Positions 1 through 64,000 of a DNA stretch of 64,000 bases are shown here, in pieces. The notes beneath the pieces are model-generated. The model had not been told where the DNA came from and did no database searches. It worked only from the letters and a program-made list of their open reading frames with translations. Location of the stretch: assembly GCF_006517275.1 (NCBI RefSeq), contig NZ_CP041191.1, positions 2,661,001 through 2,725,000 of the forward strand, read 5' to 3'. Source of the stretch: Labrenzia sp. PHM005 (GTDB lineage Bacteria; Pseudomonadota; Alphaproteobacteria; Rhizobiales; Stappiaceae). The stretch's first letter is position 1. The number at the start of each line of letters is the position of its first letter. A program made the position numbers and the translations under genes.

Positions 1-660
1 AATATCTCTGGGTCGCATGCGCTGACCATTAGTGCGGTTGAAGGGCAGTCACTGGCCAGCGGTCAGAAGGTCGCCGGCTTCTCCGCGGCGGTCAATGTTG
101 ATGCGAGCAGTTTCACCGGTGTGCTGCGAATTGCCGGATCAGACAGCGCCGATTCCATCGGTGGTGGTTCTGCGGCCGATATCATCTATGGCCAGGATGG
201 TGCAGATGTTATCACCGGTAATGGCGGGGCCGATCAGATCCGGTTCTCAGGCTTCAACAGCTCAACCGACAGACTGACGGACTTCACAGTCGGCACAGAT
301 AAGATTGGTCTGAACGACATAGATTTTGCCAACACAACGGCGACGCAAGCCGGTGCGGCACTGGATGCGGGCGACTACGGCACGGTGGCTGCTGTCACTG
401 ATATCGCAGTCGGGAATGCATTGCAGGTGATAGAGCTGTCGACCTCTCAGACCAGTACAGAGTTGACCACCAGCTTAGGCGCTGCGGTCGCGGCCTACGT
501 TCTGGTGCACAATTCGACCACTGGCAAGGGAGAGCTTTGGTACGATACAGACTGGAGCAGCACGGCCGACAGATCGCAACTTGCGACATTCGACAATGTT
601 ACGACACTGGCAGGCGTTCAGAGCTTCAGCAACACTGATTTTGTGGAATATCTCTACTAG
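1..660 (+). CDS. C-terminal part of an RTX-type calcium-binding secreted protein (5' end outside window)
   Basis: The reading frame is open from base 1 to the TAG at 658-660, so the gene starts upstream of the window. About 40 residues in, the protein has glycine/aspartate nonapeptide-type repeats (GGGSAADIIYGQDGADVITG, then NGGADQI), the hallmark of RTX calcium-binding beta-rolls. These are followed by DRLTDFTVGTDKIGL, the usual post-repeat segment of type I secreted proteins, and a roughly 100-residue acidic, aromatic-ended tail (DFVEYLY). By family knowledge such C-termini carry the uncleaved type I secretion signal. The catalytic or adhesive domain lies outside the window, so the function cannot be named. 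It converges on the small gene at 683-1003. Confidence 0.85.
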   Translation, partial: NISGSHALTISAVEGQSLASGQKVAGFSAAVNVDASSFTGVLRIAGSDSADSIGGGSAADIIYGQDGADVITGNGGADQIRFSGFNSSTDRLTDFTVGTDKIGLNDIDFANTTATQAGAALDAGDYGTVAAVTDIAVGNALQVIELSTSQTSTELTTSLGAAVAAYVLVHNSTTGKGELWYDTDWSSTADRSQLATFDNVTTLAGVQSFSNTDFVEYLY

Positions 661-682
661 CAAGGCCTGTTCAGTTTTTTGG

Positions 683-1003
683 TTAGTCCCGGCAGGCTGT
701 GTTCGCGCCGGGACATGCCGAAAATGAGTTTGTCCGGCTGTTGTTTCTGTTGATCTGCTGCGTCCGGTTCAGCCGGTTGTTGCTCTCGATGCGCTGCTGG
801 GTCGAGAAGTTGTTCTGCTGACGGTTCAAATTCTGATTGAGCTGCTGTTGCGCAGATGGGGCAAGTGTCGAGCCCGGCTGGATGACACCGCGAGGTTGAA
901 TGGATTGGGCCATTGTCTGCTGGATGGGCAGAAAAACAAGCAAAGCTGCGGCGGCAAGAAAGCAGCTTGAATGCTGGAAAACGGATTTGTTGTCGAGCGT
1001 CAT
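683..1003 (-). CDS. Small exported Gln/Asn-rich protein of unknown function
   Basis: A 106-residue protein with an N-terminal signal sequence (hydrophobic core SCFLAAAALLVFLPI, likely cleavage after TMAQS). The mature part is dominated by Q, N, R and S (for example QQQLNQNLNRQQNNFSTQQ), is low-complexity and probably disordered, and has two cysteines near the C-terminus (SACPGANTACRD). No family is recognised. Its ATG overlaps the TGA of the upstream MFS transporter gene by four bases (ATGA), so it is very likely translated by coupling with it. The compositional bias, the two end cysteines and the shared message suggest a periplasmic or envelope accessory protein; this is inference only. Confidence 0.6.
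   Translation of the reverse strand: MTLDNKSVFQHSSCFLAAAALLVFLPIQQTMAQSIQPRGVIQPGSTLAPSAQQQLNQNLNRQQNNFSTQQRIESNNRLNRTQQINRNNSRTNSFSACPGANTACRD
686..714. terminator. Hairpin between convergent genes, possible terminator
   Basis: An 8-bp perfect inverted repeat (GTCCCGGC / GCCGGGAC, 13-nt loop) lies 25 bp after the stop of the RTX-type gene and inside the 3' end of the opposing small gene. There is no T-run after it on either strand, so it is only a candidate. Confidence 0.25.
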
Positions 1004-2328
1004 GCGGAGACTTCCTGATCTTTCGGAGCCGGTTTGTTCAATGTGCCTGCGGGGATGGACAGGACCGCTACAATTGCGGCCAGCGCGAAAATCATCATGT
1101 AAAACGCGGGCGCCATGTCGTCTGATGTGCGTTGAATAAGATAGGTCGCAACGGCAGGAGCAGTACCGCCAAATGTTGCTAGGGCGACATTATAGCCGAT
1201 GGATATCACGCTGATACGTACTGATCGCGGCGCAATCTCGGTCATGGTGCCGGGATTGCAGCCAAACAGCACACCGATCACGAGCGCAAATCCGGCCTGA
1301 CCGAGCACGATCATCCAGGCCGCTTGATGGTGGATCGCCCAGAACAAAGGGTAGCACAACACCAGCAGGAGCATGTTGAACGTGAGCAAGACCTTACGGC
1401 GGCCAACGACATCGGAGAGCCAGCCGCCCAGGGGGACAATCAGCATGATCAGCACAAGTGCGAAGGTGTTGATGTCCATGGCTTCGGCCGTGGAGATATG
1501 CATTTGTTCGGTCAAATAGGTCACGGCAAACACGAACATGATGTAGAAACCGACATTGGTCGACAAAGCGAGGCCCGCGACCCGAAGAATGTCGGCCCAA
1601 TGATAACGAATGGCCTTTACCAGCGGCGGTGTTTCCTCTTGCCCCTGTTCGGATGCGCCGATCTCCTCTGTCACGTTCAAAGACCTGCGCAAGAGAACGC
1701 CAGCGGCCATAATAATGATCCCCGACAGGAAGGCGATCCGCCAGATTCCATCTGCCATCTGTGCATCTGTAAACAGGTTGGAGAGGACCGTGGTCAAACC
1801 AGAACCAAGCAGGAAACCGGCCATGCAGCCACACATTGAGACGCTTGCGTAAATACCGCGCCTGCGCCGCGGTGCCTGCTCTGCAATGAAGACGATCGAT
1901 CCGGTAAATTCGCCGCCGACGGAAACCCCTTGTAGAACTCTGAATATGACGAGAAGCACACCGGCTGCCGGACCAATCTGGTCGTAGGTTGGCAACAGAC
2001 CAATACCGACCGTGCTGATCCCCATCAATGTAATGGACAGCGTCAGGACGTATTTCCGGCCCAGGGTGTCCCCAATGTGGCCAAAAGCCATGCCGCCGAG
2101 TGGCCGGGCAAGGTAACCGGCGGCAAAGGCGCCGTAGACTGCCAGCAGTGAACTCAGCGGATCTGTTGTCGGAAAAAACTCAGATGCGATGTATTGGGCG
2201 AGGTAGCCGTAGATTGCAAAATCGAACCACTCAAGAACATTGCCGATCGCGCCGGCTGTCAGAACTTGGCGCATCGTCGGTTGCGGTGAAGTGTCGTTTC
2301 CGGTGGGCAGTGTGGCAGTTTCAGTCAC
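1000..2328 (-). CDS. MFS transporter, metabolite:H+ symporter (MHS/ProP-like) subfamily
   Basis: Twelve-helix inner-membrane symporter of 442 residues. The N-terminus has GNVLEWFDFAIYGYLAQYIA, the typical start of the metabolite:H+ symporter family (ProP, KgtP, ShiA type), and the loop 2-3 signature GHIGDTLGRKYVL (GxxxDxxGRR). The GTG at 2326-2328 is preferred because GGAGG sits about 5 nt upstream; an in-frame ATG at 2370 has no ribosome-binding site. Known substrates of the subfamily are compatible solutes, dicarboxylates and aromatic acids; the sequence alone does not say which one applies here. The stop overlaps the start of the small exported protein gene. Confidence 0.85.
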   Translation of the reverse strand: MTETATLPTGNDTSPQPTMRQVLTAGAIGNVLEWFDFAIYGYLAQYIASEFFPTTDPLSSLLAVYGAFAAGYLARPLGGMAFGHIGDTLGRKYVLTLSITLMGISTVGIGLLPTYDQIGPAAGVLLVIFRVLQGVSVGGEFTGSIVFIAEQAPRRRRGIYASVSMCGCMAGFLLGSGLTTVLSNLFTDAQMADGIWRIAFLSGIIIMAAGVLLRRSLNVTEEIGASEQGQEETPPLVKAIRYHWADILRVAGLALSTNVGFYIMFVFAVTYLTEQMHISTAEAMDINTFALVLIMLIVPLGGWLSDVVGRRKVLLTFNMLLLVLCYPLFWAIHHQAAWMIVLGQAGFALVIGVLFGCNPGTMTEIAPRSVRISVISIGYNVALATFGGTAPAVATYLIQRTSDDMAPAFYMMIFALAAIVAVLSIPAGTLNKPAPKDQEVSA

Positions 2329-2565
2329 GGTTGTCCTCCACCCGAAAATACTGTGTGGCCATAGTTCCATGCTGGCATTTTAGCCTGCTGATTGCCAGTT
2401 AGAGTTTTTCGCTGGTGCTGGACTTCATTAAGAAGACCGGCTGCAGGTGTGTGGCTGCTCAGTGATGAAATCTGTTCAAAACAAACTTGCCGATGCGGTC
2501 ACAGGCTTTGGTCTTGACTCCGGTCAACGCCGAATTGGTGCGGTGCGGTGCATAATTTGCTTGCG

Positions 2566-2593
2566 TTGACGGGGACGTCGGCGCGACGATAAA
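2566..2593 (+). promoter_or_regulatory. Candidate sigma-70 promoter for the EF-G-like gene
   Basis: TTGACG, a 16-bp spacer and GATAAA lie in the 430-bp gap between the divergent MFS and EF-G-like genes. Use of this site would give a leader of about 160 nt before 2760. The rest of the gap shows no gene or recognisable riboswitch. Confidence 0.3.
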
Positions 2594-2759
2594 CCACCGC
2601 CCCAGACTGAAGGTTGCGAAAGCAATTGGGGCTTAGTGCCACGAGTGCTTTGCTTACGGCCTTCATTCCCATCCGGGCGAGACGCGGCAGGCCCGCGTCA
2701 ATTCCGCCGGCCGCGCCGCGTTGTGACGAGGAGACCCTCGGGCAAACGGGAGGCATAGT

Positions 2760-4823
2760 ATGGCGAATAACAATAATGGAAAGGTAACCTCGGGCGGCAG
2801 GGAACCGCGCTGCGTGGCGCTGGTCGGCCCCTTTGGCAGCGGCAAAACCAGTCTGCTGGAGGCGATCTTGGCGCGCACTGATAAGGTTGACCGGCAAGGG
2901 ACGGTTGCCGATGGCAATACGATCGGGGACGGCTCTGCAGAGGCGCGTGCCCACGGCATGAGCGTGGAGCTCAACTTTGCCGATGCAGAATATCTCGGAG
3001 ACCAGTTTCACTTTATCGACTGCCCGGGCTCCGTTGAGTTTTTGGGCGAGATGGATAGCGCGCTTTCTGGAGCAGATTTGGCTGTTGTCGTGGCTGAGGA
3101 TGATGAACGCAAGGTTCCTGCCTTGCAGCTGATCCTCAAAGCTCTCGAAGCCCGCGCCATTCCGCGGGTTTTGTTTTTGAACAAGATCGATAAAAGTACC
3201 CGGCGGGTTCACGATGTCCTGAACCTCCTCCAGCCGGCGTCTGACGTGCCGCTTGTCCTGCGGCAAATTCCGATTTGGGAAGATGGCCAGGCGACCGGAT
3301 TTATCGATCTGGCGCTAGAACGGGCGCATGTCTATCACGAGAAAGAAGAAAGCACCGTGATCGACATGTCCGATGAGGACCGGGCGCGGGAGCACGAAGC
3401 CCGCTTCACCATGCTGGAACATTTGGCCGATCATGACGACAGTCTGATGGAAGCCCTGTTGGAAGATATTGCACCTGACCGGGACCGGGTCTTCGCTGAC
3501 CTTGTCAATGAGATGCAGGACGGCTTGATTTGCCCTGTGTTCTTTGGATCTGGGGAACACGGCAACGGCGTGACCCGGCTTCTAAAAGCGCTGCGCCATG
3601 AAGTGCCCGGTGTTGACCGCCTGAAAAACCGGATTTTAGACGATCAATCCGGAAGTGCGCTGCAGGTGATCAAGACCCTTCACACCCAGCACGGTGGGAA
3701 ACTGTCTGTCGCCCGGATCCTGGAAGGTCAGGCAGCAGACGGCGACAATCTGGTGATGAAGGATGGCACGGAAGTCAAAATTTCCGGTCTTTTCTCTCTC
3801 TTCGGGCAGCATGTGAACAAGATTGCAACGGCCGGTAAAGGGGACCTTGTTGGTCTAGGACGCCTGGATGAAGTTCATACCGGCGACGTGTTGAGCCTTG
3901 AGGGCAGTGGTCTTACCAGCCTGGACCAACTGGAACCGCGGCAACCGGTGTTGGCAATCGCGATCGAGGCGGGCCAGCGCAAGGACGAAGTGCGGTTGTC
4001 GGCGGCACTCACCAAGCTGGTGGAAGAAGACGGCTCTCTGACGGTTCAACAAAACCAGACGACCGGCGAAACTTTGCTTAGCGGCCAAGGGGAAATGCAT
4101 CTGCGTGTCGCGCAGGAGCGGTTGTCCGGCAAATACGGGTTGGAAGTCACAGCGCATACGCCGCATGTTCCCTATTCTGAAACCATCCGTAGCAGCACCA
4201 AGATCCGTGGGCGCCACAAGAAACAATCCGGTGGTCACGGCCAGTTCGGCGATGTGCTGCTTGAGATCAATCCCCTGCCGCGCGGTGAGGGCATTCAGTT
4301 CAGTGATCGGATCACCGGCGGTGTTGTGCCCAAGCAATATATTCCCTCTGTGCGTGATGGCGTGTTGGATGCCTTGAGCCAAGGGTCCTTAGGGTTCCCA
4401 GTGGTGGATCTTTCGGTCTGCCTGGTCGACGGTTCCTATCATTCCGTCGACAGCTCAGATCAGGCCTTCAAGATGGCAGGTATCCTGGCCATTCGGGAAG
4501 GGCTTCCTGAGTGCAAACCAGTGCTGCTAGAGCCGATCCACAAGGTTGTGGTTGCGTGCCCGAGTGATGCAACAGCGCGGATTAATGCCATTGTTTCGGC
4601 GCGGCGCGGGCAGTTGCTCGGCTTTGATGCAAGGCCAGGCTGGAACGGCTGGGATGAGGTCCAAGCTTTGATGCCAGAAGCGGAAATCGGCGACCTCATT
4701 GTGGAACTGCGCTCGGCGACGGCTGGGGTTGCCAGTTACACAGATGAGTTCGACCATATGGCTGAACTCTCAGGGAAAGCGGCTGACCAGGCACTGCAGA
4801 AGTCCGGCAAACAAGCTGCTTAA
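2760..4823 (+). CDS. EF-G-like translational GTPase (diverged EF-G paralogue)
   Basis: 687 residues, the usual EF-G length, with the domain order of EF-G: GTPase (about 15-270), domain II (about 290-380), III, IV with the loop SGGHGQFGDV (about 475), and V. G1 is GPFGSGKT (23-30) and G4 is NKID (141-144). Two GTPase positions differ from true EF-G: G3 is DCPGS (87-91) in place of DTPGH, so the catalytic switch II histidine is serine, and the switch I ERGIT motif is replaced by AHGMSV. This places it with the EF-G-like paralogues annotated in many alphaproteobacteria rather than fusA, which normally sits in the str operon. Cytoplasmic and ribosome-associated by inference. ATG at 2760 follows a good GGGAGG site. 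Confidence 0.85.
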   Translation: MANNNNGKVTSGGREPRCVALVGPFGSGKTSLLEAILARTDKVDRQGTVADGNTIGDGSAEARAHGMSVELNFADAEYLGDQFHFIDCPGSVEFLGEMDSALSGADLAVVVAEDDERKVPALQLILKALEARAIPRVLFLNKIDKSTRRVHDVLNLLQPASDVPLVLRQIPIWEDGQATGFIDLALERAHVYHEKEESTVIDMSDEDRAREHEARFTMLEHLADHDDSLMEALLEDIAPDRDRVFADLVNEMQDGLICPVFFGSGEHGNGVTRLLKALRHEVPGVDRLKNRILDDQSGSALQVIKTLHTQHGGKLSVARILEGQAADGDNLVMKDGTEVKISGLFSLFGQHVNKIATAGKGDLVGLGRLDEVHTGDVLSLEGSGLTSLDQLEPRQPVLAIAIEAGQRKDEVRLSAALTKLVEEDGSLTVQQNQTTGETLLSGQGEMHLRVAQERLSGKYGLEVTAHTPHVPYSETIRSSTKIRGRHKKQSGGHGQFGDVLLEINPLPRGEGIQFSDRITGGVVPKQYIPSVRDGVLDALSQGSLGFPVVDLSVCLVDGSYHSVDSSDQAFKMAGILAIREGLPECKPVLLEPIHKVVVACPSDATARINAIVSARRGQLLGFDARPGWNGWDEVQALMPEAEIGDLIVELRSATAGVASYTDEFDHMAELSGKAADQALQKSGKQAA

Positions 4824-4851
4824 TGCACTGAGATAAGTGCTCACAGGGACC

Positions 4852-4882
4852 GGTGATCACGGAAAAGTCTTCCGTGGTCACC
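4852..4882 (+). terminator. Strong stem-loop after the EF-G-like gene
   Basis: A 13-bp stem with one G-T wobble (4852-4864 with 4870-4882) and a 5-nt loop AAGTC lies 28 bp after the stop codon. No U-tract follows, so it could be a terminator, a 3' end stabiliser or an attenuator ahead of msrP, 63 bp downstream. Confidence 0.45.
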
Positions 4883-4944
4883 AGGGCGTTATTTGCCATT
4901 GAATTGCCTTTTCGGTTTTCTCTGCCGAAATAGGAGTTTGATTG

Positions 4945-5907
4945 ATGAACATTTTCAAAAAGCGTAGCTGGGAACTTCCGGAGCGCGAGGCAACACCGGA
5001 ACATGTTTATCTGAACCGGCGAGCACTGCTTGCCGGCATTGCTGGAAGCGGCGCTTTGATTGGTTCCGGTCTTGGTATCCGTCCGGCCTTTGCCGAGGAA
5101 GATCCGAGCGCAGGGCTTTACCCGGTAACACGCAACGCGGCCTTCACACTCGACCGGCCGCTTACGGACGAAGATGTCGCGTCAAAATACAACAACTTTT
5201 ATGAGTTCGGTTCTCATAAGCAGATCTGGCCAGCGGCCCAGAGCCTTGAAATCCGTCCTTGGACGGTCACCCTTGATGGCTTCATCGACAATCCGCAGAC
5301 CCTTGATATTGATGACCTTTTGGCGAAAATGCCTTTGGAAGAGCGGCTCTACCGACATCGCTGTGTTGAAGCCTGGTCCATGGCTGTGCCGTGGTCCGGT
5401 TTCCCGTTAGCTGAGCTGGTCAAATTGGCCGGACCGCAAACAGGCGCAAAGTACTTGCGCTTTGAAACCTTCTTGAATCCGGAAGTGGCCAGTGGCCAGA
5501 AACAATCCTGGTATCCGTGGCCCTATGTCGAAGGGCTGACCCTGGCAGAAGCCACCAATGAACTCGCCTTCATGGCAACGGGGATTTACGGCAAGCCTCT
5601 TGCAAAACAATTCGGCGCTCCGATCCGATTGGTCACGCCCTGGAAGTATGGCTTTAAATGTATCAAATCGGTGGTCCGAATTTCCTTCACAGACCAGAGG
5701 CCGGTGAGTTTCTGGGAAGAAATTCAGCCGAAGGAATATGGCTTCTGGGCGAATGTGAACCCGTCGGTTCCCCATCGGCGGTGGCCGCAAGCAAGCGAGA
5801 AACTTCTCGGCACCGATGAACGCCGCAATACGCTTCTGTATAATGGCTATGAAGAGCAGGTCGCCGGATTGTACAAAAACATGACTGGTGAGCTTTTGTT
5901 CATGTAG
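4945..5907 (+). CDS. msrP: Protein-methionine-sulfoxide reductase catalytic subunit MsrP (YedY)
   Basis: Periplasmic molybdenum-cofactor enzyme that reduces oxidised methionine in envelope proteins. The 320-residue precursor has a Tat signal (NRRALLAG at 24-31, hydrophobic stretch, AFA cleavage near residue 50). The sulfite-oxidase-type core contains YRHRCVEAWSMAVPWSG with Cys140 as the expected Mo ligand, and GAPIRLVTPWKYGFKCIKS further on. ATG 4945 is preferred over the adjacent TTG at 4942, with TAGGAG upstream. Its usual partner, the haem membrane protein MsrQ that feeds it electrons, is not adjacent: the next gene is a GGDEF/EAL protein after a terminator-like hairpin. Confidence 0.93.
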   Translation: MNIFKKRSWELPEREATPEHVYLNRRALLAGIAGSGALIGSGLGIRPAFAEEDPSAGLYPVTRNAAFTLDRPLTDEDVASKYNNFYEFGSHKQIWPAAQSLEIRPWTVTLDGFIDNPQTLDIDDLLAKMPLEERLYRHRCVEAWSMAVPWSGFPLAELVKLAGPQTGAKYLRFETFLNPEVASGQKQSWYPWPYVEGLTLAEATNELAFMATGIYGKPLAKQFGAPIRLVTPWKYGFKCIKSVVRISFTDQRPVSFWEEIQPKEYGFWANVNPSVPHRRWPQASEKLLGTDERRNTLLYNGYEEQVAGLYKNMTGELLFM

Positions 5908-5942
5908 ATCATGTAGTGTTTTCTTTCTTGGAGCTAGAGAAT

Positions 5943-5977
5943 AGTACCTACTTTCTCTATGAGAGTAGGTACTTTTG
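5943..5977 (+). terminator. Rho-independent terminator of msrP
   Basis: A perfect 10-bp inverted repeat AGTACCTACT / AGTAGGTACT with an 11-nt loop is followed by TTTTG, starting 36 bp after the msrP stop codon. Confidence 0.6.
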
Positions 5978-6064
5978 TACATTGCGGTTCATACATTTTC
6001 CAAAATAGAATTTCGATAATACTCTTCTTTTCAAAGCGTGCTTGTGAGCGTGCAGGAGAAGTGA

Positions 6065-8746
6065 ATGATTGTCGACTGGATTGCAAATGTTGGCGCGCTT
6101 TCTTTTGGTGCTCTCGCCTACTATTTCTTTGCGCGCCGCGAAACTCTCCAGAAAAACCGGCCTCTGGGCATCGCCTCTCTTGGCATCCTCTTCGGTGCCT
6201 TGTCGGCGCTGGTGGTGTTAATGCCGGTGCATATCTCCGATGGGTCTACGTTTGACACGCGCGGCGGTCCCGCGATCCTGGCAGGCTATTTCCTTGGTCC
6301 GGTCGGCGGTCTGATTTCTGCCGGAATTGCGAGTGCCGCGCGCATTTGGGTGGGAGGGCCATTTGTAATAGGTGGGGCACTAAGCCCATTTGTTTACATG
6401 TTTTTTGGGACTTGGTGCGGATCATATTGCGCTTACCGGAAAACAGGTCCCAGCCCCTTACGTTTATTGGCAATGGCTGTTCTTGGTACGATTGTCATTC
6501 TGCCCTGTTTTTTTATCGATCAGGGGATCGAAGTCGGGTTCTCAGTCCTTCAAAATGCCTGGTATCTCCTACTCCTTGGCAATATTGCCGGTGTCGTAAT
6601 CCTGGGGACAATGGTCGGGGAAGCACGCCGATTTGCGAAAGAGCACTCGGAACTCAAGACGACGATGCGGTTAGCAGATCTCGCGCGGTCTTCAGCAGGA
6701 ATAGCTATTTGGCGATTTGACATGGATGCCAACCGGCTGATCTGGGATGAGGCCATGTTCAAATTGTTTGATGTCGATCCAGCGACGTTCCATGGTGAGT
6801 TTAATGATTGGGAAAAAACTGTTCATCCAAGGGATTTAGGTGCTGCGCGAGAGGCATTTGTTACCGCATATGAGCATAAATCGCCGTTTGCCACAGAATT
6901 CAGGATCATATTGCGCGATGGAACTATCCGGTGGATTACCGCCCACTGCGATTTTGTAGAAGATGACGACGGTAAGGTCGTTGAAGCGGTTGGTGTTAAT
7001 TGGGATGTAACGGAAGAGAAAACTCTCGCAAAAAAACTAGCTGAGCAAGAACAAGAAGCCCGCCTTCGGTCAGAGGAACTCGAAGTGACACTGGCATCTG
7101 TGGTTCAGGGTGTCAGTGCTTTTGATGCCGATGGCAACCTTCGCTTCTGCAATACAAAGGTTCCAGAAATTACGGGTTTATCCAAGGATCGGCTTGTACC
7201 AGGCGTTTCAAGTGAAGATTACAACAGCTACCGCGCCGGTGCGGTCATCTCGGACTTTCACAATGGGACGAACCTAAGTTCGCCAGGCAAGGATTGGCCT
7301 GAAACTCATGTGCGGTCCCTCATTCATTTGGTCAGTGGCCGGATTTTGTCATTTTCAGCCGCACCAATGCCCAACGGAGGTTGGGTGGAAACTTATGAAG
7401 ATGTGACTGAAAAGGCGATCGCGGACCAACGTGTCAAAAAAGCAGCGGAAACTGACACTCTGACGGAACTGGCGAACCGCTTGTCTTTTAAAAACGCCCT
7501 AGACACGGCGTTAGCAAAAGCGCACAGGGAGGACGTTGACGATCAGTTTTTGTTGCTCATCGATCTGAACGACTTCAAAGCGGTGAATGACAGTTTCGGG
7601 CATATTGTCGGAGACCGTTTGCTTAAACATGTAGGCGAGGTTCTCAGGGCTATTGCTTCTGGAGGAGATCATGCAGCGCGGCTTGGAGGAGATGAATTTG
7701 CGCTGATTATGACTTCAACGAGTGAAGCGGACGTACACCACATTGCCAAAAGCCTTTGCACTCAGTTTGCAGCGCCCGTCGATCTTGGCGGTTTGGTGAT
7801 CAACAGCGGTCTATGTGTCGGGATTGCGACAATCCTGCCCGGTTACACCGAATCTGAACAAATTCTGTCGCGCGCAGATTTGGCGCTGTACAAAGCCAAA
7901 GCCGAAAAAACATCCACGTACCGTTTTTATAACTTGGAAATTGCTCGGGAAGAAGCAGAGCGGCGGCAGACCAAAAGTGCACTCATTCAGGTAGTGCGGG
8001 ACAGGGGTTTAGATGTCTATTGTCAGCCGATTTTGAACCTCGAAAACAAATCCGTAGACCATTTTGAAGCGCTTGTGCGCTGGAATAAGGATGACGCACA
8101 TTACTTGCCGCCATCGAACTTCATTCCGTTGGCTGAAGAAATTGGTTTGATATCCGAAGTCGGGGACTTCGTTCTGACAGAGGCCTTGAAGGCGCTTTCG
8201 AGTTGGCCGGACGGCCTTTACGCGTGTGTCAATGTGTCTGTTCTCCAGTTAGGCAATGGGCAATTCGTGGAGAAAGTCACTAATGGCTTGCAGGCGTATG
8301 GGATACCCCCGCACAGGCTTGAACTCGAGGTGACAGAAAGTGTCGTGATGTCAGCGGGCTCGGGTGCACACGAGGATTTACGCAAACTGCGGAATGCGGG
8401 CCTGACCCTGGCTCTAGATGATTTTGGGACTGGCTTTTCCTCTTTTGGATACCTTCAGGATCTCCCTTTCAACAAGCTGAAGATAGATCGCAGGTTCGTC
8501 TCTGAAGTCGATACCAGCGAAGGCAGTGCTTCCATTTTGCGCACCTTGGCAGCGCTTGCCCGTAATCTTGATATGACCTGTACGGCCGAAGGCGTGGAGA
8601 ACGCCAGCCAATTGGACTTTGTGTCCAATTGCGGGTGCCACTATGCGCAAGGCTATTTTATTGGACAGCCGATTCCCATTGATGATGTCCCGATCATTCG
8701 GTCCGCTGTTCCTGCAGGTTCTGCGGCGCAGCCTGCCAGCGTCTAG
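6065..8746 (+). CDS. Membrane sensor with 5TM-LYT, PAS, PAS, GGDEF and EAL domains
   Basis: 893 residues. The N-terminal 190 residues form five or six membrane helices with the conserved stretch DTRGGPAILAGYFLGPVGGL typical of the 5TMR-LYT sensor domain. Two PAS modules follow (about 205-320 and 335-455, the first ending in the PAC-like GVNWDVTEEK). The GGDEF domain (about 460-620) has an intact ARLGGDEF active site but no RxxD inhibitory site five residues upstream. The EAL domain (about 635-885) retains FEALVRW and DDFGTGFSSFGYL. Both cyclic-di-GMP synthesis and hydrolysis motifs are therefore present; which dominates cannot be read from sequence. ATG at 6065 has GGAG upstream. It is monocistronic, flanked by hairpins. 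Confidence 0.92.
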   Translation: MIVDWIANVGALSFGALAYYFFARRETLQKNRPLGIASLGILFGALSALVVLMPVHISDGSTFDTRGGPAILAGYFLGPVGGLISAGIASAARIWVGGPFVIGGALSPFVYMFFGTWCGSYCAYRKTGPSPLRLLAMAVLGTIVILPCFFIDQGIEVGFSVLQNAWYLLLLGNIAGVVILGTMVGEARRFAKEHSELKTTMRLADLARSSAGIAIWRFDMDANRLIWDEAMFKLFDVDPATFHGEFNDWEKTVHPRDLGAAREAFVTAYEHKSPFATEFRIILRDGTIRWITAHCDFVEDDDGKVVEAVGVNWDVTEEKTLAKKLAEQEQEARLRSEELEVTLASVVQGVSAFDADGNLRFCNTKVPEITGLSKDRLVPGVSSEDYNSYRAGAVISDFHNGTNLSSPGKDWPETHVRSLIHLVSGRILSFSAAPMPNGGWVETYEDVTEKAIADQRVKKAAETDTLTELANRLSFKNALDTALAKAHREDVDDQFLLLIDLNDFKAVNDSFGHIVGDRLLKHVGEVLRAIASGGDHAARLGGDEFALIMTSTSEADVHHIAKSLCTQFAAPVDLGGLVINSGLCVGIATILPGYTESEQILSRADLALYKAKAEKTSTYRFYNLEIAREEAERRQTKSALIQVVRDRGLDVYCQPILNLENKSVDHFEALVRWNKDDAHYLPPSNFIPLAEEIGLISEVGDFVLTEALKALSSWPDGLYACVNVSVLQLGNGQFVEKVTNGLQAYGIPPHRLELEVTESVVMSAGSGAHEDLRKLRNAGLTLALDDFGTGFSSFGYLQDLPFNKLKIDRRFVSEVDTSEGSASILRTLAALARNLDMTCTAEGVENASQLDFVSNCGCHYAQGYFIGQPIPIDDVPIIRSAVPAGSAAQPASV

Positions 8747-8776
8747 AGCGCGTCGCAATTTATTGAGATGCGCTTT
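8747..8776 (+). terminator. Hairpin after the GGDEF/EAL gene
   Basis: AGCGCGTC and GATGCGCT (8747-8754 and 8767-8774) pair over 8 bp with one wobble immediately after the stop codon, followed only by TTAGTT. A plausible but weak terminator. Confidence 0.35.
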
Positions 8777-8805
8777 AGTTCCAAACACGGATACCTGAAT
8801 TTGGC

Positions 8806-8834
8806 AAAAAAAATGCCGGGTCAAAGACCCGGCA
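8806..8834 (-). terminator. Rho-independent terminator of the candidate sRNA
   Basis: A perfect 8-bp GC-rich stem TGCCGGGT / ACCCGGCA with a 5-nt loop is followed on the minus strand by eight T residues (plus-strand A-run 8806-8813). Textbook intrinsic terminator; it points away from the GGDEF/EAL gene. Confidence 0.85.
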
Positions 8835-8934
8835 GTTTGAATTGATTCACTGTAATCAGTGGAATCACCTTCCAGAGGGGAACAGCTGGTCTGGGTATCA
8901 CTGGGAGGAGGACGTGACACCCGTGTGACCAACA
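8806..8934 (-). ncRNA. Candidate trans-acting sRNA with a CCTCCTCCC anti-Shine-Dalgarno loop (cuckoo/alpha-r14-like)
   Basis: On the minus strand three structured blocks follow each other. First, a 9-bp stem (8914-8922 with 8893-8901, one wobble) presents the 12-nt loop GTCCTCCTCCCA, a perfect anti-Shine-Dalgarno CCTCCTCCC. Second, a bulged hairpin at 8843-8867. Third, an intrinsic terminator at 8814-8834 with an eight-T tail. A TATAAG -10-like hexamer sits just upstream of the first stem. There is no open frame on this strand. The layout matches what is known of alphaproteobacterial cuckoo-type (CcsR, alpha-r14) sRNAs, and could also be compared with AbcR (alpha-r15). It lies downstream of the lsrB/vtlR-type regulator; in Brucella VtlR activates AbcR2. 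The 5' end at about 8934 is estimated from the -10. Confidence 0.65.
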
Positions 8935-8940
8935 GTGATG

Positions 8941-8969
8941 CTTATATGCAGTGCACAAGCTGCATAAAC
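8941..8969 (-). promoter_or_regulatory. Candidate promoter of the sRNA
   Basis: Reading the minus strand, TATAAG (8941-8946) lies about 7 nt before the inferred 5' end. A TTGTTT hexamer is about 19 bp further upstream, a slightly long spacer. The -10 is plausible, the -35 weak; an alternative sigma factor or an activator could be used. Confidence 0.3.
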
Positions 8970-9212
8970 AAGAGGCAGTTGCGCAGATCTGCTATGCAAA
9001 TTGCGCAGAGCTCCCAATTTCCCTTGTTTTTCCGTACTTTCGGCGTGTCCGTACTGAATTAAATAGTGTGCGCTGCAGCAAAGATCCGGTGTTCTTTGCG
9101 GAGTTTTGGGGTGGATGCTGACGAAGTGGACAGGTGGTCTGCCTCGAAATCTCTCATTCTAGCCAAGTAAGATGTTTTGATGCGGACGGCCATTTACCGC
9201 CGATTGTTCGAA

Positions 9213-10109
9213 TCAATAGACCCATTTTTGAGCGTTCTGCAGCAGGAATTCCCGGAAAGCGGTGACACGGGCGGTGTTCTTCAGTTCCGAGGGATAGACG
9301 AAATAGGTGTCAAAAGACGGCACCTTGTCTTCCTGCTCGGCAAGAACGGGAACCAAGTTGGCCCCGCTGTCGATGATGTAGTCCGGCAACATGGCAATGC
9401 CCGCGCCGGTCTGAACCGCCCGTTTGATGGCGATAATGTTGTTGACCTGAAGCACAGACCTCCGGGGACTACCGTCAGCGCGGCCAGCAGTCACCAGCCA
9501 GTTCATTGAGCGCAGATAGGCGGGGGCCTGCTCACCGAAAGTGATGATGCGATGGTCGTCAATCTCTTCGATTGTCGAGGGCGCGCCGAACCGCTGGATA
9601 TAATCCGGTGATGCAAAGACGTGAAAATGCACCGTGAACAGCTTGCGCTGGATCAGATCCGGCTGGGTTGGCTGGCGCAAACGGATTGCAACATCTGCCT
9701 GACGCATGCCGAGGTCAAGCTCATCATCATCGAAGATCAGCTGCAGGTTCACATCCGGATAGATGTCAATGAAACTCCGGATGCGCGTGGCAAGCCAGGT
9801 TGAGCCGAGGCCAACAGTCGTTGTCACACGCAATGTGCCGGACGGTTTTTCCTTGCTGTCCGTCAGGCTTGATTGCACTGCTTCCAGCTTCATCAGCACG
9901 TCGCTGGCAGTGCGGTAGAGCAATTCGCCTTGCTCTGTTAGCAAAAGCCCGCGGGCATGGCGGTGGAACAGGGGCACCCCCAGATCATGCTCAAGCGCAC
10001 TGACCTGGCGGCTGACGGCGGATTGACTCATGTGAAGCGTATCGCCCGCATGGGTAAAGCTGCCCGCTTTAGCGGCCGCATGAAAGATACGCAATTTGTC
10101 CCAATCCAT
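9213..10109 (-). CDS. LysR-type regulator, LsrB/VtlR-like, linked to trxB
   Basis: 298 residues with an N-terminal winged helix-turn-helix (MDWDKLRIFHAAAKAGSFTH, then LHMSQSAVSRQVSALEHDLG) and a LysR effector domain from about residue 90. The order lrp, trxB, lysR is the arrangement known for lsrB of Sinorhizobium and its VtlR relatives in Brucella and Agrobacterium, which control envelope, redox and sRNA genes; orthology here is inferred from context. ATG 10109 is preferred to the preceding GTG at 10112 because AGGGG is then at normal distance. It lies 35 bp after trxB on the same strand and is probably cotranscribed. The candidate sRNA lies 280 bp downstream. A 7-bp hairpin at 9078-9099 sits in between. 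Confidence 0.85.
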   Translation of the reverse strand: MDWDKLRIFHAAAKAGSFTHAGDTLHMSQSAVSRQVSALEHDLGVPLFHRHARGLLLTEQGELLYRTASDVLMKLEAVQSSLTDSKEKPSGTLRVTTTVGLGSTWLATRIRSFIDIYPDVNLQLIFDDDELDLGMRQADVAIRLRQPTQPDLIQRKLFTVHFHVFASPDYIQRFGAPSTIEEIDDHRIITFGEQAPAYLRSMNWLVTAGRADGSPRRSVLQVNNIIAIKRAVQTGAGIAMLPDYIIDSGANLVPVLAEQEDKVPSFDTYFVYPSELKNTARVTAFREFLLQNAQKWVY

Positions 10110-10144
10110 CACAATCCCCTATCCATTCATCTGGGATTACTGTG

Positions 10145-11122
<978 letters not shown>

Positions 11123-12151
11123 TTAATCCGTTTTTCTTGTCTCAACCGTGACTGCTGGATGTTCTTCCCCAGATGAGGGCGTTCCGGCATGGTGAAGCGC
11201 GCTGTAGTCTGCCAGAATCCGTTCCGCGATCACAGGCGTAGCATCAATCGGCTCGTAGGTAGTGGTTTTCATCGGTCCTGGAAAGGGGTGAACACAGCCG
11301 AGCTGTTCCAAAGTCCCCAAAAACCGGGTGATTTTGTCGTGACCACCGCTTGGATGGAACACATGAATTGGCCGTCCGGTCGAGGTTGCTTCGCCGATCA
11401 TGTTTGTGGAATCGGCCGTTGCAACAAAGGCGTCGGCTTTTGCAAGGAAGTGGCCATAGGGATTGGGGCCGTCCCCTGCCCAAAAATAGTGTCCGCCGCT
11501 GATTGCCAACTCCTCGACGGCCTTCGCTAAGTCGGCAGGCGTGCGCCGGGAAACCGTGATCAGGAAATGAGCCTGGTCATCGGTGGCCATCTGTCTCAAA
11601 CCGTCAATAAATCGCTTTTGGTCAGATTCAGTGAAGGTGTGGTGACGGCTGTCCCCGCCGAGCAAAACAGCAACTTTAGGGGCTGGCGGGGAATCAATCT
11701 CCGGAAATGGTTCGGACTTCAATTCTGCCAGGCGGCTTGCCGAAAACTTATGTGGCGATGTGGGGGTGACCAGAACGTTTAGGCCACGCAGTTTATCGTG
11801 CTCCGGCACCCAAATGAGGTCGGCACTTCCCGGACCGGTTCTGGGGTCTTTTAAAAATACCGTGAAGGTCTTGCCGCCGGAAGCTTTTTTGACACGCTTC
11901 AGATAGGCAGCAGCCCGGCGTCCGGAGGCGAGGGCAATGTCGGGGTAGGGCGGCGCTATTGGGCTGTCTGCATGCGTTTCGCGATCTTTCGGAGGAAACG
12001 GGCCATAGGGCAGCCACCAGGAGTAGGGCGGCTTAGGTGCTACGGTTCGCATTTCATAGGGCAGGTGGAGTGCTTCGGCGACTCCGACACATTGAGCCAC
12101 GTCGCCCGCCTTGCCATCTGACAGTATCCAAATGGTGCTGGGCGATGCCAT
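11123..12151 (-). CDS. Mitochondrial fission ELM1-like family protein (DUF1022)
   Basis: About 342 residues from MASPSTIWILSDGKAGD. The family signature region includes DGKAGDVAQCVGVAEAL at the start, the central VLLGGDSRHHTF, and the C-terminal VATADSTNMIGEATSTGRPIHVF. The last resembles the nucleotide-sugar-binding end of GT-B glycosyltransferases, so an envelope-glycan role is conceivable; the bacterial function is not established. Start choice is uncertain: ATGs at 12163 and 12229 are in frame, but the first 26 residues of the longest form look like leader DNA in the gap to the divergent lrp-type gene. First gene of the probable elm1-trxB-lysR transcript. Confidence 0.8.
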   Translation of the reverse strand: MASPSTIWILSDGKAGDVAQCVGVAEALHLPYEMRTVAPKPPYSWWLPYGPFPPKDRETHADSPIAPPYPDIALASGRRAAAYLKRVKKASGGKTFTVFLKDPRTGPGSADLIWVPEHDKLRGLNVLVTPTSPHKFSASRLAELKSEPFPEIDSPPAPKVAVLLGGDSRHHTFTESDQKRFIDGLRQMATDDQAHFLITVSRRTPADLAKAVEELAISGGHYFWAGDGPNPYGHFLAKADAFVATADSTNMIGEATSTGRPIHVFHPSGGHDKITRFLGTLEQLGCVHPFPGPMKTTTYEPIDATPVIAERILADYSALHHAGTPSSGEEHPAVTVETRKTD

Positions 12152-12362
12152 CGATCTCAGCATAAATTGCAAGGTGTCCCGGTCGGAATCTTTCAAGATT
12201 GTGCGCAATTTTGTTATAGTCTTGCACAAACGCGCAAAAAGTCATAACTCGGCACCGAAGAAACACGTTTGTGTATGAATCTCAAGTCCTCCGGAACCTC
12301 ATGCTTAGCCTTCACCGGCCCTGTATGGCGGCACCTCGATATAATATCCAAAGGAGAGCGGT

Positions 12363-12833
12363 GTGAAAGCGCGCCTTGATGCCATTGACTGGCAGATCCT
12401 AAAGGAATTGCAAGATGATGGCCGGATGACCAACGTTGAGTTGGCACGCCGGGTCGGTATATCTGCGCCGCCCTGTCTTCGGCGGGTCCGGGCCCTTGAA
12501 GAAGCAGGGTTGATCCAGGGCTACCGGACGCTCCTTGACGAGAAACAGCTTGGTTATGATGTCACCGCCTTTGCAATGGTCGGACTTCATAGTCAGACTG
12601 AAGCAGATTTGCTTGCCTTTGAGCAGACGGTGGAAAAATGGCCGCTCGTCCGCGAGAGCTACATGCTGTCGGGCGAGGTTGATTTTCTATTGAAATGCGT
12701 CTCGCCTGATCTGCAGACGTTTCAGAACTTTGTCATCCGGGAGCTGACGGCCGCGCCCAACGTCGATAGCGTGCGCACAGCTTTGACGATCCGCCGGACC
12801 AAAGACGAGCCTGTCGTTCCGATCGACGGCTGA
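12363..12833 (+). CDS. Lrp/AsnC-family transcriptional regulator
   Basis: 156 residues. The N-terminal helix-turn-helix is LDAIDWQILKELQDDGRMTNVELARRVGISAPPCLRRVRALEEAGLI, and the C-terminal RAM/AsnC effector-binding domain includes VRESYMLSGEVDFLLKCVSPDL. GTG at 12363 has AAGGAGAG at good spacing. It is divergent from the elm1-trxB-lysR unit, the same neighbourhood as in rhizobia where an lrp-type gene precedes trxB. Ligand is likely an amino acid by family; specificity is unknown. Converges on the membrane protein gene that follows. Confidence 0.9.
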   Translation: MKARLDAIDWQILKELQDDGRMTNVELARRVGISAPPCLRRVRALEEAGLIQGYRTLLDEKQLGYDVTAFAMVGLHSQTEADLLAFEQTVEKWPLVRESYMLSGEVDFLLKCVSPDLQTFQNFVIRELTAAPNVDSVRTALTIRRTKDEPVVPIDG

Positions 12834-12846
12834 TATTTCTGATTGT

Positions 12847-13344
12847 TTAAGCGTTCTGTGGATTTTCGGGGGCAGTCTTGTTCCCCTTACCAATCTTTTT
12901 CAGGCGTGAATGCAGGCGGCGCAAGAGCGAAATGTCCCGGAGTGCGGTTCCCACGAGCGTGAAGCTGATGGTGAGCAGGGCGCAGGTGATCAGGATCGCT
13001 ATGGGCAGCCATTGATCATAGTGGAACGTGTCGAGGGCATTATCGACCGTATCGACGCCGGAATAGATCCGGTTTCGAACAACTTCCCGGTAGCTGCCAA
13101 TTTGTGAATTGCCGTATTTGATATACCCGAGCAGGGCGATCAAAGCCAAGACGCTGGCACTCAAGGCGACAAGGAAACCAAACAGCTTGATGGCAAATAC
13201 AAGTGCCTTTTCATCGGCCCGCTGAAGCAGGCGCTTAAAGGCATCGCGCTCACGGGGTTCCAATCGGAAAGATAGGTAATACCGGTAGGCCCACAAAGGG
13301 ATGGCCAGCACCAACAACCAGAAACCGATCGCCTGAAAAACCAT
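12847..13344 (-). CDS. Small inner-membrane protein of unknown function
   Basis: 165 residues with three predicted membrane helices: FWLLVLAIPLWAYRYYLSF near the N-terminus, LFGFLVALSASVLALIALLGYI in the middle and WLPIAILITCALLTISFTLV before the C-terminal basic tail (RLHSRLKKIGKGNK). No family recognised. It faces the lrp-type gene tail to tail with only 13 bp between them, and lies 139 bp downstream of greA on the same strand. Confidence 0.7.
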   Translation of the reverse strand: MVFQAIGFWLLVLAIPLWAYRYYLSFRLEPRERDAFKRLLQRADEKALVFAIKLFGFLVALSASVLALIALLGYIKYGNSQIGSYREVVRNRIYSGVDTVDNALDTFHYDQWLPIAILITCALLTISFTLVGTALRDISLLRRLHSRLKKIGKGNKTAPENPQNA

Positions 13345-13483
13345 TCCAAGACCTCCACATCTTTATGGCCGCAACTTTAGTGACTTTCGCGGCCAGATAG
13401 AAGTACCTCTGCCGAATAAGCGGCCAGGGTCAATGGGAAGTTGATTTTTCAGGCGGAAATTTGGTTCTTAAGTCGCGGACGTA

Positions 13484-13957
13484 TCAGAGGTATTTTACGT
13501 CAACGATCTCATAGGAATGGGCACCACCGGGCGCTGCAACTTCGACACTGTCCCCAACGGATTTGCCAATCAGTGCACGCGCGATCGGAGACGAAATCGA
13601 GACCTTGCTTTGTTTGACGTCCGATTCAACGTCACCCACGATCATGTATTTCTTCTCTTCTTCCGTGTCCTCATCAATGAGAGATACGGTTGCACCAAAT
13701 TTTACAACATCACCGGACAGTTTGCTGACGTCGATCACTTCGGCGCGGGAGAGCTTGTCTTCCAGTTCCGCAATCCGGCCTTCATTCAGGCTCTGAGCTT
13801 CCTTGGCTGCGTGATACTCGGCATTTTCCGATAGGTCGCCATGCGCACGTGCCTCAGAGATGGCATCGACAATTCGCGGGCGCTCAGTACCGGTACGCTC
13901 TTTCAGCTCTTCTTGGAGCATGGTGTACCCGGCGGAGGTCATCGGAACTTTTTCCAT
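13484..13957 (-). CDS. greA: Transcription elongation factor GreA
   Basis: 157 residues, standard GreA length. The N-terminal antiparallel coiled coil that enters the RNA polymerase secondary channel includes [20 protein letters not shown], with the acidic tip D-L-S-E. The C-terminal FKBP-like domain ends with [13 protein letters not shown]. It stimulates cleavage of backtracked transcripts. It lies 112 bp after carB, on the same strand but separated by a strong terminator. Confidence 0.97.
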
Positions 13958-14007
13958 GGGTCTCAGACCTTCAGCTTATTGGGTCTTTCTAAAGAAGACC
14001 GCGCTAT

Positions 14008-14048
14008 AAAAAAAACAAACCCAGCCGGGAAAGGATCTCTTTCCCGGC
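14008..14048 (-). terminator. Rho-independent terminator of carB
   Basis: On the minus strand a perfect 9-bp stem GCCGGGAAA / TTTCCCGGC (14040-14048 with 14024-14032, 7-nt loop) is followed by a T-rich tail corresponding to the plus-strand A-run at 14008-14019. Confidence 0.8.
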
Positions 14049-14069
14049 CGGTGAACAGCCATATTAGCC

Positions 14070-17000
14070 TCACGCGAAGTAGGATTGCAAAGGCCTAACT
14101 TCAAGACTCCCCGCTTTATGTGCGCAGATCCCCTTCGCCGCGGCCACAGAGCCTGCCAGCGTGGTGTAATAGGGCACCTTGTTCAGGAGCGCTGCGCGGC
14201 GCATGGAGCGGCTGTCAGAGATTGCCTGGGCGCCTTCTGTCGTGTTGAACACCAGCTGAACTTCGCCGTTCTTCACCGCGTCAACAATATGCGGACGGCC
14301 TTCCATGACCTTGTTGATCTTTTTCGCCTCGATGCCTTGCTCCTGCAGATACGTTTGCGTACCGGCGGTGGCAATGATGGTAAAACCAGCTTCTTCCAGG
14401 CTTCTGACGGCATCGACGACACCGGCCTTGTCCTGATCGCGCATGGACACAAACACGGTGCCCTTTTCCGGGACACCTGTGCCGCAGCCAATCTGAGATT
14501 TCGCAAAGGCGCGGCCAAAACCGTTGTCGAGACCCATGACTTCCCCGGTAGAGCGCATTTCCGGGCCGAGGATCGTGTCGACACCTGGGAAGCGCGCAAA
14601 CGGGAAGACAGCTTCCTTGACCGCGATATGGTCCAGCTTTTTCTCACTGAGACCAAATGACGCAAGGCTTTCGCCGGCCATGATCCGGCTGGCGATCTTG
14701 GCGATTGGTGCGCCAACTGTTTTGGCAACAAAGGGAACCGTTCTGGATGCGCGCGGGTTGACCTCAAGAACGTAGATCTCGTCGTCCTTGATGGCGAATT
14801 GCACGTTCATCAGGCCACCGACCTCGAGCGCAAGCGCCATTTCCGTTGTCTGGCGTTTCAGTTCGTTAATCAGCTCTTTTGAGAGAGAGAACGGCGGCAG
14901 GGAGCAGGCGCTGTCACCGGAGTGAATGCCGGCTTCCTCGATGTGCTCCATGATGCCGCAGACAAAAACATCCTTGCCGTCGCAGAGTGCGTCGACGTCA
15001 ACTTCGATGGCGCCCTCAAGATAGCGGTCGAACAACAGCGGGTTGGTGCCCAGGACCGTGTTGATCTGGCCAGTCTTGTCGTTTGGATACTTGGCGCGGA
15101 CTTCGGCAGGCACCAGCTCTGGCAAAGTGCCAAGAAGATAGGAATTGAGCGCTTCTTCGTCGCGGATGATCTGCATGGCGCGGCCACCCAGAACATAAGA
15201 CGGCCGGACGACCAGCGGCAGACCGAGCTGGCTTGCAATCAGGCGCCCTTGTTCGACGGAATAGGCAATGCCATTTTCCGGCTGTTTCAGGCCAAGTTTG
15301 ATCAAGAGCTTCTGGAACCGGTCCCGGTCTTCCGCCAGATCAATCATGTCTGGAGAGGTGCCAAGAATTGGCACGCCGGCTTTAACAAGGGATTGGGCCA
15401 GTTTCAGTGGTGTCTGACCGCCGAACTGAACGATCACGCCGTGCAAGGTGCCGTTTTCCTGTTCCTTGCGGATGATTTCCAGAACGTCTTCCGGTGTCAG
15501 CGGCTCGAAATAGAGCCGGTCGGATGTATCATAGTCGGTGGAGACGGTTTCCGGGTTACAGTTGACCATGATGGTCTCGTAGCCGGCGTCTTCCAGTGCG
15601 AAGGCTGCGTGACAGCAGCAGTAATCAAACTCGATGCCCTGGCCAATCCGGTTTGGACCGCCGCCGAGAATGACGACTTTCTTCTTGTCAGACGGATTGG
15701 CTTCGCAGGCTGGCTTGCCCATGAACGGCGCTTCATATGTGGAATACATGTAAGCCGTCGGGGAGGCGAATTCTGCCGCACAGGTGTCAATCCGCTTGTA
15801 CACCGGATGAACCTCCAATTCTCCGCGCAGCTTGACGATGTCGTCCGTATCTACACCGGCCAGGCTTGCCAGGCGAGCATCTGAAAAGCCCATTCCTTTG
15901 AGCTTGCGCAGGTTTGCAGCGTCTTTGGGCAGCCCGATGTTCCGGATCTTGGCCTCCATCGCCAGGATGTCGGCCATCTGTTCCAGGAACCAGGTGTTGA
16001 TACCACTGGCCTGATTGATTTCTTCAACACTCATGCCAAGCCGCATGGCCTGGGCGACAGACAGAAGCCGGGTTGGTGTTGCGGTGGAAACAGCCGCTCG
16101 CATTGCGTTACGGTCATCGCCTTGGTCGAGACCAGGGATCTCGACTTCATCCAGGCCATTGAGGCCGGTCTCCAGACCGCGCAGTGCTTTTTGCAGGCTT
16201 TCATTGAAGGTCCGGCCGATCGCCATAACTTCTCCGACTGACTTCATTGCGGTCGTCAGATACGGCTCGGAGCCCGGGAACTTTTCAAAGGCAAAGCGCG
16301 GGATCTTGGTGACCACATAGTCGATGGTCGGCTCAAAGGAAGCTGGTGTCGCGCCGCCCGTGATGTCGTTTTCAAGTTCGTCCAGCGTGTAGCCGACCGC
16401 CAGCTTCGCTGCGATCTTGGCGATCGGGAATCCGGTTGCCTTGGACGCCAAAGCAGACGAGCGGGAGACGCGCGGGTTCATCTCGATGACGACCAGACGG
16501 CCGTTTTCCGGATTGACGGCGAACTGAACATTCGAGCCGCCGGTTTCGACACCAATTTCACGCAGGACGGCGATCGAGGCGTCCCGCATGATCTGGTATT
16601 CTTTGTCGGTCAGGGTCAATGCAGGGGCGACGGTGATCGAATCACCGGTATGCACGCCCATTGGATCGACGTTTTCAATGGAACAGATGATGATGCAGTT
16701 GTCCGCCTTGTCGCGAACGACCTCCATTTCATATTCTTTCCAGCCCAAAAGGCTCTCATCGATCAGGACCTGGCCTACCGGTGAGGCATCAATGCCGGAG
16801 CGGACGATCGTCTCGAATTCTTCGCGGTTGTAAGCGACACCGCCGCCAGTTCCGCCGAGGGTGAACGCAGGACGGATAATGGCTGGCAGGCCGATCTCGT
16901 CGATCGCGCGCATCGCTTCCAGATAACCGGCATTCCGGTCATAACCTGTAATCCTGCCGTCTTCGTCCCGGATGGCCGGTGATGAGGCGATGGCTGCACG

Positions 17001-17432
17001 CGGATTTTCCAGGCCAATGGCATCCATGGCGGCGCGGAATTTTTCACGGTCTTCCGCTTTATCGATGACATCGGCGCGAGCACCGATCATCTGCACACCG
17101 AATTTCTCCAGAACACCCATCTGCTCCAGGTCGAGGGCGCAGTTCAACGCGGTTTGACCGCCCATGGTCGGCAACAACGCGTCCGGGCGTTCTTTCTCAA
17201 TGATTTTTGCAACCAGGTCAGGCGTGATCGGCTCGATGTAAGTCGCATCGGCCAAGTCCGGATCGGTCATGATCGTCGCCGGATTGGAGTTGACCAGAAT
17301 GATACGGTAGCCCTCTTCGCGCAGTGCCTTACAGGCCTGGGTTCCCGAATAGTCGAATTCGCAGGCTTGGCCGATAACAATCGGGCCGGCACCAATGATC
17401 AGGATGGAAGAAATATCTGTGCGTTTAGGCAT
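14070..17432 (-). CDS. carB: Carbamoyl-phosphate synthase large subunit
   Basis: 1120 residues with the duplicated ATP-grasp architecture that makes carbamoyl phosphate from bicarbonate, ammonia and two ATP, for arginine and pyrimidine synthesis. It opens with the family start [21 protein letters not shown]. The second half repeats it ([24 protein letters not shown]), and both halves have the NVQFA(V/I) ATP-grasp block. The C-terminal allosteric MGS-like domain follows [17 protein letters not shown]. The partner carA lies about 2.4 kb upstream on the same strand, with three small genes between. Confidence 0.98.
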
Positions 17433-17600
17433 CTGGGCTCGCAGCTCGAAGCGAGCGGTCCGGGAAAGCGGGCATTTGCTTCCGGTCTGCTCGGTCGTTA
17501 GTGAATGACGATGTTGGCTGAGCGCGTCTTATAGGCAAAACCGGGCCGCGTGGGAACCCCGGATAGTGTCAAAGGTGATGTTTCTGGAAAGGAAAGTGTT

Positions 17601-17882
17601 TCACTTGTCCGAATTGTCGGCGGATGAGCCAAGTTCGGTGGCCGTTTGTCCGTCAAAATCGGCTATTCCTTGAGACAGGGCATAACAGGCAAGACGGATG
17701 GATTTTGGAATTTCAACCGGCCGGCCATCCCGGTTTCCCTTCTCATAGTACTGGAGCATCCGCTTCTTCAGGCCAAGTTGTTCGGCCGCATCTTTTTGTT
17801 TCAACCCGAGCGTTCTCCGCCAGCTCCGGAATTGATCCGGTGTCATGATGGCATTGATGGATTTGGATTTTGAATCGGGCAT
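17601..17882 (-). CDS. Small XRE-family helix-turn-helix protein
   Basis: 93 residues. Helix-turn-helix TPDQFRSWRRTLGLKQKDAAEQLGLKKRMLQYYEKGNRDG (about 14-52) of Cro/C1 type, followed by VEIPKSIRLACYALSQGIADFDG, a pattern seen in short phage-type or housekeeping regulators. No effector domain. It is isolated between carB and a long AT-rich gap. The target is unknown; self-regulation through the upstream gap is possible. Confidence 0.75.
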   Translation of the reverse strand: MPDSKSKSINAIMTPDQFRSWRRTLGLKQKDAAEQLGLKKRMLQYYEKGNRDGRPVEIPKSIRLACYALSQGIADFDGQTATELGSSADNSDK

Positions 17883-18330
17883 TTTAAATACAGATGTCGA
17901 GCTTCAGTGTATGAGGGCGCCTGCACAGGCAGCCGCAAGTTCCTGACACAAATAGCTTATGCAGGTGATTGTCAATCCGGAAGTGCACATAGTGCGACTT
18001 CGGAAATGACCGCAGAAGCGCTGGAGTGCCAACTCGGATTTGCCAAACCGGCAGAGCACGGTATGCCGAATCTTGAGATTTCCCGCCGTCAAATACTTGT
18101 TCATCCAGGTCACTTTGGAGCGAATCACCGCGGAAATTTTCTGGTCAACGGGATATTCGGCGGCGTCAAAGCGCCAACAATTCCAGAAATACGCGGTTGT
18201 GAAAATTAATTTTCGGCTTATCTGGTGTCCGGCGTTTGGTCGAATGTTGGTGGCGGACAATTACTTGAATTGCAATATATCGGTTATTGTTGAAAGGCGA
18301 CGGAGCAAACTTCTGGGCAGAGTTTTTCCA

Positions 18331-18342
18331 ATTATCGATAAT
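18331..18342. repeat. 12-bp palindrome, copy 1
   Basis: ATTATCGATAAT, perfectly self-complementary. An identical copy is 136 bp further on (18467-18478), the same face of the helix if the spacing is about 13 turns. Candidate regulator-binding site. Confidence 0.4.
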
Positions 18343-18465
18343 ATCAAGTCCTAATGTAATAATTGTCAGGGTAATTATGAAGTTTTCCTTATAATTAAAC
18401 TTGCGAACTTGTCGTCGCGTGAGAAGTTAAATTTTGCCTGAATTTATAATGTTGATAATATATTT

Positions 18466-18479
18466 AATTATCGATAATT
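18466..18479. repeat. 12-bp palindrome, copy 2 (14 bp when extended)
   Basis: AATTATCGATAATT, containing the same ATTATCGATAAT core as the site at 18331. It lies about 360 bp upstream of the MerR-type gene. Confidence 0.4.
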
Positions 18480-18833
18480 CATATTTGTCCAGAATACGTA
18501 TTAATTGCTTCTGTTTTTCCCCTAAAAATGACGCCTACTTCCTTGGGTGAATAGAGAATATGGTTATCATTAACTCCGGTTGTGTAAAAAAAAGGCGGAG
18601 ACGAGTTGGTTTCTACTGGATTTTTTCTACAAAACCGGTGTAAAGCTGTACGCGCTTAGTCTCTAGTGAGTTTGGTGCTGTGTGCCCACACTGTGAATTC
18701 CGCATCGATGCGGTGACGTGGGCTGTGCTTGCAGGACGTTAATATCGGAACGACGGATGGTGGGACCCAGAGTTCAGATGTGCTGCGGGCCGGATCAAGC
18801 TTCAAGAGGAATAAAACGATCGGGCAAGAAAGT

Positions 18834-19271
18834 ATGAACAACGTAGCTACGAAAATGGTGGTAGTTCCGGACATAGCTGGTCCGGACACTGAAGTCCCTC
18901 AGGAAGACCGTCCTTTGGCGATCTCCGAAATGTCGGAGCGGTTCGGAGTAACTCTGCGGACACTTCGGTTTTATGAAGAAAAAGGCCTATTGAATCCAGT
19001 CCGCAAAGGCGCCCGCCGGTTCTATGGTGCACGCGATGTATCGCGGATGCGGGTGATCTTGCAGGCTAAGAAAATCGGTCTCACCCTCGTTGAGATCCGG
19101 CGGGTAATTTCTCTGGTTGAGGGCAATACACCGCGCGGCGATCAATTCAAGGAGCTGCAACAGATCTGCGCTGCACAGCAGGAAATCCTGCTGGAGCAAA
19201 AACAGATGCTCGATGAGCAAATTGTCGAAGTCGACGAAATCCTGACATCTTTTGATCAGCTGATCAGCTGA
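18834..19271 (+). CDS. MerR-family transcriptional regulator
   Basis: 145 residues from ATG 18834; a longer form from TTG 18729 has no ribosome-binding site and unlikely leader residues. The winged helix-turn-helix ISEMSERFGVTLRTLRFYEEKGLLNPVRKGARRFYGARDVSRMRVI is canonical for MerR. It is followed by a dimerising helix (FKELQQICAAQQEILLEQKQMLDEQIVEVDEIL) and ends without a cysteine-rich effector domain, so metal sensing is unlikely. The target is unknown. It lies between carB and carA on the opposite strand and is closed by a strong terminator, so it is monocistronic. Confidence 0.85.
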   Translation: MNNVATKMVVVPDIAGPDTEVPQEDRPLAISEMSERFGVTLRTLRFYEEKGLLNPVRKGARRFYGARDVSRMRVILQAKKIGLTLVEIRRVISLVEGNTPRGDQFKELQQICAAQQEILLEQKQMLDEQIVEVDEILTSFDQLIS

Positions 19272-19295
19272 TCAAAACAAGCAGGTTAAAAACAC

Positions 19296-19327
19296 ACCGG
19301 CGGCTGGTTTGGCCGCCGGTTTTTTTG
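19296..19327 (+). terminator. Rho-independent terminator of the MerR-type gene
   Basis: Perfect 9-bp stem ACCGGCGGC / GCCGCCGGT with a 7-nt loop and a run of seven T residues, 24 bp after the stop codon. Confidence 0.9.
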
Positions 19328-19492
19328 TTGCAGTCATGTTTGAAACATTCGGTCGACTTCCGCAAACGGCCTGTTTTGCAGTTATGGCTTGGGTGTCAAA
19401 ATTGTTATTTTTACCTATTCCGATATACTCGAGATGCCTTTGCTATCTAGGCTCGGCCTCAGGTGTTTCAGATTAGCGGTAGGGCATGTCTG

Positions 19493-19780
19493 ATGACCAA
19501 GAAAGAGATTACAGCTTTTGTGGGCTGGTGTTGCGTGTTGAACGTCACGCTGCTGCTCATCAGTTCTGCTGCGCTTCTATTTGAGCCGAGCTGGATTCGC
19601 AGCGTATTTGCGCTTGCTTATACCACAGGCGACATGCGGGCTTTGCATTCGGAAATTCTACACATCGATCAGCAAGAAATCGGGATGTTCTACGTAAACG
19701 TTTTGACCCAATACAAGCTCTTGATTGTTGTGTTCAATGTTGTGCCCTATTGCGCACTCAAACTCATGCGCAAAACATAA
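19493..19780 (+). CDS. Small membrane protein, DUF6868-like
   Basis: 95 residues from ATG 19493. Two membrane helices: ITAFVGWCCVLNVTLLLISSAALLF and YKLLIVVFNVVPYCALKLM, with a short periplasmic or cytoplasmic loop containing HSEILHIDQQE between them. The pattern (T)AFxGWC...NxxLLL... and KLLIxVFNxVPYxAL fits my recollection of DUF6868; no function is known for that family. It sits alone, converging on carA. The longer reading from 19463 lacks a ribosome-binding site. Confidence 0.65.
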   Translation: MTKKEITAFVGWCCVLNVTLLLISSAALLFEPSWIRSVFALAYTTGDMRALHSEILHIDQQEIGMFYVNVLTQYKLLIVVFNVVPYCALKLMRKT

Positions 19781-19881
19781 TTCACATGAAGACAAGGGGC
19801 AGGCGTTTCCTGTCTCACGCAGTTCGCGCTGGTGGCGCAGCAGCGCGAAATTGGCCGCTGCGCGTTTACTTGCCTTAGCTG

Positions 19882-21063
19882 TTAAGCGGCCTTGTTGGCG
19901 TCCATCAAATCGGTGAACCGCTTGAACAGATAGCGGCTGTCACGCGGGCCAGGAGACGCTTCGGGATGGTACTGGACCGAAAAGACCGGCTTGTCTTTCA
20001 TTGCCAAACCGCAGTTTGATCCGTCAAACAGGGAGACATGAGTTTGCTCGACGTTGTCCGGAAGGCTGTCCGCGTCCACAGCAAAACCATGGTTCATGGA
20101 CGTGATCTCAACTTTGCCGGAGGTCTGATCAAGAACCGGATGGTTTGCGCCATGGTGACCCTGGTGCATTTTGATGGTCTTGCCGCCGAGCGCCAGAGCG
20201 AGCATCTGGTGGCCAAGGCAAATGCCGAAAACCGGTAGCCCAGTATCAATCACGGACTTGATGGCGCCGACAGCGTATTCGCCAGTGGCGGCTGGGTCGC
20301 CGGGGCCGTTGGACAGGAATATCCCATCTGGCTTGTGGGCAAGAATATCGTCAGGGCTCGTGTTGGCCGGAAGCACAGTGACATCGCAGCCGGCGTCAGT
20401 CAGAAGGCGCAAGATGTTCCGCTTGATGCCGAAATCGAGCGCAACAACCTTGAATTTGCCGCCCTCGGCATCGGAAAAGCCTTCATCCCAAACCCAGGTT
20501 TTTTGAGACCACGTGTGAGTCTGGGCCGTCGATACGTCCTTTGCCAGATCCATACCAACCAAACCAGGCCAGTTGGCAGCAGCCATCTTCAAGTTATCCA
20601 AATCAAAGTTGCCGTCCGGATCATGGGCGATCACACCATTGGGAACACCCTTCTCGCGAATGAGGGCTGTGAGTGCACGCGTGTCGACACCGCTGATACC
20701 GATGAGGTTGCGGCTTTTCAGCCAGGCATCTAGGTGTTGGGCAGCACGGTAATTGGCCGGGTCGGTGATGGAGGCGGCGAGCACAGTGCCGCGAATACCG
20801 CTGTCTGCCGCCATATTCACGGTCTCAATGTCTTCGCCATTTGTGCCGACATTGCCGATATGGGGGAAGGTGAAGGTGATGATCTGACCGGAATAGGACG
20901 GGTCTGTCAGGATCTCCTGATAGCCTGTCATTGCGGTATTGAAACAGATTTCACCAACGGCCTGACCGGTGGCGCCTAAGCCATATCCTTCGATAACACT
21001 GCCGTCGGAGAGCACAAGCAGGGCGGTCGCCGGGGTGTCGGACCATGCGTCTGCAGTCGTCAT
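19882..21063 (-). CDS. carA: Carbamoyl-phosphate synthase small subunit
   Basis: 393 residues. The N-terminal CPS small-chain domain (LVLSDGSVIEGYGLGATG, CFNTAMTGYQEILTDPSY) is followed by a class I glutamine amidotransferase domain with FLSNGPGDP, the nucleophile-bearing FGICLGHQM, and the catalytic His-Glu in VQYHPEASPGP. It releases ammonia from glutamine for CarB. Same strand as carB, but the two are not adjacent. Confidence 0.98.
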   Translation of the reverse strand: MTTADAWSDTPATALLVLSDGSVIEGYGLGATGQAVGEICFNTAMTGYQEILTDPSYSGQIITFTFPHIGNVGTNGEDIETVNMAADSGIRGTVLAASITDPANYRAAQHLDAWLKSRNLIGISGVDTRALTALIREKGVPNGVIAHDPDGNFDLDNLKMAAANWPGLVGMDLAKDVSTAQTHTWSQKTWVWDEGFSDAEGGKFKVVALDFGIKRNILRLLTDAGCDVTVLPANTSPDDILAHKPDGIFLSNGPGDPAATGEYAVGAIKSVIDTGLPVFGICLGHQMLALALGGKTIKMHQGHHGANHPVLDQTSGKVEITSMNHGFAVDADSLPDNVEQTHVSLFDGSNCGLAMKDKPVFSVQYHPEASPGPRDSRYLFKRFTDLMDANKAA

Positions 21064-21296
21064 GTCTTGTATCCAGAGTTTGTTGGTGACATCATGCGCT
21101 GCAGGAAGGGCGATTGGAGCGTGGGATTTCCGCGCATCTGGCCGCCTGCATTAAGCGCGGGACTCTATGGGAAGCGGACAGGATCGTCAACATTGATCCT
21201 CTGAAAAAAGATCTTTAAAATTCAATCACTTGGCTTGAGCGGGCCAGAGGGTGCAAAACGTACCCGCGGTTTCGCGTGGCAGAGGTGGGGCAAACC

Positions 21297-21809
21297 ATGC
21301 GCGATGCAATGCGAGAAAGAATCAATACTGCTTTGCGGGCAGCTCAAGACGCGAGCGACAAACGCCGGTGTGCCACACTGCGTTTGATACAAACTGCTGT
21401 CAAAGACCGCGAAAACGCGGCCAGAGAACATGGCAAAGATGGTGTCAACGAGGATGAGGTCGTTGATATTCTTCGGAAAATGCTCCGGCAACGCGATGCT
21501 TCTGCGGAAGAGTTTGAAAGTGGCGGCCAGCTGGATCTGGCTGAACAGGAGCGCATCGAGCAAGCGATAATCCGGGAATTTTTGCCCGAACAGTTGAGCG
21601 AAGCCGAAGTTCGCTCGGCCTGCGAGTCCACGGTCAAGGAAATTGATGCTCATGGGCTTCGCGACATTGGCCGCTGTATGAGTGAATTGAAATCCCGTTA
21701 TCCAGGGAAGATGGACTTTGTTCAGGCGTCCTGCGTCATGAAGGATATGTTGCGCAATGCAGGCAACGAAAACACTGGCGGCGAGCCCGGAGATGAGGCC
21801 AGTAACTGA
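21297..21809 (+). CDS. GatB/YqeY-domain protein
   Basis: 170 residues. It begins MRDAMRERINTALRAAQDASDKRRCATLRLIQTAVKDRENAAR, the standard YqeY start. It ends with the helical module FLPEQLSEAEVRSACESTVKEI and DIGRCMSELKSRYPGKMDF, shared with the tRNA-binding tail of GatB. ATG 21297 is preceded by GAGGTGGGG; the upstream GTG frame start at 21276 is less likely. YqeY proteins are thought to act in tRNA-dependent amidation or tRNA binding, without a fixed role. It precedes dnaG by 190 bp, a neighbourhood common in alphaproteobacteria. Confidence 0.88.
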   Translation: MRDAMRERINTALRAAQDASDKRRCATLRLIQTAVKDRENAAREHGKDGVNEDEVVDILRKMLRQRDASAEEFESGGQLDLAEQERIEQAIIREFLPEQLSEAEVRSACESTVKEIDAHGLRDIGRCMSELKSRYPGKMDFVQASCVMKDMLRNAGNENTGGEPGDEASN

Positions 21810-21999
21810 ACTTGTGCTGGCAGCATAAATCGCTGCCGCCGGACTGTTCTGTCCTGGTTGACCACATCTCATCCCCAGATGCGCCCATCAGATATCAATC
21901 TTCTGGTGCAGGATCGAAATACGTCCTATTTTGATCCGTCTTGCGTGCTGCCAAGGTGCGAGCACTCCTAGTTCTGCCGATACGGATTTATAAACTTTC

Positions 22000-23958
22000 A
22001 TGCGATTTGAGCCGCGCCTACTTGATGAAATCCGGGCCCGACTGCCGCTATCCGAAATTGTAGCGCGCAGGGTTACCTGGGATCGGCGCAAGACCCAGCC
22101 GGGAAAAGGGGACTATTGGGCTTGCTGCCCGTTTCACCAGGAAAAGAGCCCGAGTTTCCACGTCGACGACCGGCGCAACCGCTACAAATGTTTTGGCTGC
22201 GGTGCCTCGGGCGATCATTTCAGGTTTCTAACCGAAACCGAAGGTTTGAGCTTTCCCGAAGCCGTGGAACGGCTGGCTGAACAGGCTGGTGTTGCCTTAC
22301 CTGCTCCGGATCCGCAGGCCGCGCGGCGGGAACAAAAGCGGGCAGGGCTTGCCGATATATGCGAGATGGCAGCGCAGTTTTTCGAAACACAATTCAAAAG
22401 CCCGCGTGGTGATGCGGCCCGCGCTTATGTCCAAAAACGCGGGCTCACTCAGGAGACTTTGCGCGAATTCCGGTTTGGCTTGGCACCAAACAGCCGCGAT
22501 GCGCTGAAATCCCATCTCAAAGGCCAGGGAATTCCCGAAACGGCGATGATAGAGGCTGGCCTCTTGATCAAACCGGAGGACGGTCGTCCGCCTTATGACC
22601 GGTTCCGTGGCCGTTTGATGATCCCGATCCAGGATGACCGCGGCCGGGTGGTTGCCTTTGGTGGCCGGACGATGCTGCCTGATGGTCAACCGAAATACCT
22701 CAACTCGCCGGAAACACCGCTCTTCCACAAAGGCACGATGCTGTTCAACGCCCACCGGGCCCGCGAACCTGCCTTCAAGTTGAACCAGGCTGTGGTGGTT
22801 GAGGGATATATGGATGCGATTGCACTCTACCAGGCTGGGATCCGCCATGTGGTGGCCTCGCTCGGAACGGCGTTTACCGAAGACCAGATCCTGCGGCTGT
22901 GGCGGTTTGCTCCTGAACCGGTGATCTGTTTCGACGGTGATGCCGCGGGTGTATCTGCAGCTCACCGGGCTATTGATCGCATTTTTCCGGTGCTCAAAAG
23001 CGGTTATTCGTTCCAATTTAGCTTTCTGCCGGATGGCATGGATCCGGATGATCTCATCAAGCAGCGTGGTGTTTCTGGTTTTCAGGAGGAAACCGCTCGG
23101 GCGAAGTCCTTGTTTGATGTGGTCTGGGACCGGGAGATTTCTGTTGCCCGGCTGGATACGCCGGAGCGCAAGGCGGCCCTGGAAAAACGCTTCGACGATT
23201 TAATCGGCACCATCCGAGACGAGCGGGTAAAGCGGCGCTATCAGCTGGACCTGAAGTTCAAACTGTCGAACTTGTTTTTCGAATTGTCGCGCCAAGACCG
23301 TAAAGGTGGTCGCAAGCCTGGTGCCGAGGCTGCTGGCGGTGGTGTCATTGGGCTTGCGCGCGAGCGAGTGGCAGTCAGCGATGACTTTGGCACTGAGCGG
23401 CTCGTTCTAGGCCTTTGCATGCGCTATCCATATCTTCTGGATCGGAATTTCGAGCGGGTCTCGGGCTTGCCCTTTGTCAATGAATTGCACATCGGAGTTC
23501 GGGATGCGCTGTGCCGGATTATTGATGATCTTGAAACAGCGCCGGTTGCCGGCCTGATTTCCTCCTTCGATGACCCGCTCAAGGACATCATGCATGAGAT
23601 GGTGCTGGAAACGATTGGCTTGCAGGAGCAAAAACAGGCAGAGTTTTCTGCGCTCAACCATCGCTTTCCGCTGCTCAAGGCGAACCCGCCCGAGGATTTT
23701 GTCGAGGCGGCCTTCCTTCATTTCCTGGATGTGTTGGAACTCAATGCCTTGGAAGAGGAATTGCAATCAGAGCTGGCCAGTGCGGATGAACACTTGGATG
23801 AGACGTCTTGGGACCGGATCCAGGCCCTGACGCAAGATCTTGCTCGGCGGCGCGAGGAATGCGCCCGTGAAGAAGGTGAACTTGCCGAACGGGCCAAGAA
23901 AATCAGATCAGCACCCCCAGCTGCATCAGCGGATGGAAGTGCTATTGCTTCGATTTGA
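22000..23958 (+). CDS. dnaG: DNA primase
   Basis: 652 residues. The N-terminal CHC2 zinc finger CCPFHQEKSPSFHVDDRRN followed by YKCFGCGASGD, the catalytic core with VVVEGYMDAIAL and ICFDGDAAG (Toprim acidic residues), and a C-terminal helical helicase-binding region (about 450-640) are all present. It makes the RNA primers for Okazaki fragments. ATG 22000 gives the usual start MRFEPRLLDEIRARLPLSEIV. The last 33 bp overlap the end of the convergent TctC-type gene. rpoD, which often follows dnaG, is 2.8 kb further on. Confidence 0.97.
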   Translation: MRFEPRLLDEIRARLPLSEIVARRVTWDRRKTQPGKGDYWACCPFHQEKSPSFHVDDRRNRYKCFGCGASGDHFRFLTETEGLSFPEAVERLAEQAGVALPAPDPQAARREQKRAGLADICEMAAQFFETQFKSPRGDAARAYVQKRGLTQETLREFRFGLAPNSRDALKSHLKGQGIPETAMIEAGLLIKPEDGRPPYDRFRGRLMIPIQDDRGRVVAFGGRTMLPDGQPKYLNSPETPLFHKGTMLFNAHRAREPAFKLNQAVVVEGYMDAIALYQAGIRHVVASLGTAFTEDQILRLWRFAPEPVICFDGDAAGVSAAHRAIDRIFPVLKSGYSFQFSFLPDGMDPDDLIKQRGVSGFQEETARAKSLFDVVWDREISVARLDTPERKAALEKRFDDLIGTIRDERVKRRYQLDLKFKLSNLFFELSRQDRKGGRKPGAEAAGGGVIGLARERVAVSDDFGTERLVLGLCMRYPYLLDRNFERVSGLPFVNELHIGVRDALCRIIDDLETAPVAGLISSFDDPLKDIMHEMVLETIGLQEQKQAEFSALNHRFPLLKANPPEDFVEAAFLHFLDVLELNALEEELQSELASADEHLDETSWDRIQALTQDLARRREECAREEGELAERAKKIRSAPPAASADGSAIASI

Positions 23959-24972
23959 CGAAACCTGCAGCTGGGAAGGCTCAGATTTTACTTCGCCAGT
24001 TTCTAGGGCCTGAAGAATGTCACGAAGCATTGTTTCCTGTGCCAGAAGAAAGTCCGTCATCTGTTCTCCGGCAAGAAACATTGGCTCCCACTTATGCACG
24101 CGTCGCGTGTTTTCCCAAACACGGGTCTCGGACAAAGATGCGAGCATGGTCCGATAATGGGTTACTTTGCTATTCTCGGCATTGGCCCCGGAAAAGAAGC
24201 CACGCCAGTTCGCAAACACAACATTTAATCCAATACTATTCAGGGCCGGGGCCGCAACGCCTTGCAATTGCCCGTCCGAGGTTACGCCGAGAATTCTAAT
24301 CTTGCCTTCTTGCGCCGCCGGGAGGAGTTCTCCGACACCGCTGACGACCGCTTTCACTTGACCTTGAAGCATGCGGTTGAGTGCTTGTTCTCCGCCATCG
24401 GCAGGGGAATACCTGATCTTATTGAGTGGAATTTCTGCCGCTTGTGCAATCAGACCAAGAGTGATGTGATCCAGTGAAAAGTACTCCGACCCTCCGGCGA
24501 TTGGCACTCTTGCTGGAGAGGATTTGATTGCGGCAAAGAGGGCGTAGATGTTCTGGTATGGACTATCTGCAGGGACGGCGATTGCCTGATAGTCATTTAT
24601 GAGGATCGCGACAGGTGTGGTATCCCGCCAACCCGGCTGAAAATCGCTTCGAATTGCACGGATTATGATTGGTACCGATTGAACCATCAAAGTGTTTTTA
24701 TGCCGTTTCGGAGACCTAATCAGGCTTAGCAGCGCCCGGCCCCCGCCCGCGCCCGGGAGATTTTCGTAGGTGATATCGGTGGCAAGACCTGTTGATGTGA
24801 GCGCTGCCCCAACTGCCCGCGCCGTTGAATCCCAGCCACCGCCCGGACTTCCAGGGATCAAGAACCGGATCGGCTTTGTGTCGGCACATGCTGTCGAAGT
24901 AACAATAAACCCAAGCAGAGCAGCTGTCAGAAGCCGCTGGGCAGCACGCAGAAATCTGTCACTATAAAACAT
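23926..24972 (-). CDS. Bug/TctC-type periplasmic solute-binding protein (copy 1)
   Basis: 348 residues from ATG 24972, chosen for the strong GAGGAG ribosome-binding site; the longer frame to 25035 is not needed. Signal peptide RLLTAALLGFIVTSTACADTK. The fold markers of tripartite tricarboxylate transporter receptors are present: IRFLIPGSPGGGWDSTARAV, YENLPGAGGGRALL and the late IRILGVTSD. Ligands of the family are carboxylates. No TctA or TctB membrane subunits are nearby, so it is an orphan receptor. It is clearly paralogous to the next gene (shared LNRMLQGQVKAVVSGVGELLPAA-type segments) and overlaps dnaG tail to tail. Confidence 0.87.
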   Translation of the reverse strand: MFYSDRFLRAAQRLLTAALLGFIVTSTACADTKPIRFLIPGSPGGGWDSTARAVGAALTSTGLATDITYENLPGAGGGRALLSLIRSPKRHKNTLMVQSVPIIIRAIRSDFQPGWRDTTPVAILINDYQAIAVPADSPYQNIYALFAAIKSSPARVPIAGGSEYFSLDHITLGLIAQAAEIPLNKIRYSPADGGEQALNRMLQGQVKAVVSGVGELLPAAQEGKIRILGVTSDGQLQGVAAPALNSIGLNVVFANWRGFFSGANAENSKVTHYRTMLASLSETRVWENTRRVHKWEPMFLAGEQMTDFLLAQETMLRDILQALETGEVKSEPSQLQVSSNRSNSTSIR

Positions 24973-25056
24973 GATAGTTCTCCTCCCCGAACACCCATGA
25001 CCAATCGGTTGGTTAGCAGTGGCGGAGGCCGCCACTGTTTGTGTTTCGCAGTGTTG

Positions 25057-26028
25057 CTATTGAAGTTTATTCAGAATTTCGCCGAGATCTTTTTCCTGCT
25101 TTGCCAGGAAGGCTGTCAGCTCATCTCCCACCAAGACAAGCGGTTCCCATTTGTGTTTCCCGCGAGCCTCTGTCCAAGTGCCCGTTTCAGACATGCTCAC
25201 CAACATTTTGCGGTAGGTTGCGACTTGCTCTTCGCTTGCACCCGGTGCAGTGAAGAAACCGCGCCAGTTGGAAAAAACCACATCTAGACCCTGGCTTTTC
25301 ATTGTCGGAACATCAAGTCCAGTGAGCGGTTCAGCCGATGTAACGCCTAGGATTCGGATACGGCCGTCTGCAGCGGCTGGCAGGAGTTCTCCAACACCGC
25401 TCACGACAGCTTTCACTTTGCCGTCCAGCATGCGGTCGAGTGCCTCTTTACCGCCGTCTGCGGAGGAGTATCTCAGTTTCTCAAGCTGAATACCGGAGGC
25501 CTGAGCGATCAATCCAAGCGTTAGGTGGTCAAGGGACAAACGGCCGGAACCACCTGCGACGACGACATCCTTCGGGTTTTCCTTCAGCGCAGCAACAAAG
25601 CTGCTCATGTCCTCAAACGAGCTAGTCGCCGGGACTGCGACCGCTTGATAGGCGGAAATCATCGTCGCAACGGGCGTGATGTCCTGCCAGTTGTTTTGAT
25701 AAACTCCAGTGAGCGCACGAATGACCAAGGGGGTAGACTGAACCATCAACGTGTTTGAATGTTTCTCCGGATCGTTTACCAGGCTCAGTAGGGCGCGCCC
25801 ACCTCCAGCACCGGTCAGGTTTTCATACCCTTTGACGGTGGCATGATTTGTTTCTTCTAAGGCACCTCCAACCGTCCGGGCCGTGGTGTCCCAGCCGCCC
25901 CCCTCTCCACCTGGAATAAGAAATTGCACTTCGATTTCTTTTGCCAAAACCGGGCCGGTGAGAAAAAGCCCCATAAGAGCTGCAGTTGTGACTGATTTTA
26001 GTGTTGTCGAACGGATACCAGTGGACAT
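25057..26028 (-). CDS. Bug/TctC-type periplasmic solute-binding protein (copy 2)
   Basis: 323 residues with signal peptide SVTTAALMGLFLTGPVLAKE. It shares with its downstream neighbour the blocks FLIPGGEGGGWDTTARTVGGAL, YENLTGAGGGRALLSL, NTLMVQSTPLVIRAL, KAVVSGVGELLPAA and FSNWRGFF, so the pair arose by tandem duplication. The gap to copy 1 is 84 bp, so they are probably one transcript. The upstream 740-bp gap is AT-rich and should hold the promoter. Substrate unknown; an inner-membrane partner must be elsewhere if these act in transport rather than sensing. Confidence 0.88.
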   Translation of the reverse strand: MSTGIRSTTLKSVTTAALMGLFLTGPVLAKEIEVQFLIPGGEGGGWDTTARTVGGALEETNHATVKGYENLTGAGGGRALLSLVNDPEKHSNTLMVQSTPLVIRALTGVYQNNWQDITPVATMISAYQAVAVPATSSFEDMSSFVAALKENPKDVVVAGGSGRLSLDHLTLGLIAQASGIQLEKLRYSSADGGKEALDRMLDGKVKAVVSGVGELLPAAADGRIRILGVTSAEPLTGLDVPTMKSQGLDVVFSNWRGFFTAPGASEEQVATYRKMLVSMSETGTWTEARGKHKWEPLVLVGDELTAFLAKQEKDLGEILNKLQ

Positions 26029-26746
26029 GACAAGCTTTCTTTCTTCACTTCATTTTTGAGAATTTCGGCAGGTTTTTGTTTTTCTTCCTGCAGGTCAGTT
26101 TTTCTCCGCATTATTGCTGATTGCCTTAGGGTGCGTTCTGTAGCTGTCAGTAACCTGTCAAAAATTGTCCGGCATATTTATTTTTGATTAGAAATTAAAT
26201 TTTGAATATTTAAAATTTTACTTGATGTTAGGAATTGTAAATTTGACCATGTCAAAAATTTTCTTATTGGTGTTTTGCATTTTGGAGTTGTTGCTTTTCT
26301 GGCGGGTTCATTTTCGTTTTAGTTTTTGGTGAACACTCGCGGCGCTCGTATTTCTGCAGGAGATGTCTGCCGGTAAATCCGGTAATTCACAGCGGAAAAT
26401 GAAGAAATCTTATTGACCAGTCGCGAATCACACTTGCGAATCGTGCGCGTCGAGCTAAATAGATCTTTTGCAGCCCTCATGAGCCTCAGCCTTCAAGCCT
26501 GCTGACGGCCAATAGTCAGAAAAATGCTGCAACCCACTGATGAACACTGTTGTGGAGGCTTTGGCTGCCGCAACGTTGGATACTGCGTGCATTGTCGATG
26601 CGATAAATGACATGGTCGATAAGTGAGCAGTTAATTGGGACTTAAGGGACACAGCTTACAACCTATTGAAGACATTGATTCGCCTGGCTGCCGCCGCATA
26701 TTGCTGGCGCGCTGGGAGAAATGGGTTTGAGCGGAACTGGGCGCGG
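26029..26746. other. Non-coding gap upstream of rpoD, AT-rich near 26160-26300
   Basis: No credible gene on either strand. It separates the divergent TctC-type pair and rpoD and should carry both promoters. A TTGCGA-16 bp-TAAATA pair around 26439-26466 is one possible rpoD promoter, and an inverted TTGACCATGTCAA at 26243-26255 could be a regulator site; both are weak. Confidence 0.4.
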
Positions 26747-26766
26747 CGTGACCTTCTAAGGTCACG
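26747..26766 (+). promoter_or_regulatory. Perfect 20-bp palindrome in the rpoD leader
   Basis: CGTGACCTT and AAGGTCACG flank a CT dinucleotide. As RNA this folds into an 8-bp stem with a UCUA tetraloop, ending 4 nt before the rpoD Shine-Dalgarno GGAGC (26771). As DNA it could be an operator. Its position just ahead of the ribosome-binding site suggests an effect on rpoD expression. Confidence 0.5.
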
Positions 26767-26780
26767 AATTGGAGCACGAT

Positions 26781-28808
26781 ATGGTAGCCAAAGCGACACA
26801 AGCGGACGACAACAAGGAACAAAGCGGAGACGGTCCGGACGGCCCGCTTTTGGACCTGTCGGGCGCTGCAGTCAAAAAGATGATCAAGACCGCGAAAAAA
26901 CGCGGCTATATCACCTACGACGAACTTAACGAGGTTCTGCCGTCTGATCAGAACTCATCGGAAAAAATCGAAGACATCATGTCGATGCTTTCCGATATGG
27001 GCATCAATGTGGTTGAAGCCGAAGAGGCCGAAGACGGACCTGAAGAGGTCGATGGCGGCGAGCTGGTCGCAGCAACGACCACTGCGGTTGCCAAAACCAC
27101 CACGACAAAAGAACCCGCCGACCGGACTGATGATCCGGTGCGCATGTATTTGCGTGAGATGGGCTCGGTTGAGCTTCTGTCCCGCGAAGGCGAAATCGCC
27201 ATCGCAAAGCGCATTGAGGCCGGCCGCGAGGCTATGATCGCAGGGCTTTGTGAAAGCCCGCTGACCTTCCAGGCGATTATCATCTGGCGCGACGAACTCA
27301 ACGAAGCCCAGGTTCTCCTGCGCGACATCATCGATCTGGAAGCCACCTATGCCGGCCCGGATGCCAAGGCTGGCCCGACCGGGGCCAACGATGATGACCC
27401 GGACAGAGAAGGCGGGGAGCAGACCGGCCCGCAAAGCCAGTCAGGCCAGCAGGACAACGCCGGCGGTGTTTCCGAAGAGACGGAAAACGAAGGCGGCGAA
27501 GGTGAGGGCGATGAGGATGACGACGACGAGTTCGAATCCAACGTCTCTCTGTCTGCAATGGAAGCTGAGCTGAAGCCGCAGGTTCTGGAAACCTTCGACA
27601 ACATTGCCGACAACTACAAAAAACTGCGCCGCCTGCAGGATCAGCTGGTTGAAAACAAGCTGGCCAACAGGACTTTGTCTCCAAGCCAGGAGCGCCGGTA
27701 CAAGAAGCTGAAGGAAGACATCGTCATCGATGTGAAGAGCCTGTCGCTCAATCAAAACCGTATCGATGCCCTTGTTGCTCAGCTCTATGACATCAACAAG
27801 CGCCTGATGGGCTACGAAGGCCGTCTTCTGCGCCTGGCAGACAGCTACAATGTCGACCGCCAGGATTTCCTGAAACAGTATCAGGGGGCAGAACTTGATC
27901 CGAACTGGCTGCGCAAGGTGGCCAACCTTTCCACGCGCGGCTGGAAGAACTTCATCGCCAAGGAAAAGGAAAACGTCCGCGAGTTGCGTCAGGAAATCCA
28001 GACGTTGGCAACCGAGACCGGCCTTGAGATCACCGAATTCCGCCGCATCGTTGCCATGGTGCAAAAGGGCGAGCGTGAAGCGCGCATCGCCAAGAAGGAA
28101 ATGGTCGAGGCCAACCTGCGTCTCGTGATTTCCATTGCCAAGAAATACACCAACCGCGGCCTGCAGTTCCTGGATCTCATTCAGGAGGGCAACATCGGCC
28201 TGATGAAGGCGGTCGATAAGTTTGAATACCGCCGTGGATATAAGTTCTCCACCTATGCGACCTGGTGGATCCGGCAGGCGATCACCCGTTCGATCGCCGA
28301 CCAGGCCCGCACCATCCGTATTCCGGTGCATATGATCGAGACGATCAACAAGATCGTCCGGACCTCGCGCCAGATGCTGCACGAGATCGGCCGCGAGCCG
28401 ACCCCGGAAGAGCTGGCCGAAAAGCTGCAGATGCCGCTGGAAAAGGTCCGGAAGGTTCTGAAGATCGCCAAGGAGCCGATTTCTCTGGAAACGCCGATTG
28501 GCGATGAGGAAGATTCGCATCTCGGCGACTTCATCGAAGACAAGAACGCGGTTCTGCCGATTGATGCGGCCATTCAGTCGAATTTGCGCGAAACCACGAC
28601 CCGCGTTCTGGCCTCTCTCACGCCGCGTGAAGAGCGTGTTCTCCGGATGCGGTTTGGCATCGGTATGAACACAGATCACACGCTGGAAGAAGTCGGCCAG
28701 CAGTTCTCGGTTACCCGCGAACGTATCCGCCAGATTGAGGCCAAGGCACTCCGGAAGCTGAAACACCCAAGCCGCTCGCGGAAACTCCGCAGCTTCTTGG
28801 ACAGCTGA
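26781..28808 (+). CDS. rpoD: RNA polymerase primary sigma factor RpoD (sigma-70)
   Basis: 675 residues from ATG 26781 (GGAGC upstream; the TTG at 26769 overlaps that site). Region 1.1 is [23 protein letters not shown]; region 1.2 is [29 protein letters not shown]. The non-conserved region carries a very acidic insert near 200-240. Region 2 includes [62 protein letters not shown], region 3 [16 protein letters not shown] sequence, and region 4 the helix-turn-helix [24 protein letters not shown]. Closed by a strong terminator. Confidence 0.98.
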
Positions 28809-28830
28809 TCAGGCTCCCCATAACTTGATA

Positions 28831-28861
28831 AAAACCCGGCATATTTCTGCCGGGTTTTTTG
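28831..28861 (+). terminator. Rho-independent terminator of rpoD
   Basis: 11-bp perfect stem AAAACCCGGCA / TGCCGGGTTTT with a 6-nt loop, running into a T tract, 22 bp after the rpoD stop. Confidence 0.92.
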
Positions 28862-28916
28862 TTAAGAAGCGAAGTGAGGAATTTGCCCGCCTGCCGGGCA
28901 GGGCAAGGCGTAGCAT

Positions 28917-30275
28917 TTGACGATACTTGAAGTCCCGGATCAGCCAATGTTGGCGCCGCGCCAGGCAACCCAAGTGGGTTTTGCCACCGGGGTTCTTCTG
29001 TCCTTGATCCTGCATGCTTTGGCGGCCCTGTTGCTTGTCGACGGGTTCAAAGGCCATCGGCCGACACAGCCAGTTGACACCGTCGAGGTCGAGCTGGTCG
29101 CGCCGCCCGAGATTTCTCCACAGGAACCGGCTCCGGCTGAGGAAGAAGAGGCGGCCGTTGAAGAAGAGCTGCCGCAGGAAGAGGAACTGGTGGAAGAAGA
29201 GGAGGAAACTCCTGCCGAACCGGAACCGGAAATAGAGCCGGAACCCGAACCTGCCCCTGAAGAGGTGTCAGAAGCGCGTGAACAAGTGCGGATGGTGCAG
29301 CCGGTCGAAGAATTCGGCGAAGAAGATACAGCACCTGCCGGTAGTGAAGAGGGCGAGACGCAACAGGTAGAGGCATCGCCGGAGGACATGGATCCAGAAG
29401 AGCTGCCAATTGAAGAGGCTGTGACCGAAGAAGCTGAGGCCGAGGAACTGGAGACCGCGGAAACAGAGGTGGCCGAGCCTCAAGATTTTGAAGAACCGGA
29501 AATCCAGGAGACCGAGATAACAGCCTTGCAGCCGGAAGAGCCTCAAATCGAGGAGCTGCTGGAAGAAACAGAGACGGTTGAAACGGGTGAAATAGAAACG
29601 CCGGAAGAGCAGAGCATAGAAGAAGCAGAGCCGGAAGCTGAGCTAGGGCCGCAAGAGCCTGCACCGGTCTCAGATGTTGCTGATGAGGATGTGGTCGTAC
29701 CGGGTCCCTCGGATGAGACAGAAGCGGAGCCGGCTGCTGAGGAGATAGAGACAGAAAGCGGTGCTGAAGTTCCGGACGAAACCGGAGAGAGTACCGGTGA
29801 GGGCGAAACAGTCGTTGCCGGCATTCCGCGCTCTAAACCGCCAGTTCCGGCGTGGGCGGCCAGGTCCGCCCGGTCTGCCCGAGCAAGTGAGCGCAGTGGC
29901 AGTCTTGCGGGGCAACTCCGTCCGGTTTCCCGCATTTTGACCGGCGATGTTATGGTGGATTCACGCACCCGCACAGCAATGCGCGGAATGCCTCCCGGAC
30001 AGCGTCTGGCCACCCTTTGCAGGACCGAGCTTGACGCACAGTTGAAAGCGTCGACGCCACCTTACCCCCCGGAGATAATACCTTCCTACAGACCGCGTGG
30101 AGGGACTGTCCTGCAGCCTAGCGGTTGGTCGGCGTTCCGAAGTTACGGACAGTGGTTCAATGTCGCATTCCGTTGTGAAACAGACACGGACGTGCGCCGA
30201 GTGGTCAGGTTCAGTTTTCGCGTCGGACAACCGGTGCCGCGATCTGAATGGGGCGCCCGCGGTTTTCCGCAATAA
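28917..30275 (+). CDS. Membrane-anchored Glu/Pro-rich protein with C-terminal DUF930-like domain
   Basis: 452 residues. One N-terminal membrane helix (FATGVLLSLILHALAALLLVDGF, about 21-43) is followed by a roughly 270-residue low-complexity Glu/Pro/Ala region (EEE, EPEPEIEPEP-type runs) and a basic linker. The C-terminal domain of about 110 residues (LATLCRTELDAQL, then SYGQWFNVAFRCETDTDVRRVVRFSFRVGQPVPRSEWG) fits DUF930. The layout resembles TonB-like proteins: inner-membrane anchor, extended periplasmic spacer, small terminal domain. The role is unknown. Start TTG 28917 has AAGG upstream; ATG 28947 is the alternative. Confidence 0.75.
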   Translation: MTILEVPDQPMLAPRQATQVGFATGVLLSLILHALAALLLVDGFKGHRPTQPVDTVEVELVAPPEISPQEPAPAEEEEAAVEEELPQEEELVEEEEETPAEPEPEIEPEPEPAPEEVSEAREQVRMVQPVEEFGEEDTAPAGSEEGETQQVEASPEDMDPEELPIEEAVTEEAEAEELETAETEVAEPQDFEEPEIQETEITALQPEEPQIEELLEETETVETGEIETPEEQSIEEAEPEAELGPQEPAPVSDVADEDVVVPGPSDETEAEPAAEEIETESGAEVPDETGESTGEGETVVAGIPRSKPPVPAWAARSARSARASERSGSLAGQLRPVSRILTGDVMVDSRTRTAMRGMPPGQRLATLCRTELDAQLKASTPPYPPEIIPSYRPRGGTVLQPSGWSAFRSYGQWFNVAFRCETDTDVRRVVRFSFRVGQPVPRSEWGARGFPQ

Positions 30276-30360
30276 TTGGATGTGTTATTCGCTCGGATTT
30301 TCTGGACAAATCAGTTCTCTGCTTGTCCGGTAAGTGCGTCATTACGGCGCAAAAACCATC

Positions 30361-30374
30361 TTGATCTTGGTCAA
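30361..30374 (+). promoter_or_regulatory. FNR/CRP-type box upstream of ubiTUV
   Basis: TTGATCTTGGTCAA matches the FNR consensus TTGAT-N4-ATCAA at nine of ten positions. It is 37 bp before the first ubiT ATG. At the usual class II position (-41.5) the start of transcription would fall near 30409. This fits oxygen-controlled expression of an anaerobic pathway. Confidence 0.6.
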
Positions 30375-30411
30375 GCCGGGGTCAGAAACCGCATGATAGC
30401 CAGATTGGGCC

Positions 30412-30939
30412 ATGACCCAATCAACGTCCCTCTTCGACGGGCCGGAACCCGGCAAAATGCCGTCTCCGGTCCGGTTTCCATTGCCGCTGTTTATCCTGCA
30501 GCCGATCCTGGCGCGAATTGTTCATCGTGTTGCCCGCGATGAGCCGTCCGTGTTCAATCGGCTCGGGCCACACAAACACACAAGATACATCATAGATCCG
30601 GCCAATCTGCCGTTTGTTCTGCAGCTTCATCCAGATCCCGACAATCTTGTGTTGCGGGCCTGCCCGCGCACTGCAATTCCGGATCACGAAGCGCGCATCT
30701 CAGGAAGATTCTTCGATCTCTTGCAGCTGGTCGATTGTGACCAGGACGGCGATGCGATGTTTTTTTCCCGCGGGCTCGATATTTCGGGAGACACAGAAGC
30801 GGTCGTGAGTTTGCGCAATGCGCTTGATGATCTCGATGGATCTCTGGCGGCCCGCGTTGCCGACATGTTCGGTCCTCCGGGCCGTTTGATGCTGTCAACG
30901 CTCCGGCGCGCTGCCGGATATTCTGCGCCCACCACATAA
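30412..30939 (+). CDS. ubiT: Ubiquinone anaerobic biosynthesis accessory factor UbiT (SCP2 domain)
   Basis: 175 residues with an SCP2-like lipid-binding domain: the amphipathic N-terminal segment FPLPLFILQPILARIVHRVA, then LVLRACPRTAIPDHEARISGRFFDLLQL and AMFFSRGLDISGDTEAVVSLRNALDDL. In E. coli UbiT carries ubiquinone intermediates for O2-independent synthesis. Identification rests on the domain plus immediate linkage to ubiU and ubiV. The first ATG (30412) has a weak ribosome-binding site and, if the FNR-type promoter is used, would be almost leaderless; ATG 30457 (MPSPVRFPLP) is a serious alternative. Confidence 0.85.
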   Translation: MTQSTSLFDGPEPGKMPSPVRFPLPLFILQPILARIVHRVARDEPSVFNRLGPHKHTRYIIDPANLPFVLQLHPDPDNLVLRACPRTAIPDHEARISGRFFDLLQLVDCDQDGDAMFFSRGLDISGDTEAVVSLRNALDDLDGSLAARVADMFGPPGRLMLSTLRRAAGYSAPTT

Positions 30940-30948
30940 GAGGACACT

Positions 30949-31947
30949 ATGCTGCGACCGGAGCTGATTTGCCCCGCCGGAACCCCCGCTGCTTTACGCA
31001 CAGCTGCTGATGCTGGCGCGGATGCGATTTATTGCGGCTTTCAAAACGCCACCAATGCCCGGAACTTTCCGGGGCTCAATTTCACCGTCGAAGAGATGGA
31101 GCAATCGGTCGGCTATGCCCACGACAAGGGCTCCAAGGTGCTCTTGGCGATCAATACGTTCCCGCCTGCCGGAAAATTCGATCTTTGGAAAGACGCAGTC
31201 GACACGGGTGTTCGCCTCGGCGTCGACGCGTTTATCGTGGCTGATGTCGGTGTGGCGTCTTATGCCGCAGAGAAATACCCGGAAAAACGCCTGCATCTAT
31301 CAGTCCAGGCTGCGGCGTCCAGTCCGGAAGCCATCCAGTATTACTGCCGCGAATTTGGCGTTAAACGCGTGGTTCTACCGCGCATCCTGACGGTTCCGGA
31401 GATCAAGGCAGTTGCGGAGGAAATTCCGTGCGAGATCGAAACCTTCATCTTCGGCAATCACGGCCTGATGGTGGAGGGCCGCTGCAGCCTGACCAATTAC
31501 GTCACAGGCCTGTCGACCAACATGGACGGAGTTTGCTCGCCCGCGGCGCAGGTGAAATATGAGCGGGATGCGGAAGGAAACCTTTCCAGCAAACTGGCCG
31601 ATTTCACCATCGACTGTTTCTCCTGTTCCGATAAGGCCGGTTATCCGACGATCTGCAAGGGCCGTTATCTGACCGATTGCCGGGAAGGCGGCTATTACGC
31701 CTTTGAAGAGCCGATCAGCCTCAACCTTGCGCACCTTTTGCCCGATTTGATTGGGGCGGGTGTGCATGCCTTCAAGATCGAAGGCCGGCAACGGTCCCGC
31801 GCCTATGTCAAATCCGTGGTCAGTGCCTTCCGTGAAGCCGTCGACGCGGTCCTCTCTGGCGGCGAACCGAAAATCGCCGATCTGGTGGCTCTGACGGAGG
31901 GGCAAAAACAGACCGAGGGCGCGTTCAAAACCAAGAAATGGCGATAA
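30949..31947 (+). CDS. ubiU: Ubiquinone anaerobic hydroxylation protein UbiU (U32 peptidase-like)
   Basis: 332 residues; U32-family radical-type hydroxylation partner of UbiV that adds oxygen to the ubiquinone ring from prephenate rather than O2 (known for E. coli). It starts LICPAGTPAALRTAADAGADAIYCG. The [4Fe-4S] region has Cys179 (VEGRCSLTNY), Cys196 (GVCSPA) and Cys236 (YPTICKGRY), with spacings like E. coli Cys176/193/232. The E. coli Cys169 equivalent is Gly172 here (FGNHGLMVEGRC). Extra cysteines at 161, 223 and 226 might substitute. It starts 9 bp after ubiT and ends 4 bp before ubiV. Confidence 0.93.
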   Translation: MLRPELICPAGTPAALRTAADAGADAIYCGFQNATNARNFPGLNFTVEEMEQSVGYAHDKGSKVLLAINTFPPAGKFDLWKDAVDTGVRLGVDAFIVADVGVASYAAEKYPEKRLHLSVQAAASSPEAIQYYCREFGVKRVVLPRILTVPEIKAVAEEIPCEIETFIFGNHGLMVEGRCSLTNYVTGLSTNMDGVCSPAAQVKYERDAEGNLSSKLADFTIDCFSCSDKAGYPTICKGRYLTDCREGGYYAFEEPISLNLAHLLPDLIGAGVHAFKIEGRQRSRAYVKSVVSAFREAVDAVLSGGEPKIADLVALTEGQKQTEGAFKTKKWR

Positions 31948-31951
31948 CATC

Positions 31952-32848
31952 ATGACACGCAGTTTGACCCTCGGGCCGATCCTGTTTCATTGGCCGGCCG
32001 AGCAGAAGCTCGATTTTTATGCGCGGATCGCCGACGAGGCGCCGGTTGATACGGTGTATTTGGGCGAAGTGATTTGTTCCAAACGTTCGCCGTTTTTTGA
32101 GCAGCATTACGATGAGGTCGCCGAGCGGCTTCAACGGGGCGGAAAGAAGGTCGTTTTTTCCTCGCTGACCGAAGTTGTTTTGAAGCGGGAGCGCAAGGCA
32201 ATCGAAGGCTTCTGTGAGCTGGACGATCATGAGATCGAGATCAACAACACCTCAGCTCTCCTCAACATGGATGGCAAGGCTCACCGGGTCGGACCATTGA
32301 TGAACGTCTATAATGAAATGTCCATGGCTTACCTGGCCAAGGGCGGGGCAACCCATTTCTGCCTGCCGGTTGAATTGCCAGGAACCTCCGCCAAGCTCCT
32401 GGCGGACAAGGCCGCTGAACTTGGGGCTGGCGTTGAAATGCAGGTTTATGGCCGGGCGTCCCTTGCTGTTTCGGCGCGCTGTTATCATGCTCGGGCCCAT
32501 GCACGGACCAAGGACAACTGCCAGTTTGTTTGTGAAGATAATCCGGACGGCATGCCGCTGAAAACTCTGGACGGCAAACCGTTCTTGGCCGTCAATGGCA
32601 TCCAGACTCTGTCGCAATCTTACCTGAACTATCTGAAAGACTTGCCGGAGCTGATGGCCGCTGGCATCACGCACTACCGGCTCTCACCCCATACCCATGA
32701 CATGGTGGCCATCGCCCAGATCTTCCGGGACGTCTTAGATGACAAAGTCTCGAGCGAAGAAGCAGGCGTGCGGCTCTCCGTGGTGACCGGCTCCCTCCCG
32801 TTTTCCAACGGGTTCTGGCATGGCAAGGCAGGGCATTTGAGGGTCTGA
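31952..32848 (+). CDS. ubiV: Ubiquinone anaerobic hydroxylation protein UbiV (U32 peptidase-like)
   Basis: 298 residues. All four expected Fe-S cysteines are present: Cys42 (GEVICSKR), Cys177, Cys190 and Cys194 (SARCYHARAHARTKDNC, then QFVC), with the 13- and 4-residue spacing of E. coli Cys180/193/197. It forms a heterodimer with UbiU. ATG 31952 is four bases after the ubiU stop, so translation is coupled. Last gene of the ubiTUV operon; it converges on a binding-protein gene 50 bp away. Confidence 0.95.
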   Translation: MTRSLTLGPILFHWPAEQKLDFYARIADEAPVDTVYLGEVICSKRSPFFEQHYDEVAERLQRGGKKVVFSSLTEVVLKRERKAIEGFCELDDHEIEINNTSALLNMDGKAHRVGPLMNVYNEMSMAYLAKGGATHFCLPVELPGTSAKLLADKAAELGAGVEMQVYGRASLAVSARCYHARAHARTKDNCQFVCEDNPDGMPLKTLDGKPFLAVNGIQTLSQSYLNYLKDLPELMAAGITHYRLSPHTHDMVAIAQIFRDVLDDKVSSEEAGVRLSVVTGSLPFSNGFWHGKAGHLRV

Positions 32849-32898
32849 GCAAAAACGCAGAGGACAGGCACGCCACCGGCCAGGTGCCAAATAAGGAA

Positions 32899-33633
32899 TT
32901 AGTTGATCAGCAGATAATTGCCGATAATCCGGTCGTAGGTACCGTTTAACTTGATTTGCTCCAAGCCTTCGCGGAATGAATCAACAAGGTCCTTTGCGGT
33001 GTCCTTGTTGAACGCCATATAGGCATGGCCGCTGAGGTCGCTGATGGGCATTGTTCGCCGGACCAGCGCCGGGTCGACCCCTTCTGAGCGGAGCAATTCG
33101 ACGATCACGCTGTCATCGATGACCATCAGGTCGATCCGGCCGAGCAGAAGCTTGCGCAGATTGAACCGGTCGTCTTCGACTTGAGATAGGTTTTTAAAAC
33201 CTTTTTGCGTCAGGTATTCGGCCTTGGCATCCCCAAGATAGACCCCAACAGACAATGGTTTGGCGTCTTCGAGCGTCCGGACATTGATCTCGGTGTTTTC
33301 CGCCAGATGATAGAAGGACACGCCATAGGGGGCTATCTCTCCAACCCATTTGAACTTCTCTTCCCGTTCGTCCGTTCTGAGGATGGAAAAAATCAGTGTG
33401 CCCGGTGTCTTTAAGGCCATTTGATAGCTGCGTGCCCAAGGCAAAAACCGGATCGGTGCCTCCCGGCCGGTTTCTTTCAACACTGCCTGAACAACTTCCG
33501 TTCCCATGCCCTTGGCGATACCGTCTTCCAGATAATTGAAAGGCGGCAATTGCTCGGTGACAATCTCCAAGGTGTCCGCCTGTGCTGCAAAGGAAAGGAG
33601 CAGGCAGAGCCCGGCAATGATCGGAAATTTCAA
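32899..33633 (-). CDS. Periplasmic SBP_bac_3-type binding protein (tandem copy A)
   Basis: 244 residues; signal peptide MKFPIIAGLCLLLSFAAQADT. Amino-acid-binding-protein fold (COG0834 type) opening with LEIVTEQLPPFNYLEDGIAKGMGTEVVQAVLKETG, then the subgroup motif FLPWARSYQMAL and a late YDRIIGNYLL. It closely resembles the next upstream gene in length and in nearly every block, so the two are a tandem duplication. No permease or ATPase gene is near, as for the other three members in this window; a sensory or delivery role is as likely as transport. Confidence 0.88.
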   Translation of the reverse strand: MKFPIIAGLCLLLSFAAQADTLEIVTEQLPPFNYLEDGIAKGMGTEVVQAVLKETGREAPIRFLPWARSYQMALKTPGTLIFSILRTDEREEKFKWVGEIAPYGVSFYHLAENTEINVRTLEDAKPLSVGVYLGDAKAEYLTQKGFKNLSQVEDDRFNLRKLLLGRIDLMVIDDSVIVELLRSEGVDPALVRRTMPISDLSGHAYMAFNKDTAKDLVDSFREGLEQIKLNGTYDRIIGNYLLIN

Positions 33634-33816
33634 AACTCTCTCCGCTTGGTTGCCCGGCTATGATTACTTGGAGTTTCTAAATGCAAGGTTGATTTGTTGT
33701 GCGAGCCTTTAGATAAGATGCTCGTTCTTTGCGCGTGTTCTGGTATCAGTTTTTGCCAAATTTGTAACATGAACCTGATCATTGGGGCGTTCTTTAGAAA
33801 AGCCGACAATAAAATA

Positions 33817-34560
33817 TCAGTTCACCAGCAAGTAACGCATCAAGATCTGATCAAAGAGACCGTTTTCCTTGATTGTCACCAAACCTTCCTTAAAGGTCTT
33901 TACCAGCTCAGGGTCAGAGGCTTTGTTAAAGGCCATGTAGAGCTGTCCGCTAAGTTCCTTGATCGGCATAACTTTTTTGAGCTGCTTCGGATCGATGCCC
34001 TCATCCTTTAACAGCGGGCCAATGACGCTGTCGTCTATTGCGATCATGTCGAGGCGTCCCAGCATGAGTTTTCTAAGATTTAGCCGGTCGTCATCTGTCG
34101 TCTGAAGATTTTCAAATCCATGTTCAATCAAAGCGGCTTCCTTGGCATCCCCTCGATAAACGCCGACATAAAGAAACCTGGCATCGGAAAGGGAATGCAG
34201 CTCCATCGGCGGTGCGTCCGCGCGTTGATAAAGTGCGGCCCCAAAGGGTGCTATTGTCCCGATCCACGCAAATAGATCCTCCCGCTTGGGTGTCCGGGCG
34301 ATCGAATAAACGAGCGTATTGGGTTTTGTTAGGGCGGTCTGATACGCCCGCGCCCAGGGCATAAACTGAATGTCGGACGTGTGCCCGGTTTCCTCAAGCA
34401 CCGCTTGAACCACTTCAGTCGATAGGCCGCGGGCCTGGCCTTCCTCCAGATAACTGTAAGGCGGGAGATGCTCAGTAACGATCGAGATCTGTTCCGCAGC
34501 TGCGGACAGAGTCATGAACGTCAACAAAATGATGGGTATGATCGTTTTCAAGGTGCACAA
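33817..34560 (-). CDS. Periplasmic SBP_bac_3-type binding protein (tandem copy B)
   Basis: 247 residues; signal peptide TIIPIILLTFMTLSAAAEQ. Opens ISIVTEHLPPYSYLEEGQARGLSTEVVQAVLEETG, then FMPWARAYQTAL; shares DDRLNLRKLMLGRLDMIAIDDSVI-type and SGQLYMAFNK blocks with copy A. The 183-bp gap between the copies allows separate promoters. Ligand unknown. The 370 bp upstream (34561-34929) is AT-rich and holds no recognisable gene. Confidence 0.88.
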   Translation of the reverse strand: MCTLKTIIPIILLTFMTLSAAAEQISIVTEHLPPYSYLEEGQARGLSTEVVQAVLEETGHTSDIQFMPWARAYQTALTKPNTLVYSIARTPKREDLFAWIGTIAPFGAALYQRADAPPMELHSLSDARFLYVGVYRGDAKEAALIEHGFENLQTTDDDRLNLRKLMLGRLDMIAIDDSVIGPLLKDEGIDPKQLKKVMPIKELSGQLYMAFNKASDPELVKTFKEGLVTIKENGLFDQILMRYLLVN

Positions 34561-34929
34561 GCCCAGAATTCAAATTATATCATTCGCTTCTCTGATCTTT
34601 TATTTTATATGTATATCGATAAATATTTCCAATTATTTTAAATAACTTTAGATGGGTGCTGATAAGTTGTGCAACTTTTGCTGATTTCTTTCTTTGTCGT
34701 GACCCTTACGTAGATGGAGACGTCCGTTGAAGGTTGGCGGCGTTTAGGCTCTACCATGTGTCGTGCCAGAGCATGAAAACAGTCGCAATCCTGATGCTTT
34801 GGGAGCGTTAGTTTGGATTATGGCTATTGTGATGAGGCATCGTAAACCACAGGTGTCACACGGACTTGTCATGTGTGGCCCGGACCGGCACACTTTGAAA
34901 TACATAAAATCCCAACCTGTTGAGTTCCA
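34561..34929. other. Non-coding gap, AT-rich at its left half
   Basis: Lies between the divergent binding-protein and SnoaL-like genes. No gene, repeat or recognisable regulatory motif is seen; it should contain both promoters. Confidence 0.4.
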
Positions 34930-35352
34930 ATGGCAAACAAACAGTCACAGCTTTTGATCGACACCTATTTCGCGGCCTTCAATGCAGGCGATACCCACAA
35001 GATGGAGGATCTGGTTGCGGATGATGTGATCCACGATGTCAATCAGGGGGAACGGCGCACGGGCAAGGACAAATTCTGGTCCTTCAACGTTCACATGGCC
35101 AAATGCTACAAGGAGCGGCTCACAGATATCGAGCTGTTCGTCAATGACGCGGGCACGCGCGCTGCTGCCGAGTTCATTGTTCACGGCACATACATTGCGA
35201 CCGATGAAGGTCTGCCGGAAGCTGACGGCCAAACCTACAACCTGCCGGCCGGCAGTTTTTTTGAAATCAAAGACGGCAAGATCGCCCGCATCACCACCTA
35301 TTACAATTTGAAAGACTGGATCGATCAAGTTGGTGGGGCTGCTGAGAATTAA
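34930..35352 (+). CDS. SnoaL-like / NTF2-fold protein (ketosteroid-isomerase-related)
   Basis: 140 residues. IDTYFAAFNAGDTHKMEDLVADDVIHDVNQGERRTGKDKF is the usual start of SnoaL-like polyketide-cyclase/isomerase-type proteins, and the C-terminal strands include YNLPAGSFFEIKDGKIARITTYYNLKDWIDQV. The family has a small cone-shaped barrel with varied or no catalysis, so substrate and reaction cannot be assigned. Monocistronic, with no functional link to its neighbours visible. Confidence 0.82.
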   Translation: MANKQSQLLIDTYFAAFNAGDTHKMEDLVADDVIHDVNQGERRTGKDKFWSFNVHMAKCYKERLTDIELFVNDAGTRAAAEFIVHGTYIATDEGLPEADGQTYNLPAGSFFEIKDGKIARITTYYNLKDWIDQVGGAAEN

Positions 35353-35507
35353 TCGGTTTCTGACCTTTTTAGTCTTGGGCTGGATTGGCTGCCAAATTCT
35401 GCAAATTCCTTGTTCCCTGAGCTCAGCTTAGCTTTTGTCATTCCACCGGATGTTAGTTTTGGGGTGCGTGCGCTCCAAATTGAGGTGTTGACGGATCTAA
35501 AATTTCG

Positions 35508-35531
35508 ATATAACTAGAGATGTAGTTATAT
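35508..35531 (+). promoter_or_regulatory. ArsR-family operator overlapping the promoter of the arsR-permease operon
   Basis: ATATAACTA and TAGTTATAT form a perfect 9-bp inverted repeat around GAGATG, the size and symmetry of ArsR/SmtB operators. It covers the likely -10 (TATAAC, 35509-35514); a TTGACG -35 is at 35488-35493 with a short 15-bp spacer. The gene start is 29 bp downstream, so autorepression is expected. Confidence 0.65.
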
Positions 35532-35559
35532 TAACTTGATGATCAGCGGAGACGATCAC

Positions 35560-35892
35560 ATGGTGCTGGAAGAAGCTGCGCAAGGCTTTGCCGCGCTGGG
35601 CTCGGAGGCCCGGCTGCAGGTATTGCTTACGTTGGTGCGGGCAGGGCGGTCTGGATTGAGTGTCGGCGACATTCAATCGCGCACAAGTATGGCCGCCTCA
35701 ACACTCGCCCATCACTTAAAATTCTTGGCGTCCGCCGGATTAATCCGCCAGGAAAAGGACGGCCGGACGGTGATCAATCAGGCCCAGTTCGAGCACCTTG
35801 AAGCACTGGCCGGTTACATCTTGAAAGAATGTTGCGCAGACGAAAATGGAACGGCCGCTGCTGACGGCATAAGGAGTGCAGCCAATGACTGA
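35560..35892 (+). CDS. ArsR-family transcriptional repressor with C-terminal Cys pair
   Basis: 110 residues from ATG 35560 (MVLEEAAQGF), which has GGAG 8 nt upstream; the earlier ATG 35539 has none. Winged helix-turn-helix: LGSEARLQVLLTLVRAGRSGLSVGDIQSRTSMAASTLAHHLKFLASAGLIRQEKDG. The C-terminus has GYILKECCADENG; a vicinal Cys pair there could bind As(III), another soft metal or react with oxidants. The end overlaps the permease gene by 8 bp. It probably represses its own operon through the palindrome at 35508-35531. Confidence 0.88.
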   Translation: MVLEEAAQGFAALGSEARLQVLLTLVRAGRSGLSVGDIQSRTSMAASTLAHHLKFLASAGLIRQEKDGRTVINQAQFEHLEALAGYILKECCADENGTAAADGIRSAAND

Positions 35893-36982
35893 TGTTGTAG
35901 ATCTACAAGAGACATCCTCCAGCTGTTGTTCCGGTGCCAACAGCAGCGAGCCACCGTCTAACTCCAAACTCAAGGCCGGTCTTCAATTCCTGCGCAAACA
36001 TGTCTTGTCGACATGGGCGATTGTTATCGGGGTGCCGCTTCTGGTGTTGCTGCTGGATCAGCCGCAATTCTGGAATGTTGTCACGTTCGCAATCAAAGCC
36101 TTTGGCGGAACAGCGCCTTACATAGCCTTTGCCGTTCTGCTGATTGCCTGGCTGAAAGCTGCAGGTGCCGAAGCCTATATCGGCAAAGCCTTTGAAGGAC
36201 GGGAGGCCCAGGCAATTGTTCTGGCCGCTATGTTTGGCGGGTTGGCACCGTTCTGTTCCTGCGAAGTAATTCCATTTGTCGCTGGGCTTTTGGCGGTTGG
36301 CGCGCCGATCTCAGCGATCATGGCCTTCTGGCTGTCATCGCCGTTGATCGATCCGCCCACTCTCTTGATCACAGCGGGTGCGCTTGGCTGGAACTTTGCC
36401 ATAGGTAAAGCCGTCTTTGCGGTGGCGCTGGGCTTGTTTGGTGGTGTTATTGTGGCTCTAATCAGCCGGACCGGGGGGTTCAAAACTCCGGCGCGTGCGG
36501 CCTCGATTTCCGGCTGTGGCTGTGGTGCATCTCCCAAAACCGGCCGCCCGGTCTGGTCTTTCTGGAAAGAAGCCGAGCGCAGCAGCACTTTCGGCACTGA
36601 GCTTAAGAGTAATGCGCTGTTTCTCGTCAAATGGCTGGCGCTGGCTTATGTCCTGGAAGCTTTGCTGGTGACATATGTCCCAGCCGATCTGATCGCCGGT
36701 GTGGTCGGTGGCAACGGTCTTGGGTCAATCGTGATTTCCGCGCTTGTCGGCATGCCGGCCTACCTCAACAGCTATGTGGCACCGCCGCTGCTGGCTGGCT
36801 TGATGGAGCAGGGCATGAGTTCTGGCGCTGCCATGGCCTTCATGATCGCCGGTGCGGTCAGCTCCATCCCGGCCATGGCAGCTGTCTGGTCGCTGGTCAA
36901 ACCGACGGTCTTTGCAACTTATCTCGGCCTTGGGTTTGTCGGGGCGGTGTTGTCTGGCCTGATCTTTCAAGCGGTTGTGTGA
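35885..36982 (+). CDS. Permease of the DUF318/ArsP-like family
   Basis: 365 residues, eight or more membrane helices. The family signature is GGLAPFCSCEVIPFVAGLLAVGAPISAIMAFWLSSPLIDPP, with the C-S-C in the membrane; a second half-repeat contains GNGLGSIVISALVGMPAYLNSYVAPPL. A Cys pair near the N-terminus (SSSCCSGAN) and a cytoplasmic SGCGCGAS loop suggest soft-metal or thiol chemistry. ArsP relatives export trivalent organoarsenicals; other members have no known substrate. ATG 35885 follows AAGGAG and overlaps the arsR-type gene, so they are coupled. Confidence 0.87.
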   Translation: MTDVVDLQETSSSCCSGANSSEPPSNSKLKAGLQFLRKHVLSTWAIVIGVPLLVLLLDQPQFWNVVTFAIKAFGGTAPYIAFAVLLIAWLKAAGAEAYIGKAFEGREAQAIVLAAMFGGLAPFCSCEVIPFVAGLLAVGAPISAIMAFWLSSPLIDPPTLLITAGALGWNFAIGKAVFAVALGLFGGVIVALISRTGGFKTPARAASISGCGCGASPKTGRPVWSFWKEAERSSTFGTELKSNALFLVKWLALAYVLEALLVTYVPADLIAGVVGGNGLGSIVISALVGMPAYLNSYVAPPLLAGLMEQGMSSGAAMAFMIAGAVSSIPAMAAVWSLVKPTVFATYLGLGFVGAVLSGLIFQAVV

Positions 36983-36990
36983 GGCAACTC

Positions 36991-37839
36991 ATGACAGTTT
37001 TGGTAACTGTGCGTGTTGATACATCCAAGAACACCGGGGCCAGCTTGCTGGTCCCGGTTGGGATATCAACACCGCACCAAACACCGGTGTCCTTTGACGT
37101 CAAAGGCGGGACGTGGCGCCTTGCTGGTGAAAGTGCAACCGGCCAGATGGCGGCTGTCATAACACCGCTCGGAGATGGGCCTGTGGTCCTGGACTACCTG
37201 TTTCAAAACGGAGGAGCCCAGTATCCGGAAACCATGTTTGTACCGCGACAGACCCGCTTCACACGGGCGGCAGATGCCTTGGTGGAAGACATTCGGAGCC
37301 TGGTGGATGGTACTGAAAACGGCCATACGCTGATCGAGAAAATCGTCAATGCGGTTGCGGAGAAGTTCACCTATGGCCATCCAGTAATCCGCTTCAATGA
37401 TGGCTTCGAGGAAATCCCGTATCTCTCCTGTGGTCTCACAGAAGGCTCCTGCGTCGACATCAACACCTATCTGATCGCATGTTTAAGAGCAGCAGGTATC
37501 GAGGCGGGGTACGTCTACGGTTACTTCTTTCCGGAAGAGAAAAACGGTTCCTGCGACGACGGTCATTGCTGGGTGGTCACGCGTCACGATGGTGAGGTGA
37601 GGGAATGGGACATTGCCCATCACCTGAAACTGGGCACTCGCGAGATTTGTTGTGGTCTCAATCCTAAACCCGGGCAAAGGGTCGCCGTTGCTCACTCCAT
37701 GGGACTGAGTTTTCCGGCGCTGGGTATTGTCGAGACCAAACTGCTCGGCGAACCGGCATGGGCCGGCGCGGACGGCACTCTTCGCAAGGCCGAGCTTGAT
37801 ATTCGCTGTGAACAAGACGGCGAAGCCGCCGTGGCATAA
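36991..37839 (+). CDS. Transglutaminase-like cysteine protein in the arsR-permease operon
   Basis: 282 residues from ATG 36991, 8 bp after the permease stop. The frame stays open 360 bp further upstream inside the permease gene, but that is a shadow. N-terminal beta-rich domain (about 1-90), then a transglutaminase core with Cys in EGSCVDINTYLIACLRAAGIEAGYVYGYF, His in DGHCWVVTRHDG and Asp in REWDIAHH. A Cys pair occurs at REICCGLNPKPG. No signal peptide, so cytoplasmic. Function of such proteins beside DUF318 permeases is not known to me; peptide bond or isopeptide chemistry is inferred. Confidence 0.8.
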   Translation: MTVLVTVRVDTSKNTGASLLVPVGISTPHQTPVSFDVKGGTWRLAGESATGQMAAVITPLGDGPVVLDYLFQNGGAQYPETMFVPRQTRFTRAADALVEDIRSLVDGTENGHTLIEKIVNAVAEKFTYGHPVIRFNDGFEEIPYLSCGLTEGSCVDINTYLIACLRAAGIEAGYVYGYFFPEEKNGSCDDGHCWVVTRHDGEVREWDIAHHLKLGTREICCGLNPKPGQRVAVAHSMGLSFPALGIVETKLLGEPAWAGADGTLRKAELDIRCEQDGEAAVA

Positions 37840-37845
37840 CGAGCT

Positions 37846-37867
37846 GTCCCGGCCTCCGGGCCGGGAC
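37846..37867. terminator. Stem-loop between convergent genes
   Basis: Perfect 9-bp GC-rich stem GTCCCGGCC / GGCCGGGAC with a 4-nt loop, just after the transglutaminase-like stop. No T-run on either strand; likely a bidirectional 3' end structure. Confidence 0.45.
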
Positions 37868-37935
37868 CGGGCCGTAGCTGGTCCCGGATCTGTTCTGGGA
37901 CAGCGCGAGCAAGGTGGTCTAGCGGTGGTTTCGCC

Positions 37936-38724
37936 TCAACCTCTTTTCCGGCTGAACACCATTTTCTGCCCAGCCAGTTTCTCCTGAGGCCCTATCCAAG
38001 CATACGCAAGAAGGGCCGGTTCCAGCTTCGACACTGTGATCCGGTGGGCGTGTTCTGGTGGGTTGAAAATCATTGAGCCAGGTGAATATACGCCCTGGTG
38101 ATTTTCTGAAACCGCGCCGGAAAGACAGATGTAACTTTCCGAGATTCCATCGTGGGAGTGCGCCGGATAGGTGCAGTTGGGTGCAAACAACACCAGCCCC
38201 AGAATGACTTCGGTGGTCAGGATCGGTCCGTTCGGTCCGCAGATCTCGGCATAAGCATATTTTTTGTCGAGCCCGCGCGGCACCTTCTCGTAGCCATATT
38301 GCCAGATCAAGTGGTCCTGAACGGATTCAATGGCTCGGATCAAGGTGGCCGTGCGTTCCAACCGGCCTTCGTCCAGCGCCCGCTTTAGGTGGGCCGTCAC
38401 CGGTTTTTGTGCAGGCGCATCGAAGCGGATCTCTGCATTGGATTTGATAACCCGGGAGATCGCTTCGCGCACACCGCGCTGGTGCGCGCGGATCCGGTCA
38501 CTGCCGCCAGAAGACAGAAACCGGTAGACTTCATAATACTCCCGCAAGAGGTATCCCCAGTCGGGGTAATCCGATAGGCGCCGGTTGGCCAATGTTTCCG
38601 GTTCGGTGTTTTCTGCTTCCAGCAAGGTCAGCGCTCCTCCTGCCCACAAGTGACTGGCCAGTGTCTCTGGATCGCAAGGTAGACGGTTTTTCCCTTGCGG
38701 CAATCGCAATCGCATATCCGGCAT
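37936..38724 (-). CDS. dddL: Dimethylsulfoniopropionate lyase, DddL-type cupin
   Basis: About 262 residues (ATG 38724; a GTG at 38745 gives 269). The C-terminal cupin has the metal site AHSHDGISESYICLSG, that is His-x-His-x4-Glu-x-Tyr, and a second motif MIFNPPEHAHRIT supplying the last His. The whole stretch AVSENHQGVYSPGSMIFNPP is characteristic of DddL as I recall it. DddL cleaves DMSP to dimethyl sulfide and acrylate in marine alphaproteobacteria, Labrenzia/Roseibium included. No signal peptide, so cytoplasmic. No acrylate-handling or BCCT/ABC DMSP transporter genes are adjacent. Confidence 0.82.
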   Translation of the reverse strand: MPDMRLRLPQGKNRLPCDPETLASHLWAGGALTLLEAENTEPETLANRRLSDYPDWGYLLREYYEVYRFLSSGGSDRIRAHQRGVREAISRVIKSNAEIRFDAPAQKPVTAHLKRALDEGRLERTATLIRAIESVQDHLIWQYGYEKVPRGLDKKYAYAEICGPNGPILTTEVILGLVLFAPNCTYPAHSHDGISESYICLSGAVSENHQGVYSPGSMIFNPPEHAHRITVSKLEPALLAYAWIGPQEKLAGQKMVFSRKRG

Positions 38725-38803
38725 GTGTTCTTTTGGGAAAATCACATGTTGCGCAGGCGCTTGTGATCGCTAATCTGCGGGCCGCAATCTTAGGAAATCT
38801 CTC

Positions 38804-39901
38804 ATGTCAGTCATTGTTGTTGGCGCCGGTATTTCGGGCCTTTCCACCGCCTGGGCACTCACCAAAAGGGGCGTGCCAGTTACCCTTTTGGAGCAGGGGC
38901 CGATTCCCAATCCGCTCAGCGCCTCCGGTGATCAGCACCGCATTATCCGCCGGGCCTATGGCGGGCAGGGCGGCTATCAGCGCCGGATCGGAGATGCTTA
39001 TGCGGCCTGGGATGAGATGTGGGCGGATCTCGGGGAAAAACACTTGGCAGAAACCGGGTTTTTGCTGTTGTCCCAGCAAGTGGGAGATGGCGGTGATGAG
39101 TACCGCAGCGGCTTGATTGAAGGTGGCTATCCGGTTGATGACATGAGCGCTCAAGAAACTGCTGAGCGCTATCCGTTTATCGATCCAAAAACCATTCGTT
39201 GGGGTGCCTACAGTGAGGAAGGCGGGGTGCTGCTTTGCCAGAGAATTGCCGGTGGGCTGCGTGATTGGCTTCGGTCCAAGGGCGCGGTAGTGCGCGAAAA
39301 CTGCTGTGTTGCCTCCGTTGATACGGCTGCAGGCTCAGTCACTCTTGCCGATGGGGCTGTTTTGGCCGGCAATCATGTCATCGTCACGGCAGGGGCCTGG
39401 ACGCTTGGTCTTTTCCCGAATTTCCAAAAAAGCCTGACCACCTACAGGACCGCTGTTGTCTACCTGACCCCGCCGGAGGATCTGGCAGCGTCCTGGGCTA
39501 GCGCTCCGGCGATCCTTGATCCGGGCGGAACCATCGATGGTTATGTTTTGCCTCCGGTCCCTGGGACGGGTTTGAAATTCGGAGCAGGGATTCACAAATA
39601 CAAAGCCAGCCCGGATCAGGACCGGGTCGCGAAACCTGGCGAAGGCGAGACTCTGCGCAACTACTTTTCACCACCCATTGGCCGGATTGAGGAGTATAAG
39701 GTCGACGATGTTGTTACCTGCGCCTACACCTTCACCGCTGATGAACACTTCTTCTGTTTGAGTGAAGACAAGGCTACCATTGTCTCCGCTTGCTCCGGCC
39801 ATGGTTATAAATTCGGCGCCGTTGTGGGCCAGAAGCTTGCGGAGGGTTTTCTGGCCAAGGATATGGACGCTGCCCGCATTTGGCTGGAAGCGCGAGACTA
39901 A
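38804..39901 (+). CDS. Sarcosine oxidase-like FAD-dependent amine oxidase (MSOX family)
   Basis: 365 residues. Rossmann start SVIVVGAGISGLSTAWALTKRG; GDQHRIIRRAYG matches the SHGDxRIIRxAYG block of monomeric sarcosine and N-methyltryptophan oxidases; VTCAYTFTADEHFF aligns Cys306 with the cysteine that binds FAD covalently; SACSGHGYKFG is the C-terminal flavin motif. It would oxidise an N-methyl or secondary amine, giving H2O2. Substrate unknown. It diverges from dddL with about 80 bp between, and is followed by a GNAT gene. Confidence 0.87.
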   Translation: MSVIVVGAGISGLSTAWALTKRGVPVTLLEQGPIPNPLSASGDQHRIIRRAYGGQGGYQRRIGDAYAAWDEMWADLGEKHLAETGFLLLSQQVGDGGDEYRSGLIEGGYPVDDMSAQETAERYPFIDPKTIRWGAYSEEGGVLLCQRIAGGLRDWLRSKGAVVRENCCVASVDTAAGSVTLADGAVLAGNHVIVTAGAWTLGLFPNFQKSLTTYRTAVVYLTPPEDLAASWASAPAILDPGGTIDGYVLPPVPGTGLKFGAGIHKYKASPDQDRVAKPGEGETLRNYFSPPIGRIEEYKVDDVVTCAYTFTADEHFFCLSEDKATIVSACSGHGYKFGAVVGQKLAEGFLAKDMDAARIWLEARD

Positions 39902-39955
39902 CATCACTCAGTGAGTATCTGCCAGAATATAGGAACAATTGAGAGCGGTTTAGCA

Positions 39956-40543
39956 ATGACACTCCAGATCCGGCGGTTGACCGGCGAAGATTTGAAATTG
40001 GCGTTGGGCGGGTTGGCTCACTTGCGAATTTCGGTCTTTCGGGCCTGGCCCTATCTCTATGAGGGGACTGAAGACTACGAAACGAAGTATCTTCAACGCT
40101 ATGCGGAGACTGAAGGCGCGGTGATCGTCGGCGCTTATGACGGGGACCGTTTGATCGGTGCGGCCACGGGGGAGCCGCTCGGGAGTGAATTTGAAGCCTT
40201 TCAGGCACCTTTGAAGGCTAAGGGATTCGATCCGGATAAGATCTTTTACATGGCCGAATCTGTCCTGGATCCGGCCTATCGCGGACGGGGGATCGGACAC
40301 CGGTTTTTTGACGAACGGGAAGCACATGCGAAGGTCCTTGGATTTGAGGAGGCAGTCTTTTGTGCTGTGATCCGTCCGGAGAGCCATTCGCTTAAACCAG
40401 CAGAATACCAGCCACTTGATCCGTTTTGGGTCAAACGGGGCTATTCTAAGTTAAACGGGGTCACCGTGACTTTCCCCTGGCTGGATGTTGGTGAGACCGA
40501 AGAAACCGAAAAACCGATGCAGGTTTGGCACCGCCGGTTCTAG
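39956..40543 (+). CDS. GNAT-family N-acetyltransferase
   Basis: 195 residues from ATG 39956; the GTG 39911 start has no ribosome-binding site. GNAT core: FYMAESVLDPAYRGRGIGHRFFDEREAHAKVLGF with the acetyl-CoA P-loop-like RGRGIG, then FCAVIRPESHSLKP and PFWVKRGYSKLNGVTVTFPW. The substrate is unknown. Its TAG stop lies inside the left end (CTAG) of the inverted-repeat element at 40540-40685. Confidence 0.85.
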   Translation: MTLQIRRLTGEDLKLALGGLAHLRISVFRAWPYLYEGTEDYETKYLQRYAETEGAVIVGAYDGDRLIGAATGEPLGSEFEAFQAPLKAKGFDPDKIFYMAESVLDPAYRGRGIGHRFFDEREAHAKVLGFEEAVFCAVIRPESHSLKPAEYQPLDPFWVKRGYSKLNGVTVTFPWLDVGETEETEKPMQVWHRRF

Positions 40544-40685
40544 GGTTCAGACCAATAAATGAGATTGACTTTAGCCAGCTGCGTCAAAGCATTCGGCCGG
40601 GCCAAAGCCCGCTCATCATGCTCTTCCTGTCAGTCTGGTGTCATTTAAACGCCAAGCAAGCCTCATTCGTGGGTCTGAACCCTAG
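40540..40685. repeat. Inverted-repeat element, copy A (146 bp)
   Basis: Perfect 14-bp terminal inverted repeats (CTAGGGTTCAGACC at 40540-40553, its complement at 40672-40685), extended imperfectly inward by an AATGAG/CTCATT match. The interior has a small CCGGGC/GCCCG hairpin. The right half aligns with the right half of the element at 46042-46306. No coding capacity; MITE-like or an intergenic mosaic element. Confidence 0.65.
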
Positions 40686-40808
40686 TTTTAGCGCGTTCCA
40701 CTATTGTCGTGGGCGCCTTCACCCATATGTCTGAAGGTGGTGATCGCGAGTAGTATTTGGTCGTGATCCCGATCCAACGGAAAGAGATGTAGATGGGGAA
40801 GGCCGTTC

Positions 40809-41993
40809 ATGGGCGAAACACCGGATCAACCCGTTTCCTTGACCTGGGATCCAAGAGTGGTTCGCGACTGGCTGTTGGAAGAGGGTCGTTTTTCCGAAGA
40901 TCTGCATGCACTTACGCAAGCATTGGGGGACCGGCTTCTGGCAGCCGGAGCGCCGGTTTGGCGGTTGCGGCTTGCAATGCGCACGCTTCATCCATTGATG
41001 ACCGCTATCGGCTCGGCCTGGGAAAAAGAACCAGGGGGCGATGAAAGGGTACAGTCCCCGCATGGGCTCGAGCAACGCCCCTCCTATATCGGCAGTCCTA
41101 TGGAGAGCATCTCCAAAACGGGAAAACCCTTCCGCCGCCGGTTAACTGACACCTTGGGAGATGAAGATCATCGTATACTTCATGAGCTGAAAGCCCGTGG
41201 CGCAACCGACTATCTTGGGATCCCACTCCGCCTGGCAGGTGGCGCTGGCGCAGTTTTTGTGGTCACGAGTGATGCGGAAGGTGGATTGGCAGATGCTGAT
41301 GTCTTGGCGTTTGAACGAGTCTGCTCCGCGGTGACACCAATCGTTGAAGTTTTTCGGTACCGTGACACCTCAGCTGCTATCGCAGAGGCCTATCTTGGTA
41401 AACGGACCGGCCAACGGGTTCTGGATGGCCAGATCACACGTGGCGATATTGAGAATATTCAAGCCGCAATCCTTGTAAGCGACATTCGGGACTGGACAGG
41501 AATGAACATGCGTCTTCCAGCGGAAGATGCGCTGGCGTGTGCCAATCGTTACTTTGAAGTGATTGCTGAGGCAGTGGAATCACATGGCGGGGAAATCTTG
41601 AAATTTCTCGGCGACGGCGTGCTGGCAATCTTTCCGACACAAGGCGGTGACGCCGATGACCTTGTTGTGTGTAGCAATGCGCTTGCCGCTGCGAAGACAG
41701 CTTTACTGCGGGCGGACGAGATCGATCCGCCTCTCGAATTGAAGTTTGGTATTGGCCTTCATTACGGAGACGTTCTTTATGGCAACATCGGGTCCGCAAC
41801 GCGGATCGATTTCACGGTTCTTGGATCGGCGGTGAACATTGCTGCGCGTTTGGAGGGACTGTGCCGTCAGTTGGATCGGCAAGTCCTGTTTACGAATGAA
41901 GTGGCTGAGCGGCTCCCGTATTCCGTGGAGGCAATGGGGCTAGTTGACTTGAAAGGTGTCGAAAGGCCCATTCAGGCCTGCAGTTTTTTGTGA
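40809..41993 (+). CDS. Class III adenylate/guanylate cyclase with N-terminal sensor region
   Basis: 394 residues. The first 190 have no clear named domain but contain a GAF-like segment (DYLGIPLRLAGGAGAVFVVTSDAEGGL). The catalytic domain starts near 205: AAILVSDIRDWTGM supplies the first metal-binding Asp, HGGEILKFLGDGVLAIFP the second, and GDVLYGNIGSATRIDFTVLGSAVNIAARLE the transition-state Asn-Arg block. It should make cAMP; purine specificity is not certain. No membrane helices, so cytosolic. Monocistronic, followed by a weak AGTAAAA/TTTTACT hairpin at 42009-42030. Confidence 0.87.
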   Translation: MGETPDQPVSLTWDPRVVRDWLLEEGRFSEDLHALTQALGDRLLAAGAPVWRLRLAMRTLHPLMTAIGSAWEKEPGGDERVQSPHGLEQRPSYIGSPMESISKTGKPFRRRLTDTLGDEDHRILHELKARGATDYLGIPLRLAGGAGAVFVVTSDAEGGLADADVLAFERVCSAVTPIVEVFRYRDTSAAIAEAYLGKRTGQRVLDGQITRGDIENIQAAILVSDIRDWTGMNMRLPAEDALACANRYFEVIAEAVESHGGEILKFLGDGVLAIFPTQGGDADDLVVCSNALAAAKTALLRADEIDPPLELKFGIGLHYGDVLYGNIGSATRIDFTVLGSAVNIAARLEGLCRQLDRQVLFTNEVAERLPYSVEAMGLVDLKGVERPIQACSFL

Positions 41994-42197
41994 GAGTATT
42001 TCGAATGTAGTAAAATATGATACTTTTACTTATGGTTTTCTAATTTAATTGTAATAAGTTGCAATGGAATTTATGCTGTATGTTATATCTATTTATTTAA
42101 TACTATAGTCAATATTTGGATATACGTTCCTGTAGTTCTGGTTGAAGGCTGTTTCGGCACAGTCACAATCCCTTGGAAATTGCGGAGGATCGTTACC

Positions 42198-42962
42198 TTG
42201 TTCAATTGGAAAACGTTTGTAGGAGCAAGTGCTGTTGCGCTTGGTATGAGCACTCAAGCCTTTGCAGTTGAGTGTCCCCGTGATGGGGCATTGATTGCCG
42301 GAGCAAGTGATTACAGGCCTTATCAAAAGGTCGATGGCAAAGAAATAAGCGGGATGGACTTCGAGGTAATCGGGGCCGTTCTGGAGAAGCTTGGTTGTCG
42401 TCTTGATGCCAAAGCGCTCCCTTGGGCGCGGCATTTGAAGGGGATCGAGGACGGCGATGTGGACATCGCGTCGCCCGTGTCGAAGACAGCGGAACGGGAA
42501 GCGTTTGCAAACTTCAGCAGTCCCTACGTGGATGCGCAGGAAGTTCTGTTTGTCCGCGCCGGCAATGAAGGGACTTACAGTTCTCTCGCCGACTTTTTCG
42601 AGAAGGGCGGGAAACTTGGTACGATCCGCGAATATGCCTATGGCGGAGATTTTTCGGCACTGAAAGACAAATATGCTGGCCAGATTCAAGAAACCGATAG
42701 CCAGGAATCAAATCTCAAAAAACTTGCAGCTGGCAGGATCGATGCAACACTCGGAGAAGTGTTTGTTGTTTCCGAAGACGTTAAACGCTTGGGATTTTCC
42801 GATAAGGTAACAAAGGCGAGCTTCCTGATTTCGTCCGACCCATCCTACATTATGTTCAGCAAGAAAAGTGTGCCTGCAGAGTTCGTGGCCGCTTTCAGTG
42901 AGCAAATGCAGGCAATGAAAGCGTCTGGAGAGTTCGAGGCGATCACCGCCAAGTACAAATAG
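42198..42962 (+). CDS. Periplasmic SBP_bac_3-type binding protein
   Basis: About 254 residues with signal peptide FVGASAVALGMSTQAFAVE. Binding-protein fold: LIAGASDYRPYQKVDGKEISGMDFEVIGAVLEKLGCRLDAKALPWARHLKGI, then the hinge FSSPYVDAQEVLFVRAG, and NLKKLAAGRIDATLGEV. No ATG is available at the start; TTG 42198 has GGAGG 9 nt upstream, the alternative being TTG 42180. The PWAR motif groups it with the other orphan binding proteins here. No transporter genes adjacent. The 200 bp upstream are AT-rich and hold no gene. Confidence 0.83.
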   Translation: MFNWKTFVGASAVALGMSTQAFAVECPRDGALIAGASDYRPYQKVDGKEISGMDFEVIGAVLEKLGCRLDAKALPWARHLKGIEDGDVDIASPVSKTAEREAFANFSSPYVDAQEVLFVRAGNEGTYSSLADFFEKGGKLGTIREYAYGGDFSALKDKYAGQIQETDSQESNLKKLAAGRIDATLGEVFVVSEDVKRLGFSDKVTKASFLISSDPSYIMFSKKSVPAEFVAAFSEQMQAMKASGEFEAITAKYK

Positions 42963-43134
42963 TTGCCAGGCCGTGTGGGCGCTTAGAGACGCATTTCGTT
43001 CGCACGGCCCAGGTGCGCCAGCCAAAGTGATTTGACAGCCGGCGTTCGCGATTGCGAAGGTCGGCGACAATTGATTTGTCTATGATTTCATAGGTTGAAG
43101 AATTTGCGCGGCGAGTTGAGGGGCGAGGCGGCAC

Positions 43135-43986
43135 ATGTTGGATACTAATGAAGGGCTTATGGCGGCAGTTGTATTCATTTTCAGGTCGATACTGAGAAGC
43201 TTGGTGGTGTTTGCCGCGCTTTGCTCGCCTCTAAAAGCCCAGGAGATGAGGTTAATCACATCCCCATGGCCGCCGTCAGCGTTCTATGATGCCAACGGAC
43301 ATCCGACAGGTATCGCGGTGGATATGGTGACTGCGCTGAAGGATCAGATGGGTCTGTCGACACCAATTGAAATTCTTCCCTGGGCCCGTGGTTATAAAAT
43401 CGCTGAGGCCAAACCGAACATCCTTCTATTCACCGCGGGCCGCACGCAAGAGCGTCTTGATCTGGGATTCGAATTTATCGGACCTGCGATTATGTGGACC
43501 CATGGTCTTTTGGTGAAGAACGGATCGGACCTTACTATCGAGAGCCTGGAAGATGCCCGGCAAAAGGGAATAACTGCAGTCGGTGTTCGTGGGTCCTGGC
43601 AGGTTAAACTGTTAAAGAAAGCAGGCATCCAAACGGTTGAAACGAGCGACCAGGGCACTGGTGCCCGGATGCTGCTAGCTGACAGGGTGGATGTGTGGAT
43701 TACGTCCAGCCTGCAAGCCTCGGCGGTTTTGAAAGAAATCGGCGTGCCGACTTCGGAGGCCAAGACGGTTTTTACCGTTCGGAAATCTCCGTCTTATCTG
43801 ATGATTTCTAATGGGACGGATCCGCAACTCCTCAACAAATGGCGCACGGCTTATGAAGAGTTGAAGCAGAGTGGCACTTTGCATGGAATCGCAAAGGATT
43901 GGAGTGACCGTTTGGGCGTTCCTCTGACTTACCGGCCGGAAGACGGATTTTCCGCAGTGGGAAGCGGTGAAGACGGAACCGGATAA
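43135..43986 (+). CDS. Periplasmic SBP_bac_3-type binding protein
   Basis: 283 residues; signal region VVFIFRSILRSLVVFAALCSPLKAQ. Opens MRLITSPWPPSAFYDANGHPTGIAVDMVTALKDQMG and continues with EILPWARGYKIAEAKPNILLFTAGRT, the PWARxY motif of the group, then TGARMLLADRVDVWI. The C-terminal tail after RLGVPLTYRPEDG is longer than in its relatives. ATG 43135 has GAGGCGG upstream; ATG 43159 is also possible. Same direction as the preceding binding protein, 172 bp away. Ligand unknown. Confidence 0.85.
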   Translation: MLDTNEGLMAAVVFIFRSILRSLVVFAALCSPLKAQEMRLITSPWPPSAFYDANGHPTGIAVDMVTALKDQMGLSTPIEILPWARGYKIAEAKPNILLFTAGRTQERLDLGFEFIGPAIMWTHGLLVKNGSDLTIESLEDARQKGITAVGVRGSWQVKLLKKAGIQTVETSDQGTGARMLLADRVDVWITSSLQASAVLKEIGVPTSEAKTVFTVRKSPSYLMISNGTDPQLLNKWRTAYEELKQSGTLHGIAKDWSDRLGVPLTYRPEDGFSAVGSGEDGTG

Positions 43987-43999
43987 CTCGGTAAAACTA

Positions 44000-44022
44000 T
44001 GAGCGGGCAGGAGACCCGCTCA
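44000..44022. terminator. Hairpin between convergent genes
   Basis: 8-bp perfect stem TGAGCGGG / CCCGCTCA with a 7-nt loop in the 47-bp gap between the convergent binding-protein and SIMPL genes; no T-run. Confidence 0.4.
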
Positions 44023-44033
44023 CTGAATCCCAA

Positions 44034-44804
44034 TCAGTCGTTACTGGTAAGCTGCCACTGAATAGTCACCGACGCGCTGATGGTTTCTTCGCCAGCTTCG
44101 ACTGGAACGGGAGCAGCTTTCGCCATCATCATGCTCTCGGCCCGCATCATGACGGGGCGCGGCATTTGGATGCCGGTTTCCGATATCGAAACAATGCTGC
44201 CCAGATCGACACCAGCTGCCGCTGCAAAGATTTCTGCTTTGTGCCTGGCAGCTGCAACGGCTTCTTTCCGCGCTTCGTCGAGTTTTTCGTCCGGATCGCT
44301 CACCTGAAACCGGACGCCGTCAACTGAATTTGCGCCGCTGTCGACCACCTTCGACAGAAGGTCGCCGAGTTTGACAAGATCCCGGACATTTACCTCAACA
44401 CCATTGCGCACTTCATAACCGGTGATGTCCGGTTGGCGACCGGAGTTATCGGTCACCCGCTCATAGCGGGGATAGATCGCAAATCCACTGGTTTGAATAT
44501 CTTTGGCCTTAACGCCTGTGGCTTTGATCTGGTCAATAACCTTGGAGATATCCGACGTATTGCCAGCGAGCGCTTCGGCTGCGGTTTTTGCGACTGTGAC
44601 AACCCGTGCCGTGATGACGGCCATGTCCGGGGCGACGGTGACGGAGCCTTGCCCCTCCATTGTAATCGTTCCAAAACCAGCGGAAGCTTCTTCCGATTTT
44701 GCGGGGAGGGGCGAAAGAGCTACTGCGGCGAGCGTTGCTGCAAGCGCAAACTTGCGTGCAGGCGCTGACAAATGGCGAAGTCCTGAGACCGTCAATCGAT
44801 GCAT
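44034..44804 (-). CDS. SIMPL-domain (DUF541) periplasmic protein
   Basis: 256 residues. Signal peptide LAATLAAVALSPLPAKSE. The DUF541 core begins GFGTITMEGQGSVTVAPDMAVITARVVTVAKTAAEAL and contains VKAKDIQTSGFAIYPRYE, GYEVRNGVEVNVRDL and RKEAVAAARHKAEIFAAAAGVDLGSIVSISE, the usual blocks. Relatives form oligomeric rings in the envelope and are linked to oxidative-stress protection; no enzymatic role is established. Located 117 bp downstream of the AI-2E gene on the same strand. Confidence 0.88.
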   Translation of the reverse strand: MHRLTVSGLRHLSAPARKFALAATLAAVALSPLPAKSEEASAGFGTITMEGQGSVTVAPDMAVITARVVTVAKTAAEALAGNTSDISKVIDQIKATGVKAKDIQTSGFAIYPRYERVTDNSGRQPDITGYEVRNGVEVNVRDLVKLGDLLSKVVDSGANSVDGVRFQVSDPDEKLDEARKEAVAAARHKAEIFAAAAGVDLGSIVSISETGIQMPRPVMMRAESMMMAKAAPVPVEAGEETISASVTIQWQLTSND

Positions 44805-44921
44805 GGCAAATATCCTTTAATACCATTCAATTTCGCAGCAGGTTTGATCCCCCAATTGGGCAAGGGTATGGCCAGCCGGTTCATGTTGCATTCATGCAAA
44901 TGCCGCACCTGGCACTCCGTG

Positions 44922-45998
44922 TCATGAGGCAGTGGTGTCCACCTTCGCCGCGGTTGGCAAGTCACCTATCTCGCCATTTTCCGACAGGAGAACTGCAACC
45001 GGCCGGGCAGCTTCGATCTTGGAGCAGACGATGACGATCATCACTGTCAGCGGGACACACAAAACCATGCCGACCACGCCCCAGATCGCGCCCCAAAGCG
45101 CCAGGGACAACATGATAACCAGTCCGGAGAGGTTCAAATTGGCCCCCATTAGGCGCGGCTCGATCAGATTGCCAACGGAAAACTGGATCAGGCCAAGACC
45201 GGCGGCGATAGCAACGAACGGCCCGAGTGTGTCGTAATAGACGATGGCGAGCAGGCTCGGGAACAAAACCCCGATCAGAGATCCGATGGTGGGAATGTAA
45301 TTGAGAACAAAGGCGATAAAGCCGAACAAGGCCGCGTACGGGAGGCCGATGAGGATCAGCACCAGGCTTGTCAAAGCGCCGGTGGCAACCGAGACAGCGG
45401 TCTTGATTGTGAAATAATGCATGATCGATGCATTGATCTCTTCACGAATGGCAAACGCCGCAGCCGCCCGCTCCGGCGAGGCAAACAGCTTTTCGAACTT
45501 GCGGTCGAAGGTGGACTGTTCCAGCACGAGGAAGAGCACATAAATAAAGACCAGGCTGGCTGATCCTGCGAGCGCCGTGACGACACTTGCACCGGCGGTC
45601 ACCATACGCGGCACCACTGAATCTGGAAGAAGATCCTGCAACTCTATGGGATCGTGCAATTTGAACAGTTTGGTGACTTGATCGAAGAGTTGTTCCAACC
45701 GGGCCTGATAAGTCGGGGCGTCCTGCGCCAATTGCGAGAGGTTGACCGTCACAATGTCCAGAACGAAGGTGCTGACACCAAAAATAGTCAGGAGTGCCAA
45801 CGGAAAGGCGACAAATCCCGGAACGTGCCATTTGCCATAGCCGACCCGCTTATAAACATTCGATAAGGCGTTGATCATGTACCAGACGATCACCGCAATG
45901 ATGAACGGCAAAAGCAGCGATCGCCCGACGACAAGCAGCCATCCGATCATGGACACAAGAAATACGGTCAGGGTGATGGACAACAGCGGAGAGCGCAT
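44922..45998 (-). CDS. AI-2E family membrane transporter
   Basis: 358 residues from ATG 45998, which has GGAG upstream; the longer frame to 46031 is not supported. About eight membrane helices: an N-terminal pair (LLSITLTVFLVSMIGWLLVVGRSLLLPFIIAVIVWYMI), a hydrophilic middle with LFDQVTKLFKLHDP, then the family block IGLPYAALFGFIAFVLNYIPTIGSLIGVLFP and GNLIEPRLMGANLNLSGLVIMLSLALWGAIWGVVGMVLCVPL. Members include TqsA-like exporters and Na+/H+ antiporters, so the transported species is uncertain. The gene start lies only 44 bp from the inverted-repeat element at 46042. Confidence 0.9.
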   Translation of the reverse strand: MRSPLLSITLTVFLVSMIGWLLVVGRSLLLPFIIAVIVWYMINALSNVYKRVGYGKWHVPGFVAFPLALLTIFGVSTFVLDIVTVNLSQLAQDAPTYQARLEQLFDQVTKLFKLHDPIELQDLLPDSVVPRMVTAGASVVTALAGSASLVFIYVLFLVLEQSTFDRKFEKLFASPERAAAAFAIREEINASIMHYFTIKTAVSVATGALTSLVLILIGLPYAALFGFIAFVLNYIPTIGSLIGVLFPSLLAIVYYDTLGPFVAIAAGLGLIQFSVGNLIEPRLMGANLNLSGLVIMLSLALWGAIWGVVGMVLCVPLTVMIVIVCSKIEAARPVAVLLSENGEIGDLPTAAKVDTTAS

Positions 45999-46041
45999 CA
46001 ATACTCCGGACGGCAAGGTGAGCAAAATCAAAGCGATGGCC

Positions 46042-46306
46042 AGGGTCAGGACCCACTAATTTGGTTGAAATGGTAGGAAGGAATTTGTTCGGATACGAGA
46101 CGCAAATCTGCAGGAAACCGTCCGGTTTCCAAAGGGTTGCAACGAAGTTGCCGGGCAAATTCATCCTACCTTAATAAGACACGAAAACGGCTTCGATCTG
46201 CGGCGTCTAACCGTTCAACCGGGCAGAAGCCCGCTTTTCACGTTTTTCCTTGCAGCTCATCGCCGTTTGCCGTGCCATTCCAATCAAATTAGTGGGTCCT
46301 GACCCT
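46042..46306. repeat. Inverted-repeat element, copy B (265 bp)
   Basis: Perfect 22-bp terminal inverted repeats: left arm 46042-46063 (begins AGGGTCAGGACCC), right arm 46285-46306 (ends GGGTCCTGACCCT). It carries internal hairpins GGAAACC/GGTTTCC and CCGGGC/GCCCG. The right 110 bp align with copy A, including the AACCGGGCAGAAGCCCGCT block against GGCCGGGCCAAAGCCCGCT. No reading frame of interest. It fills most of the gap between the AI-2E gene and the LpxO-like gene. Confidence 0.7.
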
Positions 46307-46507
46307 AGACCTTAACTTGTTGGTCTTAGCTTTGAAAGCCCGGTTCCGTTCATTACCGGTGCGGTGCTGCAGTCGCTGATCCCGTCCGGTGTACGACTGG
46401 CTTTCCGGGGCTGGGCCAAAGTTGCGCAATTTCCCGTTCTTGCGCCGGGGGCAAAGTCATGACACTGTGCGGCGCTTTTTGCTTCCGCTGAGCGGAGGCC
46501 AGACATC

Positions 46508-47347
46508 ATGGGGTCATCGATGAATTTCAAAGCCGTTCGCCGCTTGCTGCGTGTGGTTCTTCCGCTTGCCGTTCTGTTTTGGCTGGTACCGTGGATCGCG
46601 GCTATCTTTACCGTTTGTGGTCTGATTGATTTTGCCCGCCATAAGCGCTTCGACAGTTCGCTGATTGCCAAGTATTTTTCCGGAAACGGCCTGCTGACCT
46701 GGCTGCTATCGCCGATCAATCTGTTCTTCGATCTGATCTCCAAGCGCCATGCCTACCGCATGCAGCTCGATGAATTTCCAGAAGAAGAGCGTCAGGAAAT
46801 CGAGGGCATGCTCCAGGTGTTTAAGGACCGCCAGGACGAGATCCTCGAGGATCTGAAATCGCGGATGGGTGACAAACGCCGCGGCATGGTGTTCTACCGC
46901 TGGTATGATGAGCGCGGCGACCAATCGATCCCTGAATTCAACCGGGATTTCAAATACATCAAGACCATCGGCGTCTCAATTTTCAACGGCCAGGAAAAGA
47001 CATCTTTGCATTTCGGTCCACTGCGCCTGACCATCCGGGTGCTCTACAACATGACCGCGCGCCAGAGCGATGAGATCTTTATCGAGGTGAATGGCGACAA
47101 ACACTTCTGGCACGACGATCCGCTGTTCATCTTTGACGACACGATCCAGCACCGCTCGGTCAACGGCGAAGAAGGTCTCAGAGCGTGTGTGTTTGTCGAC
47201 GTGTTGCGTCCGAGCGCCTTCACTGGTCTTCAGAATGTCTGCGTGAAGATCTTCAACATCCTGCTCTCCGGCATCAACCGGGTCTTTTACAAAAACTGGG
47301 ACATGCTGAAGAAGACAGATAAGGCGACACCAGCCCCGGGTGAATAG
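46508..47347 (+). CDS. LpxO-like Fe(II)/2-oxoglutarate hydroxylase (Asp/Asn beta-hydroxylase family)
   Basis: 279 residues. N-terminal membrane anchor (LLRVVLPLAVLFWLVPWIAAIFTVCGLI) followed by LTWLLSPINLFFDLISKR, similar to LpxO. Catalytic domain: VFYRWYDERGDQSIPEFNRDF, the first His in LHFGPLRLTIRVLYNM, then EVNGDKHFWHDDPLFIFDDTIQHRSVNGEEGLRACVFVDVLRPSA, with the second metal His in IQHRSVN. LpxO hydroxylates lipid A acyl chains, and OlsC-type relatives ornithine lipids; substrate here is unknown but membrane lipid is likely. ATG 46508 has GGAGG about 9 nt upstream. Confidence 0.8.
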   Translation: MGSSMNFKAVRRLLRVVLPLAVLFWLVPWIAAIFTVCGLIDFARHKRFDSSLIAKYFSGNGLLTWLLSPINLFFDLISKRHAYRMQLDEFPEEERQEIEGMLQVFKDRQDEILEDLKSRMGDKRRGMVFYRWYDERGDQSIPEFNRDFKYIKTIGVSIFNGQEKTSLHFGPLRLTIRVLYNMTARQSDEIFIEVNGDKHFWHDDPLFIFDDTIQHRSVNGEEGLRACVFVDVLRPSAFTGLQNVCVKIFNILLSGINRVFYKNWDMLKKTDKATPAPGE

Positions 47348-47722
47348 GGGTAGGTCGACGTCTTTATGCCCGGCTCGCGAATGCATGGAGGCCTGTCCTT
47401 GTCGGGTGGGCCTATTCGTTTGCGAAGCGAGGATCAGTTGCTTTGGTGAACAGCGGCGTCTTTGGGCCGGTAACTGCGAGGCGATGGTCTTGGCACTGGC
47501 TAGTCTCTCTTGGCTGTATTTTCGCGGATGAACGCGTCTAACTGTCATTTGCCAATAGCCGTTGGACAGCTTTAACGTCTCAGAGAGTGCCGGTGTGATT
47601 CAAATACTTTCCGGCTTGTTTGAACTGCCCTGTTGAGGAGGATTGAAACCGCTTGAGAGGGCAGGGGCTTTGGTGTAGGTAGCAAATCAGCGCGTGTGTT
47701 TGGCATTTTCGAACTGCGCCGT

Positions 47723-47799
47723 GGGCCTGTAGCTCAACTGGTTAGAGCCGTCCGCTCATAACGGATTGGTTGGGGGTTCGAGTCCCTCCGGGCCCACCA
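47723..47799 (+). tRNA. tRNA with CAU anticodon (elongator Met or lysidine-modified Ile2)
   Basis: 77-nt cloverleaf with encoded CCA. Acceptor GGGCCTG pairs with CGGGCCC, discriminator A, anticodon stem GTCCG/CGGAT around loop CTCATAA (anticodon 47757-47759), T-arm GGGGGTTCGAGTCCCTC. The lack of initiator features such as a C1-A72 mismatch excludes fMet. Whether it reads AUG or, after lysidine modification, AUA cannot be settled by eye; the GGGCC acceptor leans to Ile2. Confidence 0.93.
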
Positions 47800-48519
47800 T
47801 TTTTAATGTTCCATAAATGACATTACCCGCGTGTAGGTGTTAGCTACCATGTTCGAAAGCGTTTGGGGCAGGGGCATTAATCGGGGAAAGTCCCGGAATT
47901 CTGCATAATCGGGGTTTGCCGAAATGTCGGTGCGCGCGCAGCGCCACTTCGTTTTGTTTGGCCAATCTCAGGACTGACCTGAAAGCTCTTGTAAACCGCC
48001 AATAATTGCCGGTTTAACACCGTTTGAAATTCTGGGTATTTCATCCCACAAGATGGCGATTGGAACGTTGATACCCGGAAGCCGGTGTCAAATGAACGCG
48101 GTTATACCTGTTGTCGATCGTCTCTTATGAGATTGAAACTGAACATCTTTCCACGAAGCTCCGCCTTGTGCCGGTTGTTCCCGTCAATTCCAGTTCATGG
48201 TGTCAATCCACACTCGGGTTGCATATTGGAGTCGCGCGGGTTGCTCGCGCCAGCACCATACTTCTAGTTAGGCGCAAAAGTATCTACGGATCGGGGGGCT
48301 ATTCAACGCTGGTGTATGCCTCCTCAACAAACTCGCGGACAAGAGTATAGTTTAAAAGCAAGTCTTTCTTAACACGGTCATGCCCAAACTGAGCTGACGG
48401 AAATTGCAGAAAATTACCTCGATGATGGACCAATTGGTTCATCCTCTCACGCAACCAAAACCACTGCGGTTGCGGGTGTTCTTAGCAGGTGCCATCAGAG
48501 TTTTAGAGGGCCGCATAGA
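47800..48519. other. 720-bp non-coding gap after the tRNA
   Basis: No credible gene, integrase or duplicated tRNA 3' end is visible. Short frames in this stretch lack ribosome-binding sites and family features. It should include the promoter of the downstream GGDEF gene. Confidence 0.4.
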
Positions 48520-49452
48520 GTGACATGGACATGTGAACAGGTTCTCCGGGATATCAAGCTTCATGACTTGGACTGCGACCCAAGGGTTTTTCATGTGCTC
48601 TTTGTCGCCCTTACCGAACCAGAGTCCGATATAGCCCGGGAAGTTCGCCGCCTTGAAGCTAACGAGACTGCGTTGACAGTGCGGGATTTGGAATTTCTCT
48701 ATGACGCGTATATTAACTCAGGCATCGAACCGGGACACCATATGTCTGTGGTTCAAAGTTCGCAGGCGCGGACAAGCTCGATTTCAACGTCAGCCAATAC
48801 GGCGATGGACCTTTCCAAACACCTGGCTACTTGCGCACAAGCCCAATCTGAAAAAACACCATTGCGCGATACGGTCCTGCAAATAAACTCTGAAATGCAG
48901 GAGAACCTGACCAACATTACTGCTCAGGCCGAAGTCCTTGAGGCTGAGCTGCAGGCCTACCAGGCGGAACTCTTCACCGATGCCCTGACGGGTGTGCCCA
49001 ATCGCCGTTTTCTGGAAGCTGAGCTACCTGCCAGGTTAAACGTAGCTGACCTTTCACTTCATATCGCCCTGATTGACGTCGATCATTTTAAGCAAATAAA
49101 CGATCTGCACGGTCATGTTCTGGGTGATTACGCTATTCGCATAGTTGCCAATTTGATCCAAAATCACCTGCGCCCGCAAGATGTCATGTGCCGGTATGGC
49201 GGCGAGGAATTCTGTATCTTGTTCTATAATACAGACGCGGCCGTTTGCTTGGAAATGCTGGAGGGTATTCGCACGGATATCGCCCGCCGCACCATTTATC
49301 ACAACCGAACCGGTAAATCCTTTGGACCGCTCACAGTTTCCGCCGGCCTTGCTCGCACCCAGCCGGGCGACGACTTCGAAGCAGCCGTCCAACGTGCCGA
49401 TGAACTGATGTACCAATCCAAAACCACTGGCCGTAATCGCATCAGTTCCTAG
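48520..49452 (+). CDS. GGDEF diguanylate cyclase with I-site
   Basis: 310 residues. N-terminal region (1-130) is mostly helical with no membrane helices; coiled coil SEMQENLTNITAQAEVLEAELQAYQAEL leads into the catalytic domain (FTDALTGVPNRRFLE). The active site is CRYGGEEF and the inhibitory site RPQD lies exactly five residues before it, so product inhibition is expected. IDVDHFKQINDLHGHVLGD holds the metal-binding Asp. It should synthesise cyclic di-GMP in the cytoplasm. Start GTG 48520 with GAGGG upstream is the only reasonable one. Confidence 0.9.
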   Translation: MTWTCEQVLRDIKLHDLDCDPRVFHVLFVALTEPESDIAREVRRLEANETALTVRDLEFLYDAYINSGIEPGHHMSVVQSSQARTSSISTSANTAMDLSKHLATCAQAQSEKTPLRDTVLQINSEMQENLTNITAQAEVLEAELQAYQAELFTDALTGVPNRRFLEAELPARLNVADLSLHIALIDVDHFKQINDLHGHVLGDYAIRIVANLIQNHLRPQDVMCRYGGEEFCILFYNTDAAVCLEMLEGIRTDIARRTIYHNRTGKSFGPLTVSAGLARTQPGDDFEAAVQRADELMYQSKTTGRNRISS

Positions 49453-49570
49453 AGCCCTTTTGAACAATTGAAACGGCATCCTCATGGTCTATGCGGGATA
49501 CCGGACAAAGTAATTCGTCTGGGCCGTAGGCATGCCGGTATCAACGGAATACTCCGCCCGCCATGCTTCA

Positions 49571-52500
49571 TCAAAGGAGAGGCGTCACGTCAGAATGCTC
49601 GGATCCTGCAGATGTCTGATTGATGCCGATCAACGTCGTGCCGAGAACGGTGCCATCGGTGATGAAGAGTTCATAACCCTCGCCTTCGGCGCTGGCAGAG
49701 AACACGACCCTGCCATCACCTGTCGGGGCGAACCGGGTCGGGAAAGAACTGTTTTCACCATCAAAGATGTCGATGAGCATTTGGGTATTCTCTGCCGTTC
49801 CATCGGTGATCCAGAGTTCACGTCCTGCCCCCTCACCATCGTCCGCAGCGAACACCACCCGGCCATCGCCAAGCGTGGCCAATTCGCCAACAAAGTCAAA
49901 ATCCGTTTGGGCTTCGGGGACCAGATGGCCCGTGTTCGCTGCCGTGCCGTCCGTGATCCAAATTGACCTCGAGCCATCGAGCTCCTTAACGCCGAACAGA
50001 ACCGACCCGTTGTTAAGCGCGGCAATTGCCGGGAGGCTTGAAACCGTGCCTGCAGACAATTCAGCCAGGGCAGTCGTTTCGCCCGTTGTGCTGTTGTAAT
50101 AGAAGAAACTTTGGGTGCTGGGGCCAGGGGTCGGAGTGTACACCGAGATAAAGACGTTGCCATTGGCGGTCGGAACGATGGCCTGTATTTGCTGATAGCT
50201 GTTGTCGTTACTTTGCGGATCGGAATCGAAGTCGAACAGCAACTCGGTATTTTGAGACGTGCCGTCCGTCTGCCAAAGCTGCGAGCGTTCGCCATCCGGC
50301 GTTTCTGCCGCAAAGTAAACCAGATCCTCTGACGCCTGAGCAAAATGCGAAACAAACCCATCGCCAATCCCTGCGACGATGTCCCGGAGCAGCGAAATGG
50401 AGTTTTGCGGCTCATCATAGATCCACAATTCGCGGCCGGTGGCGGCAGTGCCAGCGGAAATTAACACCCTCTGATCGTCGATCGCATGCATGTCGCGAAT
50501 GTCTGTCAGGTTGTCCTGACCTGTGCCGGTGATTTTGGCCGTGCCGGCAACCGTTCCGTCAGTGGCCCAAAGGCCTTGTCCCGTCCCGTCATTCGCTCGA
50601 TAGATCGCAAGGTCATCCGATCCATCGCCATCGGTATCGAGGGTCACAAAGTCATCCGGGTATCCATCCCGTTCGCCAGGATAGGTGTCGCGAAGCAATT
50701 GCGTGCCGGCCTCGGTGCCATCGGAGACCCATAATTCGTCGCCCTCTTCCGGGGTGGTCGCGGTGAAAAGCAGCAGATCGCCAAGAACGGCTTCTGGCGT
50801 CGCATGTGAATTCTCAACGCCCGGCACCACATCCGCAAGGAGTGTTGCCGTATTTGTCGCTTCGTCGAAGCGCCACGGTTCTTTGCCATGTAGGCCGTCA
50901 TTTGCGCGGAAGAAGGTTCCGCCGTTTTCACCGGCCAGGAACGACGCTGGACGTGAACTGCCGCTGGTATCGAAATCATCCAGCCGCAGGGTTCCCTGGG
51001 CGGTGCCGTCGGTGACCCAAAGTTCCTCCTCGTTTTCTCCTGCTGATCTGGTGTTTTGTCCATCGTGTCGTTCGTCGGAAAAGGCGGTAAACGATACCTG
51101 CCCATTACCAAGGGACGTGAAATCTGTAGGGATCGACGAGCCTGGGCCGAGCGCGATATCAGCAACAAGAGCAGTCCCCGCAGCCGTGCCATCGGTGATC
51201 CAGAGCTCTTCACCATGTTCAGCGTCGCCTGCGCTAAAGACCGCAAGGCCATCCCGCAACTGGGCAAACTTGCTCATGACCGGGGCATCGGTGAACTCGA
51301 ATGTACCTACCCGCTGTGTTGTTTCTGGCGTGCCCTCGGTGCGCCACATCTGGTAGCTGGTACTTCCGTTCGAAGACGTAAAGTACAGAACCACGTCATC
51401 CGATAACGCCATGACTCCGTGTATCGTCTGGTCTGCAGGCGAGGTCTCGTTGTCGCTGAGTTGCTGTGTGCCTGCATCCGTTCCGTCTGAAATCCAGATG
51501 TGATGTCCATCCTGGTTTCGGGCGGCGAACACGATGCGATCATTTCCGAACGGGACCAGACTCTCCGGAGAGGAGCTTCTCTGGATGTTGTCGGCGTCCC
51601 ACAGCTCGACGACCATCCCTGTGCCCGCAATCGTCCCGTCGGTCACCCAAAGTTCCCGGCCATTGCTTGTTGTCGAACCGGGGAAAAACACCTTGCCGTC
51701 GCGGGTTGAGGCGAATTCCCGAGTTGAATATAGGGTATCCGTCAGTCTCGTCGTATTTTCTGCCGTCCCATCAGAGACCCACAGTGCGTAACCAACGGCT
51801 CCGCCATCATCGGCCATGAATACAGCCCGGCCATTGCCAATGCCGGTTGTGATGGGAGAGAAGCCGACGCCCGACCCGGCCCCACCACGAATAGTTAGCA
51901 CGAGCTCGGTGCCGTCCGGCGTTCCGTCGGCGACATGGAGTTCAGTGCCGCTATTGCCGTTACTCCCGTAGAAGAGTGCTCGGCCGTTCCCCAAATCAGC
52001 GTAGGAACCAAAAGAATAAATATCCGTAGAAAGCTGCGTCAGCGCCTGGGTTTGAAGGTCATAGTGATAGGGCAGTTCGCGAACAGGCGCACCGGCCTCC
52101 TGTGTCACCGTAAACAAGAGGCCATTATTGCCGAACCGGGTTATGTCTCTTACATTGCCGGATTCAAAACCGGGCACCGTATCAGCTTCGAGTCTTGTTC
52201 CTTCCGGAGTGCCGTCGGTAATCCCGAGTTCAAAGCCTGCACCATTAAAGTTCGCTCTGAAGACCGCCGACACAGCTGTGGCGGCCGGCGTGGTGTTTAC
52301 GGTTACCGTCTCTTCTGCCGATGTGTTTCCGGCAGCATCAGAGGCTGTTATTGTCAGATCGACGCTGTTCGGCGCTGCTCCAAAGTCGTTGATCGCGGCG
52401 TTAACGCCGTCAGCCGTCAATGTGATCTGGCCGTTGGCATCTATGGAGAAATAGTCGTTGTCGTCGCCATCGGTGATCTCATAGCCGGTGACGCCAACGT

Positions 52501-54151
52501 TATCAGTTGCCTGAACCGTGCCGATGATAGTATCGACGGCGGAATTTTCTGCCAGTTCAAAGGACTGTTCCGCCGTAACGACAGGGACTGAATTATCTGC
52601 GGGCGGCTCTATCGCAACATCATCTGACGCGCCCACATCAGCAATGGTTATCCCGTTTTCAGTGACATCCACCCCGACCCTAAGCGTGAGATCGCCATTG
52701 AAATCGCCTGTCGGGGTCACTGTGAGATCGCCGGACAAATCCCAATTGGTGACAGTGATCGAAGTCCCGTCAGACGTCGCAGTATTCTGACCGTCCGTGA
52801 CCTGAAAACCTGCGGGCAAGCCGGACAAGGTGACATTGGTGATCTTCTCGGTGTTGCCCGGATTGTCGGTATCACTGACCTCGGCCGTCAATTGAACAGT
52901 GAAAGCCTGCCCCTCTTCGACCGTATCGGGCACCTGGATCCCGACGGAGGGAATGTCCGGCTGGCCACTCACGTCAACGGTGATTTCCGCCGGCGTTGAA
53001 GTTTTTGCGCCATCATTGGCGGTAAACTGGAACGAAGCCTCGCCGGAAAAATCTGTTCCTGGCGTGAAGGTGAAATCGCCAGTCGCCGCATCAAAGCTCG
53101 TAACAGTGCCACCGACCGCCGAGTTCACGACAATCGCATAGGTGAGCGGATCGTTCTCGGCATCGGTACCTGCGAGTGTACCGGCAACGGCCACATCCTC
53201 AGCTGTCCTCAGGGTCTGTGCTGTTGCCTCCGGAGCGGTGTTCTCATCCACGTTGGTGATGTTGACCGTCACGGTCTCGCCAGCCGAGGTGTTGCTGGCG
53301 GCATCGCGCGCCGTCACCGTCAGGGCGAAGCTGTTTGCCCCGGTCTCGAAATCGCCCGGTGCGGCGGCAGCCCCTACCGCGGTCAACGTGATCTGGCCAT
53401 TTGCGTCTATGGCGAAATAACCAGCGTCATCGCCGCCGGCAATGGCAAAACCTGTGACACCGACCGCGTCTGTTGCGGCCACGGTTCCAATCACCGTCCC
53501 GTCCGCGCCGTTCTCAGCCAGATCAAAGCTTTGGGAAGCTGTAACGACCGGTGCGGTGTTGTCAGCGGCACCGCCACCACCGTCTCCGGCACCACCTCCA
53601 GCTCCGCCACCTCCACCGTCGTCACCATCTCCGGAAGTTGGCAGGTTCTCAGGGGGCGGCGGGTCACCCGACGGCGCAATCGGCGACCGGCCTTCAAAAA
53701 TGCCGTATTTGAGGTAGTGGAGCAGCGGGTTGATACCCGCTTCAGCAACATCCGGATATTGCTCTAGATAGTAGGAGATGTCGAAATTCGGACTTGGATC
53801 CCGGCCTTCCTGTGCACCATTGGTTAGAAAATGCTCAAACGGATTTACGCCAGCGGCCGCGACATCGGGATTTTGTTCCAGATAATATGCGGCATCGAAA
53901 AGCGCATTGGGATTACGGTTTTCACCGCCCCCCATGCTGTTGAAGTGATCGAACGGGTTTGTTCCGGCCTGCGCAACATCCGGATACTGCTGAAGATAAA
54001 AGGAGACATCGAACAACGGGTTCGGATCCCGTCCCTCCTGAAATCCAATCAGATTGAAATGGGCTTCGGCGCTCGCGATCAACCCAGCTTCTATGGCCGC
54101 GGCCACATCCGGATTTTGGGCTAAATAGAAAGCCTCATCGAATGACAGCAT
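49571..54151 (-). CDS. Large repeat protein: NPDV-type repeats, cadherin-like domains and ELWxxDGT repeats
   Basis: 1526 residues from ATG 54151 (GGAG 8 nt upstream; the frame to 54259 adds implausible residues). Residues 1-165: four repeats of about 45 residues around YLxQNPDVAxAGxNPxxHF and EGRxP. A Gly/Asp linker follows, then cadherin-like domains (about 200-620: [55 protein letters not shown]). Residues 620-1526: at least 14 ELWxxDGTxxGT repeats ([26 protein letters not shown] and so on), a probable beta-propeller or beta-roll array. No signal peptide is seen, which with this content suggests type I secretion; no secretion genes are adjacent. Likely an extracellular adhesive or structural protein. 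Confidence 0.85.
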
Positions 54152-54536
54152 GAAACACGCTCCGTTACACAGGTACTCAACTGGAACTCGTGAAAATTGA
54201 TGCAGGACGCGCAAAGATAGAGCCGCGCTGAACCGCGTACCGCCGGTGTGATGCCCCATGAACTCAGGGCGAACACAGCCGTTGGCAAAAGCGGTTTTGC
54301 TTTCGCCGAATATGACTTCAAATGTCAGTTGGTGGGGACTGCGTTCAACAATCCCGGATCAGATCATGCACCAACAAGTTTACGTGATGAATAATGCGAG
54401 TTTATCGCATTAACTCCTCCGACCAATACGACGCTCACACGCCTTGAAAACTTTCGATAAAAAGCTTTCTGCATTTGATTTAACTGGTTATAAAGGTTTA
54501 CGGAAATTTAAAATTTGCAACTCGGATATTTACACT

Positions 54537-55460
54537 GTGAACTTGCGTGGGCTGGACCTGAACCTCCTATTGGTGTTTGACACGGTTTACCGGACCCGGT
54601 CGAACACCAAGGCAGCAGAAGAATTGGGCTTGACCCAATCGGCGGTCAGCAATGCAGTAAAACGTCTTCGCGGACACTTGAGCGATCCGCTGTTTCAAAG
54701 AAGTGGCAACCGACTGGAAACAACGCGGGAGGCTGACCGGATTGCACCGGCCATTCGTGACGCCTTACGCACGGTCCAGGAGACAATCTCCCTGGCAAAC
54801 GTCTTTGATCCCAAAGCCAGCGACCGCGTTTTTACAATCGTCATGCCAGATTCCATGGAACCTATCATATTGACTGGCATGTCCCGGCAAATTCAGGCTG
54901 AGGGCCTCAACGTCAAAATCCATACCCACCCCTTTGTGGGCGTCGACATCCGGGAATCCATCCTGGAAAAGAAGATTGACGTCGCCTTGTTGCCCAACCT
55001 TCTGACCGAACCGGACATCAGTACGGCTTATCTGATGGAAGAAGATGCCTGCATCATCGTTCGGGCGGATCATCCAGTATATGGCACCAAGAACGAGTTC
55101 ACGATTGAAGACATGTCGAAAGCCGATCTTGTCGGGTTCAACGACGACATTCGCAGGCACACCCATCTCGATCATGAGATGCGGGCCAAGTCTGTGAACC
55201 GGAACCACGTGGCTTTCGTCTCGCGGCTTTGGTCAGTTCCCTATCTTGTCGCCTCAACCGATCTTGTCGGTGCATGCTCCGAAGTCATTGTCAAAGCCGT
55301 TGGCAGGCAGCTCAATCTGAAATCTTTCAAGCTGCCGCTCGATCGTCCCACCCATCATTGGCACATGGTGTGGAATGAAACTTTCAATGATGACGCCGGG
55401 CATATGTGGTTGCGTGGCCGCATTCAGAATTTAATTAAAGAGTGGACTGAACTGGAATGA
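54537..55460 (+). CDS. LysR-type regulator (NodD-like), coupled to an MFS gene
   Basis: 307 residues from GTG 54537 (MNLRGLDLNLLLVFDTVY). An upstream frame to 54444 is open but its residues do not fit the family, and the ribosome-binding site is poor either way. Helix-turn-helix: TKAAEELGLTQSAVSNAVKRLRGHLSDPLFQRSGNRLETT, the NodD/LeuO subgroup pattern. Effector domain from about 90. Its TGA overlaps the ATG of the MFS transporter (ATGA), so the transporter is probably controlled by, and made with, this regulator. Divergent from the large repeat-protein gene, whose promoter shares the 385-bp gap. Confidence 0.87.
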   Translation: MNLRGLDLNLLLVFDTVYRTRSNTKAAEELGLTQSAVSNAVKRLRGHLSDPLFQRSGNRLETTREADRIAPAIRDALRTVQETISLANVFDPKASDRVFTIVMPDSMEPIILTGMSRQIQAEGLNVKIHTHPFVGVDIRESILEKKIDVALLPNLLTEPDISTAYLMEEDACIIVRADHPVYGTKNEFTIEDMSKADLVGFNDDIRRHTHLDHEMRAKSVNRNHVAFVSRLWSVPYLVASTDLVGACSEVIVKAVGRQLNLKSFKLPLDRPTHHWHMVWNETFNDDAGHMWLRGRIQNLIKEWTELE

Positions 55461-56734
55461 ACACTGAGCGCCGCTGGACCCTCGCGGTTCTCACCGCTGT
55501 ATTTGCCGTAAACAATTTGGACCGGCATGTTCTGAGCATTGTCCTGGATCCAATCGGACAGGAATTTGCTCTGTCCGACACACAGCTCGGGCTGTTGTCC
55601 GGCCTCATGTTTGCCCTTGTCTATGTGCTCTTCGGATTTCCGATTGCAAAACTCTCGGCCAAAGGGAACCGGTGCAACATCATTTCCACGTGTGTCGCCC
55701 TTTGGAGCTCTTTGACCATAGCCATGGCCGGGGCGCAGAACTTCGTCCAACTCGCTGTTGCCCGTCTCGGTGTTGGAATTGGTGAAGCTGGCGCCGTCAC
55801 CCCGGCTCATTCCATGATTTCGGATCTCTATCCAAAACACAAACGAACCTCGGCGATGGCGACGTTTGTGACCGGAGCAAATATCGGGATTTTGCTGGCA
55901 TTCCTAATAGGCGGCATTGCCGGTCAGCTTTTGGGATGGCGGTGGGCCTTTGTCATTGCAGGTCTTCCCGGGCTTGTTCTCGCCGTTCTGTTGAAGTTTA
56001 CGGTTACAGAACCAGTTCGCGAAAAAACCGCTGTTTCCAGCGAAGAAAGCCGGTCGCTTTTTATCTCGTCCCTAAAAACCATTTATGGGCATCGCGGACT
56101 GCTGCATGCGATGCTTGGCGTATCCATTGTCGGTATCGTCACATTTGGGGCGCTGGCCTGGAACCCGACCCTGATCATCCGGAACCATGGCCTGACACAA
56201 GCTCAAACGGGAATTTTCCTGGCGCTGGTAATTGGCATTGGCGGCGGGTTTGGCACCTGGTTTTCCGGTAAACTTGCAGATTGGCTGGGTGAAAAAAATG
56301 CGAAGTGGCGCGTCGGCATAGTCGTTGCGGCAATTCTGATTTCAAAGCCGTTTGTTTTTGTATTTCTGTTGGCGGACAACACGGCTACTGCGCTTGCTGC
56401 GTTTGCTGTTGCAGCCTTCATGGGCGGTGTCTTCTGGGCTCCGACCTTTGCCTATCTGCATTCAAACCTGTCGTCTGAAATGCGGCCGATGGGGACGGCA
56501 ATTTACCTGTTCTGTTTCAATCTTATTGGCGTTGGCCTTGGTCCGACAATCATCGGACTATTAAGCGATACCGTGTTTTCGGAAGCAGGTAACCGCTCTA
56601 TCGCCTATGGGCTCTTGACCCTTCAGATCGCGGGCATCTGGGCTGCTTGGCACTATTGGCAGGTCGTGCGGGAAATCCCGCAAGATGCTGAAACAGAAGA
56701 AAAGCGCTCGCTCTTGTCGTCTGCAGGCTGTTGA
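55457..56734 (+). CDS. MFS transporter, Spinster-like subfamily
   Basis: 425 residues, twelve membrane helices. N-terminal VFAVNNLDRHVLSIVLDPIGQEFALSDTQLGLLSGLMFALVYVLFGFPIAKLSAKGNR is the Spinster-type start, and ARLGVGIGEAGAVTPAHSMISDLYPKHKRTSAMA is the diagnostic motif. Bacterial members transport lipophilic or aromatic acids; substrate here is unknown. Translationally coupled to the LysR gene. No terminator-like structure seen in the 280 bp that follow. Confidence 0.88.
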   Translation: MNTERRWTLAVLTAVFAVNNLDRHVLSIVLDPIGQEFALSDTQLGLLSGLMFALVYVLFGFPIAKLSAKGNRCNIISTCVALWSSLTIAMAGAQNFVQLAVARLGVGIGEAGAVTPAHSMISDLYPKHKRTSAMATFVTGANIGILLAFLIGGIAGQLLGWRWAFVIAGLPGLVLAVLLKFTVTEPVREKTAVSSEESRSLFISSLKTIYGHRGLLHAMLGVSIVGIVTFGALAWNPTLIIRNHGLTQAQTGIFLALVIGIGGGFGTWFSGKLADWLGEKNAKWRVGIVVAAILISKPFVFVFLLADNTATALAAFAVAAFMGGVFWAPTFAYLHSNLSSEMRPMGTAIYLFCFNLIGVGLGPTIIGLLSDTVFSEAGNRSIAYGLLTLQIAGIWAAWHYWQVVREIPQDAETEEKRSLLSSAGC

Positions 56735-57015
56735 GCCTTGGCGGTGACTTGAAGAAAATTCCGTGCTCAGGATCTGAGTGCTCAAAATACGAGTACGGCT
56801 ATGGAAAACAGAGCTCCAATCCGCTCAAGCCTGTCAGTTTTTCTGTTTCTATTCCGCTTCACGTTCGCCGTCTTTCATTAAGCAGAGTGGGTAAAAATTA
56901 ACGTTCCTCCTTGGGAAGGTTTGGTTTGATTTCTTTTAACAGTCAGCGAGTATGTTAGAATTCAATCTCTTCGCCGCTTCGGAAGACGCGTTATTAAAGA
57001 AGGCTGACAACGCCT

Positions 57016-57816
57016 ATGCTGGCCGGTGCTTGTAGAGTTTTAATAGCTGTTTGGTTTGCCATGCACTTCATTTCAGGTGCCGCTGCGGATCAAAAAACAT
57101 TGCACATCGCGTCCATAGATTGGTGCCCCCAACTTTGTATTGACGGCGATAAAGCTGGCTATATTACCGACATCGTTGAGCAGATCTTTGAAGCCAGTCC
57201 CTATGATTTGGCGATCAAGATCTATCCTTGGTCCCGCGCCATTCAATACACAAGAGCAGGGAGAGTTCATGCATTGTTGTCTCCCGCAAAAGCTGAAGCG
57301 CCTGACCTGGTCTATCCCGCAGAGGAAATCGGGGTTCAAAGGATGTGCTTCTTTGTCCTTACGGACAACCCTTGGACATTCGAGGGGACATCCTCACTCG
57401 AGGGGCATTTGACAGCTGTCGCAACCGACACTTCAATTGAGGAGTTGAATGAGTTCATTTCGAAGAGAACGGATCTGTTCTTCTTTGCTCCCTATAGCGA
57501 TGAATATCTGAAAAACAGCATAGATATGCTGGTGTTAGGTCGCGTGAATAGTTTTTTGTTCACTCATAACTCAACCGTTCACGCTGCCCGGCAGCTCGGC
57601 ATGGAAAACAGAATTCGCCAAGCCGGTTGTGTCTCAGTCGCGAAAGTTTATATGGCATTTTCACCTACAGAAGAGATGGCTTCTGATGTTGCGGAAATGC
57701 GAGCCTATTTTGATAGCGCAATGGCCAAGTTCAAATTGGACGGACGAGTCAGCGGTGTTATGGCGCGATATGGACTTTCAGATTGGACACAGCCGGAAGG
57801 CGTCCTGGAACGGTAA
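57016..57816 (+). CDS. Periplasmic SBP_bac_3-type binding protein upstream of the YcaO gene
   Basis: 266 residues; signal peptide CRVLIAVWFAMHFISGAAADQ. Opens LHIASIDWCPQLCIDGDKAGYITDIVEQIFEASPYDLAIKIYPWSRAIQYTRAGRVHALL, the same PWxRxxxY arrangement as the other orphan binding proteins but more diverged, with a Cys pair near the N-terminus and Cys in RIRQAGCVSVAKVYMAF. It is on the same strand as the YcaO gene, 141 bp before it, and might be part of the same unit; a small hairpin (CACCC GAAA GGGTG, near 57887) lies between. Ligand unknown. Confidence 0.8.
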   Translation: MLAGACRVLIAVWFAMHFISGAAADQKTLHIASIDWCPQLCIDGDKAGYITDIVEQIFEASPYDLAIKIYPWSRAIQYTRAGRVHALLSPAKAEAPDLVYPAEEIGVQRMCFFVLTDNPWTFEGTSSLEGHLTAVATDTSIEELNEFISKRTDLFFFAPYSDEYLKNSIDMLVLGRVNSFLFTHNSTVHAARQLGMENRIRQAGCVSVAKVYMAFSPTEEMASDVAEMRAYFDSAMAKFKLDGRVSGVMARYGLSDWTQPEGVLER

Positions 57817-57957
57817 AAATAGCCTCCCAAAAGTCTTGGTTCTTTCGAACAGTCTGGCCAGCGCTTAGAAATACAATCTGGGCCGGCCACCCGAAAGGGT
57901 GTTTGTGCAAAACTCTTTGGGACCGCCTGTTCGGTAGCATTGGCGTGGGGGAGTGCT

Positions 57958-59118
57958 TTGAACGAATTGAGTTTGGAACTGCCCGATGGCTCCAATCTGA
58001 ATGGGGTTGTCGACTACATACAGGACATTTTCTGTATCGACCTGCCGTATGCGCCGGGAATGGTGTTTGTCGGTGCACAGTTTCAACCGGCGAAGGGAAT
58101 GGAAGCAATCTCGGCTGGGGCCGCTGATATCGATCCTCAGAGGGCTCTAGAGCGGTGCTTTGGCGAGATCGCAGAAACACTATCGCAGTTCACAGCTTTC
58201 AAATCAGACGAAGTGCAGATCCAGGAAAACCTGCCGCTTGTGGCATCAAAGGAATTGTCTTCGGATTTTGGAGCCTTAGGACCTGATTTAGGAAGGGATG
58301 GCTGGGTTTCTGGACTAGAAACTTTATGTCAGGCGGATCGTTTTGTTCCAGCCTCTCTGTGTTTCCGGGACCTTAAGGGACAATTAGAAACTGAAACCGC
58401 CTTCAGTTCAGGCTTCGCAGCGGGTCAAACGCTGTCTGCTGCCATTGAAGTGGCGACACTGGAGCTGATTGAGCGGGATGCTGTTGCTCTGTGGTGGTAT
58501 GGAGGACGGCCGCCCCGCAAAATCGCTGCCCCGTTTTTGGACCAGGCGGAGCGTTTCCAGAAAGTCATGCGAAAGGGGAGTGGGGATCGGCAAACCATTC
58601 TCCTGGACCTGAGTACTGACATTGATGTGCCCGTAGTCGCAGCCGTATCGGCAAATGCAGATGGTGGTGATGTCGCCTTCGGCTACGCTGCACGCAGGAG
58701 CGTTTCGCAAGCGATTGTAGCGGCTCTCAAGGAGTTGGCGCAGATGGAACTGGGTAACATCCTGTGTGATCTCAAAGTACAGTCCGGCAAAACCGATCGA
58801 CTGACTCCGGCCGACTTTAAGGTGGTAAAGCGGCGTCAGCATTTGTCCCTTGGATCAAGTCTCTTTGGTTGTCCTCCGCGTGAGCGCGGTTTGAAACCGG
58901 CCGGTCAGGATGCCGATATTGACGCAGCTTTGCAGAATGCAGGTCTAAGAAGGTTTGTCGTTGAGATGACATCGCCCCAAATAGGTGTGCCGGTTGCCCG
59001 AGTTGTCTGCCCTCAATTGCAACCACTTCCCGTGGTATTTACCTCGCAAAGATTGACATGTGCGCAAACGTTGTACAATGGATGGTCCGACACTGTAGTG
59101 GTGTGTGAGCCGATTTAA
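57958..59118 (+). CDS. Stand-alone YcaO-domain protein
   Basis: About 386 residues. YcaO landmarks: ETAFSSGFAAGQTLSAAIEVATLELIERDAVALWWY (ATP and Mg-binding block), YAARRSVSQAIVAALKELAQME with the ExxQ motif, and FVVEMTSPQIGVPVARVVCPQLQP. YcaO proteins activate backbone amides with ATP, making azolines, thioamides or amidines in RiPP peptides, or acting on ribosomal targets. The C-terminus (DTVVVCEPI) lacks the PxPxP end of azoline-forming members. No E1-like, TfuA or dehydrogenase gene and no obvious precursor peptide are adjacent. TTG 57958 after GGGGAG is the best start; TTG 57940 is the alternative. Confidence 0.82.
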   Translation: MNELSLELPDGSNLNGVVDYIQDIFCIDLPYAPGMVFVGAQFQPAKGMEAISAGAADIDPQRALERCFGEIAETLSQFTAFKSDEVQIQENLPLVASKELSSDFGALGPDLGRDGWVSGLETLCQADRFVPASLCFRDLKGQLETETAFSSGFAAGQTLSAAIEVATLELIERDAVALWWYGGRPPRKIAAPFLDQAERFQKVMRKGSGDRQTILLDLSTDIDVPVVAAVSANADGGDVAFGYAARRSVSQAIVAALKELAQMELGNILCDLKVQSGKTDRLTPADFKVVKRRQHLSLGSSLFGCPPRERGLKPAGQDADIDAALQNAGLRRFVVEMTSPQIGVPVARVVCPQLQPLPVVFTSQRLTCAQTLYNGWSDTVVVCEPI

Positions 59119-59153
59119 CATTTCTTGTTCCAGCGCGTTGATTGGGGGAACGC

Positions 59154-61109
59154 TTGGATAGAAATTTGTACGTCCGCGTTATCGGTCCGCCAGCATTTGA
59201 GCTGGATGGTCAAGCATTTAGCACTTCGTCTCGGAAGGGCGATGCCTTGCTTGCGTATCTGGCGGTAAGTGAGCGAAGCACCATTTCCCGGCAGTCTGCG
59301 GCCGGTCTTTTGTGGTCGGAATCGAGCGAAGACAAGGCCCGCATGTCTCTTCGTCAAGTCATCCGTTCCATCCGTGTGGCCTGTAAGAGTGTTGGATATG
59401 ACGACTTTTACGCAGACCCACAGAGCATTGAGTTGCGTGGCAGTGGATTTAGAATTGACGTCCAAGATCTGCTGACATCGATTGAACACTCCGAAGTGCC
59501 AAAGCGTGGCGTGCTTCACGAATTGCGGTATTCACACAAAATCTTCGCCGGCTGTGATGAATTCGATCCCAATTTCACCAATTGGCTGCGGGTTCAACGT
59601 CAGATCTGGAGTGACAGGGTCATGGAAGCCCTGTTGCAGAAATTCAACGAAACGAAAGAGCTGCCAGCAATTGGCGGGAAATGGGCGCAAGCCTTGTTTG
59701 TCTTCGACCCTTCCAATGAACCAGCTGCACGCTATCTCATGATCGAGAAGGCGTCAGAAGGGGATTATGCCGGCGCGATCGCAATCTATGACACGCTTTG
59801 GCAAACTCTATCAGAGGATTTTGACACTGAACCGGATTTTGAAACGCAGGATGTGATTGCCGACATCAAGCTGGGAAAGGTCGACCAGTCCAGGCAACAC
59901 CCCGTTCCTCGTAATGTGTCGGTGTCCCAAGATTTGTCCGAACACCCGATCATCATCGTTGCGCCTGTAGACCAATCTACTCAGGGAGAAGTCGCCAACT
60001 CATATTTGCAGGGCATGCGCTCTGAACTGATATCCCGGCTCGTAAAATTCCGCGAATGGTCTGTCGTTGATTGGGGAGCAGATCAAAAGGAGAGTAAACG
60101 GCCAACCTATTCAATTCCGCTCTCCGCATGGCGCGAAGGTGGGGAAATCGCGTATTCCTTGAACCTGCGGGATGAGCATTCAGGGACGTTTGTTTGGGGG
60201 CAAACGATCCGGTGTGCCGAGGGCCAGTCCCCGCTTCAACGGCATAACTTTCTGCAAGAGATTGCCTATGCCGTGCGGGTGCAGGTATCTGCAGACCGGC
60301 TGCAAATGGCCAGCTCCGGAGATGCGTTGATGCCCGGGTTGTATGATGCCTGGATACATGCGCAGCAGCGCTTGCAAAAATGGCGGGATGCTGAAGACAA
60401 CAAAGCCTTAGAACTGCTTCGGTTTATTGTAGAAAAGGCGCCCAACTTTGGCCCAGCCCACAGCGCGATGGCGCAATTTGCCAATGGCCGTCATATTGTC
60501 CGGCCAGGGCTGTTTCGGCGTACGGCAAATGCCGAATTCGCCTACAGTCACGCAAAAAAAGCTTTGGAGTTAGACCCACTGGATGCCCGGGCCCATTTAA
60601 GTGTTGGCTGGACCCAAGCGCTTTTGCAGAATTTTGATGAAGCTGAAAGCTCCTTTACCTCGGCCATACAACTAAATCCAAACGATCCGTGGGCGTTGAT
60701 TTCCGGAACTCACGGATTGGCATTTTGCCGGTCAACAGATGAACAAGGCGTCGATACCGGTATGATCCTGGATCTTGATGTCGACCTTGCTCCGGAACAT
60801 TGGAGTTATTTAGCGGGAATCCGGTTTCTCGCAAGAGACTTCGATGGATGTCTTGCTGCCTCTGCGCGTGCCGGGCAGGGGTATTACGGGATGAAAACCT
60901 GGACGATCTCCGCGCTCTCGGAATTGGGTCGATTCGATGAGGCAAAGACAGAAGCGGAAGAGCTTTACAAGCTGCTCAAACAGGATTGGTACGGGCAAGT
61001 GGCGCCGTCACCGGAAAACGCCGGTGACTGGCTTGCTCAAATGTTTCCAATCCGGTCAAGCAGCCTCCGGCAGCGCATTCGAAAATGGCTGTCGGAAGCC
61101 GGATTGTAA
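59154..61109 (+). CDS. SARP/BTAD-type transcriptional activator with TPR domain
   Basis: About 651 residues. OmpR-like winged helix at 5-95 (LYVRVIGPPAFELDGQAFSTSSRKGDALLAYLAVSE, then KARMSLRQVIRSIRVA); BTAD-type helical domain about 95-240 (YSHKIFAGCDEFDPNFTNWLRVQRQIW, AIAIYDTLWQTLSEDFDTEPDFET); a TolB-N-like middle domain about 260-380 with LQGMRSELISRLVKFREWSVVDWG; and TPR repeats about 400-640 (AKKALELDPLDARAHLSVGWTQALLQNFDEAESSFTSAIQLNPNDPWAL). Cytosolic regulator, probably of its own locus. It begins 35 bp after the YcaO stop, so is likely cotranscribed. TTG 59154 follows GGGGGA; TTG 59142 is possible. Confidence 0.82.
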   Translation: MDRNLYVRVIGPPAFELDGQAFSTSSRKGDALLAYLAVSERSTISRQSAAGLLWSESSEDKARMSLRQVIRSIRVACKSVGYDDFYADPQSIELRGSGFRIDVQDLLTSIEHSEVPKRGVLHELRYSHKIFAGCDEFDPNFTNWLRVQRQIWSDRVMEALLQKFNETKELPAIGGKWAQALFVFDPSNEPAARYLMIEKASEGDYAGAIAIYDTLWQTLSEDFDTEPDFETQDVIADIKLGKVDQSRQHPVPRNVSVSQDLSEHPIIIVAPVDQSTQGEVANSYLQGMRSELISRLVKFREWSVVDWGADQKESKRPTYSIPLSAWREGGEIAYSLNLRDEHSGTFVWGQTIRCAEGQSPLQRHNFLQEIAYAVRVQVSADRLQMASSGDALMPGLYDAWIHAQQRLQKWRDAEDNKALELLRFIVEKAPNFGPAHSAMAQFANGRHIVRPGLFRRTANAEFAYSHAKKALELDPLDARAHLSVGWTQALLQNFDEAESSFTSAIQLNPNDPWALISGTHGLAFCRSTDEQGVDTGMILDLDVDLAPEHWSYLAGIRFLARDFDGCLAASARAGQGYYGMKTWTISALSELGRFDEAKTEAEELYKLLKQDWYGQVAPSPENAGDWLAQMFPIRSSSLRQRIRKWLSEAGL

Positions 61110-61157
61110 GACCTAGCCAGTCAGAAGAGGGGGATTTGACCTGGCTGGTTTGACCGG

Positions 61158-61598
61158 TTAGCGGCAGACCGAGACTGTATAGTCGGATACCCGGCAAAGG
61201 AAAAAATCAAGATTGGTCATATGGTCGTTTGACGGCTCGGATTCCTGTCCGTCGGTCTGGCCACGCAGTTTGACCCGATAGAAGTTGGGTACATCGTAAC
61301 GGCCGGTGGCTTCCTCCCCGGATGAAAGCACTTTCATAGTGTTTTCGATCATTTTCTTCGGAGGCAGGCGCAGGAGAAATTCATTCGGTTCTGCTTGTAC
61401 CGCGCGAACACAGTCGTCATCCTTCCAGCGGTCTGGCACCATTGCGATTGGGTCTGGGCCTTCAAGAACCTTGCGCAGATCGCCAATGGTTTCCGGCGGA
61501 GTGGCCTTGCCAACGGCCCAATCGTGGATCAGTTGCCCAAACTCCACGGGTTTGATGACTTTGAAACGGCCAAACTCACCTTGGTGAATGTCAGACAT
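61158..61598 (-). CDS. Small protein of unknown function, partner of the peroxidase gene
   Basis: 146 residues (MSDIHQGEFGRFKVIKPVEFGQLIHDW). No family recognised. Segments: GKATPPETIGDLRKVLEGPD, NEFLLRLPPKKMIENTMKVL and a C-terminal LDFFLCRVSDYTVSVCR. No signal peptide or membrane helix. Two equivalent starts exist because the ribosome-binding site and ATG are tandemly duplicated: ATG 61598 gives this form and ATG 61616 a six-residue longer one (MLEESI extension). It lies directly behind the haem peroxidase gene and should be cotranscribed with it; converges on the SARP-type gene. Confidence 0.7.
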   Translation of the reverse strand: MSDIHQGEFGRFKVIKPVEFGQLIHDWAVGKATPPETIGDLRKVLEGPDPIAMVPDRWKDDDCVRAVQAEPNEFLLRLPPKKMIENTMKVLSSGEEATGRYDVPNFYRVKLRGQTDGQESEPSNDHMTNLDFFLCRVSDYTVSVCR

Positions 61599-61631
61599 AA
61601 TACTCTCCTCCAGCATGATACTCTCCTCCAG
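61596..61631 (-). repeat. Two tandem 18-bp copies of a Shine-Dalgarno plus ATG
   Basis: Copies 61596-61613 and 61614-61631 differ at one base. On the minus strand each reads CTGGAGGAGAGTATNATG, so each contains GGAGGAG and an in-frame ATG. The pair fills exactly the space between the peroxidase stop codon (61632-61634) and the small gene. Confidence 0.85.
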
Positions 61632-63353
61632 TTATAAAAACGAAAGTCTGCTGCCGTCTTCCAGGGTCTTGTATTCATCTGGCAGGTGATGGTCGATCCA
61701 GCGGATCAAATCCGGCATGGTTTGGGGAATGGGACCGGCCCCGGTTTGTTGAAATAGGATGGACGCGGCGATTTGCGGCGTATGGGAGTTTGGCAATTCC
61801 AGCTGCTGTAGACCGCGGTCGTCGTCAACTGCGCGGAAGAGGGTCTCCGCAACGATGATCGACCCGATCGGCCCGAGATGCTGTCCCTGTCCGGGCCCGC
61901 TGTTGGCTTCGATGAGCACGAACAGCCCCAATGGCGGGTTGCCACTGAGTTCATCAATCGTTTCGGTTGTCAATCTGGGAGGAAGGACACCTGAGCCGAT
62001 CGGTCGTGTCGGCCGGTCTGCGAAAGATTTGATCTCAGCGGCAATGTCAGCGCTATTTGCAATTGTCTGCCGGCTTGCTGCTGGAAAATCTGGTTTTGTT
62101 GGAACCGTCTGCAGGATGTGTTGCCGCAACCGCTCGACTTTCAATACAGGTGCGGACACGCATCGCAGCAGATCCAGATAGGCAAGAGTGTCATTGTCGA
62201 AATGGACGCCGTCTTTGAGCTTGCTGTTCAGCGCTCGCATGTAGAGCGGTCCCAGCAGGTTGCTCTTTTGAGAAACGACAGCCGGAGTCCTGTCCGGAAG
62301 GTCAAAGAAAAAGGACCAGGCTGCAATCCAATCATCGTTGAGCGGGGCCCGGTTGGGTTCACCGTCCGACGTTTGTCCAAGAACGTCCTCAAGCGTGAAG
62401 GCTTCGCCGTTCATCCGCTCTGACATTTCATAAAGTGGCCGGACCATTGCATGGCCAAACCGATAAGCTGCATGGGTAAATTCACTTGTGACCGGATTGT
62501 TTTCATCAACTTCGAAAAGATACCGGTCGGGGTCCTGTGATCTGCTGTAGTAGTGATAGATGTTTGGATCCAGCAGCTTTTGCAGAAAGTCATTTCTAAT
62601 GATGTTGCGGTAGACGTATAAAACGACCGCTTTGGCAAAGTTGAAATGGGTGTCGATGTCCGATCCCGGATGCTGTTCCTCCGAATAGCCAACGACAATG
62701 TTGTGAAAGTGGGAGAATAGGGCGGTGAGCTGAGAGAGGATTGGATTGTTGTCGTTGCGCGCATCGGCAATGAGCGGACGGCCGCCCCGTTTGACACCGC
62801 TGTCGTCATACTCCTGATACCGGCAGATGTCGCGCTTTGGCTGGTTCACTGTGCTCTTGTTGTGAGTCACAGGACCGAGTTTCAGCCGTGCATCGATGCC
62901 TTTGAAATCACTTTTGAAATCATAACAATGCGCTGAAACCAGCGGACCGCTTCCATAAAGGGTGTTCAGCATCAAGGCATCGTTCTGAACATTCGTCCGA
63001 ACCTTCGGCGCCTCCATGTTGGGCCGGATTTCGCCATTGATTGTTATGTCGTGGGCAATCAGTTGGGCAAAATAGGTATAGCCCGCCGGAATGCGCGGGT
63101 TTTCGCCCCAGTTGCCGTAAACTGGGCCGCTTGTACCGGCGGCCTCCATGAGAAGGGCGATGTTTCTGAAAAGATCCTCAGTCCTGCGTTTATCCAGTTT
63201 TCCATTGGCTTCGATGCCGGAATAAAGATCTGCAGGCGCTGGCCGTGTGCCATTGGATAAGGCGGGGAAAGGAGAACGTCTTTTTAAAAAATTCGATTGT
63301 TCAAAGTCTGAGAAGACTGTTTCCAGTCTTAAAGTGCTTTTGAGTAAATGCAT
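61632..63353 (-). CDS. Animal-type haem peroxidase (peroxidase/cyclooxygenase superfamily)
   Basis: 573 residues from ATG 63353, preceded by GGGAAGGG; the longer frame to 63404 is not needed. GYTYFAQLIAHDITI carries the distal His101 and adjacent Asp102 that in animal peroxidases bind haem and calcium. ADARNDNNPILSQLTALFSHFHNIVV is the conserved D-x-R...HN helix. FTHAAYRFGHAMVRPL has the proximal His301. No signal peptide, so it is either cytosolic or exported by a non-Sec route, as is common for bacterial peroxicins. It uses H2O2 to oxidise halides or organic substrates; substrate unknown. First gene of a two-gene minus-strand unit. Confidence 0.88.
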   Translation of the reverse strand: MHLLKSTLRLETVFSDFEQSNFLKRRSPFPALSNGTRPAPADLYSGIEANGKLDKRRTEDLFRNIALLMEAAGTSGPVYGNWGENPRIPAGYTYFAQLIAHDITINGEIRPNMEAPKVRTNVQNDALMLNTLYGSGPLVSAHCYDFKSDFKGIDARLKLGPVTHNKSTVNQPKRDICRYQEYDDSGVKRGGRPLIADARNDNNPILSQLTALFSHFHNIVVGYSEEQHPGSDIDTHFNFAKAVVLYVYRNIIRNDFLQKLLDPNIYHYYSRSQDPDRYLFEVDENNPVTSEFTHAAYRFGHAMVRPLYEMSERMNGEAFTLEDVLGQTSDGEPNRAPLNDDWIAAWSFFFDLPDRTPAVVSQKSNLLGPLYMRALNSKLKDGVHFDNDTLAYLDLLRCVSAPVLKVERLRQHILQTVPTKPDFPAASRQTIANSADIAAEIKSFADRPTRPIGSGVLPPRLTTETIDELSGNPPLGLFVLIEANSGPGQGQHLGPIGSIIVAETLFRAVDDDRGLQQLELPNSHTPQIAASILFQQTGAGPIPQTMPDLIRWIDHHLPDEYKTLEDGSRLSFL

Positions 63354-63697
63354 TACCCTTCCCCGCCTTAACCTGCCCTTCCCGAAAGAAAATGGGAAAG
63401 ACAATTCTTTCTTTGAAACGGGAATTTCCTCCTGTCCGTCTCATGAAAGTTTATGCTTTTTATTTTGCGCCTGCGTCGATGAGGCTTGTTGAATTTCTGG
63501 AAGCAGTAGACAGCTTGCAACGTGATTCCATCGTGATTCCTGCTTATCACGGTTGGATCACGGCGAATTTTCATGGCTTTTCGGCCATTTTATTTGTCCG
63601 CGTTCTAAAGTCGTTCGAAGATGTGAAGCAACGGTGACACAAGGTGCGGTAAATTCGCAGTTTCACCCGCCTGGATTGCCGCCTGCCTGAAACTGCC
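63354..63697. other. Non-coding gap between peroxidase and GntP-type genes
   Basis: Contains several CGTGATT/ATCACG words near 63520-63565 but no long inverted repeat. A 246-bp plus-strand frame here (63392-63637) has no support. It should carry the promoter of the peroxidase gene and the 3' end of the permease gene. Confidence 0.35.
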
Positions 63698-64000
63698 CTA
63701 ATGCCCGAAGGTCCAGTAGGCTGCCAAGAGAATGGCCAAGCCGACTGTCGCTTGTAGGATAGAACCGCCAGCCAGGATTGCGGTCGCGTGGCCTTCGCGC
63801 ATGTCGCTGAGCGCGCTTTTGCGGACCAGCCAATAAAAACTGTCATTCGGCAATATGGCGACAAAGGAGCCGAGACAAATCGCCAACACCGCGGCAACTG
63901 GCGGCAATCCAGCAGCTATCACGATGGGGGCGGCGATCGGCGAAACCGCTGCAAATGTGGACATGCTCGAACCCTGAACAATCTTGAAAGAGGCGGTCAA
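63698..64000 (-). CDS. GntP-family permease, C-terminal part (5' end outside window)
   Basis: The frame is open to the right edge, so only about the last 100 residues are seen. FKIVQGSSMSTFAAVSPIAAPIVIAAGLPPVAAVLAICLGSFVAILPNDSFYWLVRKSALSDMREGHATAILAGGSILQATVGLAILLAAYW matches the end of gluconate:H+ symporters (GntP), including the x-QGSS and ND-S-x-FWLV blocks and the last two membrane helices. Family substrates are gluconate, related sugar acids and hydroxy acids; specificity cannot be told from this part. Confidence 0.8.
   Translation of the reverse strand: MTASFKIVQGSSMSTFAAVSPIAAPIVIAAGLPPVAAVLAICLGSFVAILPNDSFYWLVRKSALSDMREGHATAILAGGSILQATVGLAILLAAYWTFGH

Follow-up and report, generated by a model that had tools for sequence, protein, structure and literature searches.

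A gene for a divergent AbcR (ar15)-type small RNA, probably driven by LsrB, downstream of trxB-lsrB in Labrenzia sp. PHM005

Results

A predicted small RNA gene follows trxB-lsrB

The DNA analyzed here is a 64,000-nucleotide stretch of Labrenzia sp. PHM005 (contig NZ_CP041191.1, positions 2,661,001 to 2,725,000; hereafter the window). On its minus strand the gene for thioredoxin-disulfide reductase, trxB (10145-11113; TIGR01292, 413 bits), lies upstream of lsrB/vtlR (9213-10112) as it does in A. tumefaciens. The lsrB product is a LysR-type regulator with Pfam HTH_1 and LysR_substrate domains, 299 amino acids long as listed (298 in most relatives) and free of cysteine. Its best named homologues are from Roseibium or Labrenzia, and its orthology with LsrB is supported by its place beside trxB, by a sequence 61-67% identical to its counterparts in Sinorhizobium, the Agrobacterium group, and Brucella, and by a tree of 63 LsrB sequences. 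Beyond the lsrB stop codon, some 280 nt further along the same strand, we predict an sRNA gene of ~130 nt (8806-8935, with the start predicted at 8934-8936), called from its fold, its covariation, and the score of a model built from its relatives (R1, see below). Its neighbours are lsrB-trxB and a GGDEF/EAL gene.

The predicted fold of the minus strand at 8806-8934 comprises a 5′ hairpin in two parts, one further hairpin, and a terminator; its minimum free energy (MFE) is -53.4 kcal/mol, against a mean of -32.6 for 200 dinucleotide shuffles (z -6.1; 0/200 as low). The 5′ hairpin, SL1 (8885-8933), has a 9-bp inner stem whose 12-nt loop carries CCUCCUCCC, and it is enclosed by a 7-bp outer stem; both helices covary. 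The loop sequence (8903-8911) is the first anti-Shine-Dalgarno motif, aSD1, of which UCCUCCC is the conserved part. Between SL1 and SL2 lies a second such stretch, aSD2 (CUGUUCCCCUCUGGA, 8871-8885), which is not fully open because the MFE and centroid structures place its UUCC opposite GGAA in a weak helix of 4 bp and leave CCCUC unpaired. SL2 (8843-8867, from the fold) is variable in sequence. It is followed by an unpaired A/U-rich stretch (8835-8842), a candidate Hfq site on the basis of the fold and of its likeness to ar15 RNAs, in which such a stretch has been described as conserved. The Rho-independent terminator (8806-8834; fold, consensus scan, and covariation) is a 9-bp G+C-rich stem followed by T8. 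The consensus scan lists this stem on both strands, with an unbroken T-run on the minus strand only (the plus-strand tail reads GTTTGAATTG), and it may therefore also help to end the convergent plus-strand gene with its stop at 8746.

The 9-bp stem with its exposed loop, the second hairpin, and the terminator, which the original prediction had placed on this strand, are thus real, and the TATAAG hexamer that it noted before the RNA is present at 8941-8946. It saw no open frame there, and the only frames listed over the RNA are mechanical: a TTG frame of 172 aa on the minus strand (8414-8932), which also crosses the antisense of the neighbouring gene, and a GTG frame of 67 aa on the plus strand (8859-9062). 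We rejected both as coding since relatives differ there by short indels.

The RNA is conserved and covaries in the Stappiaceae

The RNA is present in 61/61 sampled genomes of the family, own genome included. A 281-base DNA query returned the region from 58 of them, and the same RNA was found in the remaining three (G011, G023, and G030) through its promoter pattern and by reading. The lsrB gene lies upstream on the same strand in 53/58 loci (at least 68% identity to the window LsrB; one copy is partial). When longer flanks were fetched, lsrB was also found at four of the other five loci and in G011, G023, and G030, up to 3.6 kb away, so that it precedes the RNA in 60/61 genomes; in the last one, G020, the contig edge intervenes.

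Alignment A1 held 60 copies from 58 genomes, of which four exact duplicates were dropped to leave 56 distinct sequences; the ends of two copies had been adjusted by hand beforehand. The covariation test covered three helices from the RNAalifold structure and excluded its weak hairpin (columns 77-88). In the 56 distinct sequences 98.0% of cells are paired (89.6 on average after shuffling), both-sided changes occur in 14/20 pairs (shuffled 8.1), and sliding the helices by one column lowers pairing to below 40%. Four of the five covariation measures were reached by 0/500 shuffles; the fifth, the number of further pair types, was 28 against a shuffled 26.0 and was reached by 74/500. The covariation in Stappiaceae that had been proposed as a check is hence present, and the stem and the core of the loop are conserved in relatives, as the original prediction requires.

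The two motifs differ in what is kept. TCCTCCC, the AbcR anti-SD core, occurs in 56/56 distinct family copies and the full CCTCCTCCC in only 26/56, while GTTCCCCTCTGGA occurs in 50/56 and is one C shorter in the other 6/56. Two genomes (G038 and G044) carry tandem AbcR genes at a spacing of ~280 bases; an LsrB-type box precedes each of them, and in these copies aSD2 is one C shorter. The AbcR relative of G023 has GTTCCCCAATTGAAGG as its second motif; here aSD2 is changed, with aSD1 and the promoter layout kept.

The promoter has the layout of a putative LsrB target

The consensus scan called no sigma-70 consensus promoter before the RNA. By comparison with relatives we recognized, on the minus strand, a putative LsrB/VtlR box (GCATAGCAGATCT, GCAT-N3-AG-N3-T; 8985-8997), which would span -61 to -49 if transcription starts at 8936, a -35 element CTTGTT 12 nt past the box (8967-8972), conserved in most genera aligned, and a -10 region GCATATAAG 17 nt further on (8941-8949), which includes the TATAAG and whose GCATAT is nearly invariant in the family alignment. 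In S. meliloti, LsrB binds and activates PabcR1, which is reported to have a box GCAT-N3-TG-N3-T at the same -61 to -49, followed by CTTGAC-N17-CTATAT (PMC8844928); the box in this genome has AG where that consensus has TG. For A. tumefaciens the gene order trxB-vtlR-abcR1-abcR2 and direct activation of abcR1 by VtlR have been described (PMC7486931).

Named genomes were then scanned with a pattern holding both motifs, which gave at least 80 loci. We judged 84 of the 85 pattern matches listed, leaving out one that lies 5 bases from the start of its locus. A looser form of the box, GCAT-N4-G-N3-T, was found 40-130 bases before the first motif in 67/84, and the reversed box in 0/84; the 17/84 without a box include one chance match. 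Among the 69 boxes in the named loci listed, 45 are followed by a -35-like NTTG after exactly 12 bases, the spacing also seen here, which was measured in this analysis and not taken from papers. Of the listed named copies, 57 came with 2.5 kb of sequence or more, and 42 of these have LsrB encoded on the same strand no more than 3 kb upstream.

The pairing of regulator and RNA had been offered from position; with the conserved synteny and a box at the published PabcR1 place it is now well supported, and the arrangement indicates that the RNA is very probably under LsrB. We consider it unlikely that the RNA answers to another activator or has a constitutive promoter, the box being a relic or a site for another LysR protein. 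LsrB binding is a prediction, the box is off consensus at one position, and the LsrB here lacks every cysteine used in the proposed redox switch; yet the box and its spacing are kept in all seven genera sampled, and lsrB is linked to the RNA in the 60 genomes counted above. Less credible still is that the RNA has no gene of its own and is released from the 3′ end of the lsrB mRNA by processing. It does lie on the lsrB strand ~280 nt past the stop codon, but the promoter elements within the 60 nt upstream of the RNA belong to the best conserved stretches, the first motif may lie as little as ~0.1 kb from lsrB (in named relatives) or as much as 3.6 kb (in the family), and AbcR1 and AbcR2 of S. 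meliloti have been described as independent units by 5′-RACE.

The RNA belongs with AbcR rather than with the cuckoo RNAs

At gathering score, Rfam finds only a tRNA in the whole window. The Rfam search suggested in the original prediction was carried out and gave 27.1 bits for ar15 (RF02345, cut-off 40) and 26.3 bits for ar14 (RF02344, cut-off 58.8), neither over its cut-off. Since the unrelated anti-hemB model scores 27.8 bits (cut-off 49.5), so that all three lie at 26-28 bits, Rfam alone leaves the family undecided. The accession proposed for the cuckoo model, RF00519, is that of the suhB/mmgR family; ar14 is RF02344. When 150 genomes of the order were searched, ar15 had matches at E <= 0.01 in 22 and exceeded its cut-off in five, with three other family members drawn (G004, G007, and G013) unmatched. 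The copies of the Agrobacterium group, Sinorhizobium, Brucella, and Bartonella score 59-122 bits and that of Roseibium aggregatum 29.7, and no match up to E 1 is listed for the Pseudovibrio and Kaistia loci. The 40-bit cut-off is a detection threshold and not a trait, and homology rests on motifs, intermediates, synteny, and promoter.

The motifs speak for ar15. The aSD2 region CUGUUCCCCUCUGGA agrees letter for letter with the ar15 alignment over its 15 letters, a stretch that the original prediction did not mention. In S. meliloti, CUCCUCCC (aSD1) and UUCCCCUC (aSD2) are reported to be two independent targeting motifs (PMC8844928). The RNA shares with AbcR1/AbcR2 of S. meliloti and Agrobacterium the three-hairpin layout, UCCUCCC in the 5′ loop, UUCCCCUC in the linker within CUGUUCCCCUCUGGA, the A/U-rich stretch, and the terminator, as well as the location downstream of trxB-lsrB with an LsrB-box promoter layout. 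It differs from them in lying under the Rfam cut-off, in the 7-bp outer stem of SL1, for which the family copies show covariation, in having an LsrB partner without the redox cysteines, and in being a single copy where they form a tandem pair; G038 and G044 are the only genomes of the alignment set with a tandem.

The intermediates came from model R1, which was built from the family copies alone. In its own genome R1 gives this RNA 121.4 bits and the next best match 26.4. It was applied to 27 of 29 order-level ar15 loci (one family member and one locus overlapping another were left out) and matched 25/27 at E <= 1.4e-4; of the two misses one had no match and one had E 0.01, and the top-scoring ar15 pair received 34.7 and 32.1 bits. 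Among the 80 named loci listed, of which 79 are alphaproteobacterial by title, R1 matched 79 at E < 0.1, scores that are partly circular because the finding pattern held both motifs. Within those listed, the scores were 116-124 bits for Pseudovibrio and Roseibium, 98 for Cohaesibacter, 60-65 for Kaistia and Tepidamorphus, about 50 for Bartonella and several Mesorhizobium, 45.5 for Brucella endophytica, 43 for Sinorhizobium shofinae, and 39 for the Agrobacterium group. Tandem second copies, picked without the pattern, were matched as well (25.5 bits for an Agrobacterium-group copy, for example). A model of the family copies thus finds predicted AbcR RNAs across the Hyphomicrobiales.

Several candidates were set aside. 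The pattern match in Microtetraspora has neither an R1 match nor a box and was taken as chance. As a second AbcR in this genome, the best other R1 match (C2:314021, 26.4 bits; the next 24.2 bits and below) is a terminator resemblance only, and two weaker own-genome ar15 matches have no R1 match. One AbcR-like copy in another genome (G205) keeps aSD2 and has no TCCTCCC loop, with no LsrB within the 1.5 kb fetched on each side; it resembles the AbcR2 without M1 that has been described for A. tumefaciens.

The original prediction had filed the RNA as cuckoo, the family (ar14) that includes CcsR of Rhodobacter and NfeR1 of S. meliloti. The CCUCCUCCC loop is indeed common to both, and the 26.3 bits of ar14 could be read as pointing to a one-hairpin, CcsR-like RNA that works through CCUCCUCCC and has its place among DUF1127 operons. 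That score is far under the cut-off and no better than that of ar15, however, and the filing fails on several counts. Cuckoo RNAs carry several such hairpins: SmelA075 and SmelA099 have three and four anti-SD hairpins, and NfeR1 is described with three anti-SD motifs, whereas the RNA here has one, plus aSD2. The complete motif is confined to the 26/56 distinct family copies. The true ar14 RNAs of this genome lie elsewhere, at C2:4153189-4153314 (63.1 bits, three CCTCCTCCC hairpins) and C2:4153879-4153993 (56.9 bits, just under the cut-off, two CCTCCTCCC hairpins), and each follows a gene for a DUF1127 protein (Pfam 53.8 and 52.5 bits), a location described as frequent for cuckoo RNAs; R1 gives them 16.6 bits at most. 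DUF1127 genes, of which the original prediction saw none, thus do occur in this genome, away from the RNA, whose adjoining genes are lsrB-trxB and the GGDEF/EAL gene. We regard the cuckoo assignment as highly improbable and chose ar15/AbcR because of the shared CUGUUCCCCUCUGGA, the R1 intermediates, and the presence of real ar14 RNAs elsewhere in the genome.

The same promoter layout precedes DUF1127-cuckoo units

The two ar14 RNAs belong to tandem DUF1127-cuckoo units (C2:4152909-4153314 and C2:4153599-4153993), each of which follows an LsrB-type promoter layout. A strict pattern, GCATNNCWGNNNYGC-N32-34-NYATAT, has four matches in this genome and none for the reversed control. They are the AbcR gene, both DUF1127-cuckoo units, and C2:907156. 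Only two of the four are independent, because the pattern was drawn after we had seen the promoters of AbcR and of the second cuckoo unit. At C2:907156 an ORF of 56 aa begins 100 bases after the start of the box; it looks like DUF1127 by eye and has no Pfam DUF1127 match; the frame just downstream of that ORF is one that we take to be the tryptophan synthase alpha chain.

All 61 family genomes have at least one strict match, with one control match across the whole set. A strict match stands 212-230 nt before an ar14 RNA in 19/19 sampled genomes of the genus of the window. In the other 42 genomes at least two (G018 and G039) have one 48 nt before an ar14 RNA, a count that is a lower bound because it comes from 23 box rows near ar14 picked by eye. 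The occurrence of this predicted layout before DUF1127-cuckoo units is among the more novel observations here.

LsrB of the Stappiaceae lacks the conserved cysteines

The LsrB of A. tumefaciens has cysteines C144, C236, C244, and C273; C144 and C273 are reported to be shared by the S. meliloti and B. abortus proteins, and peroxide resistance to depend on C273 (PMC11975290). Alignment with an Agrobacterium-group LsrB places C144 and C273 at positions 141 and 272 of the window protein. After the partial copy was dropped from the 53 family LsrB sequences, 0/52 have a cysteine at either position (141: V 45, A 4, I 3; 272: V 50, T 1, A 1), and 25/52 have one elsewhere. Both conserved cysteines are found in 30/52 named LsrB.

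In the tree of 63 LsrB sequences (in which Roseibium aggregatum and Pseudovibrio are labelled Stappiaceae), a cysteine at 141 is confined to one group of Rhizobiaceae, Phyllobacteriaceae, and Bartonellaceae (34 rows, 100/100). Outside it are 27 rows without either cysteine and two Kaistia rows with only that at 272. The root of the tree is not fixed, so gain and loss of the cysteines both fit. The pairing of AbcR with lsrB occurs on both sides of this divide. The missing cysteines lower the case for a protein that works like the redox switch, not that for LsrB orthology, and they suggest that an input other than a cysteine redox switch probably drives the LsrB of this family.

Candidate targets

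We searched this genome for GAGGGGAA, which pairs with aSD2, 2-12 nt before an ATG, and found 18 sites and 11 ORFs of at least 60 aa. Six of the 11 encode solute-binding proteins; the other five are a P-II protein, a FadL-type porin, a Crp-like regulator, and two ORFs without a Pfam match. The reversed motif AAGGGGAG gave 26 sites, 18 ORFs, and two binding proteins. The difference (6/11 against 2/18; Fisher two-sided p 0.028) comes from a small test uncorrected for the choice of motif or control, and for any ABC-transporter component it is not significant (6/11 against 5/18, p 0.24). We regard the test as suggestive, favouring binding-protein mRNAs as likely targets.

Discussion

The feature is, with a probability of about 0.86, the gene of a single-copy divergent AbcR (ar15) sRNA that is probably driven by LsrB and would act on translation through its anti-SD stretches; the half-paired aSD2 and the one covariation measure that is not significant lower this figure slightly. 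Such an RNA is ordinary in kind and new in its place and in what it shows about LsrB. From the conserved layout and the work on relatives we infer that LsrB, made from the upstream gene, would bind the box at 8985-8997 and recruit sigma-70 RNA polymerase to start near 8936. The ~130-nt RNA, probably with Hfq (hfq is encoded in this genome), would then offer two separate anti-SD stretches, the UCCUCCC of the SL1 loop and the UUCCCCUC of the linker. By pairing with ribosome-binding sites it would lower translation, above all of mRNAs for periplasmic ABC substrate-binding proteins; a block at these mRNAs is likely, with modest support from the motif test.

The LsrB regulon looks conserved in kind, because the targets of LsrB and VtlR in S. 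meliloti and Brucella resemble the promoter matches found here. In Brucella, where as here the LsrB orthologue adjoins an AbcR gene, AbcR2 and three DUF1127 genes are reported as the main targets of VtlR (PMC12595884), much like our four matches, with the difference that here a cuckoo RNA comes after each of the two confirmed DUF1127 genes and the fourth match is the 56-aa ORF without a Pfam DUF1127 match. S. meliloti LsrB is reported to activate AbcR1 and NfeR1 (PMC10746234), the latter being LsrB-activated as we propose for AbcR here, and the ccaF1-CcsR operon of Rhodobacter is described with an RpoHI/RpoHII promoter (PMC10253847). Among the papers listed in a limited literature search we met no report of LsrB-type control of a DUF1127-cuckoo operon and none joining AbcR with a Stappiaceae name.

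More tentatively, and at odds that we put at somewhat worse than even, the LsrB of the Stappiaceae may be a thiol-independent master switch of a small, mainly anti-SD RNA regulon (AbcR and the DUF1127-cuckoo operons), the cysteine switch of Rhizobiaceae and Brucellaceae having been added to an older LsrB-AbcR circuit that answered another, probably metabolic, signal.

AbcR RNAs limit nutrient-uptake genes in rhizobia and Brucella, and the present locus would extend this regulator-sRNA circuit of symbionts and pathogens to marine bacteria in which the ar15 model falls below its cut-off, with R1 as a tool that finds the divergent RNA. A single predicted promoter layout would tie the VtlR control of DUF1127 genes in Brucella to the DUF1127-cuckoo operons known from Rhodobacter. 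Because the sampled Stappiaceae keep the RNA and its promoter layout without the two conserved cysteines, it becomes testable in this family whether LsrB is at root an oxidant sensor.
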